This document shows positions 1 through 53,099 of a DNA stretch of 53,099 bases, one piece after another; position 1 is the first letter of the stretch; each line of letters opens with the position of its first letter. The DNA lies in NCBI GenBank assembly GCA_001785515.1, contig MFTY01000016.1:1-53099 (forward strand), read 5' to 3'. This stretch comes from Candidatus Nomurabacteria bacterium RIFCSPHIGHO2_02_FULL_35_13 (lineage in GTDB: Bacteria > Patescibacteriota > Minisyncoccia > Phycocordibacterales > UBA9973). A model generated the notes under the pieces. The model saw nothing but the letters and a program-made list of their open reading frames with translations, had not been told where the DNA came from and ran no database searches. Both the position numbers and the translations under genes were made by a program.

Positions 1-1893
1 TAAAGTTACATCTGCTAAAGTTGTGGCAGCATCAATTGTTGTATCGCCGTCAGTTTTGAATCCGTTTAGAGTTGTCCAATTTTCAGCGGTATAGTCTCCT
101 GAAGAATATTCTGCAAGAGCGTCTATAAGAGCATCGTGAGATACTATTTTTGCAGCAGCTAAAGTTTCGGCAATTGTTTCAACCCCAGCCATTCCGACAG
201 TTGCCGTGTCTTCTGCTAGAGTTACATCTGCTAAAGTTGTGGCAGCATCAATTGCCGTGTCGCCGTCTGATTTGAATCCAGTTAGAGTTGCCCAATTTTC
301 GGTGGTGTAGTCGGTTTCCGTATATGAACCCAAAACAACTGTAAGGGCATCATGTGATACTGCTTTCGCAGTAGCAAAATCAACATTCGTTGTTGTCATT
401 GTGTCATCAATATAATAAGGATCAAAATCAACTAAACCAACAACCTTGCTGGCAATTTCTGTTGAAATTGCTGTTCCCCACCAGTTATTGGTGGCGGTAA
501 CTTCCGTTACGTCTTCATTCTTTAATACTTCTCCTGTTCCGAGGAATTTGTTCTCACTCGCAACTACAGAAGTAACACCCCCTCCAATTCTTAAACCGCG
601 AGAACCCCAGTTGTCAAATGTATTACTAGATACCGTAACATTCGATACAGTAGTATTTCCATCGTTCAAGATGAAGTCAGTAAGGAATGCAACCTGACTA
701 CCTCCTGAATAGCTAATAGCGTTATCGTTGAAGATAAGATTGGAGAGGTTGGATAATTCGCTTGACCAAATTACCGCCGACCCTCCAGAAGCGCTTGTTG
801 TGATTGTGTTGTGGCTCACTTCTGATGTCATAACATCATAGAGTTCTATTGGATTACCAAATTCTGCAATTATTGTGTTTGTATTCTCGGCACTTCCTCC
901 TATCATCCAACCAGAATGAGCTGAGCTTGAGTGGTCGGCATAAATCCCTGTCGCTTCATTGTTTACCGTAATAGTGCTTTTTACTATCGTGAGACCCGAT
1001 ACTGGAGCCAATCCATTATTAGATCCTCCAACCCAAATACCCATTGCTTTATTTCCTGTCGTCTCTACAGTAACATTATTTATTTCTAAATTATCTGCCT
1101 CCTCAACCGAGACAGCTTTATTTGGCATAACGCCTGAATTTGATGTGTTTATCTTTAAATCCTGAATTAACACACTGTCAGCCATCACAACAACACCATC
1201 TGAATCCTGCGCTGGAGTAATGATTGTTGTATCTCCTACACCAGCGATTGAGAGTGTTTCATTAACAGTCAAGCTCTCGGTATACGTCCCCGCACCAACA
1301 TTAATCGTATCGCCAGAAATTGCAACGTCGATTGCGTTTTGAATGGTTTCGTAGTAAGTAGCTCCGTTATTTATTTCTATATTAGCAGAATTTTTAGTGT
1401 TGAAGTCAACAACATGCCATGAATTAGTAGAATCTCTGAAGGCGCTTTGACCTGTTCCTGGCGCAGCTTCAATTACAGATCTATTAAAATAATCACCAAT
1501 TACAGTGCCATAAGTTACTCGATACCATAAAAGCGAGTTATTATCATAAAGCCCGATAGAATCACCGGCATTATTAAGATTAGTTCCTTCAAGCACTAAA
1601 ATTCCATGAGCAGGTATAGTTCCAGAAAGTGGTGCAACAAAATCAGACTCAACAGGAGTTGTACTGGGATTAGTTAATTCTTTAAGTGTAAAATTGCTAA
1701 CGGTAATATCAGAGTCAGTAGTATTTAGTAATTCCACCCATTCACTGCCACTTGAAGGGTCAGAAACAAATTCACTAATAACAATTTCACCATAAGATGC
1801 CTGTGCAACAGATACTGAAACAAAAAAACCGCCAATTAGAAAAAGCGCAGTGGTTAATAAAACAAAACTCTTTTTAATAAATATTTTATTCAT
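1..1893 (-). CDS. Secreted lamin-tail / beta-helix surface protein, C-terminus cut by window edge
   Basis: I read this frame by hand: ATG at 1893, open through base 1 (631 codons), so the C-terminus lies outside the window. Residues 1-28 are a signal peptide (KK start, hydrophobic stretch, VAQA-like end). About 29-130 resemble a lamin-tail domain (GEIVISEFVSDP, EWVELLN). About 170-500 form a right-handed beta-helix region: a pectate-lyase/NosD-like opening (IQNAIDVAISGDTINVGAGTY), many Asn-rich rungs, and an NNWWGTA closing motif. From about 500 on there are repeats of roughly 72 residues (SHDAL, YTTENW, IDAATTLADVTL) resembling FIVAR-type stalk repeats; they also repeat at DNA level (bases 5-110 against 221-326). 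Likely exported and surface-displayed, perhaps an adhesin; the ligand is unknown. No neighbour suggests a pathway. Confidence 0.8.
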   Translation of the reverse strand, partial: MNKIFIKKSFVLLTTALFLIGGFFVSVSVAQASYGEIVISEFVSDPSSGSEWVELLNTTDSDITVSNFTLKELTNPSTTPVESDFVAPLSGTIPAHGILVLEGTNLNNAGDSIGLYDNNSLLWYRVTYGTVIGDYFNRSVIEAAPGTGQSAFRDSTNSWHVVDFNTKNSANIEINNGATYYETIQNAIDVAISGDTINVGAGTYTESLTVNETLSIAGVGDTTIITPAQDSDGVVVMADSVLIQDLKINTSNSGVMPNKAVSVEEADNLEINNVTVETTGNKAMGIWVGGSNNGLAPVSGLTIVKSTITVNNEATGIYADHSSSAHSGWMIGGSAENTNTIIAEFGNPIELYDVMTSEVSHNTITTSASGGSAVIWSSELSNLSNLIFNDNAISYSGGSQVAFLTDFILNDGNTTVSNVTVSSNTFDNWGSRGLRIGGGVTSVVASENKFLGTGEVLKNEDVTEVTATNNWWGTAISTEIASKVVGLVDFDPYYIDDTMTTTNVDFATAKAVSHDALTVVLGSYTETDYTTENWATLTGFKSDGDTAIDAATTLADVTLAEDTATVGMAGVETIAETLAAAKIVSHDALIDALAEYSSGDYTAENWTTLNGFKTDGDTTIDAATTLADVTL

Positions 1894-2167
1894 CCCGTTT
1901 AGAAATCATACTATCCGTACATATATTTCCACATATATAAAGATAGATAATTATCGTTATTTTATAATACTTTCCCGTTTTGTAAATTTCTAACGGGACT
2001 CATATATTTTATTTTTCTACTAAATTATTAATAAAAAGGACCATAAAAAAAACACAGTCCATATACTGAAAAGATTACCTTAAACTATTAAAACGTCAAC
2101 ACAAAAGTGCATAACAGGTGAACAACTAAACCTGCGTAAAATATCACTTAAAATGAGAATAGAAACT

Positions 2168-2293
2168 TTACTTAAACCTTCTTCGAGCAGCTTTTTTAGC
2201 AAGCGTCAGTCTCTTGATTTCAAGTCGCTTTTTGGTTTTATGAGAGTGCCTTGATTTCTTTTTGGGACTAAGTGTTGTGCTTCTTTTTGCCAT
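2168..2293 (-). CDS. 41-residue very basic small protein
   Basis: A short frame, ATG 2293 to TAA 2168, encoding 41 residues with about half Lys/Arg: it begins MAKRSTTLSPKKKSRHSHK and ends AKKAARRRFK. A TATAAT sits about 35 bases upstream (2328-2333). The composition is that of a small ribosomal or RNA-binding protein, but I cannot match it to a named family. The MAK start, clean stop and upstream -10 favour a real gene over chance. It stands alone between the surface protein and the DsrE-like gene. Confidence 0.6.
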   Translation of the reverse strand: MAKRSTTLSPKKKSRHSHKTKKRLEIKRLTLAKKAARRRFK

Positions 2294-2327
2294 ATAATTT
2301 TTTATTCATTACTAATAATATATATGT

Positions 2328-2333
2328 ATTATA
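2328..2333 (-). promoter_or_regulatory. -10 box for the 41-residue basic protein
   Basis: TATAAT read on the minus strand, about 35 bases before the ATG at 2293. I see no clear -35. Confidence 0.4.
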
Positions 2334-2343
2334 ACCTATTCCT

Positions 2344-2362
2344 GCGTCCCCATTTGGGACGC
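2344..2362. repeat. Hairpin GCGTCCC / GGGACGC
   Basis: A 7-bp perfect inverted repeat with a 5-base loop, downstream of the DsrE-like gene on the minus strand. No good T-run follows, so it may be a weak terminator or a small palindromic repeat. Confidence 0.4.
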
Positions 2363-2427
2363 TGTGGGACTGGCTTTAATTGATAATTTATAGATAAATT
2401 TTGAATGTTTGGTGTAAAAGAATGAAT

Positions 2428-2754
2428 TTAACCAAATACTAAAACTTTATCCGAACTCTCAATCATTTTGAGTAAGTCAGACATTGTGGAAACTGAGCAC
2501 ACACTGCTTTCTTCCCTTCCTCGTAATTTCATACAAGAACCACAGGCGTAAATATTGCCTTTCAAATTTTTGAATTCAACTACCTTTGTAGAAACATCAA
2601 AATCTTGAGTGTCAGAAATCGTTTCTAATTCTGAACCCTCACTCATTAAAAATATTTCTGCCTGATGTCCAGCTTTAAGCGTTATAATACCAAGACGAAA
2701 CGTATTCCACACATGCTCAGGTTTATTTGATTGTAAAATGATACCAAGCTTCAT
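2428..2754 (-). CDS. DsrE-like family protein
   Basis: A 108-residue protein with a DsrE/DsrF-like alpha/beta fold signature: MKLGIILQSN start, a helix after WNTFRLGIITLKAGH, the strand AEIFLMSEG, and a Cys motif ACGSCMKLRG around residues 70-78, ending in KVLVFG. Family members handle sulfur transfer or act as small redox-linked proteins; the CxxC gives a candidate reactive thiol. It is monocistronic. A TATAAT with upstream TGA (extended -10) lies 7 bases before the ATG, so the mRNA should be leaderless. Substrate and partner are unknown; no dsr or tus genes are in view. Confidence 0.75.
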   Translation of the reverse strand: MKLGIILQSNKPEHVWNTFRLGIITLKAGHQAEIFLMSEGSELETISDTQDFDVSTKVVEFKNLKGNIYACGSCMKLRGREESSVCSVSTMSDLLKMIESSDKVLVFG

Positions 2755-2761
2755 AAAATGA

Positions 2762-2767
2762 ATTATA
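2762..2767 (-). promoter_or_regulatory. Leaderless-type -10 of DsrE-like gene
   Basis: TATAAT on the minus strand, preceded by TGA (extended -10) and followed by 7 bases and the ATG at 2754. A second overlapping TATAAT lies 10 bases further upstream. Confidence 0.6.
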
Positions 2768-2822
2768 TCAAATTATATCAAAACTCGCTGGCTCCGAACT
2801 TGGGACGATGTTCGGATAGCAG

Positions 2823-3320
2823 TTATAGAGAATAATTAAAGATTTTTATAGGTATTCCTTTTTCTTTCGCTTTATCAATGGTATATTGAGTTCCTTCAGT
2901 TTTGTTTATATGGAAAGCTATAAGTTCATCAGCTTCATATATAATTTTTTCTATCCTTCTAAAATAAGCTGGATTTTCAATAATGGTATCTTTCCCTTCT
3001 TCAAGACAACCTCTTTTCTTTACCTCTGTAAGTTGAGTTATTAATTTTTCCGTCCGTTCATAAGTCAATACTCCTTCTTTTGCCCGTTTCAAATAATGAT
3101 TTTTATATATCTCAAGCGTAGATGGAATAATTATTTTTAGACAATCTTGTCCGTAACCATTTTTCAAAGCTTCTTCAGTGGCAATATAATCTACACCTTG
3201 TGCTCCACCAGAGACAATTCCATCACCACGAGAAATAATTTTTCTAACAACTCTTTTTATATCTTCTTCAATTTGAGAGTTAGTTTTTCTCCAACCCCCA
3301 GCAATAGCAATCCATTTCAT
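2823..3320 (-). CDS. SLOG/DprA-like Rossmann nucleotide-binding protein
   Basis: A 165-residue protein. It opens MKWIAIAGGWR and has GDGIVSGGAQGVDYIATEEALK around residues 33-54, the GGxxGVD phosphate-binding loop of the DprA/LOG (SLOG) superfamily. The C-terminal half has ADELIAFHINKTEGTQYTIDKAKEKGIPI, the typical second strand-turn region. Such proteins bind nucleotides, nucleotide-derived signals or DNA. It starts only 28 bases from a divergent NYN-domain gene. The -10 TATAAT (3327-3332) is 6 bases from its ATG, so a leaderless mRNA is expected. The exact ligand cannot be read from sequence. Confidence 0.75.
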   Translation of the reverse strand: MKWIAIAGGWRKTNSQIEEDIKRVVRKIISRGDGIVSGGAQGVDYIATEEALKNGYGQDCLKIIIPSTLEIYKNHYLKRAKEGVLTYERTEKLITQLTEVKKRGCLEEGKDTIIENPAYFRRIEKIIYEADELIAFHINKTEGTQYTIDKAKEKGIPIKIFNYSL

Positions 3321-3326
3321 ATTTTA

Positions 3327-3341
3327 ATTATATGATATAAT
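3327..3341. promoter_or_regulatory. Back-to-back leaderless promoters of the SLOG and NYN genes
   Basis: Two TATAAT hexamers face outward in a 28-bp gap: minus-strand -10 at 3327-3332 (6 bases before ATG 3320) and plus-strand -10 at 3336-3341 (7 bases before ATG 3349; upstream TGA makes it an extended -10). They are 3 bp apart, so two polymerases cannot occupy them together. Any -35 contact would lie inside the opposite gene. Confidence 0.7.
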
Positions 3342-3348
3342 TTATAAA

Positions 3349-3915
3349 ATGGAAAAGAAAGAGCAAAACAACATAGCCTTTATAGATGGACAGAACTTAT
3401 TTTTTGGAACAACAAAATGTAACGATTGTGCTAAAACCCTTGGGTTGGAAATAAGAAATATAAAATTATCAGACTGCACTTGTGGTAATGCTTGGAAAGT
3501 TAATTTGGTAAAGTTTCGTATTTACCTGTCTGAAAATTATGGAGTAAAGGAGGCTTACTATGTATTAGGCTATTTAAGTGAAAAATATGAAGAATTATAT
3601 AAAGATATACAGAAAGCTGGATTTATTGTTTTATTTAAGGAACATAATGGTAAATCAAAATCAGAAAAGAAAGGTAATGTAGACACAGATATTGTTTTTG
3701 AAATAATGAAGAACTTAATTGAAAATAATAATTTTAACAAGATAGTTCTTATTTCTGGTGATGGAGATTATAAAAAATTAGTCTATTATTTGGTTGATAA
3801 AAATAAATTCTGTAAGATATTGTTTCCTAATAAAAAGTTTGCCTCCTCTTTGTATGATGCACTCGGATCAGAGTTTTTTGATTATTTAGAAAACATAAAA
3901 ACATATATAGCTTAA
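3349..3915 (+). CDS. NYN-domain (LabA/DUF88-like) protein, predicted nuclease
   Basis: A 188-residue protein with the NYN/PIN-like fold: IAFIDGQNLFFG at 9-20 gives the first acidic residue, NVDTDIVFEIMKNL near 110-123 the second acidic pair, and IVLISGDGDYKKLV near 132-145 the SGDGD motif. These acidic residues form the metal site of predicted ribonucleases in this family. A Cys cluster (KCNDC, DCTCGNAW) in the first 50 residues could bind zinc; it is not part of the usual core. It is transcribed divergently from the SLOG gene and closed by the hairpin at 3921-3961. The substrate is unknown. Confidence 0.8.
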   Translation: MEKKEQNNIAFIDGQNLFFGTTKCNDCAKTLGLEIRNIKLSDCTCGNAWKVNLVKFRIYLSENYGVKEAYYVLGYLSEKYEELYKDIQKAGFIVLFKEHNGKSKSEKKGNVDTDIVFEIMKNLIENNNFNKIVLISGDGDYKKLVYYLVDKNKFCKILFPNKKFASSLYDALGSEFFDYLENIKTYIA

Positions 3916-3970
3916 AAAAGAAAAGGGCTCCTAAGGCACTGACACCTTTCGGATCCCTTTTCGTATTGAT
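3916..3970 (-). ncRNA. Candidate short RNA ending in a bidirectional hairpin
   Basis: On the minus strand a promoter (TTGACT 4001-4006, 18-bp spacer, TACAAT 3977-3982) points into a short stretch that ends in the strong hairpin at 3921-3961 followed by CTTTTTT. The product would be only about 55 nt and mostly hairpin. The alternative is a promoter decoy with a terminator that only serves the NYN gene. Confidence 0.35.
3921..3961. terminator. Bidirectional terminator downstream of the NYN gene
   Basis: AAAAGGG...CCCTTTT arms with an inner CTCC-TAAGG / CCTTTCGGA pairing. T-runs are present on both strands: it closes the NYN gene on plus and a possible small RNA on minus. Confidence 0.7.
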
Positions 3971-3976
3971 ACCTAT

Positions 3977-4006
3977 ATTGTATTACAATTGTCTGACAAA
4001 AGTCAA
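3977..4006 (-). promoter_or_regulatory. Sigma70-type promoter of candidate short RNA
   Basis: TTGACT at 4001-4006 and TACAAT at 3977-3982 on the minus strand, 18-bp spacer. No open reading frame follows before the hairpin. Confidence 0.5.
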
Positions 4007-4101
4007 GCGTTCGTTAAAGTTTGGTGTTTTTATAATTTTTAGGTTCGAACTTGATTTGTGGTAAAAAAATTGAACCTTAGAAATTAAGGTTTATTTGCTG
4101 A

Positions 4102-4117
4102 CTCCGGGGGTAGGGAT
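4102..4117. repeat. Copy of the tRNA-Asn 3' end (16-bp direct repeat, with 4301-4316)
   Basis: CTCCGGGGGTAGGGAT occurs here and again at 4301-4316 inside the tRNA-Asn T-arm/acceptor. The 183 bp between hold the terminator, two AT-rich hairpins and another CCCGGAGCC fragment, but no gene. It may be a decayed tRNA piece or a scar of an element that used the tRNA 3' end. Confidence 0.55.
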
Positions 4118-4130
4118 ATCTCCCTCGACT

Positions 4131-4156
4131 AAATTTTTTGTCGTCACAAAAAATTT
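4131..4156. repeat. Perfect 11-bp inverted repeat
   Basis: AAATTTTTTGT, loop CGTC, ACAAAAAATTT. It lies in the gene-free 3962-4297 stretch, which otherwise holds a possible minus-strand promoter, tRNA-derived fragments and a terminator; I see no coding frame there that I trust. Confidence 0.6.
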
Positions 4157-4255
4157 GTCTGGGCACCGATTCGTGGATTTTTACTGTTGTAAAAATCACA
4201 CTCCGTCGTTCGATACCTACACGAAAGCCAAGCAGTTGGTTTTCTCCCCGGAGCC

Positions 4256-4284
4256 AAAAAAATCAAAAACCCACTTTCGTGGAC
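4256..4284 (-). terminator. Terminator after tRNA-Asn
   Basis: On the minus strand: TCCAC, GAAA tetraloop, GTGGG, then GTTTTTGATTTTTTT. The stem is short but the T-run is good, and it sits 14 bases after the encoded CCA. Confidence 0.5.
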
Positions 4285-4297
4285 TTAAGATTTTTAC

Positions 4298-4615
4298 TGG
4301 CTCCGGGGGTAGGGATCGAACCTACGACCAATCGCTTACGCTTATCCTCTTATTACTAAAAGGGACGGACTATATCATATTCATATCTTTAGATTTCTCT
4401 TCAGACTTAGAATCAAGGCGCTTCCCCTGATACATTACCAGAGTACTCCCCGAAGGGATAGTCTCTACACCTTCCCTAAAAATTTTAGGGCTTGGCTCGG
4501 GATTGTCCATAAATGGAGTTCCCCGAATTTACCTTGTTTTATTCAACCTACTTTTCAATAGGAAGCTGCAATATCTATTTTACAGGCGACCGCTCTACCG
4601 CTGAGCTACCCCGGA
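4298..4615 (-). tRNA. tRNA-Asn(GTT), interrupted by a group I intron
   Basis: 5' exon 4615-4582: acceptor TCCGGGG, D-arm GCTC-AGCGGTA-GAGC, anticodon stem GTCGC, then CTGT. 3' exon 4338-4298: TAA, GCGAT, variable TGGTC, T-arm GTAGG-TTCGATC-CCTAC, acceptor CCCCGGA, G and an encoded CCA. Joined, they give a 75-nt tRNA with loop CTGTTAA, anticodon GTT. The joined sequence looks like a normal bacterial tRNA-Asn (TCC start, GGAGCCA end). An alternative splice one register earlier (anticodon CGT, Thr) is possible from sequence alone, but fits the tRNA body less well. Confidence 0.85.
4339..4581 (-). other. Group I self-splicing intron in the tRNA-Asn anticodon
   Basis: 243 nt, no ORF. Conserved core visible on the minus strand: P4 from TCGGG with CCCGA (CAATCCCGAGCCAAG, Q-like), a P6 extension hairpin CCCTAAAA/TTTTAGGG, R-like GTGTAGAGACTA at 4470-4459, and S-like GATATAGTCC at 4376-4367, which pairs with the R side to form P7. 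The last intron base is G (omega-G) and the 5' exon ends in U, as the class requires. GCAG inside the intron can pair with CUGU of the exon as P1. Insertion lies between anticodon bases 35 and 36. Confidence 0.85.
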
Positions 4616-4710
4616 ATTTATTTATTTTAGTTAAAGAACTTTCATTATCTTAACAGAAAATAAGTAAAAAAACAAAGAAACAAAAAGCTTTTTATTAAAC
4701 TAATTTGCGG

Positions 4711-6084
4711 TTACAGTGAGAATAAAACATTTGCAATAGATTGCATGAGTGCAGATGTTGGAGACGGTGGCGGATTGAATGATCCAGGTTCTGTTTGTGG
4801 AACTGTTCCAGGTTGCGGATTAGGATTGAAATCCTGAGGTAGTATTCTTCCGCCTTGTGGCATTATTGGTTGTATTTGTCCTTGTTGTATATTTGGCGCT
4901 GGTTGAAAATTTTTACATGCTTCTGAATTATTTTGACAATAAGTTTTACATTCTTCCAAAGTTTTGCATCCGCCAGGACCTGCTTGCGGGGACATCATTT
5001 GACCGCCAGGATTTATTGTATTCGGACCAGGTTGAAATTTATTATTTTCTCCTTCCATTTCTTTCAGTTGTTCAGGCGAGATAAGTCCGTTCTCTTTGCC
5101 AAAATTGAAACAAGTCTCTTGATTTTCCGGATTTTGGCAAAAGGCATCACATTCTTCTTTTCCAGAACATCCGCCGGGACCCTTACCTCCGGTTTTTCTT
5201 GCCATCTCAGCATCTTTTTCTGACATAAATCCGGCAGCAACGGAAAACGCAATGCATTCTTCTACATGACTATCCTCTGTACAATATTTATCACACTCTT
5301 CTTTACCCTTGCAAGCAGGTGGCTTTATGCCTTTTTTTATCGCGCTTAATACTTTCTGAGATTCTTCCGCTTCTTTAGGACTCATAAACCCAGCGGCTTG
5401 CGCAAAAGTCATACATACTTCCATATTATCCGGTTGCGAGCAATAAGCATCGCATGCTTCTTTACCTTTACATGGTGGCGGAATCGCTCCTTTTTCAATT
5501 GCGGATATCATCTTTTTCGCATCTTCTAAATCTTTTCCTTTCAAAAAACCAGCTGCTTCACCGAACGCTATACAAACATTCATATTGTCTGGATTGTCGC
5601 AAAAAATATCACACTCTTTTTTGTTCTTGCAAGAAGGAGGCTTAACGCCTTTGGCAATAGCCGACTGCACCTGTTTGGCTTCTTCCAGTTCTTGAGGGGG
5701 TAAGATACCTGTTTTTTCAGCATAGGCGATACATTCATCGATATGACTTATATCGTCACAATATGCTTCACATGAATTTTTAGTGGTGCATTCACCAGGA
5801 CCTTTTGTTCCAGTATTTATAAATTTCTTTGCGTTATTGATTTCGTTTGCAGTCATTAAATTATTCTTTTCGGCAAAGGCGATACAGGACGAGGTATTGG
5901 CTGATTTGTCACAATATGTTTTGCATGCGTTTTTGTTCTGACAATTTCCAAGTTCAGCTATCGGGTATTGAATATTGGCATCGTCAACATTCGTTATCGT
6001 ATCAGCAAGCGTGACGCCAAAAATCAGACTGCTTATTAAAATTCCAAAAGTTATGATGTATGTAGATATATTTTTTGTGTTCAT
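4711..6084 (-). CDS. Secreted protein with seven Cys-rich repeats
   Basis: A 457-residue protein. Signal peptide at about 1-28 (hydrophobic ISTYIITFGILISSLIFG, then LADT). Seven tandem repeats of about 50 residues follow, each opening with C-x5-C-x2-[YF]-C-x(5-9)-C, most with [IM]AF.EAAGF and a helix rich in Lys/Glu, separated by GPG or KPP. The C-terminal 70 residues are Pro/Gln-rich. Four Cys per repeat suggests two disulfides or a metal site per unit. I have seen this type only as uncharacterised proteins of parcubacterial genomes; no function is established. The gene lies 5 bases after the small membrane protein at 6090-6320, so the two are probably co-transcribed. Confidence 0.75.
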   Translation of the reverse strand: MNTKNISTYIITFGILISSLIFGVTLADTITNVDDANIQYPIAELGNCQNKNACKTYCDKSANTSSCIAFAEKNNLMTANEINNAKKFINTGTKGPGECTTKNSCEAYCDDISHIDECIAYAEKTGILPPQELEEAKQVQSAIAKGVKPPSCKNKKECDIFCDNPDNMNVCIAFGEAAGFLKGKDLEDAKKMISAIEKGAIPPPCKGKEACDAYCSQPDNMEVCMTFAQAAGFMSPKEAEESQKVLSAIKKGIKPPACKGKEECDKYCTEDSHVEECIAFSVAAGFMSEKDAEMARKTGGKGPGGCSGKEECDAFCQNPENQETCFNFGKENGLISPEQLKEMEGENNKFQPGPNTINPGGQMMSPQAGPGGCKTLEECKTYCQNNSEACKNFQPAPNIQQGQIQPIMPQGGRILPQDFNPNPQPGTVPQTEPGSFNPPPSPTSALMQSIANVLFSL

Positions 6085-6089
6085 ATTAT

Positions 6090-6320
6090 TTATTGAAATG
6101 GGTTAGTTTTAATGGAACGAAAAGGATTTGAGACGTCGACCGGGTTAACATTTGGCTTGTTTTTCAGCGGGTTAGTACTTTCGCCCAGAGATGGTAGAAC
6201 TCCTTGATTCACATTTTCGATTGATTGAAATGGTGTTTTTGAACTCAAAAATAAGTACCCAATTACCACTATTATTATAACCAAGATAACAACAATAATA
6301 ACTATCTTTTTTTTATTCAT
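6090..6320 (-). CDS. Small single-pass membrane protein
   Basis: 76 residues: a KKK start, an uninterrupted Ile/Val membrane segment at about 5-27, then a polar tail rich in Asn/Pro with a repeated NPF-S motif. Likely anchored by its N-terminus with the tail outside. It precedes the Cys-repeat protein by 5 bases. No family recognised. Confidence 0.6.
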   Translation of the reverse strand: MNKKKIVIIVVILVIIIVVIGYLFLSSKTPFQSIENVNQGVLPSLGESTNPLKNKPNVNPVDVSNPFRSIKTNPFQ

Positions 6321-6538
6321 AGATATATTTTTTAGCTAATAATCTCTAGAACCTTTCTATTATTTTACATCTTTAGTCAATTTTTTTCAACCTACAAGGT
6401 GTCTATGGTAAATCATTTCGCAAGTCATGCTTCCAAGCGGTCAGATTGCTTTTGTATTATTTTTATATTATTATATAAACAGCTTATTAATCTTTTAGTC
6501 TAAAAATTAATAAGTTTTTATTAGTAAACAATTTTACA

Positions 6539-7282
6539 ATGGTTATGAAAAAATATTTAAAGTTTGGCTTAATAGCCTCTGTTTTTGTGGTTTTAGGATT
6601 TGTAGGCATAAATGTATTCGCACAAACATCTTCCGTTTCATCTGGCCCAGGGTCACCATCTTCAGGAAGTGTAAGTCCGATGATTCTTAACATCAGTCCA
6701 AACGGCAATGTGCTTATGCGTGGTGTAGTAGAATCTTCAAGCGCCGATTTTGTTATAGTTAAAAGCTGGGGAGGTAGCTGGAAAGTGGAAGTATCTTCTA
6801 CGACAAAAATAATGAGCACAAATCGTGCCGTTTCTGATTTGCAAACCGGAGATTTCGTCGGTGTGCTTGGAAATATTATTCAAGACGGAAGCTTTGTTGT
6901 TAAAGCTAGCATAGTTCGCGAATGGAGACAGAAAGAAAATAATAAAGACAATGATAAAGATAGTATTCCGGATGACCAAGATACAGACGATGATAATGAT
7001 GGTATCTCTGATGTAAGTGATTCAAAGCCTCGTGACCACGATAATGACAGTATTTCGGATGACCAAGATACTGATAGTGATGATGATGGTATTAGTGATG
7101 ATAAAGATTCAAAGCAAGATGACCATGATAATGACGGTTTCTCTGATTCCCAAGATGATGATGATGATAATGACAGCATACTGGATGTTAGTGACTCAAA
7201 AAAACATGACCGCGATAATGACGGCAACGACGATAAGGTTGATGATAGGGATGACAGTAGTGGTAGTGGAAGTGGAAACTAA
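6539..7282 (+). CDS. Exported DUF5666-like protein with Asp-rich TSP type-3-like repeats
   Basis: 247 residues. Signal peptide at 1-30 (KKYLKFGLIASVFVVLGFVGINVFAQ). About 57-125 look like a small beta-barrel (VLMRGVVES, VIVKSWGGSWKVEVSS, LQTGDFVGVLGNI), similar to DUF5666-type OB-like domains. From 130 on come repeats of the form DNDKDSIPDDQDTDDDNDGISD, the calcium-binding pattern of thrombospondin type 3 repeats. Very acidic C-terminus; likely extracellular. A second Met two codons in (6545) is an equally good start; there is no ribosome-binding site before either. Confidence 0.75.
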   Translation: MVMKKYLKFGLIASVFVVLGFVGINVFAQTSSVSSGPGSPSSGSVSPMILNISPNGNVLMRGVVESSSADFVIVKSWGGSWKVEVSSTTKIMSTNRAVSDLQTGDFVGVLGNIIQDGSFVVKASIVREWRQKENNKDNDKDSIPDDQDTDDDNDGISDVSDSKPRDHDNDSISDDQDTDSDDDGISDDKDSKQDDHDNDGFSDSQDDDDDNDSILDVSDSKKHDRDNDGNDDKVDDRDDSSGSGSGN

Positions 7283-7327
7283 AAAATCATAATCAGAGTT
7301 CTGAATCTACCTAATAAAATAAACTAG

Positions 7328-7356
7328 TTGACAAATTTATATAAATATGCTACTTT
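7328..7356 (+). promoter_or_regulatory. Promoter of the zinc-ribbon mini-gene
   Basis: TTGACA 7328-7333, 17-bp spacer, TACTTT 7351-7356. Confidence 0.6.
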
Positions 7357-7423
7357 ATAAGAAATAAGGGTTCTTTAATATTTGGTTTTCATAACTTTTC
7401 TAACAAGCAGGAGGAAGGAACAG

Positions 7424-7663
7424 ATGGAAATCAAAAGAACAAGTTGCCTAACTTGTCATCGTATGGTAGAGGTGCAATTGGTACCCTACGAAAATGGACA
7501 TAGGGCAATATGCCCAGAGTGTAAGAAACTGGCATACGAAGAAAAAGAGGTCGTGTGTCTGTCTTGCAAGAAAACTGTGTTAGTTGAACTGTATTCTATG
7601 GGTGGAGGATTTATGGGTCAATGCCCTGACATTATGTGCGGCAAATTGGCTTACGTACAATGA
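7424..7663 (+). CDS. 79-residue tandem zinc-ribbon protein, unknown role
   Basis: I chose ATG 7424 because AGGAGGAAGG lies just upstream; the longer frame from 7382 would put this site inside the gene. Two related halves: C-L-T-C ... C-P-E-C ... KLAY, then C-L-S-C ... C-P-D-I-M-C ... KLAY, giving two four-Cys zinc sites, probably a duplicated ribbon. It has its own promoter and terminator, and GC somewhat above its neighbours (26 of 60 in one row). Nothing in the sequence tells whether it binds nucleic acid or protein. It shares its architecture with the genes at 10481, 11149 and 47232. Confidence 0.75.
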   Translation: MEIKRTSCLTCHRMVEVQLVPYENGHRAICPECKKLAYEEKEVVCLSCKKTVLVELYSMGGGFMGQCPDIMCGKLAYVQ

Positions 7664-7679
7664 AGACCGTACACGAGTA

Positions 7680-7720
7680 GAGCTCCTTGAGACTTTGATG
7701 TTTCTCAAGGGGCTCCTTTT
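7680..7720 (+). terminator. Terminator of the zinc-ribbon mini-gene
   Basis: GAGCTCCTTGAGA and TCTCAAGGGGCTC arms with a short loop, then CCTTTTC. Confidence 0.75.
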
Positions 7721-7729
7721 CATTTATGT

Positions 7730-7735
7730 TATAAT
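7730..7735 (+). promoter_or_regulatory. Leaderless-type -10 of the phospholipid cluster
   Basis: TATAAT preceded by TGT (extended -10), then 7 bases to ATG 7743; it follows the upstream terminator directly. Confidence 0.6.
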
Positions 7736-7742
7736 TAAAATA

Positions 7743-8357
7743 ATGAAAAAAAAATTAGAAAAATTTGTGCTCTTTTTATATAAAAAGTATGGCATAACAC
7801 CTGATGTTTTAACTTATATAAGAATATTTGCAGCCCCCTGGCTTGCCTTACTTGTTTCTAAAATTCTTTCAGATAAAAGCTTAACACTCACCCTTGTCAC
7901 TCTTGTTCTTTACACCCTAGTAGTCACGACCGATTTTCTTGATGGAATTCTAGCTCGCGCCATATCGAAAACTCCTGCCCGCAATGCTTTCAGCATAGCT
8001 GATGCAGGCGGGGAAAACCATGACCATCCGCAAGGGGGTATGCTTGACCGTTTAAGTGATAAAATATTAATTATTTTTATGCTTATTCCGTTTGGCTTAA
8101 ATCTTTTTACATTTTTAATTATTTCGGCAGAATCAATATTAGCTTTTCAAGCTTTGTACTCCCCTGGTCATAAAAAACAAGCAACCAGCGCCGGAAAAAT
8201 AAAAATGGTTCTGCAAGTATTTTTAATACCGATTTTAATACTCCAAGCAGTAACGAATTTTGTTCCGGAAATGGCTGTTTATATATACATTATTATCACT
8301 ATCATCTTTACTTATGTTTCAGTTTATTCGCACTATTTTTATTTTAAAAATGACTGA
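7743..8357 (+). CDS. CDP-alcohol phosphatidyltransferase (PgsA-like)
   Basis: 204 residues; ATG 7743 is preferred because the terminator and the -10 lie inside any longer frame. Membrane protein with several hydrophobic segments. Catalytic signature: DFLDGILAR near 60-68, then after an unusually long stretch GGMLDRLSDK near 95-104; the family norm is DG-x2-AR-x8-G-x3-D-x3-D, and here AR and the GxxxDxxxD are separated by about 25 residues, including GGENHDHPQ. It would move a phosphatidyl group from CDP-diacylglycerol to an alcohol, probably glycerol-3-phosphate given the PgpA-domain gene that overlaps it by 8 bases. Whether the insertion changes the acceptor is open. Confidence 0.8.
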   Translation: MKKKLEKFVLFLYKKYGITPDVLTYIRIFAAPWLALLVSKILSDKSLTLTLVTLVLYTLVVTTDFLDGILARAISKTPARNAFSIADAGGENHDHPQGGMLDRLSDKILIIFMLIPFGLNLFTFLIISAESILAFQALYSPGHKKQATSAGKIKMVLQVFLIPILILQAVTNFVPEMAVYIYIIITIIFTYVSVYSHYFYFKND

Positions 8358-9327
8358 TTTTATAGCTCTTTATTTATCAAGCATTTTAGGATTGTGTAAA
8401 AAAACCAAATTCCCGGGAACGATAGCCAGTTTTGTAGCTTTATTTTTTTCTTTCTTAACATATTATTTTTTCAGTAAAACAATTTATTTATCTCTCTTTT
8501 TTATTTTTTTAGCCCTTGGATTCTGGGCAATCCGGCAAATTCATAAAAAAAATGGATTCGGAGACTATCAATGGATTGGTATAGATGAATGGATAGGCAT
8601 GTGGCTTGCCAATTTATTTTTGTTTGAATTTAATTTCAATCTCACTCAAGCAATTATTTTTTCCCTGATATCTTTTATAATTTTTCGCATAATTGACATT
8701 ATTAAATTTATTCCACCCCTTCGCGCCATTAATGAAGATAAAAACCAGAATGCTCTAGCGGTAACGCTAGACGATATTGTGGCGGGTATTTACACTTATT
8801 CAATAATGCTGGTTATTTTGGGATTTTATGATTTAAAATTTTTTTATTCTTCCTTTCTGATACTTCTTACGCCAATGATTGCGAATATGACACCGGTTTT
8901 ACTTAAAATAAAATACTGGAACATTCCTATAAATGAAAGAGTTTTTGGAAAAAATAAAACCTGGCGCGGTTTTTTAGGCGCTGTTATTGTTGGAACTTTG
9001 TTTTATTTTATGCTTGTAAAATTTGATATAATGGTTTTTCCAGGTAATTTAAATTCCATCATTTTTGTCGGTTTTTTGTTCAGTTTCGGAGCAATTAGCG
9101 GAGACCTAATCAAATCATTCTTTAAAAGAAAAACAGAAATACCTGCCGGAGAAAGTTGGGCTCCATGGGACCAGATAGACTACATTTTAGGCATGATAGT
9201 TTTAACTTATTTTATTTATCAATATACTTTCAGTCAAATTATTTTATTTCTTGTTCTAGGAGGCACAATAAGCGCTTTAGCTCACAGATTCGGCTATGTA
9301 ATAAAAATGAATAGCGCTAAGCAGTAA
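8350..9327 (+). CDS. PgpA / CDP-archaeol-synthase-like fusion protein
   Basis: 325 residues from ATG 8350; the 30 residues upstream in frame overlap the previous gene and do not fit the family. Residues 1-160 match phosphatidylglycerophosphatase A: ILGLCKKTKFPGTIASF start, IGIDEWIGMW, and a late helix INEDKNQNALAVTLDDIVAGIY. Residues 175-320 match the CarS/CdsA-like CTP-dependent cytidylyltransferase group: PINERVFGKNKTWRG, GAISGDLIKSFFKR, GESWAPWDQIDYILG. One chain would thus carry both a step that makes the CDP-lipid donor and one that dephosphorylates PGP. The two halves have different folds, so this is a fusion, not a duplication. It overlaps the PgsA-like gene and converges on the PLD gene. 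Confidence 0.8.
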   Translation: MTDFIALYLSSILGLCKKTKFPGTIASFVALFFSFLTYYFFSKTIYLSLFFIFLALGFWAIRQIHKKNGFGDYQWIGIDEWIGMWLANLFLFEFNFNLTQAIIFSLISFIIFRIIDIIKFIPPLRAINEDKNQNALAVTLDDIVAGIYTYSIMLVILGFYDLKFFYSSFLILLTPMIANMTPVLLKIKYWNIPINERVFGKNKTWRGFLGAVIVGTLFYFMLVKFDIMVFPGNLNSIIFVGFLFSFGAISGDLIKSFFKRKTEIPAGESWAPWDQIDYILGMIVLTYFIYQYTFSQIILFLVLGGTISALAHRFGYVIKMNSAKQ

Positions 9328-10375
9328 GTTTGTTGAAAAATTTTATAGCGTGTTCAAACACGCCAAAACAAAATTCTAAAAAGTAATCAAATAAATGGGT
9401 GTCTCTCATCTTCGGAGAATAAGGTATGGAATCTTTTTTCCAATTTTCTGCAATCTGATTTAATTCTAAAATTAAATCAGATTCAGTGAAAAAAATACCG
9501 GACTCCATATTGAAATCAAAAGATATAATATCAATATTTTGAGACCCTAATATACCCTCTCGCTCATCAACCAACATCATTTTACTGTGAATCATTTCCT
9601 TTGTTAAAAAAAATCGAATACCGTGCTTGTGAAGCTTGTGCATATAAAAATAATTAGAAAAATTTGCCATCTTTGGATTAGTTGCGATACGCGGCATAAT
9701 TATTTCCACCCTTACTCCCCTTTTTGCCGCCTTTTTTAAAGCTTTAATAAGCCAATGATTGGGCATAAAATAAGGAGTAGAAATCAGTATTTTTTCTTTG
9801 GCTAATTCTATTTTGTCACGATAATATTTATTTAATCGAAAAGAATTTTTGGGAGGGAAATGTTCAAGAAACCAAATTTTTCCTTTTTGAATCGGTAAAA
9901 TTTTATCGTATTTCAAAACAAACTTATCTTTACCGCCACAATTTTTATATATGTGAGCAAATGACCTTATCACGTGTTTCACGATTTTTCCTTCAATTCT
10001 AATCAGAAGGTCATCCCACTTTTTAAATAATTTCTTTATATTGATTCCACCGATAAAAGCTATGTGTTCGTCAACAATAAGTATCTTGCGATGAGTGACG
10101 CGAAAAAGTGTTTTAAAAAAAAGTAATTCAACTCCCGCATCTTTTAATTTTTTTATAGAATTATCCGAAACCTCAGAACCAAACGAATCGAAAATTACCT
10201 TAACTTTTACGCCTGACAAGGCTTTTTGCCTGAGAATTTCAATAAAATCATGGCTATCGGATGTATCGTCCGCAAAAATATACATTTCAAATAAAATTGA
10301 ATCTTTGGCATGACTAATGGCATAAAGCATTGCGTCCCAAGCTTTTTCAGTCTTTATATATATTTTATAACGCAT
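9317..10375 (-). CDS. Cardiolipin synthase-like phospholipase D family protein
   Basis: 352 residues with two HKD motifs: HRKILIVDEHIAFIGGINI near 95 and IHSKMMLVDEREGILGSQNID near 265, the paired catalytic halves of PLD enzymes, with the GGxN and GSxN residues that follow in cardiolipin synthases. The N-terminal membrane helices of typical ClsA are missing. It could condense two phosphatidylglycerols, which fits the two lipid genes next to it; its last 11 bases overlap the fusion gene tail to tail. A nuclease role cannot be excluded for this superfamily but is less likely here. A TATAAT with TGC upstream lies 10 bases before the ATG. Confidence 0.8.
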   Translation of the reverse strand: MRYKIYIKTEKAWDAMLYAISHAKDSILFEMYIFADDTSDSHDFIEILRQKALSGVKVKVIFDSFGSEVSDNSIKKLKDAGVELLFFKTLFRVTHRKILIVDEHIAFIGGINIKKLFKKWDDLLIRIEGKIVKHVIRSFAHIYKNCGGKDKFVLKYDKILPIQKGKIWFLEHFPPKNSFRLNKYYRDKIELAKEKILISTPYFMPNHWLIKALKKAAKRGVRVEIIMPRIATNPKMANFSNYFYMHKLHKHGIRFFLTKEMIHSKMMLVDEREGILGSQNIDIISFDFNMESGIFFTESDLILELNQIAENWKKDSIPYSPKMRDTHLFDYFLEFCFGVFEHAIKFFNKLTA

Positions 10376-10385
10376 ACGGATATGT

Positions 10386-10391
10386 ATTATA
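10386..10391 (-). promoter_or_regulatory. Extended -10 of the PLD gene
   Basis: TATAAT on the minus strand with TGC before it, 10 bases from the ATG at 10375, so the leader would be 3-4 nt. Confidence 0.5.
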
Positions 10392-10419
10392 GCATGTTAA
10401 TTTAACTCGGAAAGTAAAC

Positions 10420-10453
10420 AAAAAACCGTCTGATACATCACTGCATCAGACGG
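10420..10453 (-). terminator. Terminator of the 78-residue orphan gene
   Basis: On the minus strand CCGTCTGATGCA, loop GTGA, TGTATCAGACGG, then TTTTTTG; a 12-bp stem with one G-T or mismatch position. Confidence 0.85.
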
Positions 10454-10480
10454 GGTGAAAACGGAGCGATCGAATGTTAC

Positions 10481-10717
10481 TCAGGGCGTCGGTGGCATCG
10501 GATGGACCTGGGTCAAGTACTTCTCGACCTCAATCGGACCGGTGCCAGTCACAACGGTGACCAGGCACTTATTGCCAGCCACTGCCGAGATGAAACCCTG
10601 AACGTCCTTGCCTTCATGCCGAAGACCAACATGATGGTTCTCCCCAATTTTAGGGAGAACTTCAGGAAGAACTCCGGTTGGTGGTACGACAGGCGGACCT
10701 TCGATGATGCTCATCAT
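10481..10717 (-). CDS. 78-residue orphan protein, high GC
   Basis: Begins with two Met (10717 or 10714); AGGGAGG is 5 or 8 bases away, so the second is slightly better. A Pro-rich N-terminus (GPPVVPPTGVLPEVLP), then a short beta-type region (VGLRHEGKDVQGFISAVAGNKCLVTVVTG) and a Pro-rich end (HPMPPTP). Looks like a small beta-barrel of the SH3 or KOW size, but I cannot name it. Two full rows of it count 34 of 60 GC against about 23 of 60 in an rpoC row, so base use is clearly different from the rest of the window. It has a perfect consensus promoter and a strong terminator, suggesting high expression. Confidence 0.7.
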   Translation of the reverse strand: MMSIIEGPPVVPPTGVLPEVLPKIGENHHVGLRHEGKDVQGFISAVAGNKCLVTVVTGTGPIEVEKYLTQVHPMPPTP

Positions 10718-10794
10718 ATAAACCTCCCTGTAAAGAACGGTTGGAGTGAGTGGAGCGGAATTGGATAAAGCGGTGTGTAGGTATTCCGTTCTGT

Positions 10795-10823
10795 ATTATA
10801 ATGGGTTAGAGAGTGTTTGTCAA
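10795..10823 (-). promoter_or_regulatory. Perfect consensus sigma70 promoter
   Basis: TTGACA (10818-10823), 17-bp spacer, TATAAT (10795-10800) on the minus strand, driving the 78-residue orphan gene with a leader of about 70 nt ending in AGGGAGG. Confidence 0.85.
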
Positions 10824-10849
10824 TTTTTAAAAGCTTTTCTCGTCTTGAC

Positions 10850-10871
10850 GCGAGCAAAGCAGTTTGCTCGC
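10850..10871. repeat. Perfect 9-bp hairpin
   Basis: GCGAGCAAA, loop GCAG, TTTGCTCGC. Lies between the orphan-gene promoter and the tRNA-Ala terminator; no T-run, so likely a palindromic repeat. Confidence 0.5.
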
Positions 10872-10888
10872 TTAGGGTTTACGCAAGA

Positions 10889-10916
10889 AAAACCCCCGAT
10901 TTAAGTCGGGGATTTT
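10889..10916 (-). terminator. Terminator after tRNA-Ala
   Basis: On the minus strand TCCCCGA, TTTAAG-type loop, TCGGGGG, then TTTTTCTT, placed 8 bases after the tRNA. Confidence 0.75.
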
Positions 10917-10923
10917 CTACGCG

Positions 10924-10997
10924 TGGACCCTACAGGACTCGAACCTGCCACCTCCTCATTGCAAATGAGGCGCTCTAGCCAGATGAGCTAAGGGCCC
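10924..10997 (-). tRNA. tRNA-Ala(TGC)
   Basis: 74 nt: acceptor GGGCCCT/AGGGTCC (one G-T pair), D-arm GCTC...GAGC, anticodon stem CCTCA/TGAGG with loop TTTGCAA (anticodon TGC), T-arm GCAGG-TTCGAGT-CCTGT, discriminator A. CCA is not encoded (CGC follows), unlike tRNA-Asn in this window. Confidence 0.95.
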
Positions 10998-11065
10998 ATA
11001 ATAGACATATATTAACTTATTTTACCGATAATGCAAATCTTTTGTTAAGAAAAACCTTATTAACC

Positions 11066-11094
11066 TTGACTTTTATGTATATATATGATATCCT
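11066..11094 (+). promoter_or_regulatory. Promoter of the 145-residue orphan gene
   Basis: TTGACT 11066-11071, 17-bp spacer, TATCCT 11089-11094. Confidence 0.6.
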
Positions 11095-11148
11095 TTAACT
11101 GAATTTATCCACGTTCATTTCATCAATCATATAAGGGAGGTACGCTCA

Positions 11149-11586
11149 ATGTTAAAACTCATCTCTCCATTGGCCGACTCTTCGGTGATTAACGAAGGTC
11201 TCCATGTTTTCAGTCTCGCCAAAGAAAAATTATCTTCAATGGCGGAAACCATCTTGTATGGGAACTGGATACAGTTCAACGTTTTACTTCACGAGGTCAA
11301 GGAGCTCAAGCTGTCTCAAAAGTGTCTGGATAAGTTCGGCCAGGATCAGGTAATGAAAATCGCTATCGCTCGGGACTTCACGTTTCCTGAACTGGACGCA
11401 TTACGAGAGAAGTTGATTCTTGCTGGAGTGAGTGAGGAAGCAGCGAGTGAGGTATACCAAGGTCTTTCAAAAATTGAAAGACCAGGGAGTGCAACAAAGA
11501 ATACTGCTGTGCCAGCCTTGCGAAGGATGTTGATTTCTGGCTCCTACAAGAAGAGAAGTGGCGAACCAATGCCAAAGTTAGTATAG
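11149..11586 (+). CDS. 145-residue orphan protein, helical
   Basis: ATG preceded by AAGGGAGG at good spacing. Mostly helical by composition: LADSSVINEGLHVFSLAKEKLSSMAETILYG, then a helical middle (LLHEVKELKLSQKCLDKFG) and a conserved-looking end (SGSYKKRSGEPMPKLV). No signal peptide, membrane segment or motif that I recognise. GC is above its surroundings (28-30 of 60 in two rows). It has its own promoter, strong ribosome-binding site and terminator, as do the other three orphan genes. Function unknown. Confidence 0.7.
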   Translation: MLKLISPLADSSVINEGLHVFSLAKEKLSSMAETILYGNWIQFNVLLHEVKELKLSQKCLDKFGQDQVMKIAIARDFTFPELDALREKLILAGVSEEAASEVYQGLSKIERPGSATKNTAVPALRRMLISGSYKKRSGEPMPKLV

Positions 11587-11587
11587 A

Positions 11588-11634
11588 CCCCCAACGAACA
11601 GGAAATCTCTGTTCGTTGGGGGTTTTCTGTTTTT
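11588..11634 (+). terminator. Terminator of the 145-residue orphan gene
   Basis: CCCCCAACGAACAG, loop, CTGTTCGTTGGGGG (14-bp perfect stem), then TTTTCTGTTTTT. It may also work for glnA arriving from the other strand. Confidence 0.9.
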
Positions 11635-11645
11635 ATAAAAAAATA

Positions 11646-13085
11646 TTAGAATTTGTGCCAAAGAACTTGGTTGGTTACTTCATGATGATAAATAATTTCA
11701 GAAGGTTTGATGAGAGTGCCAAGAGATTTTGGACTTCTATCGGCTACCATTTGTTTATATTCCACGTATTTTTCCTGATTAACTTTATCAATGATTGTTC
11801 CAACAAATTCGCTTCCTCTGAAAAGTTTAATAGCATCATTTATATTGTCCGGCAACATGCGGAGCCTGTCTCTTTTATCTTTATCTTTCACAAGAGGTTT
11901 ACCTTCAAGTCCTGTTTTTAAAATTGTGTAAAGCATCAAATAGGGATTGGAATCCGGAGCCACAGAACGTATTTCTATGCGAGTGGAACGTTCGTTGCCG
12001 ACGGGAATGCGTATCATAGAACCGCGGTCAATCGGAGAAACTTTTATTTGATTCGGCGCTTCAAAATGCGGGTCCAGTCTTCTGTAAGCATTCACGCTGG
12101 AATTCAAAACAAGACATATCTCAGAAGCATGGTTTAAAATTTTCCAAACGAAATCCCAAGCTGTATCGGATAAACCATCTTTACCATGAGTATTATAAAA
12201 AAGATTCTTACCATTTTTTGCAAGTGAAATATTAGTATGCATTCCGGAACCGTTCACGCCTATAAATGGTTTTGGTAAAAAAGTAGCTGTCATCCCTAGA
12301 TTGTTGGCTACCTGACGACATACAAGTTTATAAAGCTGAATGTTGTCTGCGGCTCGCAATATATCAGTATAGGAAAAATTCATCTCAAACTGCGAAGGCG
12401 CTACTTCCGGATGGTCTTTCTCGTTCTTGAAACCCATTGCTCGCTGCGCTTCTGCCGCGCGGTCTATAAACTGACGCAATCTGTCTAAAGGCAAAGAATG
12501 ATAATATCCGCCAGTTGAAATAAACTGAAAAGACCCTGTCTCCCCGTATTTCTGCTCGGCATTTATTCCATCAACCAAAAAACCTTCAACTTCCGCCGAT
12601 ACATAAGCTGTTATTTCTTTTTTCTTTTTTAAATTCTCGGTATAAAGTTTAAGTTGGCTTCGAAAATCTGAAACATAAGGTTTTCTGTCTCTATCCAACA
12701 CATCTACAAACATAATGACTTTACCGGGGTCAAATACATCTGCCGGCAAAAAACGTATACTGCTCCAATCTATGGCAAGACGCAAGTCTGATTCATGTTG
12801 TTGGCTAAAACCGTGAATAGAGGAACCGTCAAAAGTCAGATTATTAGTGGAATCAAGTAGAAATTTTTTGTCGTAATCCAACATATGAAATCTACCTTCT
12901 AAGTCTGTAAAACAAAGCGTAACTGCTTTGATTCTTTTTTCTTTTTGCAAATATGCGCTATATTCTTTCTCTAGTATTGCAGAACCAACCTTCTCTGCTT
13001 TATCTTTGGCTTTCAAATTCATAACCTCAAGGTCGTCATACGGGATTTCTAAAAAATTCTTTAACGCTTTATTCTCTTTTTCCAT
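11646..13085 (-). CDS. glnA: Glutamine synthetase, type I
   Basis: 479 residues. Family motifs in order: beta-grasp region with DGSSIHGF near 90, SAEVEGFLVDG near 166 (metal-binding Glu), HPEVAPSQFEMNFS near 228, NGSGMHTNISL near 280 (metal His), then NSSVNAYRRLDPHFEAPN and RIPVGNERSTRIEIRSVAPDSNPYL (nucleotide and glutamate binding Arg). It makes glutamine from glutamate, ammonia and ATP. I see no Tyr-containing adenylylation loop near the C-terminus, so GlnE-type control is unlikely. Monocistronic; a terminator and promoter lie 115-200 bases upstream (see the candidate leader RNA), hinting at attenuation. Confidence 0.93.
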   Translation of the reverse strand: MEKENKALKNFLEIPYDDLEVMNLKAKDKAEKVGSAILEKEYSAYLQKEKRIKAVTLCFTDLEGRFHMLDYDKKFLLDSTNNLTFDGSSIHGFSQQHESDLRLAIDWSSIRFLPADVFDPGKVIMFVDVLDRDRKPYVSDFRSQLKLYTENLKKKKEITAYVSAEVEGFLVDGINAEQKYGETGSFQFISTGGYYHSLPLDRLRQFIDRAAEAQRAMGFKNEKDHPEVAPSQFEMNFSYTDILRAADNIQLYKLVCRQVANNLGMTATFLPKPFIGVNGSGMHTNISLAKNGKNLFYNTHGKDGLSDTAWDFVWKILNHASEICLVLNSSVNAYRRLDPHFEAPNQIKVSPIDRGSMIRIPVGNERSTRIEIRSVAPDSNPYLMLYTILKTGLEGKPLVKDKDKRDRLRMLPDNINDAIKLFRGSEFVGTIIDKVNQEKYVEYKQMVADRSPKSLGTLIKPSEIIYHHEVTNQVLWHKF

Positions 13086-13198
13086 ATATAATTAAGTTAA
13101 ATTAATAAATATTTAATATAAAAATATACTAAATTAAGTTAATTATACAATATATTAATATAAATTAATTGTGGATAAACCCTGCTTTCTTAAAAAAA

Positions 13199-13275
13199 CA
13201 AAAACCCACCTTACGGCGGGTTTTTGCGGCACTTATGTTGTTTACGATAAATGTGAATCTTACTTCACACTCACA
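13199..13275 (-). ncRNA. Candidate small RNA or attenuated glnA leader
   Basis: Minus strand: promoter at 13281-13309, then about 50 nt with a GTGAGTGTGAA / TTCACAT hairpin, then a strong terminator (13199-13226: AACCCGCC-GTAA-GGTGGGTT, TTTTTG). No ORF. glnA begins 115 nt after the terminator on the same strand, so this is either a free small RNA of about 75 nt or a leader whose terminator gates glnA. No known glutamine-riboswitch consensus is obvious to me. Confidence 0.5.
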
Positions 13276-13280
13276 GGGAG

Positions 13281-13309
13281 AGTATAGCACACCAGAAATA
13301 AAAAAGCAA
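13281..13309 (-). promoter_or_regulatory. Promoter of candidate glnA leader/small RNA
   Basis: TTGCTT (13304-13309), 17-bp spacer with TG before the -10 region, TATACT (13281-13286), minus strand. Confidence 0.6.
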
Positions 13310-13318
13310 GTCTAAGCA

Positions 13319-13349
13319 GAAAAATCCTCTCTTGTGAGAGGATTTTTCA
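13319..13349 (-). terminator. Terminator of rnpB
   Basis: On the minus strand AAAATCCTCTC, ACAA loop, GAGAGGATTTTT. Confidence 0.85.
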
Positions 13350-13356
13350 TGTTTTT

Positions 13357-13749
13357 GGTCTTGTATCTATAAGCCGAATTCTGTGCCAACTGGCGATAGT
13401 TATTTATCTAGGCCCTCGCTTACGCTCGGGCTCAAGCGATTCTCTACCAATTTTGCCCACCATAAGTGGTGCAAAATTGAGTACCCTGAGCTTGTCGAAG
13501 GGCTCTTCGATTACACTCAGAGCTCTCAATTTTGTAATCGCTTATGGCGAACAAAATTGGAGCACGATCTTGCACATGCGTAGGTATTTTGCCGTTTCAC
13601 CCGAACTTAATCGGTTCGTCACTGTTCTCAACCCTAGGATTACTCCCGACGGGCATTACCCGCTACGTTTGTCCCGACAAGTCGGAACTATGTGTTCGGA
13701 CTTTCCTAACTCCGACCAAAGCCGAAGCTCAACTATCCGATACAGGACC
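13357..13749 (-). ncRNA. rnpB: RNase P RNA with enlarged arm
   Basis: 393 nt. P1 closes GGTC.TGTATC with GATACA.GACC. P4 5' side is AGGAAAGTCCGAAC; the 3' core is GCCTAGATAAATAACTATCGCC and ACAGAATTCGGCTTAT, matching the universal RNase P 3' end. GGGTGAAACGG, TGCAAGATCGTGC and GGTAGAG (the GGU that binds tRNA CCA in L15) are in place. Between the last two there are extra hairpins: two share the outer stem CAATTTTG/CAAAATTG, and between them lies CCCTGAGCTTGTCGAAGGG (13484-13502), a dispersed-type palindrome. RNase P trims the 5' ends of pre-tRNAs. Confidence 0.92.
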
Positions 13750-13784
13750 GAATTGAGTATAAAATAAAAAAATAAAAAAGTAAA

Positions 13785-16154
13785 CTAACTTTCTGAAGGA
13801 CCTTCTGTTTTTTCTTTTTGAGCTTCCTCAGCTAGAACATCATCAATGGAACAAACTCCGGAAACACAAGCATATTCTTTCGCGCCGACAGTATTGTCTT
13901 CCTGTTCATAATAAATAAGTTTAGAAAAATCAATGTGTTTTATTTCTTTGATTCTTTTTTCATATTCTTCTTTGGAAATCTCTTCATAAGGAGCAAGTTG
14001 ATAAACGTGTTCGGAACGAGGCAAGAAAGAAAGTCCGCCGACAATATCCCAATTTTCATAAATGAAGTTTGCAACTTTAATCCATTCATCATCACCCACA
14101 TAAATAGTCACGGAAGGATTATGTTCAATATAATTAATTTTTAATCTCTTCCATTCATTGAGCAAATCAATAGCAGAAACTTGGTCACGAGTAACAGCTC
14201 CTTCCGGCGCTTTTATCGGAAATTCAACCACAGCGACAGTAGAGTTAGCGGTGGAATATCCGACTTCAGCTTTAAAAGGAACACCTTGGTCTTTTATTAA
14301 TTGATACAGTGGGTCATTTGTAGAAATACGAACACGTCTGATGTAATGTTTGGCATACCATGGATGCATTCCGGAACCGACATAGAGAAGCTGACCAGAA
14401 TTACCGTGGGGTTTGATTGTGGTAATGCATGTGGAATGATTAATGCCGAATTTTTTGGCGTATTCCTTATTTACTTTAATAGCTTCTTCTCGAAGTTCTG
14501 ACAAAACTTTATCTGTCCTGATTGTTTTATTATCGTAATATCCGGTAATGGAAACGCCGAGTAAAGCTTCTTCTTCACAGTTTTCTTTCCATTCTTTTGA
14601 CAGATAACCAAAATGAGTTAGGGTTGCTTGAAAAGTACCTAGTATTGTAGAAAGTCTCACTTTTCTTTTTAAATCTTCTACCGTGTCGGCAGGACGAACT
14701 ACAATGGAAGTAAGATTGCAGAATTGCTTGGAACGGAGAGTGATTTCTCCGCAAGGATTTGAGCCCGGTAGTCCAACAATGACATTCTGGTCATCTATAA
14801 TTCCGGCTTTTTTCCAATTCTCAATTCTACGCTTAGGCAGTTGAGTCATAAGCCCGCCCCTATTAAAGATTCCCCTCTCTCCTGTGCCTGATTTTATCAA
14901 TTCTATCCATTCATTTAAAAATTCTGAAGCCGAAGGCTTTTGGCTATATACGGCTGAATTGTTGGCCATTGAACGCTGTCCATTATCAATCCAAAACTGT
15001 CCCTGTTTTGATTTGCGCATAGATTCATCATCAATATCGGAAAGAGAGATTAAAGCGCTGCGACGAACTCCTCCGGCAACAACAATAAGACCAATCTGAC
15101 AAATTATATCGTGAAGGTCTAAATTGGTAAGACGTTTTGCTTGTCTTGATAATATTTTCTTTTTAGTAAAATTAATAAGGTCAATAAGAGGTTGAGGACC
15201 CGAAGCGCGACCACCGGCAGTTTTTAAACGAGCGCCTGACGGACGCACGCTACTATAATCAAAATTTATATCATAACCATCAGACCAAGTTTTACAAGCT
15301 AAAACAAAGGCATCCGCCCAACCTTCTTTGCTATCTTCCACAACATGAGTTGCAAGATGCTTTCCGGTTTGTCGTCTTATTTGCGGAAATTTTTGCACGG
15401 TTTCAGATTCAACAGAAAAACCTAAACCTGCTCCACTCATTAGTATGTACATCACCTCTCCTAAGTCTTGCCAACTTGAAGGCGCGAGGTAAGAACAATT
15501 GTAAGCCCAAACATTTGATTTTTTACATGCTTCTCCGGCAGACCAAAGCAATCTCATAGAAGGACAAATTTCTTGTTTTAAAATAGCTTCTTTTGTTTCA
15601 GAAAAATCTTTCGAAGACATTTTGTCGCCAAGATTTTCTTTCATATAAGCCATAAAACGGTCAATAGTTTCCACCCACGTCTCACGCCTGCCTAAAGTAT
15701 CTTGCCATTTGGAATATGTTCTATAAAAAATGAACTCCTCGTAAGAACTTACAAAGTAAGAACTTGATTCATCAAAAACTTTTTTATTTTCAGGGGAGAT
15801 AGTGCCAACTTCACGCCTTAATTCTGCTCTTTTTGACCTATATAAAATATAGGATTTTGCAGTAAGATAGTATCCCAAATCCATAAGTTCGGCCTCCACC
15901 AGGTCTTGTATCATTTCTACTGCCGGAACAAATTTTTTTTCGTCGCTTTTTGCCTTTACATGAGTTAATTTATGAAAAACTTTCTTCGCAACATCCTTTG
16001 CTTCCTTTTCTCCCCCCTCATTTGTCATGACAAATGCTTTGAGTACAGCATCAACAATTTTATTAAAATCAAAAGGGATTATTTCCCCTTCACGATTTCT
16101 AACATTTTTGATTTTATTCAATTCTTTCCTGCTTAAAACAATACTTTTTTCCAT
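13785..16154 (-). CDS. nrdJ: Adenosylcobalamin-dependent ribonucleoside-triphosphate reductase (class II)
   Basis: 789 residues. N-terminal ATP-cone at about 15-105 (REGEIIPFDFNKIVDAVLKAF). Catalytic barrel with YNCSYLAPSSW near 220, LMSGAGLGFSVES, and LPGSNPCGEITLRSKQFCN near 470, where NPCGE carries the radical Cys. The tail has ACVSGVC, a C-x4-C pair of the kind that re-reduces the active site. Reduces ribonucleotides to deoxyribonucleotides with B12 as radical source and without oxygen; no second subunit is needed. No B12 synthesis gene is in the window. A TATAAT 6 bases before the ATG predicts a leaderless mRNA. Confidence 0.92.
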   Translation of the reverse strand: MEKSIVLSRKELNKIKNVRNREGEIIPFDFNKIVDAVLKAFVMTNEGGEKEAKDVAKKVFHKLTHVKAKSDEKKFVPAVEMIQDLVEAELMDLGYYLTAKSYILYRSKRAELRREVGTISPENKKVFDESSSYFVSSYEEFIFYRTYSKWQDTLGRRETWVETIDRFMAYMKENLGDKMSSKDFSETKEAILKQEICPSMRLLWSAGEACKKSNVWAYNCSYLAPSSWQDLGEVMYILMSGAGLGFSVESETVQKFPQIRRQTGKHLATHVVEDSKEGWADAFVLACKTWSDGYDINFDYSSVRPSGARLKTAGGRASGPQPLIDLINFTKKKILSRQAKRLTNLDLHDIICQIGLIVVAGGVRRSALISLSDIDDESMRKSKQGQFWIDNGQRSMANNSAVYSQKPSASEFLNEWIELIKSGTGERGIFNRGGLMTQLPKRRIENWKKAGIIDDQNVIVGLPGSNPCGEITLRSKQFCNLTSIVVRPADTVEDLKRKVRLSTILGTFQATLTHFGYLSKEWKENCEEEALLGVSITGYYDNKTIRTDKVLSELREEAIKVNKEYAKKFGINHSTCITTIKPHGNSGQLLYVGSGMHPWYAKHYIRRVRISTNDPLYQLIKDQGVPFKAEVGYSTANSTVAVVEFPIKAPEGAVTRDQVSAIDLLNEWKRLKINYIEHNPSVTIYVGDDEWIKVANFIYENWDIVGGLSFLPRSEHVYQLAPYEEISKEEYEKRIKEIKHIDFSKLIYYEQEDNTVGAKEYACVSGVCSIDDVLAEEAQKEKTEGPSES

Positions 16155-16160
16155 TAAGTG

Positions 16161-16166
16161 ATTATA
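16161..16166 (-). promoter_or_regulatory. Leaderless-type -10 of nrdJ
   Basis: TATAAT on the minus strand, 6 bases before ATG 16154. Confidence 0.55.
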
Positions 16167-16273
16167 CTTCTAAAAAATAATTTATGCGAGTGGAAATCAA
16201 CAAAAAACAACAAAGAAAAACAGTTTGAAATGGCTGTAAATAGCCATCTCTTTAAAAGCTGAAATAACAAGCC

Positions 16274-16735
16274 CTAAGAGGATAAAAATTTTACCCTGTC
16301 CCCCTCTTTTAAATTATTCTTTTCCGAAAAAGAAGAGAAAACTTCCAAAACATACTTTGCATCTTGATTGGGAGTGAAAGTCTCCGGATATGACTCCGGT
16401 TTGGCATCTTTTTTTATATAAACCACTCGCAAATCTTCTCCAATCCAAATAATATCTATAGGAAAGTTCATATCCTTCATCCAAAAAGGATATTTGCCTG
16501 TATGGTTAAAAACGAAAAGCATGCCTTCGTCTTTTTTCAATTCTTTTATTCCTGAAAGACCTTGCTCCCGGGACTCTGGAGTTAAGGATAAATTAATTTT
16601 GAGAGTTTTTCCTGCAATTTCTATGTATTGAATTTTATCAATTAATAAATTTTTAGAAAAATTATTTTTTATCAGAAAAAATCCTACCGCAAAAAAAATA
16701 ATAACTATGAGAAAAAAAATATTTCTATTTTGCAT
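16274..16735 (-). CDS. DUF192 family protein, membrane-anchored
   Basis: 153 residues. One N-terminal membrane segment at about 6-24, then the DUF192 domain: LTPESREQGLSGIKEL, DEGMLFVFNHTGKYPFWMKDMNFPIDIIWIGEDLRVVYI, and KYVLEVFSSFSEKNNLKEGDRV. The FWMK-M--P-D-I-W core is diagnostic. Located outside the membrane; biochemical role unknown. It begins 3 bases after the decarboxylase-like gene, so is co-transcribed with it. Confidence 0.85.
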   Translation of the reverse strand: MQNRNIFFLIVIIFFAVGFFLIKNNFSKNLLIDKIQYIEIAGKTLKINLSLTPESREQGLSGIKELKKDEGMLFVFNHTGKYPFWMKDMNFPIDIIWIGEDLRVVYIKKDAKPESYPETFTPNQDAKYVLEVFSSFSEKNNLKEGDRVKFLSS

Positions 16736-16738
16736 TTT

Positions 16739-18133
16739 TTATTTATGGTCTCCGTTGGTCCAACCAAAAAGTTTCCCGATACTTTCCGCAGTTTCATGTT
16801 TGCGAGCAATTTTTATTTCTCCATCTTGAGCAATAATTTTTGCGGGAAGAGAAAGTAAACAATGATGCGATGCTAAACCATCTTGATATGCTCCCGTATC
16901 TAAAACAGCAATGAATTGGTCTCCGCCATTTAATTTTGGTAGAAGAATATAATCTCCCCCCGCTGTATACTTGTCATCAGAATCACAAGTGCTTCCGGCA
17001 AGCCAAACTCTTTTAAAAGGATTATTCATATTGTTTACCGGTATAACATGCCATTTTTGATGTATTGCCCAGGTATCTTTAAGGTCATTCATAAAACTTC
17101 CATCAATAACATACCACGCTTTAGCATTAGCTTTATCAATATATTTTTTAGAAATAATTTTATAGATTGTTACTTGTGCCGGAGCAACAATATATTGCCC
17201 CCATTCAATAGCGAGGTTCGGATGTTTGATTCCCGCTTTGTCTGATAAATTTTTAAGAATTTTAATAATTTTACTGGAAACAGCTTTAGCTGTGTAAAAT
17301 TTTTTCTTTTCATAAGGAATGCCAAAGCCTCCACCAATATCCAGTGTATCCAAATTGGGATGTATTTTTTGCATCTGAACATAAATACTAAATGCATGCT
17401 TTATTCCGTCTAAAATACTTTTTTGTGTTTTTATCTGTGACCCTAAATGATAGTGTAATATTTTAAGATTTTTCATTTTGGTCAAAGAAAGCGCGTCTCT
17501 TTCCGAGAGGCCAAACCGGTCAAACTTTTTATCCCAATGCGTGTCAGCTTTAATAGCTAAGTCCACCCGTACTCCAATATCGCCCTTATATTTAAAGAGT
17601 CTTTCAATTTCTTCTTGCTCTTCCATAATCGGCACTATGTTCATACCCTTAGTGCGCAATTCCTCTATCAAATCCAAATACTGGTCGGTTTTGGGACCGT
17701 TACAAAACACGCGAATTTTAGAATTAAATTTTTCCCCTTCCCAAAGTTTCTTAACAAGCCAAAGTTCATTGGAAGATGTCACTTCTAAATTTGCTCCTTC
17801 TGATAAAAGTGGTAAGATAAATTCTTTGTTCTGATTTACCTTCATTGGGTAATGGTAGAAAAATTTACCCTTATAGCCGTAAATTTTTACATAGGCTTGA
17901 AAATAACCGATTAAATCTTTCAAACGGTCTTCTATGATAGCCGGAAACACCACTTGGAGAGGCGTACCATATTTATGCGCAAGTCCATGTAGATTATAAA
18001 TATGATAACCCTCTATAACCGTTAAATTACTGTCTTTATTAATATCAAAAAATTGTGTGTTAAATTCGTCCACTCCGAGTTTCCAAAATTTCTTCCAATT
18101 CTTTCCCTGTTTTTTGTTTTTTTTCTTTGCCAT
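16739..18133 (-). CDS. PLP-dependent arginine decarboxylase-like protein (short form)
   Basis: 464 residues, alanine-racemase-like barrel plus C-terminal beta domain. Motifs: FFYHYPMKVNQN near 90-100 (the Lys that binds PLP, as in SpeA YPIKVNQ), EVTSSNELWLVKKLW, KKFDRFGLS, HYHLGSQI, DTLDIGGGFGIPY (phosphate-binding Gly loop), AIEWGQYIVAPAQV, and WLAGSTCDSDDKYT (the active-site Cys-Asp near the C-terminus). SpeA itself is about 630-660 residues; the inserted and C-terminal helical parts are missing. Substrate could be arginine or another basic diamino acid. A Lys-rich first 15 residues. TATACT lies 13 bases upstream of the ATG. Confidence 0.75.
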   Translation of the reverse strand: MAKKKNKKQGKNWKKFWKLGVDEFNTQFFDINKDSNLTVIEGYHIYNLHGLAHKYGTPLQVVFPAIIEDRLKDLIGYFQAYVKIYGYKGKFFYHYPMKVNQNKEFILPLLSEGANLEVTSSNELWLVKKLWEGEKFNSKIRVFCNGPKTDQYLDLIEELRTKGMNIVPIMEEQEEIERLFKYKGDIGVRVDLAIKADTHWDKKFDRFGLSERDALSLTKMKNLKILHYHLGSQIKTQKSILDGIKHAFSIYVQMQKIHPNLDTLDIGGGFGIPYEKKKFYTAKAVSSKIIKILKNLSDKAGIKHPNLAIEWGQYIVAPAQVTIYKIISKKYIDKANAKAWYVIDGSFMNDLKDTWAIHQKWHVIPVNNMNNPFKRVWLAGSTCDSDDKYTAGGDYILLPKLNGGDQFIAVLDTGAYQDGLASHHCLLSLPAKIIAQDGEIKIARKHETAESIGKLFGWTNGDHK

Positions 18134-18186
18134 TAAATTGAAGTTTAGTATACCAAGTGTCTAAAAAATGTAAAGGGGTTATTCCT

Positions 18187-19594
<1,408 letters not shown>

Positions 19595-19601
19595 TATAAT
19601 A

Positions 19602-21284
19602 CTAGTACACTTCCTGTTGATAACATTTTTCACAGTAAATAATTTCCGGTCTGCTTGGCGCGTAAGAGGTTTCAAATTCATTCTCGCATTCTTTATTCAT
19701 ACATTTTCTGTGCCAGAGTTTTGGTGAGTTAGTTTGAGCAACTCTATTTGCGTGACGACAATTAAAACAGAGTTTAGGAAAAGGCAAATTATATTTCTTA
19801 TAGAATTGTAATTCATACGGAATGAATCGAAACGCAAGAGAACAATTATGCATACATTTTCCCTCATGTTCACAGGCTTTTGTTTCTTCATTGATTACAT
19901 ATTTACGCTTATCAGGTTCACGCCATACATAACCTCGCTCCAAAACCTGCTCTTTCGTGAGAGGAAAATAAATATGTGCGGTCTCATTGTAGCCAAAAGG
20001 GCTTGCTTCCATTGGGAAAAATTCACCATATTTATATACTCTTCCCTTTTTATCAACATATGGCATATCCTGCATATGTTTGATGATTTTTTCGCGAAGA
20101 ATTTCATATTCTTCTTTAGAATACTGTTTATTAAAGATGCAATACTCTCTCTTTTTTAGACCGACACAACCAAAACAATCATTACATCCTATTGCCGAGA
20201 TGCAGTACTCCAAATTCCTAGTACCCGTAACTGCGAACCAGGAGAACTTTATATTAGATACCTGGTTTCCCACCTGTAGGGATTCATACACCAGTTCGGA
20301 ACTTATACCAAAATGTGTAAAATCATAAAGGTTTGAAGACCTCGTCTGTCCGGGTGTAATCAGCATACAATATCTTGAATCCTCAAGTTTCGCAGCAATA
20401 TAAGAATTTTTTACATTTTTGCAATTGTAAACATAATCTCCCGAGACGTTTAAATTTTTTATTCCATGCATGTACTTCTGTGGATACTGAATCCAAGGTT
20501 TTTTAGATTCTATCCACGCTCTATCTATTTTCTCGTGAGTAGAAGGATATATTTCCTTTAATTTTTCCTCATATTTATCTTGAGTATAGGATTGGTTAAA
20601 AATGTAATATCTTTTATTGACAAGATTAACACAACCAAAACAATCATTGCACCCCGTACAGTTTTTGCAGAATAGAAGATTATAGCAATTTATGCAATCT
20701 ACACAAAACATTATATTATAGCTTTTATGACAATTTGTAATCTCGTAGCAACTTTCGCATTTATGAACAAAATAAGTGTCAATACAATTTTTTGAGTTGG
20801 TGAGATTACTTCCGTAAGCACAATCTTCGTCAAAATCGCTGTGTGTGACTAGATAGCAATTTTTTAAATAGCCAACCATGTTTGTGTACTCCGAGTTTAC
20901 CAAGCTTGTATACAAGCCAAATCGACTAACTGCCGGAACACGATTCATTAAATCAAAAAGTTGTGCTAAAAATGGTTTTGACGAATCAAAATCAACTCCG
21001 TAATTCATAGCGTTCCATTTATCGCTCCACCAACACTCATTACAGTAAACAATGATTGATGATTTATCAGAGTAGACGGCTATGGTGCTTTTTCCACAGA
21101 GTGCACAGATGCGCTTATGAAGAGAACGCTCATTCCGCCAGATAAGACGTCTGACTAGTCGACATTCTGAGCAAAAAGTAGGTGACGGAACTTTTATTTT
21201 TTCATAAAAACTAAAATCATCTGGCTCGATAGTAAAGTCTTGTTTACAATTTTGGCATATTTTCTTTTCACTTTCATATTTCAT
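19602..21284 (-). CDS. Large Cys-rich zinc-ribbon protein of CPR type
   Basis: 560 residues with well over 40 Cys. N-terminus: CQNCKQDFTI, a second CSEC, RRLIWRNERSLHKRICALCGK and YCNECWWSD, i.e. two or three zinc ribbons. Middle: many loosely spaced CxxC and CxxxxC units (CVDCINCYNLLFCKNC) and a motif GCNDCFGCV that appears twice, each followed by a YCIFN/YYIFN-like segment. C-terminus: CFNCRHANR, KCMNKECENEFETSY and YCEKCYQ. No enzyme motif. I know similar proteins only as uncharacterised ones in parcubacterial genomes. It starts 2 bases after mreC ends, so is read with proS-mreB-mreC. Confidence 0.75.
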   Translation of the reverse strand: MKYESEKKICQNCKQDFTIEPDDFSFYEKIKVPSPTFCSECRLVRRLIWRNERSLHKRICALCGKSTIAVYSDKSSIIVYCNECWWSDKWNAMNYGVDFDSSKPFLAQLFDLMNRVPAVSRFGLYTSLVNSEYTNMVGYLKNCYLVTHSDFDEDCAYGSNLTNSKNCIDTYFVHKCESCYEITNCHKSYNIMFCVDCINCYNLLFCKNCTGCNDCFGCVNLVNKRYYIFNQSYTQDKYEEKLKEIYPSTHEKIDRAWIESKKPWIQYPQKYMHGIKNLNVSGDYVYNCKNVKNSYIAAKLEDSRYCMLITPGQTRSSNLYDFTHFGISSELVYESLQVGNQVSNIKFSWFAVTGTRNLEYCISAIGCNDCFGCVGLKKREYCIFNKQYSKEEYEILREKIIKHMQDMPYVDKKGRVYKYGEFFPMEASPFGYNETAHIYFPLTKEQVLERGYVWREPDKRKYVINEETKACEHEGKCMHNCSLAFRFIPYELQFYKKYNLPFPKLCFNCRHANRVAQTNSPKLWHRKCMNKECENEFETSYAPSRPEIIYCEKCYQQEVY

Positions 21285-21286
21285 TT

Positions 21287-22078
21287 TTATTTCTCCACTT
21301 CCACAAATTTCAATTCTTGTATGTTAATTGGACTCATAAGTAAAACTTTCTGAAAAGAATCACGTGGGTCTGAGATTGTCGTTTGAACTATTCCTACTGT
21401 ATATGACATAATTCCGGGCAGAATTGCTTCTGTTCCTTTTTCTAAAACAAAATCTCTCGGTAAAACAATTTCAAAATTTCCTCCGCCTCGCCCGACTATT
21501 TGCACAAAAGTATCCCTGCCGACAATAACTATTTCAGTTTTTTCTCCAGGGTTTGAATATAAAATAACTTTAGAAGAATTTGAATAAGTTTCGGCAATGT
21601 ATCCTATTGGAATATTTCCCAGCGCAAAAACTTTATGCCCGATTATAACTCCACTATTTGCCCCAACATCAATGATAAGTGTGTCATAAGGAGATTGATT
21701 CGGCTTAGATAAGATGCCAGCTAAAACCATATTTGCTTCCTCATTTTTCCTTCCTAAAATTTCCTTAATTTTAAAATTTTCATCTAAAATGGAATTATAA
21801 TTTGCCATTCTTGCTTCTTGTTCGTTTAATTTTGATTTTAAATCTTTATTTTCTAAAGAAAGAGAATTTTTAGAATAAAAATAGGAACCGGCGGTTGATA
21901 ATTTTTCTCCAATATTATTTCCCAAAATAAAAACAGGACGAAAAATAATGCTTGAAACGTAAGAAAGTCCGTTAAAAATGCTAAATCTAAAATAAATAAA
22001 AATAAATAAAAATGTGATAAGAATCAGATATTTAATAAATTTATTTTTTTTTATTTGTTTATCTAGGAGGTAGCTCAT
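21287..22078 (-). CDS. mreC: Rod shape-determining protein MreC
   Basis: 263 residues. One N-terminal membrane helix (about 16-34), a coiled-coil stretch at about 70-100 (LENKDLKSKLNEQEARM), then the beta-rich periplasmic-type domain with NQSPYDTLIIDVGANSGVIIGHKV and GYIAETYSNSSKVILYS. Links the cytoplasmic MreB filament to the wall-synthesis machinery. Its start overlaps mreB by 20 bases, which indicates translational coupling. No mreD or rodA follows. Confidence 0.9.
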   Translation of the reverse strand: MSYLLDKQIKKNKFIKYLILITFLFIFIYFRFSIFNGLSYVSSIIFRPVFILGNNIGEKLSTAGSYFYSKNSLSLENKDLKSKLNEQEARMANYNSILDENFKIKEILGRKNEEANMVLAGILSKPNQSPYDTLIIDVGANSGVIIGHKVFALGNIPIGYIAETYSNSSKVILYSNPGEKTEIVIVGRDTFVQIVGRGGGNFEIVLPRDFVLEKGTEAILPGIMSYTVGIVQTTISDPRDSFQKVLLMSPINIQELKFVEVEK

Positions 22079-23105
22079 CTTGATTCCTAATTAAAACTTC
22101 ACTATAAGATAGAATGTCGTCTAAAATGACTCCTGTTCCCCGAGCAACAGCCGTAAGCGGGTCATCTATCACATAAACGGGAATTTTAAGGACATTTTGC
22201 AAAAGTTCAGCAAGCCCTGATAATAAAGCCCCGCCACCAGAGAGAGTAATTCCCTTGTTCATTATATCGGATAAAATTTCAGGGGGTGTTGTTTCAAGCA
22301 CATCTTTTACACCTTCAATAAGCTCTTTAATTGATAGTGAAAATGCCTCACGAATATCGGAATCTGTTACCACCACCTCGCGAGGTAGGCCTGTCAATAA
22401 ATCACGTCCACGCACTTCTGTTTCCATATATTTTCCGGGAAGAACAGAACCAATAACAATCTTAACCATTTCAGCCGTGGTCTCGCCAACCAAAATTTTA
22501 AACTCATCTCTCATATAAGTGACGATGTCGTTATTAAATCTATCGCCTGCAACTTTCAAATTTTTTGATTTTACAATTCCCCCTAAAGAAATTACCGCAA
22601 CATCTGTCGTTCCACCTCCAATATCTATAATCATGGAACCCACAGGGTCTTTAATGGGAAGTCTGACACCAATAGCCGCTGCCATAGGTTCTTCTACTAA
22701 AAATACTTCTCGAGCGCCGGCTGAACGAGCGGCGTCATAAACAGCGCGAGTTTCAACATTGGTTGTGCCTGTTGGAACACCGATTAAAACTCTGGGCCTG
22801 GCAAGTTTTTTAGATATTTTATCTGCTTTGTTTATCAAATATGAAAGCATTTCTTCCGTAACTTCAAAATCGGAAATAACACCATCTATAAGAGGACGAA
22901 TTGCCTTTATATGTCCCGGAGTTCTTCCAAGCATTTCTTTGGCTTTTTCACCCACAGCAAGAATTTGATTGGTTTTAATATTTACCGCCACGACTGAAGG
23001 TTCATTAATTACAATACCGTGACCTTTTAAATAAACTAAGGTATTTGATGTACCTAGGTCTATGCCAATATCATTTGAAATTAATTTGTAAATTTTATCA
23101 AACAT
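22059..23105 (-). CDS. mreB: Cell-shape actin homologue MreB
   Basis: 348 residues, full length. Actin-fold motifs: DIGIDLGTSNTLVYLKG near 12-28 (phosphate 1), MIIDIGGGTTDVAVIS near 158 (phosphate 2), and GITLSGGGALLSGL near 288 (adenosine). Forms membrane-bound filaments that guide wall growth; its presence with mreC and a DacA-like gene points to a walled, probably elongated cell. Lies 15 bases after proS. Confidence 0.95.
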   Translation of the reverse strand: MFDKIYKLISNDIGIDLGTSNTLVYLKGHGIVINEPSVVAVNIKTNQILAVGEKAKEMLGRTPGHIKAIRPLIDGVISDFEVTEEMLSYLINKADKISKKLARPRVLIGVPTGTTNVETRAVYDAARSAGAREVFLVEEPMAAAIGVRLPIKDPVGSMIIDIGGGTTDVAVISLGGIVKSKNLKVAGDRFNNDIVTYMRDEFKILVGETTAEMVKIVIGSVLPGKYMETEVRGRDLLTGLPREVVVTDSDIREAFSLSIKELIEGVKDVLETTPPEILSDIMNKGITLSGGGALLSGLAELLQNVLKIPVYVIDDPLTAVARGTGVILDDILSYSEVLIRNQDELPPR

Positions 23106-23120
23106 AAAAATAGTTAGGCT

Positions 23121-24374
23121 TTAGGCGCTAGGCTTTAGCAAAACTAATAATTCTTTCAAAGAAACAACTTTGCCTTTTTCTTCAGCGCGTTTTTTTAATT
23201 CAACTCCACCTTCTTTCAAACTTCTTGATGAAATAACCGCGCGATAAGGAATACCCAATAAATCGGCATCCGCGAATTTTTCTCCGGCAGAAATTTCCCT
23301 TCTGTCGTCAAATAAAACTTCTGAATTGGCTGACAAACTCTCGTAAATCTTATCTGCTTCAACAAGCACAGCTTCGTCTTCCCCTAAAGCAAGCAAATGC
23401 ACTTGAAATGGAGCAACTGTCTCAGGCCAAATTATGCCTTTATCGTCGGCTAAGGCCTCCACAATAGTGCCCATAAGTCGCGCTGGCCCAATACCATAAG
23501 AACCCATGAATACTGGTTTTTTATCCCCTTTTTCTGTTTGATAAGTCAAATCGAGCGCATCTGAAAAACGAGTACCTAAAGTAAATATATTTCCCACTTC
23601 TACTGCTTTTGTTTCTTTAAAATCACCACTTAAACTTAAATCCTTTTTAACATCATCGGTAAAAACTTCTTTGTTAATGGCAATATTATTTTCTTCATTA
23701 ACATAAATAGTATCTTCTCCGGTGGATGTGACTGTTTGAAATTCATGAGAAAATTTTGAAAAAGATCCGCCTGACGCAAAAGTTAAATAAGTTAAATGAC
23801 CTATTCCTGATCTTTCAAAAATCTTTGTATATGCTTTTTTTGCTTTCTCATAAAATTCCAAATGTTCCGCTTCGTTTTTTGAAAACGAATAGAGGTCTTT
23901 CATTATAAATTCTCGAGTGCGCATTATTCCGCTTTTTGCGCGCACTTCATTGCGAAATTTATTTTGAAATTGATAAACGGACTTCGGTAAATCCCGATAA
24001 GAACTTATGTAATTTTTCATTATATTGGTTAACGGTTCTTCGTGTGTGAAAGCTAAACCTAATTCCGTATTATTTTTTAATTTTGTCTTAAACCAAATAT
24101 CTACTTTTTCATTATCCCAACGGTCAGTTTTTTTCCAAAGTTCGGGATTTTGGAGAGCAGTCATAATAATTTCCTGCCCGCCAATAGCATTCATTTCTTC
24201 ACGTATAATATTTTCAATTTTATTTAAAACGAGCAACCCTAGTGGTAAGTAAGAATATACTCCGGCCATTTCTTTATAAATAAAACCTCCACGAATAAGA
24301 AGCTCTGCGTTTTTTGACACTTCGTCCGTTGGCACTTCTTTTTTAGTTTTAGTAAAAAGTTCAGATTGTCTCAT
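23121..24374 (-). CDS. proS: Prolyl-tRNA synthetase, short form without editing insert
   Basis: 417 residues. Class II motifs: motif 1 MAGVYSYLPLGLLVLNKIENIIREEM, motif 2 FRNEVRAKSGIMRTREFIMKDLYSF, motif 3 GSYGIGPARLMGTIVE; C-terminal anticodon-binding domain from about 325. Between motifs 2 and 3 the roughly 180-residue editing (INS) domain is replaced by a short linker. It charges tRNA-Pro; clearing of mischarged Ala would then need a separate deacylase, not seen here. A clear leaderless promoter precedes it, and it heads the mreB-mreC set. Confidence 0.92.
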   Translation of the reverse strand: MRQSELFTKTKKEVPTDEVSKNAELLIRGGFIYKEMAGVYSYLPLGLLVLNKIENIIREEMNAIGGQEIIMTALQNPELWKKTDRWDNEKVDIWFKTKLKNNTELGLAFTHEEPLTNIMKNYISSYRDLPKSVYQFQNKFRNEVRAKSGIMRTREFIMKDLYSFSKNEAEHLEFYEKAKKAYTKIFERSGIGHLTYLTFASGGSFSKFSHEFQTVTSTGEDTIYVNEENNIAINKEVFTDDVKKDLSLSGDFKETKAVEVGNIFTLGTRFSDALDLTYQTEKGDKKPVFMGSYGIGPARLMGTIVEALADDKGIIWPETVAPFQVHLLALGEDEAVLVEADKIYESLSANSEVLFDDRREISAGEKFADADLLGIPYRAVISSRSLKEGGVELKKRAEEKGKVVSLKELLVLLKPSA

Positions 24375-24380
24375 AACTCC

Positions 24381-24409
24381 ATACTAACCGAAAAAAGCCT
24401 TTTGGTCAA
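24381..24409 (-). promoter_or_regulatory. Leaderless promoter of proS
   Basis: TTGACC (24404-24409), 17-bp spacer, TAGTAT (24381-24386) on minus, then 6 bases to ATG 24374. Confidence 0.7.
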
Positions 24410-24441
24410 AGTTATAAAAACGCTTATTACCGATATGTCAG

Positions 24442-24470
24442 TTGCAAAAAACGACCCTTTCTGTTAGAAT
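24442..24470 (+). promoter_or_regulatory. Leaderless promoter of rpsB
   Basis: TTGCAA (24442-24447), 17-bp spacer ending in TGT, TAGAAT (24465-24470), then 7 bases to ATG 24478. It also rules out starts further upstream. Confidence 0.7.
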
Positions 24471-24477
24471 AACCCTT

Positions 24478-25221
24478 ATGCAAAGCTTGAAAGTAAAGGT
24501 AGAAAATAGAAATATAGGCGCTTCTGTAAGCGTGGAAAAAATGTTTGAAGCCGGAGTTCATTACGGCTATGAAAAATCAAGAAGGCATCCTTCCACGTCT
24601 TCATACATATACGCCACTAAAAATAACGGAGACATAATAGACCTTGAAAAAACAAGTGTTCAGCTTGAGCATGCGATGGAATTTGTAAAAAATTTAGGCG
24701 CTCAAAATAAAGTTATTCTTTTTGTCGGTACAAAACCTGAAGCTAGAGATACAATAAAAAATGCGGCATTAAGTTTAAATATGCCTTACGTTGATGTTCG
24801 ATGGATTGGAGGCACTTTAAGCAATTTTACAGAAATAAAAAAGAGGATTGCTGAACTTGAAAAATATAATAAAGAAAGTGTAGAAGGTGGACTTGAAAAA
24901 TATACAAAAAAAGAAAGAGTGGTTATGGCAAAAAAAATGGAAAAGCTTTCGAAATATTATTCGGGTCTTATTGGTTTGAAAAAGGCTCCTGACGCATTGT
25001 TTATCATTGATTCAAAGGCAGAACATATAGCTGCCACTGAAGCTAAAAAGTCAGGCGTGTCTACTGTTGCATTAGTGAATTCAGATTCAAATATAAAAGG
25101 CATTGATTATCCTATAGTCGGAAATGATTCCGGAATACCATCTATCAAGCTTTTTACCACTTCTATTGTTGGTGCTTATAAGACAGGAACGATGTCTTTG
25201 CCTGCTACTAAAGAGAAGTAA
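24478..25221 (+). CDS. rpsB: 30S ribosomal protein S2
   Basis: 247 residues from ATG 24478, chosen because the promoter occupies the upstream in-frame stretch. S2 signatures: VEKMFEAGVHYGYEKSRRHPS near 20-40, FVGTKPEARDTIKNAA near 80, YVDVRWIGGTLSNFTEIKKRI near 105, and PDALFIIDSKAEHIAATEAKKSG near 170. Part of the small-subunit head-body junction. Followed by tsf after a 64-base gap with a hairpin, the usual rpsB-tsf pair. Confidence 0.95.
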   Translation: MQSLKVKVENRNIGASVSVEKMFEAGVHYGYEKSRRHPSTSSYIYATKNNGDIIDLEKTSVQLEHAMEFVKNLGAQNKVILFVGTKPEARDTIKNAALSLNMPYVDVRWIGGTLSNFTEIKKRIAELEKYNKESVEGGLEKYTKKERVVMAKKMEKLSKYYSGLIGLKKAPDALFIIDSKAEHIAATEAKKSGVSTVALVNSDSNIKGIDYPIVGNDSGIPSIKLFTTSIVGAYKTGTMSLPATKEK

Positions 25222-25241
25222 ATATTATTTAAAAAGTTAAC

Positions 25242-25270
25242 CCCATACCAGAGCAAGGCTCGGTACGGGG
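25242..25270. repeat. Hairpin between rpsB and tsf
   Basis: CCCCATACC, GAG-loop-CTC, GGTACGGGG; no T-run, so probably a palindromic repeat or an mRNA-stability element, not a full terminator. Confidence 0.5.
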
Positions 25271-25285
25271 CAAGTAAAGGAACTT

Positions 25286-26065
25286 ATGTCTATAAAAATT
25301 ACGACTGAACTTATAAAACAATTGAGGGAATCAACCGGCGTTTCCGTAATGCAATGTAAAAACGCTTTGCAAGAGGCTGAGGGAGATATGAAAAAAGCTC
25401 TTGCTATTCTAAAAAAGACAAGTTCCGATATCGCGCTTAAAAAAGCAGGCCGTGATGCCAAAGACGGCAGAGTTTTTATTAAGGTGGGAGATAAAAAATC
25501 TATATTGGTTGCTCTTCATTGTGAGACTGATTTCGTATCCAGAAACGAAGATTTTGTAACTTTACTTTCTAATTTAGCTGATAAAGCGTTAAAAGAAGGT
25601 GTAGAAAAAATGAAGGAGGAAGCAAAAGATATGATTGACCCTCTAATTCAGAAAACCGGAGAAAAAATAGAATTGGGTGATGTTTATGAAATAAAAGGAA
25701 ATATTTTAGGAAATTATGTGCATAATAATAAAATTGCCGTGATTGTTTCCCTAGAAGGTGGAAATGAAGAGCTTGCTAAAGATATTGCTATGCATATTAC
25801 AGCAATGAAGCCAGAATATATTTTCCAAAGCGAAATAACAGAAGATGTAAGAAAAACAATCAACGAAATTTTTCAAAAAGAAGTTGCAGAGGTTGATAAG
25901 CCCGAAAACATAAAGAAGAAGATGTTGGAAGGTAAAATAGAAACATATTTTAAAGAAAAAACTTTACTTGACCAAGTATTCATAAAAAACCCTAATGAAA
26001 CAATCAGTCAGCTCTTAGAAAAAAACAAGGCAAAAATAAAAGAAGTGAAACGTTATTCAATATAA
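25286..26065 (+). CDS. tsf: Elongation factor Ts
   Basis: 259 residues. N-terminal UBA-like domain ITTELIKQLRESTGVSVMQCKNALQEAEGDMKKALAILKK, then KAGRDAKDGRVFI and the core VALHCETDFVSRNEDFVTLL, the EF-Tu contact region. Recycles EF-Tu-GDP. Second gene of the rpsB operon; the membrane protein at 26073 follows after 7 bases. Confidence 0.95.
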   Translation: MSIKITTELIKQLRESTGVSVMQCKNALQEAEGDMKKALAILKKTSSDIALKKAGRDAKDGRVFIKVGDKKSILVALHCETDFVSRNEDFVTLLSNLADKALKEGVEKMKEEAKDMIDPLIQKTGEKIELGDVYEIKGNILGNYVHNNKIAVIVSLEGGNEELAKDIAMHITAMKPEYIFQSEITEDVRKTINEIFQKEVAEVDKPENIKKKMLEGKIETYFKEKTLLDQVFIKNPNETISQLLEKNKAKIKEVKRYSI

Positions 26066-26072
26066 AAATATT

Positions 26073-26483
26073 ATGTATATATCTTTAACTTTGTTTTTTT
26101 TATCGCTTATCTTTATCATTATAATGATAAAGAATAAACTTGTACTGGTTAGAAATGGTCAGGTTGTGAAAGCGCAACATCCACATCCTTTTGTTCCTGA
26201 AATACAAAAAATAAAACATTTAACATTTAAAAACGGCAAAAAATTCGGATATGTGGCGCTTTTTATAATACTTAGATTTTTTATTAAATCTTCAAACTTT
26301 ATAAAAACTAAAAGTAAAATGTTTGTGGAAGAGTTAAAAAATAAATTAAAAAATAAAGATAGTTTCGTAAATGGAACAATAGAGAAAAAAGAAGTTTCAA
26401 AATATTTAAAAATAATTTCAGAATACAGACACAAAATCAGACAGATGAAACATAGAATAAAAGAAGAAGAAGGAATAGAATAA
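26073..26483 (+). CDS. Small membrane protein downstream of tsf
   Basis: 136 residues: N-terminal membrane segment at 2-21 (Ile/Phe-rich), a second hydrophobic patch at about 60-72 (YVALFIILRFFI), and a basic, helical C-terminal tail (KYLKIISEYRHKIRQMKHRIKEEE) likely in the cytoplasm. No family recognised. Tight spacing to tsf suggests co-expression. Confidence 0.55.
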   Translation: MYISLTLFFLSLIFIIIMIKNKLVLVRNGQVVKAQHPHPFVPEIQKIKHLTFKNGKKFGYVALFIILRFFIKSSNFIKTKSKMFVEELKNKLKNKDSFVNGTIEKKEVSKYLKIISEYRHKIRQMKHRIKEEEGIE

Positions 26484-26489
26484 TTAATG

Positions 26490-26562
26490 AGCCGGCACGA
26501 GGGATCGAACCCCGGACATCTTCTTTACAAAAGAAGTGCTCTACCAACTGAGCTATGCCGGC
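26490..26562 (-). tRNA. tRNA-Thr(TGT)
   Basis: 73 nt: acceptor GCCGGCA/TGCCGGC, D-arm GCTC...GAGC, anticodon stem CTTCT/AGAAG with loop TTTGTAA (anticodon TGT), T-arm CGGGG-TTCGATC-CCTCG (one mismatch-free register with G-T), discriminator T. CCA is not encoded. Confidence 0.95.
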
Positions 26563-26668
26563 TTACTGTTTTTAGAATAGCATATATTATGCTAATATGA
26601 AAATATTATTTTAAAAAAGCTAAATTAGTTTTACACTTTGTAGACCACCATATACCCTTTGGTTGTGG

Positions 26669-26674
26669 TATACT
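26669..26674 (+). promoter_or_regulatory. Leaderless extended -10 of the HNH gene
   Basis: TATACT with TGG directly before it (extended -10), then 6 bases to ATG 26681; no -35 needed or seen. Confidence 0.6.
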
Positions 26675-26680
26675 TAGGGA

Positions 26681-27103
26681 ATGAAGAATTTAAGATTTTG
26701 TGCTGGATGTGGAACTAAACTTTTGATTAGACATAAAATAAAATTTTGCTCAAATAAATGTCAGTGTGATCTAGAATATAAAACAAATATTGATTTATGG
26801 AAGAAAGGAAGGTTAAGTGGTGGGGTTGGAATAACTGCAAGAAATTTAGCCGCTTGGCTTAGAAAGTACCTGATTGAAAAATACGACAATAAATGCTCCG
26901 TCTGCGGATGGAATAAAAAACATCCTTTAACAAATGTGGTACCACTTGAAGTGGATCACTTAGATGGTGATTCCGAAAACAATCTAGAGAAAAATTTGAG
27001 ACTATTGTGTCCAAATTGTCATGCACTTACGCCTTTTTATAAAAATCTTAATAAAGGTAAGGGAAGAAAATGGAGAATGAAAAAATATATTAAAAATTTT
27101 TAA
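26681..27103 (+). CDS. HNH endonuclease-like protein
   Basis: 140 residues. N-terminal four-Cys zinc finger (CAGCG ... FCSNKCQ), a linker, then the HNH core: CSVCGWNKKHPL, LEVDHLDGDSENNLEKNLRLLCPNCHAL, with the DH-metal pair and the CxxC pairs that hold the fold. HNH proteins of this size are often homing or phage-derived nucleases, but a free-standing gene next to a tRNA gives no target. It is the only likely mobile-type gene in this half of the window; no intron or inverted repeats surround it. Confidence 0.8.
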   Translation: MKNLRFCAGCGTKLLIRHKIKFCSNKCQCDLEYKTNIDLWKKGRLSGGVGITARNLAAWLRKYLIEKYDNKCSVCGWNKKHPLTNVVPLEVDHLDGDSENNLEKNLRLLCPNCHALTPFYKNLNKGKGRKWRMKKYIKNF

Positions 27104-27119
27104 TCTGAGAGGCGGCTCA

Positions 27120-27503
27120 TTAATTAAAATCTATTGAGAAATTATACATTCCCATTGCGCATAAGCCCTGCAATCTAGCGCCAGGTTTTTGTGGAGGCAC
27201 GTCAATCACGGTTTCACCGGATAGTGGAAGGTTTTTACGATAGTTTAAACTTGGAATAACCAATGCCGATGAACAGTCAAAAGTGCCTTTAGTATTCACC
27301 TTTATGACTGTCGGCAAATTCGCTTGGGCTTTGGTTACCCCCGGAAAATATCCGCCCTTAGCATTGATTTCAATAATTTGTTTACCGTCAACAATGTTCA
27401 CATTATTAATGCTGTCATTCTGTCTATTGCTGTTCCCGGTAAGAAACACAGCTCCCGTTATTAAAATTATCGCTGCAAGAACAGATAAAATAGTTGCTTT
27501 CAT
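27120..27503 (-). CDS. Membrane-anchored cupredoxin-like protein
   Basis: 127 residues. Signal anchor at 4-22, then a beta-sandwich of cupredoxin type: QIIEINAKGGYFPGVTKAQANLPTVIKVNTKGTFDCSSALVIPSL, then ETVIDVPPQ and GLCAMGMYNFSIDF. The likely copper ligands are the Cys in GLCAMGM with the Met and an upstream residue; the classic His pair is not evident, so the site is unusual or for Cu(I). Last gene of the csoR-copA line, next to an HMA-bearing transporter. Outside the membrane. Confidence 0.75.
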   Translation of the reverse strand: MKATILSVLAAIILITGAVFLTGNSNRQNDSINNVNIVDGKQIIEINAKGGYFPGVTKAQANLPTVIKVNTKGTFDCSSALVIPSLNYRKNLPLSGETVIDVPPQKPGARLQGLCAMGMYNFSIDFN

Positions 27504-27504
27504 A

Positions 27505-28527
27505 TTAAAAATTAAAAATCGGTGGAATAACGCCGGCGCCGACTAAAGCGTTAATTAAATTAAAAATTCCGAAAAATATTATGACCAGCCCAGCTGTTTT
27601 GAAAAATATTTCGGATTGCGTTTTTTTATGAATACTGAGTGAGCTAAAACTCAGAAGTAAAAGGACAGGAAGCGTGCCAAGAGCAAACGTAAACATAATT
27701 AATGCCCCTGTTATAAAATTTCCGGTACTCAAGGTATAGATTTGCATAGATTGGGTGAATCCGCAAGGTAAAAAAAATGTTGCAACACCGACCAGAAGAG
27801 GAGTAAGTGTGTGGTTAATATTTTTCAAACTGTGCGCGTGTTTTCCGATAAAATTGGGTATGGTCGGTTGAAGTTTTTTAATCCAGGGAAAAATATCAAG
27901 AAGATTTATACCAAGAATAAGAAGAACAATCGCAACAATCAGACTGAGAACAAACGTGCCCGTAGCGCCAAGTTGGAATGCTGAACCAAGAACACCAATT
28001 GCCCCGCCAAGAATAAAAAATGATGCAAGTCTGCCGACATGGAATAAAACTTGCGGTCGTATTTTATCATCTTCTTTTGCGAAATTTGCCGACATGGAAA
28101 GCACAAGGCCACCAACTATCGCCATACATGTTGAAACGGAAGCAATGAGACCGATTATAAATGCCGTACCATAACTGACTTTTGACGCATTTATTAAATT
28201 CACTATACCAAGTTTTTGTAAAATGATAAAAAAAGCAATAAATGCCAAAGCAATGGGAATAGCAATGCGAAAATCAGACCATCCGGCCGAGTGATTTTGT
28301 TTTTCAAGCGAAAGCGTATAACCATGCGGTTTTAACACTTCACTTAATTCCTGCGCGACATTCCCCGGTTCTTTATCATTGAAATCCCCTGCTACTTCAA
28401 CACTGAGATTTTTAAGCGACGCTTTTACATAAGACACTCCCGACACTTCTTTGAGTTCGCTTTCGGTTAATATCACACAAGAATTGCAATGCATACCGTT
28501 CACATGAAATGTGTATTTTTTCAACAT
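27505..28527 (-). CDS. HMA domain fused to SafE/DsbD-type transmembrane domain
   Basis: 340 residues. Residues 1-75: heavy-metal-associated domain with MHCNSC (CxxC metal site) at about 12-17. Residues 90-335: six-helix membrane domain of the TauE/SafE-DsbD_2 kind with STCMAIVGGLVLSMSAN near 130 and FLPCGFTQSMQIYTLSTG near 255; the two single Cys are placed like the DsbD/CcdA pair. It likely moves copper or electrons across the membrane, receiving copper at the HMA part. Directly precedes the cupredoxin (1 base), suggesting hand-over to that protein. Confidence 0.8.
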   Translation of the reverse strand: MLKKYTFHVNGMHCNSCVILTESELKEVSGVSYVKASLKNLSVEVAGDFNDKEPGNVAQELSEVLKPHGYTLSLEKQNHSAGWSDFRIAIPIALAFIAFFIILQKLGIVNLINASKVSYGTAFIIGLIASVSTCMAIVGGLVLSMSANFAKEDDKIRPQVLFHVGRLASFFILGGAIGVLGSAFQLGATGTFVLSLIVAIVLLILGINLLDIFPWIKKLQPTIPNFIGKHAHSLKNINHTLTPLLVGVATFFLPCGFTQSMQIYTLSTGNFITGALIMFTFALGTLPVLLLLSFSSLSIHKKTQSEIFFKTAGLVIIFFGIFNLINALVGAGVIPPIFNF

Positions 28528-28552
28528 TGAACATACATTTTATCATGAAGAA

Positions 28553-29236
28553 TTATGCTCTGCAATCTGTATTTGCTACCTTTGGAAACCAAAGATTATT
28601 CGCTTCCAGCGCGGTCTTATACATATCCGTTTCGTTCGCCCCTTGGGAGGCTTTAAGTTCTAATAACCCGAGCATTGCCATTCCGTGATTGCAGTCTGGA
28701 AAATAAGTAGAGTTCTTACAGCACGGCCTAAAGACATTTTTTGCGACTTTTTCTACTAGAGTCTGTTGTTCCAAAGTTAATATTACAAATTTATGCATAC
28801 TATAATGGTCCATGGCGTTTCCTTTCGCAAGTATCCACCCTCCAGTAGATGCAAAATTTTCCGCCCCGCCGTATTTTGAATCCACCATCGGGCCATTTTC
28901 AAGAATCGAATTTTTATTGGCTAACCCAAATGCCCAAAGCATATTAAGCATCATTCCTGAATTTTCCGAGGTAATCGCGATTTCCCTGTTACGGTTACCG
29001 TATATTATTTCTTTATCTTTTTCAGAAAAACTATTTCTTTCTTTGTAAAGATTTTCTATTTTTTCCTTATCAATTACTCCAGCATTTACCATTTTCAACC
29101 CTAAATCTCCCCAAAAAATTGCAAGCGCTTTTGGGACCGAATTGGGTGCAAAACCTAAAAGCACAATCAGAGTAAGACTTATAGAAAAAACAATAATTTT
29201 TTTTATTTTATTTATTTCTGTTGTTTTTTGATTCAT
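28553..29236 (-). CDS. Membrane-anchored Cys/His protein of unknown family
   Basis: 227 residues. N-terminal membrane segment at about 13-36. The rest is helical, with a striking C-terminal cluster FRPCCKNSTYFPDCNHGMAMLGLLELKASQG near 170-200: three Cys, a His and Met in 25 residues, a plausible copper or heme-free metal site. A last Cys is 3 residues from the end. It sits between ccdA and the HMA-SafE gene with gaps of 4 and 25 bases, so it very likely belongs to the same metal/thiol system. I cannot name the family. Confidence 0.65.
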   Translation of the reverse strand: MNQKTTEINKIKKIIVFSISLTLIVLLGFAPNSVPKALAIFWGDLGLKMVNAGVIDKEKIENLYKERNSFSEKDKEIIYGNRNREIAITSENSGMMLNMLWAFGLANKNSILENGPMVDSKYGGAENFASTGGWILAKGNAMDHYSMHKFVILTLEQQTLVEKVAKNVFRPCCKNSTYFPDCNHGMAMLGLLELKASQGANETDMYKTALEANNLWFPKVANTDCRA

Positions 29237-29240
29237 AAAT

Positions 29241-30020
29241 TTAAATGAAGAAAATTAAGATACCGATAATAATCATCGCCAGACCAGCCCAAAATCGTAC
29301 CCCCTTCATGTTCGTTCTTTTCCATTCTTGTACTTTGTCTACAATTACTTTATCTGCGGTCACCCAAAGCACAGCCACTAAAGGTATGATGAGAATTAAA
29401 TTGTAGAGTACTAGATAACTAAATCCACTGAAATACGTAACTTGGTCACGTAAGAGACCTATTACCATCAGATACGGCCCACCTATACATGGGAATTGGC
29501 AAATACCAACCAAGAGACCCAATCCGAAAACAGCCGGAAAGGATGCTTTTTCCATTAGTTGTCCCATTACTCCTTTAGTGAATGAAGGAATTTTAAGTTT
29601 TACAGGGAAATTAGGAAAGAGCTCATTAAGTAGATTGATTACGCCAAAAACAATAAGAAGAGTAGCTCCGAGTTTACCCATGAAATGAGGCGTGTTAAAA
29701 AGATGTAAAACTTTAAGAATGCCGAGACCGATTAGGAGATACGCCATGAAGATTCCGGCAATATATGTTCCCCCTATCTGAAGAATTTTCTTTCTTGTCA
29801 TCTGTATACCGAACAAAAATGCAATTGTAATGAGAAGAATTGAAAATGAGCATGGATGAACACTATCAAGAAGCGCAGAAATTAAAACGAGGGGCAAAAG
29901 CCACGCGCCTTTATTGCTTAACTCCCAAATTAATGAAGCGGTTCCCCCATTATATTTCAAAAGAACTATCCCAATAATAGCGACAACCACAATAATTAGA
30001 ATTGTTGTAATTTTTTTCAT
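29241..30020 (-). CDS. CcdA/DsbD-type thiol-disulfide membrane transporter
   Basis: 259 residues, about six membrane helices after an N-terminal anchor. Two conserved Cys sites: LLDSVHPCSFSILLITIAFLFG near 52 and GICQFPCIGGPYLMVIGLL near 172, the redox pair that carries electrons from cytoplasmic thioredoxin across the membrane. No heme genes are nearby, so cytochrome maturation is not indicated; supplying reductant to the extracellular Cys proteins around it (DUF1573, Cys/His protein, thioredoxin-like protein) is more likely. Confidence 0.85.
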   Translation of the reverse strand: MKKITTILIIVVVAIIGIVLLKYNGGTASLIWELSNKGAWLLPLVLISALLDSVHPCSFSILLITIAFLFGIQMTRKKILQIGGTYIAGIFMAYLLIGLGILKVLHLFNTPHFMGKLGATLLIVFGVINLLNELFPNFPVKLKIPSFTKGVMGQLMEKASFPAVFGLGLLVGICQFPCIGGPYLMVIGLLRDQVTYFSGFSYLVLYNLILIIPLVAVLWVTADKVIVDKVQEWKRTNMKGVRFWAGLAMIIIGILIFFI

Positions 30021-30024
30021 ATTA

Positions 30025-30540
30025 TTATGGAGTTACTAATGCTTTTACCTCAAACTGGAGAGTGTTGTCTGAAGTGTCGGTTAGAGTAATAAATCTGTCT
30101 ATCATGCCAACACCTGCCGGTCCGTGAGCATTGGGGTCAAAGACTACCCGAACAATGCGATTTTCTCCGGGTTTAATAGCTTCGTCGGATAAAGGAGCCG
30201 CACCATGTCCTGACATACCAAAAGGTCCTTTCATAGTACCGTCTGGTTTTACTATATATGCGCTTGTGCACATACAGGAAGTCAGCACTTTGCTTAGAAT
30301 AATGTCTCCATCATTGAAATTGGTTACTGTAAATTCTTTTACAACATTGCCATTTTTCATTGAAATTGCGCCGAAATCGTAAAATTTTTCTGTTGCAATA
30401 AGTGAACCTTTTGAAACATTCAAAGTTGAAACACCTTGAACAGAACCAGCCGTGCCACCTTTCGTAGAATAACCCCAAATATAGAACCCTGCGATAAGAA
30501 GAATTACAACAAGAGTATAAATAATATTTTTTGTTTTCAT
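30025..30540 (-). CDS. DUF1573 family exported protein
   Basis: 171 residues from Met 30540 (MKTKNIIYTLVVILLIAGFYIWG); the 18 residues upstream in frame are basic and spoil the signal anchor. DUF1573 core: EKFYDFGAISMKNGNVVKEFTVTNFNDGDIILSKVLTSCMCTSAYI, an Ig-like fold with the family CxC-type site (SCMCT), then an insert rich in Gly/His/Met (GPFGMSGHGAAP) and a final beta strand. The CxC and Met/His-rich insert suggest metal or thiol chemistry outside the cell; the gene is 4 bases from ccdA. Confidence 0.8.
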   Translation of the reverse strand: MKTKNIIYTLVVILLIAGFYIWGYSTKGGTAGSVQGVSTLNVSKGSLIATEKFYDFGAISMKNGNVVKEFTVTNFNDGDIILSKVLTSCMCTSAYIVKPDGTMKGPFGMSGHGAAPLSDEAIKPGENRIVRVVFDPNAHGPAGVGMIDRFITLTDTSDNTLQFEVKALVTP

Positions 30541-30630
30541 AAAATTTAAATTAGATAAGTAAAAAAATCTTTGACTAAAAGATTTTTTGAACACTTTAAA
30601 AAACTCTAAAAGAGTAATTTAAGGTGGAAA

Positions 30631-31026
30631 TTATGAAAGAGACGGACTATTCTCAAAAAGAGAAAGCCATCTGGTTATTTTATCCGAGAAAGTATGTAAT
30701 TTTTTATTATCTAGATAATATCTGTATTTAAAAAAATATTGTTCCTGATTTAAGAAGTTTTGTTTATTAAAGAAATATAAAATTATTCCCAATATTAGGA
30801 ACGAAAAGATAAATAGCGACGGAAAGATTATATTTGAAAATTGGCGCCAGTCATTTATGTGGTCAAAGTTATTGTCGCATACAGAAAATCCATTCTCTGC
30901 ATAAGGACAATTGGTCATCGGCGTTTCAGACATGTGACTTAATTGAAGCAGACCAAAAATTCCCACGCTTATGAAAGCAAATAGAATAAAGAAACTGAAA
31001 AATAATTTTGTATTATGTAATTTCAT
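30631..31026 (-). CDS. Two-helix membrane protein of the copper island
   Basis: 131 residues; membrane segments at about 8-30 and 66-88 flank an outward loop with MTNCPYAENGFSVCDNN, a Cys pair that could be disulfide-bonded or bind metal, plus two Met. Basic cytoplasmic tail. No family recognised. Lies between the DUF1573 gene and the 41-residue peptide in the same direction. Confidence 0.6.
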   Translation of the reverse strand: MKLHNTKLFFSFFILFAFISVGIFGLLQLSHMSETPMTNCPYAENGFSVCDNNFDHINDWRQFSNIIFPSLFIFSFLILGIILYFFNKQNFLNQEQYFFKYRYYLDNKKLHTFSDKITRWLSLFENSPSLS

Positions 31027-31042
31027 ATTTATTAATAAATTT

Positions 31043-31168
31043 TTATTTATTAATTTGTTTGTAAAGCCAGATGCTGAGCAGAATTAGGTTTATTATTACC
31101 AAAAAGGCGACAACAACACCAAACCCTCCACCCATCATCCCACTGTACCCATATCCATATCCCATCAT
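31043..31168 (-). CDS. 41-residue Met/Gly-rich single-pass membrane peptide
   Basis: Read by hand: MMGYGYGYSGMMGGGFG then a membrane segment VVVAFLVIINLILLSIWLY and KQINK. Four Met in the first 12 residues beside Tyr and Gly make a plausible soft-metal (Cu+) binding tip outside the cell. It fills an otherwise empty gap in the copper island, same strand, with 17 bases to the next gene. Short ORFs can be chance, but the ordered composition (polar tip, clean helix, basic end) argues against it. Confidence 0.65.
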   Translation of the reverse strand: MMGYGYGYSGMMGGGFGVVVAFLVIINLILLSIWLYKQINK

Positions 31169-31211
31169 AATAATGATTATACCTTATTATTTATAATAAA
31201 ACGACAAAATA

Positions 31212-31415
31212 TTATTGGTCCTTGTTGTTAATACCAAAAGCAGTATGCAGCCAGCACCAGCCCAAGAAACTTTCAACCAATGCAATCCATCCTATAATCG
31301 CAATTACTATGTTCACCCAATTCGCATCAAAATTTGGAGCTATTGGTCCAAGCCACCAAAAAGCTAAAGCAAATCTTAATATTCTGTCCAATTTCCCTAA
31401 GTTTGAATTTGTCAT
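31212..31415 (-). CDS. DUF2892 (YgaP-like membrane domain) protein
   Basis: 67 residues: NLGKLDRILRFALAFWWLGP, then IVIAIIGWIALVESFLGWCWLHTAFGI, the two-helix DUF2892 pattern with the GWCxLHxxFGI end. In other bacteria the domain occurs alone or with rhodanese and sits near sulfur or copper genes. The Cys in GWC is conserved in the family. Role unknown. Confidence 0.85.
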   Translation of the reverse strand: MTNSNLGKLDRILRFALAFWWLGPIAPNFDANWVNIVIAIIGWIALVESFLGWCWLHTAFGINNKDQ

Positions 31416-31448
31416 GAAATTTTTAAATTATTCTTATAATTTCGACAG

Positions 31449-31832
31449 TTATCTTGCGTTATTAATAATGGTTTGAATGATTTGGTCAATTTCCTTCGGC
31501 CTTTCGCCTAAATCGGCTTGCGGAAAAAACTGTGGCAGGATAATCGGGCGCATGCCGGAAATAAAAGTTTGTCCATCTATGACATACACATTTATCTTAC
31601 AAGGTAGACAAAGTCCGAGTTTAACGTCTTTGTTCAGAAACTCATTGGCAAACTTGGCGCTACAAAATTCAATAATCTTAAACGGCTCTCTTTCAAATCC
31701 TTTCTCGCCCAAAGTTTTCTGCACATTATGGACATATAGAACCCGCATGCCAACTTTGGCAATTTCTTCTTGCACACTTTGAACAGCCTCATCAAAAGAT
31801 TTTTCTGTTGTTATTGTGTAATCAAATTCCAT
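31449..31832 (-). CDS. DUF302 family protein
   Basis: 127 residues: FDYTITTEKSFDEAVQSVQEEIAKVGMRVLYVHNVQ, FKIIEFCSAKFANEFLNKDVKLGLCLPCKINVYVIDGQTFISGMRPIILPQFF. The CSAKFA and LPC(K)INVY motifs are typical of DUF302. Family members are often found beside copper ATPases and CsoR genes, as here; the conserved Cys suggest metal or thiol binding in the cytoplasm. Starts 43 bases after copA. Confidence 0.85.
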   Translation of the reverse strand: MEFDYTITTEKSFDEAVQSVQEEIAKVGMRVLYVHNVQKTLGEKGFEREPFKIIEFCSAKFANEFLNKDVKLGLCLPCKINVYVIDGQTFISGMRPIILPQFFPQADLGERPKEIDQIIQTIINNAR

Positions 31833-31875
31833 ATCTTTTTGTGTTAGTGACTTAATTTAACCTAATAATACCAAC

Positions 31876-34218
31876 TTATGCTCTTAATCGCAAAGAATTC
31901 AAAACAACACTGATACTACTAAAGGCCATAGCGATGGCGGCAAAAATCGGATTAAGCAATATCTTGAAAAAAGGATACAAAATTCCGGCCGCGACAGGAA
32001 TAAAAGCAATGTTGTAGAAAAATGCCCAGAAAAGATTCTGTTTTATTACTCTCATCGTTCGTCTGGAAATTTTTATCACTTCAAAAATAAGCATCAAGTC
32101 TCCTCTCATTAATGTAATATTGGCTGACTCCATGGCAATATCTGTTCCTTCTCCCATGGCGATACCGATGTTGGCCTGGGTAAGTGCCGGAGCGTCGTTT
32201 ATTCCATCACCAATCATTGCCACAATTTTTCCTTGATTTTGAAGCTCACGCACTTTTTCTGATTTTTTATCGGGCAATACTTCGCTCATTACATTATCTA
32301 TGCCTACCTGGGCCGCAATGGCTCTAGCGGTACGATTATTGTCTCCGGTAATCATCCAAACATCTATATTATTTTCTTTGAGAGCTTTTATTGCCTCAAT
32401 TGATTCTTTCTTTAAAACATCAGCAACAGCAAGCGCGCCTTTAATTTTTTTATCAACTACTAAAATCATTACCGTTTTGCCTTCATTTTCAAGCTTAGCA
32501 ATATTAGCTTCATAGGGAGAAAAATCTAAGCCGATATCCACAACTAAGGCTCTATTCCCTAAATATGACTCAATTTTTTGAGTTCCAATTTGCAAGAACC
32601 CTCGCAATCCTTTTCCGGAAATTGCTTTAAAATTTTCAAGTTTATATAAACCAATTTTTTCTTTCTTTGCTTCATCTATGATGGTTTTATCAAGCGGATG
32701 AGATGATTTCTGGTCTAAACTTGCGGCATATTGCAATATGGCCTGCGCTAAAGGATGTTCTGACCTTTGTTCCAATGAAGCAGCAAGGTTAAGAACATCT
32801 TCTTGTTGTTCGTTATTAAAAGCAATAATATCGGTCAACTGCGGTTTTCCTTGTGTGAGAGTGCCAGTTTTATCCAAGATTATCGTATCTATCTTGTTAG
32901 CGATTTCTAAAGAAGCAGCATCTTTAACTAAAATTCCCCTAGAGGCAGCGCTTCCAGAAGAAACCATGATAGCCATGGGAGTAGCGAGTCCCAGAGCGCA
33001 CGGACAAGCAATTATCAAAACTGCTACAAAATTAACAAGCGCAAATGTAAAAGCGGGATTTGGTCCAAAGAAAAACCAAATGACAAAAGATAAAACAGCA
33101 ACAATAAATACTGCAGGAACAAAATAAGAAGAGATAAGGTCAGCCAATCGCTGAATCGGCGCTTTAGAACCCTGAGCTTCTTCCACCATTTTAATGATTT
33201 GCGAAAGCATTGTGTCTTTGCCGATTTTTGTCGCGCTAAAAGTAAAAGTCCCGAATTTATTTATAGTACTACCGATAACCAAACCATTAATCCTTTTATG
33301 AACAGGCATCGATTCCCCGGTAATCATTGATTCGTCAATTTCCGAATCCCCTTCAGTTATTTTCCCGTCAACCGGAATCCTTTCGCCTGGTCGAACAACT
33401 ATTAAATCCCCGACTTTGACTTCAGAAATGGAAATTTCCGTTTCCTTTCCATCGCGTAAAATTTTTGCTGTTTTAGGCTGCAAACCAATAAGTTTTTTAA
33501 TGGCTTCAGAAGCTCTTCCTTTCATTAAAACCTCGAAATATTTTCCTAAAAGTATAAGCACTATAATCACTGCCGATGTGTCAAAATAAAGCGCGGGTGT
33601 CATTCCACTTTTTGTAAAAAATGCAGGAAAAACCGTAACTGCCATACTATAAAAATATGCAGATAATGTTCCTACGGCCACTAGGGTGTTCATGTCGGCA
33701 GTACGATATTTTACAAGAAGTTTAAGTCCGCTATAAAATTGCCAGCCGACCCAAAATTGCACCGGGGTTGTTAATAAAAGAAGTACCCAATTATTATTCA
33801 TAATTTTTGGAACAAAAGAAAACCACTCTAGAAAACTACCTAAAAATATAAAAACTGAAAGGATGCCACCGATAATCAGTTTAAGTTTCATTTCCTTTAT
33901 TTGTTCTTCTCTTTCCATCTCCATATGATTATGTTGTGGAGAATTCATGTCCATATTAAGCATTTTTATTTCTTTTTCCTTTTTTTGAGAATCAACTTTA
34001 GCATTATTTGAAACAATGAGATGATATCCAGAATCTTCTACTGCTTTTGCAAGACCCGATTCAGAAACAATATTCTCGTCAAATTCAATTAAGCCAGACT
34101 CTGATGCATAATTGATTGAAGCTGAATACACACCAGCTGTCTTTGAAAGCACTTTTTCTATCGTGGCAACACAACTTGCGCAATGCATTCCTTGAATTTT
34201 ATAGGTTTCTTTTTTCAT
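31876..34218 (-). CDS. copA: Copper-exporting P1B-type ATPase
   Basis: 780 residues. One N-terminal HMA domain with MHCASC near 10-15, a Met/His-rich linker (MLNMDMNSPQHNHMEMER) near 87-105, eight-helix membrane domain with the transport motif ACPCALGLATP near 400, phosphorylation site DKTGTLTQG near 440, HP locus SEHPLAQAI and a second SSHPLDKTI, and hinge GDGINDAPALTQANIG near 690. The CPC motif fits Cu+ (or Ag+) export. Starts 2 bases after csoR, so it is under the same promoter. Confidence 0.95.
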   Translation of the reverse strand: MKKETYKIQGMHCASCVATIEKVLSKTAGVYSASINYASESGLIEFDENIVSESGLAKAVEDSGYHLIVSNNAKVDSQKKEKEIKMLNMDMNSPQHNHMEMEREEQIKEMKLKLIIGGILSVFIFLGSFLEWFSFVPKIMNNNWVLLLLTTPVQFWVGWQFYSGLKLLVKYRTADMNTLVAVGTLSAYFYSMAVTVFPAFFTKSGMTPALYFDTSAVIIVLILLGKYFEVLMKGRASEAIKKLIGLQPKTAKILRDGKETEISISEVKVGDLIVVRPGERIPVDGKITEGDSEIDESMITGESMPVHKRINGLVIGSTINKFGTFTFSATKIGKDTMLSQIIKMVEEAQGSKAPIQRLADLISSYFVPAVFIVAVLSFVIWFFFGPNPAFTFALVNFVAVLIIACPCALGLATPMAIMVSSGSAASRGILVKDAASLEIANKIDTIILDKTGTLTQGKPQLTDIIAFNNEQQEDVLNLAASLEQRSEHPLAQAILQYAASLDQKSSHPLDKTIIDEAKKEKIGLYKLENFKAISGKGLRGFLQIGTQKIESYLGNRALVVDIGLDFSPYEANIAKLENEGKTVMILVVDKKIKGALAVADVLKKESIEAIKALKENNIDVWMITGDNNRTARAIAAQVGIDNVMSEVLPDKKSEKVRELQNQGKIVAMIGDGINDAPALTQANIGIAMGEGTDIAMESANITLMRGDLMLIFEVIKISRRTMRVIKQNLFWAFFYNIAFIPVAAGILYPFFKILLNPIFAAIAMAFSSISVVLNSLRLRA

Positions 34219-34220
34219 TT

Positions 34221-34484
34221 TTACTTTCGCTTTAACTGGTAAACTTTTAAAATTTCCTTAGTGGCCTTATCAGTTTGACCCTTTTTTATCTGATTCACCA
34301 GGCAATGGCTCAAATGTCCTTCCATGAGTTTATTTTCTATCGTGGAGAGAGCCTGTTTTATGGCAGACGTTTGGGTAATGATATTTATGCAATAGATTCC
34401 ATTTTCCAGCATATTTTGCAAACCCCTGACCTGTCCTTCAATTATTTTTAATCTACGAATAAGTTTTTGTTTATTATCTTGCAT
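34221..34484 (-). CDS. csoR: CsoR-family copper-sensing repressor
   Basis: 87 residues, all helical: KLIRRLKIIEGQVRGLQNMLENGIYCINIITQTSAIKQAL, then MEGHLSHCLVNQIKKGQ. The Cys (YCINI), His and Cys (SHC) are placed as the Cu+ ligand set of CsoR; the RRLKIIEGQVRG start is the DNA-contact helix. Without copper it should bind the palindrome in its own promoter; with copper it should let go. First gene of the copper island. Confidence 0.9.
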   Translation of the reverse strand: MQDNKQKLIRRLKIIEGQVRGLQNMLENGIYCINIITQTSAIKQALSTIENKLMEGHLSHCLVNQIKKGQTDKATKEILKVYQLKRK

Positions 34485-34490
34485 AACTTA

Positions 34491-34519
34491 AGTATATACC
34501 CCTAGGGGGTATTAGTCAA
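34491..34519 (-). promoter_or_regulatory. csoR-copA promoter with operator in the spacer, leaderless
   Basis: Minus strand: TTGACT (34514-34519), 17-bp spacer AATACCCCCTAGGGGTA, TATACT (34491-34496), then 6 bases to ATG 34484. The palindrome ATACCCC-TA-GGGGTAT (34495-34513) is of the CsoR-operator type and fills the spacer, so bound repressor would block polymerase. Confidence 0.85.
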
Positions 34520-35238
34520 GCATTTAGGAGAAAAATTTTATTTTTTATCGTTTTAGAAGGGTTTGTATTTATAAGAGTTGTTTCTTGTAGTTTAAAAGAC
34601 TCTTTTACCCTAGTTTCAAGCTCTTCCACACTATGAAAACCAGTCAATACATCTTCATCAACAACCAATGCGGGAAGTTTTGTATCTTCTATTTTATATA
34701 TTTGAAGCATGGATTTTACCGCAGAGAGGTCAATACTATAGTCAAAAGAATAAACGCGAAGTTCCGGATATTTATCCCTAAGGGCCGATAGAGCAAATCC
34801 CTGTCTCTCACACTCACTGCAATTCTCTGCGGTTGTGTAAAAGTAGAGAATAAAAGCGGATTTAGTCTTACAACGTTCGGAAATCTTTTTTGTCAGAAGA
34901 TAATCTTTAATTTGAAGAAGGGAATAATATTTTTTCAGATATGAAACTGTATCCGTCATGCCCAGATTTTGTTGTCCCCATTCCAGTTTATTTCCAAGTT
35001 CACCAAGTTCGCCGGAAAGCACAGAATCAGAAATATTTTTGCAAGAAAGTTCAGAAAGTAAAGAGAATTGGGTTTCAGAAGAAAGAATATCAATGGATAT
35101 TTTATCTTGAATCAGTTTTAATTGGTCAATCTTTTTATCGCCAAAATAATTACTGACATAACTGGCGCTTAAAAAAAGCCCAACTGTGAATAAAAAAACG
35201 ATTAAATATTTTTTCCAATCAATGGGGTTTCCGGTCAT
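34516..35238 (-). CDS. Membrane-anchored thioredoxin-like protein
   Basis: 240 residues. Membrane segment at about 10-29, a helical middle with one Cys (LSCKNIS), then a thioredoxin-like domain from about 135: SAFILYFYTTAENCSECERQGFALSALRDKYPELRVYSFDYS, with CSEC as CxxC, and later TKLPALVVDED, where the cis-Pro follows KLP. Probably an outward-facing thiol reductase or disulfide protein. It ends at the edge of the csoR promoter and starts 4 bases after the glycosyltransferase, so it is read with that gene; a functional link to the neighbouring CcdA is my inference. Confidence 0.7.
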   Translation of the reverse strand: MTGNPIDWKKYLIVFLFTVGLFLSASYVSNYFGDKKIDQLKLIQDKISIDILSSETQFSLLSELSCKNISDSVLSGELGELGNKLEWGQQNLGMTDTVSYLKKYYSLLQIKDYLLTKKISERCKTKSAFILYFYTTAENCSECERQGFALSALRDKYPELRVYSFDYSIDLSAVKSMLQIYKIEDTKLPALVVDEDVLTGFHSVEELETRVKESFKLQETTLINTNPSKTIKNKIFLLNA

Positions 35239-35242
35239 ATAT

Positions 35243-36487
35243 TTATCTCCAGGCTGGTTTTCTGGATAAGATAGTATTATAAACTGCTTTCAAAAGCCAA
35301 AAAGGTCCAATAACGCTAAAAATCAAAAAGAAGTAAAACGTGTTAAAAGAAAAACTCCATTTTCCTTCTGTCATTTTTTTTCCTAAAATTATTGAAAAAA
35401 CTATTAAAAAATACAGTACGATAATAATAAAGAATGGGGATTGGGTATCTACAAAAAAAAGATCAGGAAAATTTGTCTTACTGACAAAACCTAGACCTAC
35501 GGTTTCAAATTCTATAACTTTTGAAAACAAAAAGCTGCTTAAACCGTAGGCCATTTTCCCAAAAAGAAAGCTGACAGCAAAAATAGATATAATACTGGAT
35601 GGTACGGTAAAAAGCGAGAAATTACCGTATTTTTTCCTAAAAATAATATTTCTATAATCAATAGTATTATTTATAAAACCGTAAATCCAGCGCAATCTTT
35701 GTTTAAAAAGTTTTGTAATTGTTCCAGGGGTATTGGTATAAATATAGGCATCATTGCATTGTTCTATTTTATAATGATTTTTTTGCATTCTGTAAGCAAT
35801 TTCCATGTCTTCTGTGTTATGGGCATGACGATAAGGTCCTAAATCGTCAAAAACTTTTTTTCGAAAAATGGTTAGCGGACCCGGAGCCACGTGAATAGCG
35901 CCCATTAAACCTAGCATTTTCTTAATATAAACAGACATATCGTATTCAGCTCTTTGTGCTCCTTGAATTATATTTTTAGATTTTAAAGCAACGATAGAGG
36001 GAGCTACCGCCATGACATCCGAGTCTTTTTCAAAATAACTCATAATACGAATAAGAGATTCTGGGTCTGCGATTGAATCGGCATCAAGACAGCCCAAAAA
36101 ATCAGTCTCAACATGCTCAAGTCCTAAATTAAGCGCGGTATACTTTCCGCCATTTTCTTTATGAAAAATTTTTACATTGGGATGTTTGGAGAATTTTAGA
36201 ATAGCATTCCATGTGCCATCAGTAGACCCATCGTCAACTAGAAAGATTTTCAGTTTATCTTTTGGATAATTTAAATCTAACAAAGAACGCACTGTTTTAT
36301 AAATCGTTTTTTCTTCATCCCAGCAAGGAACAATAACCGTTACTTTGGGATATTTAGCAAGTTTAATAGTTCCGTTTCTTGTAATTATTTTTTTTCTATT
36401 TTCAAGAAAAGTAATTAAAAAAAACACCTGCACATAAACAGATAGAAAAGTTAATACATAAAAAACTATATTCGAAATCGAAGCCAT
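35243..36487 (-). CDS. Membrane glycosyltransferase, family GT2
   Basis: 414 residues. N-terminal membrane helix, then the GT-A domain: VTVIVPCWDEEKTIYKTVRSLL near 49, KIFLVDDGSTDGTW near 83, GCLDADSIADPE near 131 (DxD), NTEDMEIAYRM near 225, and QRLRWIYGF near 265 (QxxRW). Three or four membrane helices follow. This layout is that of processive or polysaccharide-building transferases (BcsA/NodC/PgaC group). Sugar and product unknown. Confidence 0.85.
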   Translation of the reverse strand: MASISNIVFYVLTFLSVYVQVFFLITFLENRKKIITRNGTIKLAKYPKVTVIVPCWDEEKTIYKTVRSLLDLNYPKDKLKIFLVDDGSTDGTWNAILKFSKHPNVKIFHKENGGKYTALNLGLEHVETDFLGCLDADSIADPESLIRIMSYFEKDSDVMAVAPSIVALKSKNIIQGAQRAEYDMSVYIKKMLGLMGAIHVAPGPLTIFRKKVFDDLGPYRHAHNTEDMEIAYRMQKNHYKIEQCNDAYIYTNTPGTITKLFKQRLRWIYGFINNTIDYRNIIFRKKYGNFSLFTVPSSIISIFAVSFLFGKMAYGLSSFLFSKVIEFETVGLGFVSKTNFPDLFFVDTQSPFFIIIVLYFLIVFSIILGKKMTEGKWSFSFNTFYFFLIFSVIGPFWLLKAVYNTILSRKPAWR

Positions 36488-36530
36488 ATATATGTTAGTA
36501 ATATAACATTTTAACGCTAAAAAGCAACTT

Positions 36531-36565
36531 AAAAAGAGCGAAAACTTTCGTGTTCGCTCTTTTTA
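36531..36565 (-). terminator. Terminator between DUF378 and GT2 genes
   Basis: AAAAAGAGCGAA, loop, TTCGCTCTTTTT; T-runs on both strands, ends the DUF378 gene on minus. Confidence 0.75.
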
Positions 36566-36579
36566 AAAACCACCTTAAA

Positions 36580-36873
36580 TTACATACTTCCTTCCATTTT
36601 ACTTCCCTCTCCGCCTGCGCAAGAAGGGCAAACGCACTTGCTACACTTGCAACCAAATATTTTCATTACAGCTGCAAGACCTACAAGCACATAAACTATA
36701 CCTTCAACTACTGGAACAGAGCCGAGAACTATATTAACTACGTTCCAGTTGCTTACGCTACCTAAGAGCATACCCAAACCTACGAGACCCCAGTTTACAC
36801 CACCGATGATTACTAAAACTTTAGTAATCCAATGCACAGTGCAACCCCCCACACTACAACAACCTTTACACAT
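36580..36873 (-). CDS. DUF378 membrane protein with Cys-rich ends
   Basis: 97 residues. Core TKVLVIIGGVNWGLVGLGMLLGS, WNVVNIVLGSVPVVEGIVYVLVGLAAVMKIFG is the two-helix DUF378 pattern. Both ends carry extra Cys: CKGCCSVGGC at the start and CKCSKCVCPSCAGG after the second helix, which could form one metal site on the same side. Own terminator. The 200 bases upstream hold no gene, only a TATAAT at 36956-36961 with TGG before it and small hairpins. Confidence 0.75.
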   Translation of the reverse strand: MCKGCCSVGGCTVHWITKVLVIIGGVNWGLVGLGMLLGSVSNWNVVNIVLGSVPVVEGIVYVLVGLAAVMKIFGCKCSKCVCPSCAGGEGSKMEGSM

Positions 36874-37073
36874 AATATTTTAACCCTATTTTATTTCGTA
36901 AGAACGAAATAAAAAGAGCAGTTAACTTATAATGGACCTTTAATAATATCAAGTAATTATACCATACCCTAAATAGAGCTTCAACAAGAAATTAAGATTA
37001 ATCAAAGTATAACTGGGTACAATAGTTTGACGTCGTTCGGACATTATATAAGCAAGCTTATATATGCTCCTCA

Positions 37074-38291
37074 CTAGTCAAAATAGTTTTTCAATCTTGC
37101 TATTTTTTCGTGTTGGCGAAGTTTTTCATGAACTTTTGCCTCTATTTGACGAATGCGTTCACGAGTAACACCAAATTCTTCTCCCACTCTCTCAAGGGTA
37201 TGCTGGATACCATCAACTAATCCGTAACGCATTTCAAGTATTTTGCATTCTTTCGGATTAAGTTCATTTAAAACTTCGCGAATTTGGTCCGATAAAATTC
37301 TCCTAGAAGATTCCTGGTCCGGACGCAAAATTTTGTCGTCCGGAATAAAATTTTCGAGAGTTGATTTATCATCATCATCCCCGACAGGTTGTTCAAGGGA
37401 AATAGTTTCCTGACTGATATTTTCAATCACGTGAATTTTTTCAACGGGAATACCCATCTCAGTGGCAATTTCTTCCGCTAATGGTTCTCGGCCCAAATCC
37501 TGACTAAGTTTTCGATATGTCTGTTTGTATTTCGAAATAGTCTCCACCATATGCACCGGTATACGGATAGTTCTACTCTGGTCAGCCAAGGCGCGGGTAA
37601 TAGATTGACGAATCCACCAAGTGGCATAAGTAGAAAACTTATATCCTTTTGTCCAATCAAATTTTTCAACTGCCTTAAATAATCCCAGATTTCCTTCTTG
37701 AATTAAGTCCAGAAGACTTAAATTAGCGCTTCTACCCACATATTTTTTGGCAATAGAAACTACCAAACGCAAATTTGCTCTGGCTAATAAATTTTTTGCC
37801 TCCAAATCACCCAGTTCTATACGCTTGGCAAGGTCTTTTTCATCAACTGCATGAATAAGCGCATATTGCCCTATTTCTTTTAAATACATTTGAATAGAAT
37901 CATGTATGGTGGATTTATTTAAATCTTTGTCGGTAACATCGTTATCCAAATTAAGAAGATTTCCGCCTTCCAATACGTCTATCCCGGCAACTGCAAATTT
38001 TTCATAAAGTTCATCCAGGAAAAAAATGTTATTTTCAATATCAGGAAAAGTTTTTAATATTTCATCATAGGTAATAAATCCTCTTTTTCTTCCTTTTTCT
38101 ATAAGTTCGGTTGAAAGACGGGCAAATACGTCTGCTTTTCTTTGGGTAAAAGCAGGTTTTTTCATAGCCTTATTTTTAAAGGTTTTTTTGACTTTCTTAA
38201 CTACTTTTCTTTTTTTAGCTAATTTTTTTACAATTTTCTTTTTAGCTTTTTTAAGTTTTGATTTTATATTTTTCTTTTTTGCTTTTTTCAT
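37074..38291 (-). CDS. rpoD: Primary sigma factor, RpoD type, with Lys-rich tail
   Basis: 405 residues. Residues 1-46 are about half Lys ([22 protein letters not shown]), unlike ordinary sigma70. A partial region 1.1 at about 50-115, then 1.2 ([11 protein letters not shown]), 2.1-2.4 ([14 protein letters not shown] ... LIQEGNLGL ... [30 protein letters not shown]), 3, and 4.2 ([22 protein letters not shown]). Regions 2.4 and 4.2 are intact, which fits the TATAAT and TTGACA boxes here. It follows dnaG, with an 80-base gap mostly filled by the 74-bp repeat. Confidence 0.95.
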
Positions 38292-38362
38292 CCCAGTACT
38301 AAAATTTTAACTAATAATGTTTTACCTTTATGTCCCGTAATCAAAAATTTAGTACGGGACAG
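38289..38362 (-). repeat. 74-bp dispersed repeat, copy 1, abutting rpoD start
   Basis: Nearly identical (about 4 differences) to 49320-49393. Ends are inverted repeats: CCCGTACTAAA at one end and TTTAGTACTGGG at the other. Its last three bases are the ATG of rpoD, so it forms the whole 5' untranslated region. Confidence 0.85.
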
Positions 38363-38371
38363 GTATATTTT

Positions 38372-40111
38372 TTAACGACCACGATTATTTTTAATTTCTT
38401 CTTTTCTTTTAGTTATTTCATCTATCTTTTTTAAAATTTCTATTTCTTCTTTTTTACCTTTTAAATTATGAAATTCCATCATTTTTTCATTCAGTTCTTC
38501 ATTTAAATATTCTTCCTCAATATTCAACAGCATTTCATTTACATCTTTCTGCAAACTTTCACTGTCCGAGTAAAATTCTTCCGCTTCATAAATCAAATCT
38601 TCCTTAATGTCTTTATAAATTTCTTTTACTTTTTCTAATTTTTTAAAAATTAATTCTGGGTCTATTTTTCTATCTTGCATGCTTTCTTGCCAAAAGGCTA
38701 TGCCTAAAAGTCTGCGTTCAATCGGGTCTTTTCTCATTTTTTTCTCCACATTTTCTTTAGCAATTTTTGTTTCTTCTGTTTCTGACTTTAATTCGGATTC
38801 AACTTTCTTCAAATCTTCTATTAGGGCGCTTTCAGGTATGCCGGATTTGTCGCTAATTAACGTAATAAAATGGGATTTTTCTATTGAACTCTCAAGAGCA
38901 TCAACGTATGGCAATATTTTATCTTTTATTTCTCTCCCGATTTTTCGCGTATTTTCTTTGTTATTATCTAAAATTTTATTTAAAAGAAACTCTATTATGT
39001 GTTTTGAATCACGAATAGCCGTACGCCATGCATCTACGCCATTTTTTGCCTCGCCCATTTGGCTATGGCCACGGGAAATTAAATCCGCCGGGTCAACACC
39101 TTCCGGCATAGAAACAACTTTTACATCCATACCCAGAGAAAGAGCTATTTTACCTGCGCGTGAAGATGCGTTAAACCCTGCGCGGTCTGCGTCAAAAGCA
39201 ATGACAATATTTAAAGAAAGACGACGTAATAACCCCAAGTTTGAAATAACATTTTCTTTTGAAACAGTAGAATCTGAGAGAGCCGTACCGGAAGAAGCAA
39301 TTGTGTTTTTATATCCTGCTTGATGCGATAATATTAAATCCATCTGACCTTCAACTAAAATAGAAAAGTTATTTTTACGAACTGACTCTTTGGCTTTATC
39401 TAATCCAAAAAGAACGGCTGATTTGCTAAAAATGGGGGTATCAGGACTATTCAAATATTTTGCTGACTTTTCATCGTCAATAAAAATTCTACCGGAAAAA
39501 GCAATAACACGCCCGCTTGAATCGGAAATCGGAAATATAATCCTGCCACGAAACCTGTCATACATGCCTTTCTCTGTCTTTTTAGCCAATCCTGCTTTTT
39601 CTATTTCTATATCCGTAAAATTTTTACTTTTAAGATATGCATAAAGCAAGCGCCAATCATCTTTTATAAATCCAACTCTGAAATCTTTTATTGTTTTATC
39701 TTCCAATCCCCTTTTTCTCAAATAATCAAGAACTTCTTTGTTTTCCGTCAGATTTTTTTCAAAAAATTTAGTGGATTCTTCCATTACTCTGTATAATTTT
39801 TCTTTTTCTCCTTCTTTTTCTTTACTATATCCTGAAAGTGAGATTCCGGCTTTTTCAGCTAAAACTTTTAATGCGCCTTTAAAATCAAGTCCCTCAAACT
39901 CTTCTATAAAGGTAAATATGTCTCCCTTGGCGGCACAACCAAAACAATAATAACTGCCACGGTCCGGCGACACAAAAAATGATGCTGTTTTTTCGTTATG
40001 AAACGGGCATTTGGCCTTAAAATTTGTGCCTGCTCGGTCTAGCTTTATGTATGAAGAGACTACTTCTTCGATTGAAAGCCTCTCCTTTATTTGTTGAACT
40101 GGAGAGTTCAT
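38372..40111 (-). CDS. dnaG: DNA primase
   Basis: 579 residues. CHC2 zinc finger CPFHNEKTASFFVSPDRGSYYCFGC near 36-60, the RNA polymerase domain with FRGRIIFPISDSSGRVIAFSGR near 195, and Toprim with ILVEGQMDLILSHQAG near 250 and IAFDADRAGFNASSR near 310. C-terminal part is coiled-coil-like and poorly conserved, as usual for the DnaB-binding domain. Makes replication primers. Starts 6 bases after rpoC. Confidence 0.95.
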   Translation of the reverse strand: MNSPVQQIKERLSIEEVVSSYIKLDRAGTNFKAKCPFHNEKTASFFVSPDRGSYYCFGCAAKGDIFTFIEEFEGLDFKGALKVLAEKAGISLSGYSKEKEGEKEKLYRVMEESTKFFEKNLTENKEVLDYLRKRGLEDKTIKDFRVGFIKDDWRLLYAYLKSKNFTDIEIEKAGLAKKTEKGMYDRFRGRIIFPISDSSGRVIAFSGRIFIDDEKSAKYLNSPDTPIFSKSAVLFGLDKAKESVRKNNFSILVEGQMDLILSHQAGYKNTIASSGTALSDSTVSKENVISNLGLLRRLSLNIVIAFDADRAGFNASSRAGKIALSLGMDVKVVSMPEGVDPADLISRGHSQMGEAKNGVDAWRTAIRDSKHIIEFLLNKILDNNKENTRKIGREIKDKILPYVDALESSIEKSHFITLISDKSGIPESALIEDLKKVESELKSETEETKIAKENVEKKMRKDPIERRLLGIAFWQESMQDRKIDPELIFKKLEKVKEIYKDIKEDLIYEAEEFYSDSESLQKDVNEMLLNIEEEYLNEELNEKMMEFHNLKGKKEEIEILKKIDEITKRKEEIKNNRGR

Positions 40112-40117
40112 AAAATT

Positions 40118-43100
40118 TTATTCCTCTTCTGGTAAACGCACCCTACTTTTAAATCCGGTTCCGGCCGGAATTAATCGTCCTATAATGACATTTTCCTTTA
40201 ATCCTCTTAAAGAGTCAATCCCGCCTTTTACCGCATTTTCTATAAGAACACGATTGGTATTTTGGAACGATGCGGCAGAAAGCCAACTCTTGGTGCGAAG
40301 AGATACTTCGGTAATGCCAAGCACTATTATTTCAGCTTTTGCTTCTTTTTGCCCTATTTTTGCAATTCTGTCGTTTTCTTCAATAAACGCCGTATTCTCA
40401 ACAATATCGCCGATAGAAAAGTTAGTTTCACCCACATCTTTTATTTTTCTTCGTGAAAACATCTGGCGAATAATAATTTCAGTGTGTTTTCTTGAAATTG
40501 AAGCACTTTGAAGTTCATAAACTTTGTTTATTTCTCGAATTATGTATTCTTCAACTAATTCTTTGGTTCCAAACTCAAATATTTCAGCAATATCTGCAGA
40601 CCCATCAGTTAGAAGCTCGCCTTTCTTTATTCTCTGGCCAACTTTTACTATTGGTGTTCTACGAAACGGCACAGCATATTCTATTTCATTTGATTTATTA
40701 TTTTTAATCTCAACGTCAGAAAGTATTTTTATTATTTTTTCTTTTCCATCTTTATTTTTTATTTCAGAAATTTCTCCGTCAGTTTTGGAAACTATTGCCG
40801 GGTTTTTAGGAATTCTTCTTTCAAAAATTTCTTCAATACGAGGCAATCCCGTAGTTATGTCCGTACCGGCAACACCTCCGGCATGAAATGTACGCAATGT
40901 GAGCTGAGTTCCCGGTTCTCCTATGGCTTGAGCCGCAATAATACCAACGGCTTCTCCCAAATCAACAAGGTGATTTCTTCCCAGGTCTAACCCATAACAC
41001 ATTTGACAAAGACCGTGAGTAGTACGACAAGTTAAGGGAGAGCGAACAAACACCTGTTCAAAACCCATTCCTTCAATGTTGTATGCTTCCTCTTTGGTAA
41101 CTAAAAATCCTTTTTTATAAATTACTTTTCCGTCTTTGTCTTTAAGGTCGCCCGCCAATACACGTCCACGGACATTTTTTGAAAGCGGGATTTCAATTCC
41201 AGAAATATTTTCTCTGGTTACTATTTTTCCTTCTTTTGTGCCACAATCTTCTTCGGTTATGACAACATCTTGCGCAACATCAACTAATCTACGAGTTAAA
41301 TATCCGGCTTTAGCGGTATTTAGAGCGGTGTCTGAGGCACCTTTACGAGCGCCGTGAGTAGTAACGAAATATTCAATCGGAGAAAGTCCTTCATGATAAC
41401 TAGGAATAATTGGAAACTCCAATGTTTTGCCTTGGTTATTTTGAATGAGTCCTTTCATTCCAATCATCTGAATCAAAGAAGTCATGGTACCTCTGGCTCC
41501 TGAGGTAAATAAATCATAAGTAGAACCATTTTTATCAAGCGTTTTAGGCAAAACTTTTTCCAATTCTTTTTTGGCATACGTCCAAATTTCAATAATTTTT
41601 TGATATCTTTCTTCTTCAGAAAGAAGACCGTCATTCCATTCTGATATTATTTTTTCTTCTAATTTTCTGCCTTCTGCAATAATTTTTGCTTTTTCAACAG
41701 GAACTTTAACGTTGTCCAATCCCCAAGTTGTACCGGAGAATGTTGAGTATTTGAAACCAAAACTTTTTATTTTATCAAGAATAGCAGGAGTTTTGTCTAT
41801 GCCATAATGCATAATGAGTTCATCAACAAGAGAGGAAATTCTTTTTTGAGTCATTTCATCGCTGACATAGGAAAAATCACTTGGTAAAATACTGTTAAAA
41901 AGAAGTTTGCCAACAGAAGTATCAAAAAACTCTCCATTAAATTTACTATATTTATGACTGTCTGTTGCTAAAACTTTTATTTTTGCCCTAAAAGATACAA
42001 TTCCATATTCATAAGCAGTGATAGCAGTGTTGGGACTTGAAAAATATTTACTTTCTCCTTTTTCACCTTCAACAGATTTTGTCATCCAATAAGACCCGAG
42101 CACTATGTCTTTACTAGGATGCACTATTGGGTCGCCATTTTGAGGTTTAAGCAAATTTTTATTTGCAGCCATTAATTCTCTGGCCTCGGATTGAGCTTCT
42201 TCCAAAAGAGGAACGTAAACCGCCATTTGGTCTCCGTCGAAATCGGCATTAAAAGCCTGACAGACAAGCGGATGCACTTGAACAGCGTTTCCTTCAATAA
42301 GAATCGGATTAAAAGCCTGAATACCTAAGCGATGAAGTGTTGGCGCACGGTTTAAAAGAACATATTTCCCTTGAATAACTTCTTCCAGCATTGCCCAAAC
42401 TTCCGGCGTGCGTTCTTCTATCAGCTTATTTGCCCCACGAATGTTAAATGCCAATTCGGCCTGTAAGATTTTAGAAATGACAAAAGGCCTGAAGAGCTCA
42501 AGGGCCATATGTTTCGGTAATCCACATTGATTAAGTTTAAGTTCTGGACCAACAACAATAACCGAACGACCTGAGTAATCCACACGTTTACCAAGTAAAT
42601 TTTGGCGGAATAAACCTTGTTTAGATTTTAAGTTGTCGGACAGAGATTTTAAAGGACGCTTTTGAGACTGGCTCATCGCTGCGCTGTCATTTTGTTTTGC
42701 AATTGAATTGTCTATAAGAGCATCCACTGCCTCTTGAATAATTCTTTTTTCGTTTCGCAAAATAACATCCGGCGCATTTATTTCTTTTAATTTTTTTAGA
42801 CGATTATTTCTATTTATCACTCGGCGATAGAGGTCATTTAAGTCAGATGTTGCATGACGTCCTCCGTCCAACGCAACCATAGGACGCAAAACCGGAGGAA
42901 TAACCGGAATAACGGTTAAAAACATCCATTCTGGTCGGATTCCCGCATAAGTCATAGCACGAATAAGAGAAAGTCTTTTTTGTAGCTTTTCTTTTTCAAT
43001 CATGCTTGCTTTTTCAATCATTTTCTCGGTGAGAATTTTTAATTTATTTAGGTCAAGATTTTTAAAAATAGAATAAATAGCTTCAGCGCCTATGTTTGCT

Positions 43101-43729
43101 TCAAAACAAGTACCATATTTTAAAGAATAATGATGAAAAGAAATTTCATTCAAAACTTTTCCTTCATAGATTTCTAAAATTTCTTTTTTAGTGCTAGAAA
43201 ATAAATCTTTTAATTTTTCACGGATATTGTCGTCAGCTGAATTTTTTAATTTAGCTTTATATTCTTTTTCTAGGTTTTGAACAATTATTTCTTTTTCATT
43301 TTCATGAACTTTGGTAATTATATATCCGGCAAAATATATTACTTTCTCAAGGTCGGATACTGAAATATTTAGAAGTATACTCATTCGAGAAGGCACTCCT
43401 CGCAAAAACCAAATGTGGGCGACGGGTGTCGAAAGTTCAATATGCCCCATTCTTTCTCGTCTTACAATAGAACGTGTTACTTCCACTCCGCATTTTTCAC
43501 AAATAATATCTTTGTAGCGAATTCTGCGATATTTCCCACAATAACATTCGTAATCTTTTTCCGGTCCGAAAATTTTCTCGTCAAAAAGACCACCGCGTTC
43601 AGACCTGCCTGTGCGGTAATTTATAGTCTCAGGCTTGGTGACTTCTCCATAAGACCAGTCTTTTATTTGCTCGGGTGATGCAAGTTTGAGCGAAATATAA
43701 TCAAAATCAGTTTTATTTAAGGTTTTCAT
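40118..43729 (-). CDS. rpoC: RNA polymerase subunit beta'
   Basis: 1203 residues. N-terminal zinc site CYCGKYRRIRYKDIICEKCG near 62-80, active site NADFDGDQMAVYVPL near 465, bridge-helix and trigger-loop region GARKGASDTALNTAKAGYLTRRLVDVAQDVVI near 800, second zinc site with CGTKEG and CRTTHGLCQMC. No large lineage-specific insert. Starts 9 bases after rpoB ends. Confidence 0.97.
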   Translation of the reverse strand: MKTLNKTDFDYISLKLASPEQIKDWSYGEVTKPETINYRTGRSERGGLFDEKIFGPEKDYECYCGKYRRIRYKDIICEKCGVEVTRSIVRRERMGHIELSTPVAHIWFLRGVPSRMSILLNISVSDLEKVIYFAGYIITKVHENEKEIIVQNLEKEYKAKLKNSADDNIREKLKDLFSSTKKEILEIYEGKVLNEISFHHYSLKYGTCFEANIGAEAIYSIFKNLDLNKLKILTEKMIEKASMIEKEKLQKRLSLIRAMTYAGIRPEWMFLTVIPVIPPVLRPMVALDGGRHATSDLNDLYRRVINRNNRLKKLKEINAPDVILRNEKRIIQEAVDALIDNSIAKQNDSAAMSQSQKRPLKSLSDNLKSKQGLFRQNLLGKRVDYSGRSVIVVGPELKLNQCGLPKHMALELFRPFVISKILQAELAFNIRGANKLIEERTPEVWAMLEEVIQGKYVLLNRAPTLHRLGIQAFNPILIEGNAVQVHPLVCQAFNADFDGDQMAVYVPLLEEAQSEARELMAANKNLLKPQNGDPIVHPSKDIVLGSYWMTKSVEGEKGESKYFSSPNTAITAYEYGIVSFRAKIKVLATDSHKYSKFNGEFFDTSVGKLLFNSILPSDFSYVSDEMTQKRISSLVDELIMHYGIDKTPAILDKIKSFGFKYSTFSGTTWGLDNVKVPVEKAKIIAEGRKLEEKIISEWNDGLLSEEERYQKIIEIWTYAKKELEKVLPKTLDKNGSTYDLFTSGARGTMTSLIQMIGMKGLIQNNQGKTLEFPIIPSYHEGLSPIEYFVTTHGARKGASDTALNTAKAGYLTRRLVDVAQDVVITEEDCGTKEGKIVTRENISGIEIPLSKNVRGRVLAGDLKDKDGKVIYKKGFLVTKEEAYNIEGMGFEQVFVRSPLTCRTTHGLCQMCYGLDLGRNHLVDLGEAVGIIAAQAIGEPGTQLTLRTFHAGGVAGTDITTGLPRIEEIFERRIPKNPAIVSKTDGEISEIKNKDGKEKIIKILSDVEIKNNKSNEIEYAVPFRRTPIVKVGQRIKKGELLTDGSADIAEIFEFGTKELVEEYIIREINKVYELQSASISRKHTEIIIRQMFSRRKIKDVGETNFSIGDIVENTAFIEENDRIAKIGQKEAKAEIIVLGITEVSLRTKSWLSAASFQNTNRVLIENAVKGGIDSLRGLKENVIIGRLIPAGTGFKSRVRLPEEE

Positions 43730-43738
43730 AATTCAATT

Positions 43739-46700
43739 TTATTCATTATGACCCTGATTTTTTATAGAAGGGTCATATTTTTTCAAATTAACATCAAGCG
43801 CAAGCCCTCGCAAATAATTTAGCAAAACATTGAATGATGCGGGAGAATTTGGCGGTTTAATGGTTTCACTTTTGATAATAGAATCAAATGTCTGAGAACG
43901 ACCCAATATGTCATCAGATTTAATAGTAAGCATTTCTCGCAATGTATAGGCTGCGCCATATCCTTCTAGCGCCCAGACTTCCATTTCTCCAAATCTTTGT
44001 CCTCCGCCTTGAGCTTTTCCACCTAATGGCTGTTGAGTAATAAGCGAATAAGGTCCGATAGAACGCATATGAATTTTATCTTCTACCATGTGGTGAAGTT
44101 TCAACATATACATGTACCCGACAGCAACATCCTGGTCAAAAGATTCTCCTGTTCGTCCATCAAAAAGTTTTAATTTGCCATTTTCCGGAAATCCGGCTTT
44201 TTTCAATTCCCCTCTTATTTCTTCATGACTTGCTCCCAAGAATGGAGGAACGATGGCCTGATATCCTAACGTATTAGCCGCCATGCCAAGATGCATTTCT
44301 AAAATTTGTCCCAAATTCATACGAGAAGGAACACCTAACGGCGAAAGTATTATATCGACCGGCGTACCATCCGCTGCATAAGGCATATCTTCTTCCGGGA
44401 GAATTCTTGAAATGACCCCCTTGTTTCCGTGTCGTCCAGAAAGTTTGTCTCCGACTGAAATATTTCTAATTTGAGCAATTTCAATCACAATTTTTTTAAT
44501 AATTCCTGCTTCAAGTGTATGACCCAAATCACGGGAGAAAATTTTGATACCGATAATACGACCGCGTTTTCCGTGTTCCATACGAAGAGACGTATCTTTA
44601 ACATCACGCGCTTTTTCGGCAAAAATAGAACGCAATAAGCGCTCTTCTGGGGTAAGTTCAGTCTCGCCTTTTGGAGTAATTTTACCAATTAAAATATCAT
44701 TTTCCCTGACTTCAGCCCCGATACGCACAATACCATCTTCGTCTAAATCTTTAAGTTTTAATTCTCCGACATTTGGTATGTCACGAGTGGTAATTTCAGG
44801 TCCAAGCTTGGTATCGCGAACTGTGCAAACGAATTCCTCAACATAGACACTGGTAAATTTGCTCTTCTTTACAAGTCGCTCAGAAATGATTATGGCATCT
44901 TCATAATTTAGTCCAGACCAAGACAAAAAAGCTATAAAAACATTCTGTCCGATTGAAATTTGTCCATCTACTGTGCTTGTTGTATCAGCTAATATGTCGC
45001 CTTTTTTAACTTTCTGTCCGACATCCACCGCAGGACGCTGATGAAATGCAGAAAAATTATTATTTCTCAAAAAATTAACAAGGGTGTAAGTTTTTTCGGA
45101 TTTTCCCTCGGCTGTAGCCTTATGGGCGAGGCCTTTTACTACTATTTTCTTTGCATCTAAATAAGAAACAACTCCATCTTCTAGAGCAATAACTGTTCTT
45201 CCGGTATCGCGAGAAGCCAAAGCTTCAACACCTGTTGCAACCAAAGGCGCTTCGGGAAGTACGCAAGGAACAGCCTGTTTCTGCATGTTGCTTCCCATTA
45301 AAGCACGGTTAGCATCATTGTGTTCCAAAAATGGAATCATGGAAGTTGCTATGGAAAAACCTTGATTGACCGCAACGTCAATAAAGTCAACTTGGTCGCG
45401 ATAAATCATACCTGGATTTGTTTTTATTCTGGCCGCTACTTTTTCTTCTGTTATTTTTCCATTTTCATCATAAAGAATTCCTGCATGCGCAATATTATAT
45501 TTTTCTTCTTCCAGCGCATTCAGATACTGAACTTCCCCGGTAATTTTTCCATCTTTTACCTTTATATATGGAGTTTCAATAATTCCAAAATCGTTTATTT
45601 TTGCGTAAGTGGAAAGATGTAAAATAAGTCCGATGTTGGGTCCTTCTGGAGTATGAATCGGACAAACTCTTCCGTAGTGAGAAGGATGCACGTCTCGAAC
45701 TTCTAATCCTGCACGTTCACGAGTGAGACCTCCGGGACCCAGAGCGGAAAGAGTGCGCAAATGTTCCATTTCGCAAAGCACGTTTTCCTGCGCCATAAAT
45801 TGTGAAAGCTGGTTAGTGGTAAAAAATTCCTTAATACGAGCCTGCAAAGGACGCTGATTAATAATATGAATTGGCAACGCAGTATCAACATCAATGATGG
45901 ACATTCTATCTTGAATGTTTCTCTTAATCTGCATCATGCCGGTACGCACTTTCTGTTGAAGCATTTCTCCAACAAATCTGACTCGTCTCTGACCCAAATG
46001 GTCTATATCATCAGATTTTGCACCGGGAGTATTATTTAAAACAATAATATTTGTAATTACAGTTAATAAATCTTCCTTAGAAATGGTTCGGCGAGCAAGC
46101 TCTTCCTCTTCTAATGGTTTTTCAAAACGCTTATTAAACCTGTATCGTCCAACTGGAGAAAGGTCATATCTTTCAGGGGTAAATAAAGAGTTAATAAACT
46201 CTTTGGCGTTGTCCGCTGTCGCCATATCCCCGTCCCTTAAACGTTTATATATTTCAATATATGCATCATTCAATGTTTTAGCGACATCTTTTGCCAAGCA
46301 AGCTTCAATTACTTCTTTGCAATTTGGAATCTTTTCAAACGCTTTTAGCATCATCTCATTAGTGCTATAACCCATGACACGTAGTAACGCTGTTGCGGGA
46401 AATTTTCTTTTTTTGTCTATTCTTACATATATTGCTCCATCGGATTCCGATTCTATTTCAATCCAAACTCCGCGAGCCGGAATAATTTTTGCGCCAAAAT
46501 ATCTTTTGCCTTTATTTTCGGATTCCGTAAAGAAAACTCCGAAACTTCTGGCGAGCTGCGGCACTATAATGCGTTCTACGCCATTTATAATGAAAGTTCC
46601 GTGCGGAGTCATCAAGGGAAGCTCGGACATAAAAATCTCCTGTTCTTTAACGGTACCCAGAATTTTATTCGTTAATTTTACACGAGTCTTAAGAAGACCC

Positions 46701-46954
46701 TGATAAGAAAGTTTATTTATCTTAGCGTCATTCTCTTCACAATTAGGTTCACTAAGAGAGAAAGAAGAAAATTCAAGTTCAAATTTTTTTCCGGAGTAGT
46801 CTATGATTGGAGAAAATTCTTTAAAAACTTCTTTTATTCCTTCTTCCACCAGCCACTTGAAAGACTTAGTCTGAGCTTCTATCAAATTTGGAAATTTTAT
46901 TAACGGATTTTTATGTCTTAAAAAATACTTTTTTGGACGTTTTTCTGTTTGCAT
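43739..46954 (-). CDS. rpoB: RNA polymerase subunit beta
   Basis: 1071 residues from Met 46954 (MQTEKRPKKYFLRHKNPLIKFPNL); an in-frame ATG at 46999 would add 15 hydrophobic residues not found in the family. Motifs: FFTTNQLSQFMAQENVLCEMEHLRTLSALGPGGLTRERAG (rifampicin region; usual positions look normal except FM-QEN), HPSHYGRVCPIHTPEGPNIGL, GRHGNKGVISRILPEEDMPYAADGTPVDIILSPLGVPSRMN, and GGKAQGGGQRFGEMEVWALEGYGAAYTLREML. The leader is about 160 nt. Confidence 0.97.
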   Translation of the reverse strand: MQTEKRPKKYFLRHKNPLIKFPNLIEAQTKSFKWLVEEGIKEVFKEFSPIIDYSGKKFELEFSSFSLSEPNCEENDAKINKLSYQGLLKTRVKLTNKILGTVKEQEIFMSELPLMTPHGTFIINGVERIIVPQLARSFGVFFTESENKGKRYFGAKIIPARGVWIEIESESDGAIYVRIDKKRKFPATALLRVMGYSTNEMMLKAFEKIPNCKEVIEACLAKDVAKTLNDAYIEIYKRLRDGDMATADNAKEFINSLFTPERYDLSPVGRYRFNKRFEKPLEEEELARRTISKEDLLTVITNIIVLNNTPGAKSDDIDHLGQRRVRFVGEMLQQKVRTGMMQIKRNIQDRMSIIDVDTALPIHIINQRPLQARIKEFFTTNQLSQFMAQENVLCEMEHLRTLSALGPGGLTRERAGLEVRDVHPSHYGRVCPIHTPEGPNIGLILHLSTYAKINDFGIIETPYIKVKDGKITGEVQYLNALEEEKYNIAHAGILYDENGKITEEKVAARIKTNPGMIYRDQVDFIDVAVNQGFSIATSMIPFLEHNDANRALMGSNMQKQAVPCVLPEAPLVATGVEALASRDTGRTVIALEDGVVSYLDAKKIVVKGLAHKATAEGKSEKTYTLVNFLRNNNFSAFHQRPAVDVGQKVKKGDILADTTSTVDGQISIGQNVFIAFLSWSGLNYEDAIIISERLVKKSKFTSVYVEEFVCTVRDTKLGPEITTRDIPNVGELKLKDLDEDGIVRIGAEVRENDILIGKITPKGETELTPEERLLRSIFAEKARDVKDTSLRMEHGKRGRIIGIKIFSRDLGHTLEAGIIKKIVIEIAQIRNISVGDKLSGRHGNKGVISRILPEEDMPYAADGTPVDIILSPLGVPSRMNLGQILEMHLGMAANTLGYQAIVPPFLGASHEEIRGELKKAGFPENGKLKLFDGRTGESFDQDVAVGYMYMLKLHHMVEDKIHMRSIGPYSLITQQPLGGKAQGGGQRFGEMEVWALEGYGAAYTLREMLTIKSDDILGRSQTFDSIIKSETIKPPNSPASFNVLLNYLRGLALDVNLKKYDPSIKNQGHNE

Positions 46955-47119
46955 ATTTATTAAACCAAAATAAAGCAATAAAAGGCAAAAGAAAAACAAA
47001 GGAAAACGTGCTTTTCTTTAGCTTCTTAAGAAGAATTATTTAGATATTATGATTAAGTTAAAAACTCTATTAATACAAACTAGAGATATATCCAAAACTC
47101 AATCAATCTCTTATCTGTG

Positions 47120-47147
47120 AGTATACTCTTAATGTATTTTTTGTCAA
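47120..47147 (-). promoter_or_regulatory. rpoBC promoter
   Basis: TTGACA (47142-47147), 16-bp spacer, TATACT (47120-47125), minus strand. The 160-nt leader to rpoB holds a CTTCTTAAGAAG palindrome but no ORF or terminator that I can support. Confidence 0.7.
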
Positions 47148-47174
47148 ATACGTTTGGGGATTATAAATAATTAT

Positions 47175-47209
47175 AAAAAAGAACCCCCACATGAACAATG
47201 CGGGGGTTA
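47175..47209 (-). terminator. Terminator of the 182-residue orphan gene
   Basis: On minus AACCCCC, long loop with GCATTG, TGGGGGTT, then CTTTTTT. Confidence 0.8.
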
Positions 47210-47231
47210 AGGGAAAGGAAAAATATATACT

Positions 47232-47780
47232 TTACTTGCTGAAGCGGAGGGCGGGGTCATTCAAGTTCCAGCGATCATCCAACCAACGCCAATGCACCAC
47301 AAGTTCACCACCTTCCTCACGGAGAAACGGAACAAGAAGATAGTTGTCATGGTGAAGTTGCACGACTGATTTCCACAAGAACACTTTTTTGCCCTTGAAG
47401 AGCTCTCTGAATATCTCTACGCCCTTCTGTTGGATGACCAAGCCATCCTGTAAGCTAAGACATGAACCGAGAGTGTTGGTGTCCTTCAGATACTTATAGA
47501 TAACACCACCACGCACATAGCCACGATTCTGGTCATCATGAAGCCACTGCCGAACCCCAGCCTGCAAATCATACTCAGCAGGTCCTAGGAGCTCCAGTTC
47601 GGGATGTACCAACTCCTTTATCCAATCAGGATATGTCGGCTTGACCAGACGGTCAATCTGAACAATGAAATCAGGAAAAAACTCAGAGACAGAAGTAGAG
47701 TCTTTCAAAAACATCAAGGCGCCAGTATCACCACCAATTTTCCCCACGATGGTGTTCAGTCGAGAATCGTTGTATTCCAT
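47232..47780 (-). CDS. 182-residue orphan protein
   Basis: No signal peptide or membrane segment. The N-terminal half is helical (VSEFFPDFIVQIDRLVKPTYPDWIKELVHPELELLGP); the C-terminal half looks beta-rich and aromatic: LGSCLSLQDGLVIQQKGVEIFRELFKGKKVFLWKSVVQLHHDNYLLVPFLREEGGELVVHW, ending LDDRWNLNDPALRFSK. I faintly recognise the WK...PALRF ending as one shared by uncharacterised CPR proteins, without a known role. Own TTGACA promoter, AAAGGA ribosome-binding site 8 bases before the ATG, and terminator; GC above the window average. Confidence 0.7.
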   Translation of the reverse strand: MEYNDSRLNTIVGKIGGDTGALMFLKDSTSVSEFFPDFIVQIDRLVKPTYPDWIKELVHPELELLGPAEYDLQAGVRQWLHDDQNRGYVRGGVIYKYLKDTNTLGSCLSLQDGLVIQQKGVEIFRELFKGKKVFLWKSVVQLHHDNYLLVPFLREEGGELVVHWRWLDDRWNLNDPALRFSK

Positions 47781-47846
47781 TAGTTTTTTCCTTTCTTTAG
47801 CTAATGGTCCTTTCTATTAGAAGTTTAACTCAAGGAACTTTTTACT

Positions 47847-47875
47847 CTTATACTTTAAGCCCGATAAATGTTTCT
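47847..47875 (-). promoter_or_regulatory. Promoter of the 182-residue orphan gene
   Basis: TTGACA, 17-bp spacer, TAAAGT on the minus strand, about 70-90 bases before the ATG; the -10 is weak. Confidence 0.5.
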
Positions 47876-47889
47876 GTCAAACAAGAATA

Positions 47890-48546
47890 TTATTTTCTCT
47901 TCCTCCACTCTTCTATCTTTTTATGATTTCCAGAGAGTAAAACTTCTGGAACTTTGTAGTTTTTGCTCTTGTATTTTAATATTTCCGGACGAGTGTAAAC
48001 TTCGCTGGTAGATACACGTTCTTCTTCTAAAGAATCATGATTGCCAAGCACTCCTTTAATTTGCCTAGAAACACAATCCACTAATACCATTGCCGGTATT
48101 TCTCCGCCAGTTAAGACATAGTCCCCTATTGATAATTTTTTAGTTTTTAAAATTTTATCTACTCGCGCGTCTATACCTTCATATCTTCCACAAATTAAAA
48201 TAATATCCGTATATTTTTTTGAGATATTTTTTGCGAAAGTAGTGGTAAACTTTTCGGCGCTAGGAATAAAGTTTACAATTAAGATTTTTTTATTCTTGCT
48301 TTTTATTGAATTTACAGCTTTCTCAATTGCCTTTAATAAAGGCTCGGCTCGTATAACCATTCCTGGTCCTCCACCATATGGTTTATCATCCATCGGTTTG
48401 TAATTATTTTTTGGAGCTTTTATAAAATCCCTAGGGTTATAAAAATTTACTTTTATAAGCTTGTTCTTTATCGCTCGCCCAATAATAGACTCACTTAAAT
48501 ATGAGCTAAATATATCAGGAAATATAGTAATAATGTGAAAATGCAT
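47890..48546 (-). CDS. trmD: tRNA (guanine37-N1)-methyltransferase
   Basis: 218 residues. HIITIFPDIFSSYLSESIIGRAI start, GGGPGMVIRAEPL near 58, ILICGRYEGIDARVD near 115 and LSIGDYVLTGGEIPAMVLVDCVSRQIKGVLG near 130-160, the SAM-binding trefoil knot. Methylates G37 next to the anticodon to keep the reading frame. It follows the rpsP-KH terminator and has its own leaderless -10. Confidence 0.95.
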   Translation of the reverse strand: MHFHIITIFPDIFSSYLSESIIGRAIKNKLIKVNFYNPRDFIKAPKNNYKPMDDKPYGGGPGMVIRAEPLLKAIEKAVNSIKSKNKKILIVNFIPSAEKFTTTFAKNISKKYTDIILICGRYEGIDARVDKILKTKKLSIGDYVLTGGEIPAMVLVDCVSRQIKGVLGNHDSLEEERVSTSEVYTRPEILKYKSKNYKVPEVLLSGNHKKIEEWRKRK

Positions 48547-48553
48547 ATAAATG

Positions 48554-48559
48554 AGTATA
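48554..48559 (-). promoter_or_regulatory. Leaderless extended -10 of trmD
   Basis: TATACT with TGT before it, 7 bases from ATG 48546; it overlaps the T-run of the preceding terminator. Confidence 0.6.
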
Positions 48560-48591
48560 ACAAAAAATCCCCCGAATGGGGGATTTTTTGT
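48560..48591 (-). terminator. Terminator of the rpsP-KH operon
   Basis: AAAAAATCCCCC, loop ATTC, GGGGGATTTTTTG on the minus strand, 4 bases after the KH gene. Confidence 0.9.
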
Positions 48592-48594
48592 TAT

Positions 48595-48930
48595 TTAAAT
48601 TCCTTTCAAATCTTCCATAGCTTGGTCAACGGTTTTTGTTGCCATTTCTCCATTTACAGGTCTTGATTCAGGCCTCATTCCGCCTTCAGGCTCGTTAATC
48701 TTTAGATTCACGCGAGCATTGTTTTTCATACCTATGATTCGCAATAATGTGCGAATAGCTTTTGCCGTGTTTCCCATTCTTCCGATAATCTTGCCCATAT
48801 CGGCAGGATTTACTGTAAGAGAAATGAGCACTCCCATTTCATCAACAGTGCGATCGAGTTTTACATCGTTCGGATTGTCTACTAGCGCTTTTACCACATA
48901 TTCCAGAAATACTTTATCAGCGTCTTGCAT
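48595..48930 (-). CDS. KH-domain RNA-binding protein (KhpA-like)
   Basis: 111 residues. KH core VNPADMGKIIGRMGNTAKAIRTLLRIIGMKNNARVNLKI at about 40-80, with GRMG as the GxxG RNA loop; short acidic tail. Small KH proteins next to rpsP and trmD are common in bacteria and bind RNA in ribosome or small-RNA metabolism. 89 bases after rpsP. A TATAAA 11 bases upstream may give it an extra start. Confidence 0.88.
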   Translation of the reverse strand: MQDADKVFLEYVVKALVDNPNDVKLDRTVDEMGVLISLTVNPADMGKIIGRMGNTAKAIRTLLRIIGMKNNARVNLKINEPEGGMRPESRPVNGEMATKTVDQAMEDLKGI

Positions 48931-49019
48931 GGTTTCAGAATTTTATACTTTTAATCTTAGCAGTGTTACGACCTTAAGAAATTATTAGCACTGCTTACTG
49001 TAAGTATACACAACTATTT

Positions 49020-49322
49020 TTAAGCTTTCAACTCTTTTCTCTTTAAGGTTGGTTTTTTCTTCGGTAAAACATTTATTTTCTTACCTTCTATTACTTTTTG
49101 ATGCACCATAAAATTATGCATCGTATCAGAAAGTTGAGCTCCTTTTGAAACCCAATACTTTATTCTGTCAGCTTTAAAATTGGTTTCACCCGCTTTAGGA
49201 TTATAAGTACCGATTATTTCCAAAAATTTTCCGCTTTTTGTGCTATTTTTTGAATCAGTTAAAACTGCCCGAAATGATGGGTCGTTCTTTCTGCCTATTC
49301 TTTGTAATCTTATTTTTAACAT
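49020..49322 (-). CDS. rpsP: 30S ribosomal protein S16
   Basis: 100 residues: MLKIRLQRIGRKNDPSFRAVLTDS, FLEIIGTYNPKA, FKADRIKYWVSKGAQLSDTMHNF, the full S16 pattern, plus a basic tail (PKKKPTLKRKELK). First gene of the rpsP-KH unit; its ATG is the last three bases of the 74-bp repeat. Confidence 0.95.
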   Translation of the reverse strand: MLKIRLQRIGRKNDPSFRAVLTDSKNSTKSGKFLEIIGTYNPKAGETNFKADRIKYWVSKGAQLSDTMHNFMVHQKVIEGKKINVLPKKKPTLKRKELKA

Positions 49323-49393
49323 CCCAGTACTAAAATTTTAACTAATAATCTTTTATCCTTATGCCCCGTAATCAAAAATTTAGTACGGGACAG
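49320..49393 (-). repeat. 74-bp dispersed repeat, copy 2, abutting rpsP start
   Basis: Partner of 38289-38362; same orientation to its gene, same end point at the ATG. Confidence 0.85.
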
Positions 49394-49446
49394 ATAGAGA
49401 CAGTCTAACATAACTTACAAAAAAGGCAAATAAGGAAATTCTGTGT

Positions 49447-49452
49447 TATATT
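49447..49452 (+). promoter_or_regulatory. Leaderless extended -10 of rnr
   Basis: TATATT with TGT before it, then 6 bases to the GTG start at 49459. Confidence 0.55.
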
Positions 49453-49458
49453 AAAAGA

Positions 49459-51384
49459 GTGAAAAAAGAAACAAAAAAAATTCAAAAGACAATACAAGGT
49501 GTTATTTCTATTTCTGTCAAAGGCATTGGTTATGTCAAAGTTCCTGAACATGAAGAAGATATAGAAATTGATTTCAGGCATTTAAATACAGCGCTTCACG
49601 GCGATATAGTTGAAATTTTACAGCATCCCAAAGGGCGTGGACGTCTTACGGGAGAAATATCAAAAATAATTTCACGCGCAAAAATTGGTTTTTCCGGAGT
49701 TTTGGAAAAAGAAAAAGATATTTTTTTTCTAAAACCGGACGATACAAAAATGTATACGGATGTATTGATACCTCCCAAAATGTTGAGCGGAGCAAAAATT
49801 GGACAAAAAGTTTATGCAGAAATAATATCTTGGAAGGACGCGCTAAAAGCACCAGAAGGAAAAATAGTAAAAATTTTGGGACAACCCGGCGAAAATAATG
49901 CGGAAATGTATGCTATCGCAATAGAGAAAGGTTTTAGTAGCGACTTACCGGAAAAAGTTGAAGAAGAAGCAAAAAAAATAAAAAATCTCGGAATTAAAAA
50001 GGAGAATTTTATAGGACGACGCGATTTTAGAAAAACTCTAACTTTTACTATTGACCCTGAGGATGCAAAAGATTTTGATGATGCTATATCTTTTAAAGAG
50101 ATTAACAGTGATGAATACGAAATAGGTATACATATAGCTGATGTAACTCATTATGTAAAAATTGGCAGTGAACTTGATAAAGAAGCAAGAAAAAGAGGAA
50201 CTTCCGTATATTTGGTTGATAGAACAATACCAATGCTTCCAGAAACACTTTCAAACAACTTATGCTCCCTGCTTCCACACAAAGACAGACTTACCATGAG
50301 TGCAGTTTTTATCATAGATAAAAACGCGCATGTAAAAAAAGAATGGTTCGGACGCACGATAATACATTCTCAAAAAAGATTCAATTATGAAGAAGCGGAA
50401 GAGTCTATTAAAAAAACTTCAGCGCCATTACACAAAGAACTTTTTATCTTAAATGCTTTGGCAAAAAAATTAACGAAGGAAAGATTTGCAAATGGCGCAA
50501 TATCGCTTGACCAAGAAGAAGTGAAATTTGTTTTGGATAAAAATGGAGTACCAATAAAAGTAATAAAAAAGGAACGAGGTGATTCCAACAGGTTAATTGA
50601 AGAGTTTATGCTTTTAGCGAATAAAAAGGTTGCCGAAACAATTTCAAAAGGCGTAAAAAAAGAAAATGGGGTATTTGTTTATCGTATTCATGATAATCCC
50701 AGCAAAGAAAAAATGACTGATTTGGCATTTTTCTTGAGAAGCTTGGGGTATAAAATATCTTTAACAGATGGAATTATACCAACCCGTGAAATAAATAAAC
50801 TTTTAGAAAGTTTATCGGGTAAAAATGAAAAAGATACAGTGCATCGCGCGGTTATACGTTCTATGGCAAAAGCAATTTATTCTACAAAAAATATAGGACA
50901 TTATGGTTTGGCATTTGAATATTACGCTCATTTCACTTCCCCCATTAGACGATATCCGGATATGGTAGTGCATAGACTTTTGGCTGATTATTTAAAAGGG
51001 TTAAAGGTGGGTAAAGAAAAATTAAATATATATGAAGAAATTTCTAGAAAATCATCTGAACGAGAAAAATATGCTTCAGACGCTGAACGGGCTTCTATTA
51101 AATATAAACAGGTGGAATATATGTCTTCACGTGTTGCCCAAGTATTTAAAGGAATTATAAGCGGAATAACAGAATGGGGTATTTATGTGGAGGAAATAGA
51201 AACAAAATGTGAAGGTCTGGTGCGAGTTCGAGATATGGAAGATGATTTTTATGTTTTTAATGAAAAGAAACTGGAATTGGTTGGGCAAAAAAAGAAAAAA
51301 AGATATCGCTTGGGAGACAGTGTAAAAATAAAAGTAAAAAATGTTGATTTGGAAAGAAAAACTATAGATTATATATTGGTATGA
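49459..51384 (+). CDS. rnr: Ribonuclease R family exoribonuclease
   Basis: 641 residues, GTG start. Cold-shock-like OB region at the N-terminus (GVISISVKGIGYVKVPEHEEDIEIDF), RNB catalytic domain with TFTIDPEDAKDFDDAISFKEI near 195-215 (the Asp set for Mg2+), IHIADVTHYV, RIHDNPSKEKM, YAHFTSPIRRYPDMVVHRLL near 500, and a C-terminal S1 domain (FKGIISGITEWGIYVEEIE). Degrades structured RNA 3' to 5'. Shorter than E. coli RNase R (813), mainly at the N-terminal and C-terminal ends. Its stop overlaps the next start (ATGA). Confidence 0.93.
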   Translation: MKKETKKIQKTIQGVISISVKGIGYVKVPEHEEDIEIDFRHLNTALHGDIVEILQHPKGRGRLTGEISKIISRAKIGFSGVLEKEKDIFFLKPDDTKMYTDVLIPPKMLSGAKIGQKVYAEIISWKDALKAPEGKIVKILGQPGENNAEMYAIAIEKGFSSDLPEKVEEEAKKIKNLGIKKENFIGRRDFRKTLTFTIDPEDAKDFDDAISFKEINSDEYEIGIHIADVTHYVKIGSELDKEARKRGTSVYLVDRTIPMLPETLSNNLCSLLPHKDRLTMSAVFIIDKNAHVKKEWFGRTIIHSQKRFNYEEAEESIKKTSAPLHKELFILNALAKKLTKERFANGAISLDQEEVKFVLDKNGVPIKVIKKERGDSNRLIEEFMLLANKKVAETISKGVKKENGVFVYRIHDNPSKEKMTDLAFFLRSLGYKISLTDGIIPTREINKLLESLSGKNEKDTVHRAVIRSMAKAIYSTKNIGHYGLAFEYYAHFTSPIRRYPDMVVHRLLADYLKGLKVGKEKLNIYEEISRKSSEREKYASDAERASIKYKQVEYMSSRVAQVFKGIISGITEWGIYVEEIETKCEGLVRVRDMEDDFYVFNEKKLELVGQKKKKRYRLGDSVKIKVKNVDLERKTIDYILV

Positions 51385-53099
51385 AACACGCCATTGGTTC
51401 AAAAATTAAACTAGGACTTTGGGTAATATCTGCTGTTGTTATTGGCGTGTTTCTTGCATCTCTTGTTTCAAAAAATATCCCATATAAGGAATCAGATAAA
51501 AACACAGCAATAGCTATAGAGTCTGTCATGCCCAGCGAAACAATTCCAAAGTATTTTTATTTTACAAAAGACCCGAATCAAAAACCAAAAGTTTCAGCCG
51601 GAGCCTATTTAGTCGGTGATTTAGACACAGGAGAAGTTATTTTAACAAAAAATCAGGACCAACAATTTCCAATTGCTTCAGTTTCCAAACTTATGACTGC
51701 GCTTGTTGCTACGGAATCAACAAAGCCGGACGATACAGCTAAAGTTTCTAAAAAAGCTTTGACTACTTATGGAGAAAATGGAAATTTTAAATTGGGAGAA
51801 AAAATAAAAATTACAGACCTTATTTATCCCCTGCTCTTGGAATCAAGCAATGATGCTGCGGAAATAATAGCTGAATATTTCAAGCGAGATATTTTCATAA
51901 AAAAAATGAATCAAATGGTCAACAAATTGGAATTATCAAAAACCATATTTGAAGACCCGAGCGGATTATCTTCTAAAAATCAATCAACTGTTGAAGATAT
52001 GTTTAAATTGGCAGGGTATATAAATCAGAAAAAACCGGATTTGTTTCAAATCACAACCAAGAGGAGTTATTCCAATATAAAACATAATTGGTCCAGCAAT
52101 AATCAATTTTTACACGAAGATGGATATTTAGGCGGTAAAAGCGGATTTACCGACCCTGCCTTACAGACTGCTATTTCTCTTTTTTCTATTCCATTAGGAG
52201 AAACTGGAGTGCGTAATATAGCTATCACAATACTGCAAAGTAAGGACCGTTTTAAGGATGTAGAAAATATTTTAAAATATTTAAATAAAAATATATATTA
52301 CGGCGGAGAAGCTGATGCCAATACTGCTTGGGTAAAAGAAAGAACCGATTTACCTATAATATACGACCAGGATTTTGTAATTCTTTTATTCGGTGGAGAC
52401 ATAATGCTTGACCGCGGAGTTAAAAATTCCGTAAATAAAAATTTCAATGGAGATTACTCGATGCTTTTTGAAAAATTGGGAATCTTAAAAAAATCGGATA
52501 TCGTTTTCGCTAACTTAGAAGGTCCAATATCCGATATTGGTAAAGATATGCGTAATTTATATTCATTTAGAATGGACCCTTCCGCTGTGCCCGCACTCAA
52601 GGGCGTAGGATTATCTGTAGTTTCGGTAGCCAATAATCACGTCGGGGACTGGGGACGAGATGCATATTCTGACACGTTGGCTCGACTGAAAGAAAATGAA
52701 GTTTTATATACGGGAGGAGGGGTGAATATCGGGGAAGCTGAACAACCGGTTATTATTGAAAAATATGGAATAAAAATAGGATATTTGGGGTTCTCAGACG
52801 TGGGACCAAATTGGATGAAAGCGACAGAAAGTGAAATCGGAATTCTCTTAGCAAGTAATCCCCGCTTCACTGAAATAATACAGAATGCTTCAAAACAAGT
52901 TGATTATTTAATCGTGTCATTTCATTTTGGAGAAGAATATAAAACCAAACATAACACAAGACAAGAATATTTAGCGCATAAAGCAATAGACGCCGGCGCA
53001 AAAATTGTAATTGGCACGCATCCGCATGTAGTTGAAGACACGGAAGTTTATAAAAACGGCTTTATTGCCTACTCTTTAGGCAATTTTATCTTTGACCAA
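51381..53099 (+). CDS. D-Ala-D-Ala carboxypeptidase / CapA-like fusion, C-terminus cut by window edge
   Basis: Open from ATG 51381 through the last base (573 codons). Membrane anchor at 10-30. Residues 75-300 are a penicillin-binding S11 peptidase: S100-V-S-K103, S155-S-N157, and K253-S-G255 in place of KTG. Residues 330-573 are a CapA/PGA-cap metallophosphatase-type domain: LLFGGDIMLDRGV, FANLEGPIS, VSVANNHVGDWG, and at the end GTHPHVVED and YSLGNFIFDQ. The first trims wall peptides; CapA-type domains act in poly-gamma-glutamate or surface polymer handling. One outward-facing chain carries both. Translationally coupled to rnr. Confidence 0.85.
   Translation, partial: MKHAIGSKIKLGLWVISAVVIGVFLASLVSKNIPYKESDKNTAIAIESVMPSETIPKYFYFTKDPNQKPKVSAGAYLVGDLDTGEVILTKNQDQQFPIASVSKLMTALVATESTKPDDTAKVSKKALTTYGENGNFKLGEKIKITDLIYPLLLESSNDAAEIIAEYFKRDIFIKKMNQMVNKLELSKTIFEDPSGLSSKNQSTVEDMFKLAGYINQKKPDLFQITTKRSYSNIKHNWSSNNQFLHEDGYLGGKSGFTDPALQTAISLFSIPLGETGVRNIAITILQSKDRFKDVENILKYLNKNIYYGGEADANTAWVKERTDLPIIYDQDFVILLFGGDIMLDRGVKNSVNKNFNGDYSMLFEKLGILKKSDIVFANLEGPISDIGKDMRNLYSFRMDPSAVPALKGVGLSVVSVANNHVGDWGRDAYSDTLARLKENEVLYTGGGVNIGEAEQPVIIEKYGIKIGYLGFSDVGPNWMKATESEIGILLASNPRFTEIIQNASKQVDYLIVSFHFGEEYKTKHNTRQEYLAHKAIDAGAKIVIGTHPHVVEDTEVYKNGFIAYSLGNFIFDQ

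Follow-up and report, generated by a model that had tools for sequence, protein, structure and literature searches.

A group I intron between anticodon positions 35 and 36 of a patescibacterial tRNA-Asn gene and its probable kinship to an HNH-homing family

How does a bacterium make tRNA-Asn when the gene is cut within the anticodon? The window analyzed here, the whole 53,099-nucleotide stretch of contig MFTY01000016.1 from Candidatus Nomurabacteria bacterium RIFCSPHIGHO2_02_FULL_35_13, carries a tRNA-Asn(GUU) gene on its minus strand at positions 4298 to 4615, interrupted by a 243-nt group I intron (4339 to 4581) between anticodon positions 35 and 36 (U35 / U36). An initial annotation had proposed such an intron, and two programs bear it out. 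In its default mode ARAGORN reports no tRNA at 4298 to 4615; with introns allowed, it calls tRNA-Asn(gtt) i(35,243) at exactly that interval. The covariance-model search for a group I core that had been proposed as a check yields a full-length match to Rfam RF00028 at 4346 to 4591 (model positions 1 to 253; 65.5 bits, gathering score 50 bits; E = 1.9e-14). That this tRNA-Asn/group I intron structure is real, far beyond chance, is confirmed.

The 5' exon (4582 to 4615; tRNA positions 1 to 35), delimited by ARAGORN in intron mode, matches the corresponding portion of uninterrupted tRNA-Asn genes in congeners with 100% identity and by direct reading ends ...CCTGT, with C32-U33-G34-U35 as its last bases. 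The 3' exon (4298 to 4338) starts at U36 and reads TAAGCGATT...GGAGCCA, its CCA being genome encoded. The exact 3' splice site is ambiguous at first sight, as it lies near a local duplication (TAAGCG|TAAGCG), and the RF00028 match stops at 4346, short of G4339. The 3' boundary has to be G4339, since no other cut restores a tRNA; direct reading identifies this G as the last base of the intron, and ARAGORN, with no G rule imposed, places the boundary identically. A terminal G is present in 98/98 introns examined, whose boundaries were searched under a G requirement; the 5'-exon U was likewise required in the boundary search, and the tRNA structure fixes the same boundary independently. Downstream, CCAC-GAAA-GTGG followed by a T-rich run (4254 to 4282, minus strand, direct reading) is a likely intrinsic terminator of the tRNA transcript. 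Just beyond the tRNA gene there is also an element of roughly 160 bp (4097 to 4255, minus strand) without an Rfam match, whose complementary ends, CTCCGGGG ... CCCCGGAG, resemble the acceptor end of the tRNA and pieces of which are scattered through 14 of 60 relatives, with at most three in any one genome.

Is the insert built as a ribozyme? The features initially ascribed to it, namely a 243-nt length, R-like and S-like elements, a P4/P6 core, a U ending the 5' exon, and a final G, are all present on the minus strand, to which all positions given in this and the next paragraph refer. The internal guide sequence GCAG (4566 to 4569), read directly and found in 84/84 Asn/Asp 35/36 introns examined, pairs with exon CUGU (32 to 35) to form P1, with a U35-G wobble at the 5' splice site. 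The R element GTGTAGAGACTA (4459 to 4470) and the S element GATATAGTCC (4367 to 4376), both also read directly, form P7 (5' strand, 4458 to 4463; 3' strand, 4368 to 4373), which is essentially invariant and 99.8% paired in 80 introns.

For the other helices, support was drawn from an alignment of 80 homologous cores, with the partner strand slid as a control. P4 (4522 to 4526 with 4497 to 4501), which encloses P5 (4506 to 4517), is 100% paired with 119 two-sided changes, whereas slid controls reach at most 44% and 21. The P2 hairpin (4547 to 4562) has 92% standard pairs and 97 two-sided changes, compared to at most 54% and 34 in its controls. P3 (5' strand, 4532 to 4536; 3' strand, 4414 to 4418) is 83% paired with 61 two-sided changes, P8 (4379 to 4413) is 82% paired with 55, and within the P6 and P6a region (4469 to 4496) P6a is 85% paired with 150; like P2, all three lie well above their slid-partner controls. 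A P9 hairpin precedes the terminal G in the Rfam alignment (4346 to 4364), and both P5 and P9 are weak in the family alignment. Between P7 and P3, the window copy and many Asn introns have a CCC-TTCG-GGG hairpin, 90% paired where present, that the shorter tRNA-Asp introns apparently lack. The bases 5' of GCAG, which would contribute to P10, are variable and show no clear pairing with the 3'-exon UAA in the window copy.

This anatomy bears on how the intron would be removed. A cut in the anticodon loop is typical of many archaeal tRNA introns, which are taken out by a protein splicing endonuclease and a ligase, and the same could be imagined here. However, the full group I core, with its P1 U-G pair, P7, and terminal G, and a length and HNH-bearing relatives typical of group I introns make this route extremely unlikely. 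A different alternative accepts the core as functional in form and has it depend on a host protein in vivo, for example a synthetase or an RNA-binding protein. Other group I introns are known to require protein help of this kind, and this core is small and AT-rich, with the weak P5 and P9 noted above. The conserved core helices are nonetheless intact, and no candidate factor was identified; we regard host-protein dependence as unlikely, although well short of negligible.

The initial annotation had further claimed that the exons make a normal tRNA-Asn once the intron is removed. This holds, as ARAGORN calls the joined exons alone tRNA-Asn, with a normal cloverleaf, a GUU anticodon, and G73. 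The spliced 75 nt are 100% identical to the uninterrupted tRNA-Asn genes of three congeners (G021, G018, and G003) and 93 to 100% identical to those of 16 congeners; given the identity to intact genes, the exons are not decaying. The locus could still be imagined as a tRNA-Asn pseudogene carrying a dead intron, with a normal tRNA-Asn elsewhere doing the work, and the assembly leaves some room for this, being unclosed (554 kb in 28 contigs, 94.7% complete; probably a metagenome assembly). Against it stand the undecayed exons, the intact intron core, the lack of any second tRNA-Asn among the 28 tRNA matches of the 94.7% complete assembly, and independent genomes that share this arrangement and in which no accompanying intact copy was seen. 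We consider a pseudogene very improbable.

The tRNA count of this genome rests on a covariance-model search; tRNAs for Asn, Asp, initiator Met, and Cys are absent from its 28 matches. Group I introns are found in its tRNA genes for Asn (35/36), Asp (35/36), and fMet (33/34), the last two on contig G000:C20. The Asn, Asp, and fMet tRNAs thus seem to exist solely as intron-bearing genes. As no other tRNA-Asn was found, splicing is probably essential to this genome, about 5% of which is missing and could hold an intact tRNA-Asn. The intron-bearing tRNA-Asp gene (L032 850 to 1260, minus strand, G000:C20) has an unusual T-loop (GTCAGCA in place of TTC-A), and its positions 30 and 40 are probably mismatched; the T-loop is the same in the tRNA-Asp of G058, a member of the same order. 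On that contig (L032 961 to 1755), an intact tRNA-Met sits between the intron-bearing Asp (minus strand) and fMet (plus strand) genes, which are separated by a few hundred bases. Neither the bacterial small SRP RNA (RF00169) nor tRNA-Cys was detected in the 94.7% complete assembly.

We then asked how widely the insertion is distributed, as the initial annotation had suggested looking for it in related genomes. Matches to group I introns occur in 41/60 relatives, many apparently in rRNA. Junction inspection places tRNA-Asn 35/36 introns in ten members of the genus, the window genome included, and in three further genomes of the order (G042, G048, and G049); tRNA-Asp 35/36 introns in six genomes (the window genome, G014, G049, G052, G055, and G058); and tRNA-fMet introns at 33/34 in fourteen cases. 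Within the genus, 10 genomes have the Asn intron and 16 an uninterrupted tRNA-Asn, and none of these was seen with both. On either side of the window gene, the flanking sequence aligns with intronless loci, so that a single locus is polymorphic, occupied in some genomes and empty in others.

A pattern scan of the GTDB 220 species genomes returned at least 113 stretches, those with names being nearly all from Patescibacteria. Among the matches listed, 100 were resolved, 83 in tRNA-Asn and 17 in tRNA-Asp, all cut at 35/36, so that at least 100 public cases join the ten of the genus. As the pattern was written for S elements and 3' exons of the window type, these counts speak to breadth and not to frequency relative to other sites. 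The novelty implied at first for an Asn case at this position needs correction: judging from genome sequences, the 35/36 insertion is common in Patescibacteria and not an oddity. The same distribution bears on the possibility that misassembly joined an intron to a tRNA gene. A chimera is conceivable in what is probably a metagenome assembly of 28 contigs, but the same kind of junction arises independently in the 100 cases resolved among the matches listed, from many studies, and in ten congeners, and the flanks align with empty-site alleles, which renders the chimera practically negligible.

Records named Simkania (L178) and Bacteroidetes (L141) were considered as spread outside Patescibacteria and set aside; since a full-length tRNA-Asn-like match is found elsewhere in each of these two bins as well, the contigs are probably stray. 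A third record, named Elusimicrobia (L169, contig of 99,778 bp), has a tRNA-Asn 35/36 intron among neighbor genes unlike stray Patescibacteria DNA. Here, spread of the intron beyond the phylum is possible.

To what kind of family does the window intron belong? Among the matches listed, 27/83 Asn introns, about a third, carry an HNH-type open reading frame (ORF), as do Asn introns of four relatives (G004, G016, G028, and G029). The ORFs span about 90 to 145 codons, and the two tested both match Pfam HNH. They lie in the P1 loop, between the 5' splice site and the guide sequence, and in 24/25 examined the frame passes through the guide, ending ...TQLP or similar, so that the terminal HNH codons also constitute P1 and P2. 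No HNH ORF was found among the Asp introns examined, and the window intron (4339 to 4581) has no ORF. With no endonuclease of its own, it is best taken for a homing-intron copy that is competent for splicing and presumably immobile.

A tree of 98 introns sets the Asn/Asp 35/36 introns apart from the fMet introns with support of 100/100; the patescibacterial fMet introns also differ in cut position and guide sequence. Within the 35/36 set, at least four changes between Asn and Asp labels are needed, as are 23 changes in endonuclease presence among the Asn introns, on a tree whose bootstrap had not settled and in which many inner branches are weak. Two endonuclease-bearing introns, those of L178 and G004, cluster with the window intron, with moderate sister-group support (91/77 and 90/90). 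From this we infer that the endonuclease was lost in the window lineage rather than never present, and that introns occasionally jump between Asn and Asp genes; the CUGU target shared by both tRNAs would favor both events. We also considered in-frame last HNH codons at the start of the window intron as independent proof of loss, and rejected them since these bases also make up P1 and P2.

The window intron has the anatomy, site, single-copy state, and family membership described above, and we think it highly probable that it is a group I self-splicing intron in tRNA-Asn and an endonuclease-less member of an HNH-homing family, the splicing chemistry and mobility being argued from homology. Splicing would follow the ordinary two-step group I pathway. 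The pre-tRNA is predicted to fold so that exon CUGU (32 to 35) and guide GCAG make P1, with the U-G wobble at the 5' splice site; an external guanosine held at P7 would attack after U35, and the freed U35 would then attack after the terminal G (4339), joining U35 to U36. The GUU anticodon would be made at exon joining, and only from then on would the tRNA be able to read AAC/AAU codons and to receive its G34 modification. Family members would home into tRNA-Asn genes by means of the HNH endonuclease of roughly 105 residues encoded in the P1 loop, and a related lineage would occupy the same site in tRNA-Asp, the CUGU loop being common to both tRNAs.

The window also holds the tgt gene that had been named initially as acting on this tRNA, and its identification stands (18187 to 19575, minus strand; Pfam TGT, E = 2.9e-129). 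The expected substrates of this tRNA-guanine transglycosylase include G34 of tRNA-Asn. As G34 is paired in P1 in the precursor, Tgt would be expected to act after splicing. The protein has an apparent extra segment of about 40 residues within its domain.

A broader proposal, on which our judgment is evenly divided, is that one phylum-wide lineage homes to the CUGU 35/36 site and has moved between Asn and Asp genes several times, that its HNH C-terminal codons double as the guide so that enzyme and guide co-evolve, and that Asn, Asp, and fMet tRNAs all need ribozyme splicing in minimal genomes such as this one. An essential tRNA that gains its anticodon only through ribozyme splicing, in a streamlined genome of roughly 0.55 Mb whose Asn, Asp, and initiator tRNAs all bear introns, would mean that translation relies on several ribozymes. 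The contrast between occupied and empty sites, the versions with and without endonuclease, and the shared target loop offer a natural system for intron invasion, jumping, and persistence after endonuclease loss. Such introns also explain why standard tRNA annotation can report these genomes as being without tRNA-Asn, tRNA-Asp, or tRNA-fMet. Elsewhere in the window, a class A RNase P RNA (13354 to 13748, minus strand, 107 bits) departs from the model by a long insert and shows several non-standard pairs.

Group I introns in bacterial tRNAs for Leu, fMet, Ile2, and Arg have long been known. The tRNA-Leu(UAA) intron of cyanobacteria and plastids, which cuts between positions 34 and 35 and usually lacks an ORF, is likewise a group I intron within the anticodon but differs from the window intron in isotype and cut position. 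Nakagawa et al. 2025 reportedly deal with a novel tRNA insertion site; by the title of that work, its introns share phylum, intron class, and tRNA hosts with the window intron, and it very probably covers this phenomenon. With that work represented by its title, our literature search found no paper on bacterial group I introns in tRNA-Asn or tRNA-Asp, and in the literature searched we found no description of a joint Asn/Asp 35/36 family with an HNH gene reading through the guide. The tRNA-fMet introns of Synechocystis and Gloeobacter and the tRNA-Ile2 introns of Acidovorax and Burkholderia (cited in PMC8450103) are also bacterial anticodon-loop group I introns, in a different isotype from the Asn intron of the window, and the tRNAscan-SE 2.0 paper points out that group I introns conceal the fMet or Ile2 tRNA of some genomes. 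For cyanobacteria, group I introns have been claimed in further isotypes, as here, namely tRNA-Arg, Gly, and Lys (PMC5733544); in the portion of that paper considered, no Asn case is described, and two of the introns span 22 and 49 nt (tRNA positions 39 to 60 and 39 to 87), too short for a group I core. Comparable, too, are the group I introns of CPR rRNA genes (PMC11270868), which share with the present family the same bacteria, the intron class, and endonuclease-driven mobility. Their hosts are rRNAs, however, and their endonucleases are of the LAGLIDADG or GIY-YIG type, whereas the Asn 35/36 family uses a small HNH protein whose gene lies within the P1 loop.
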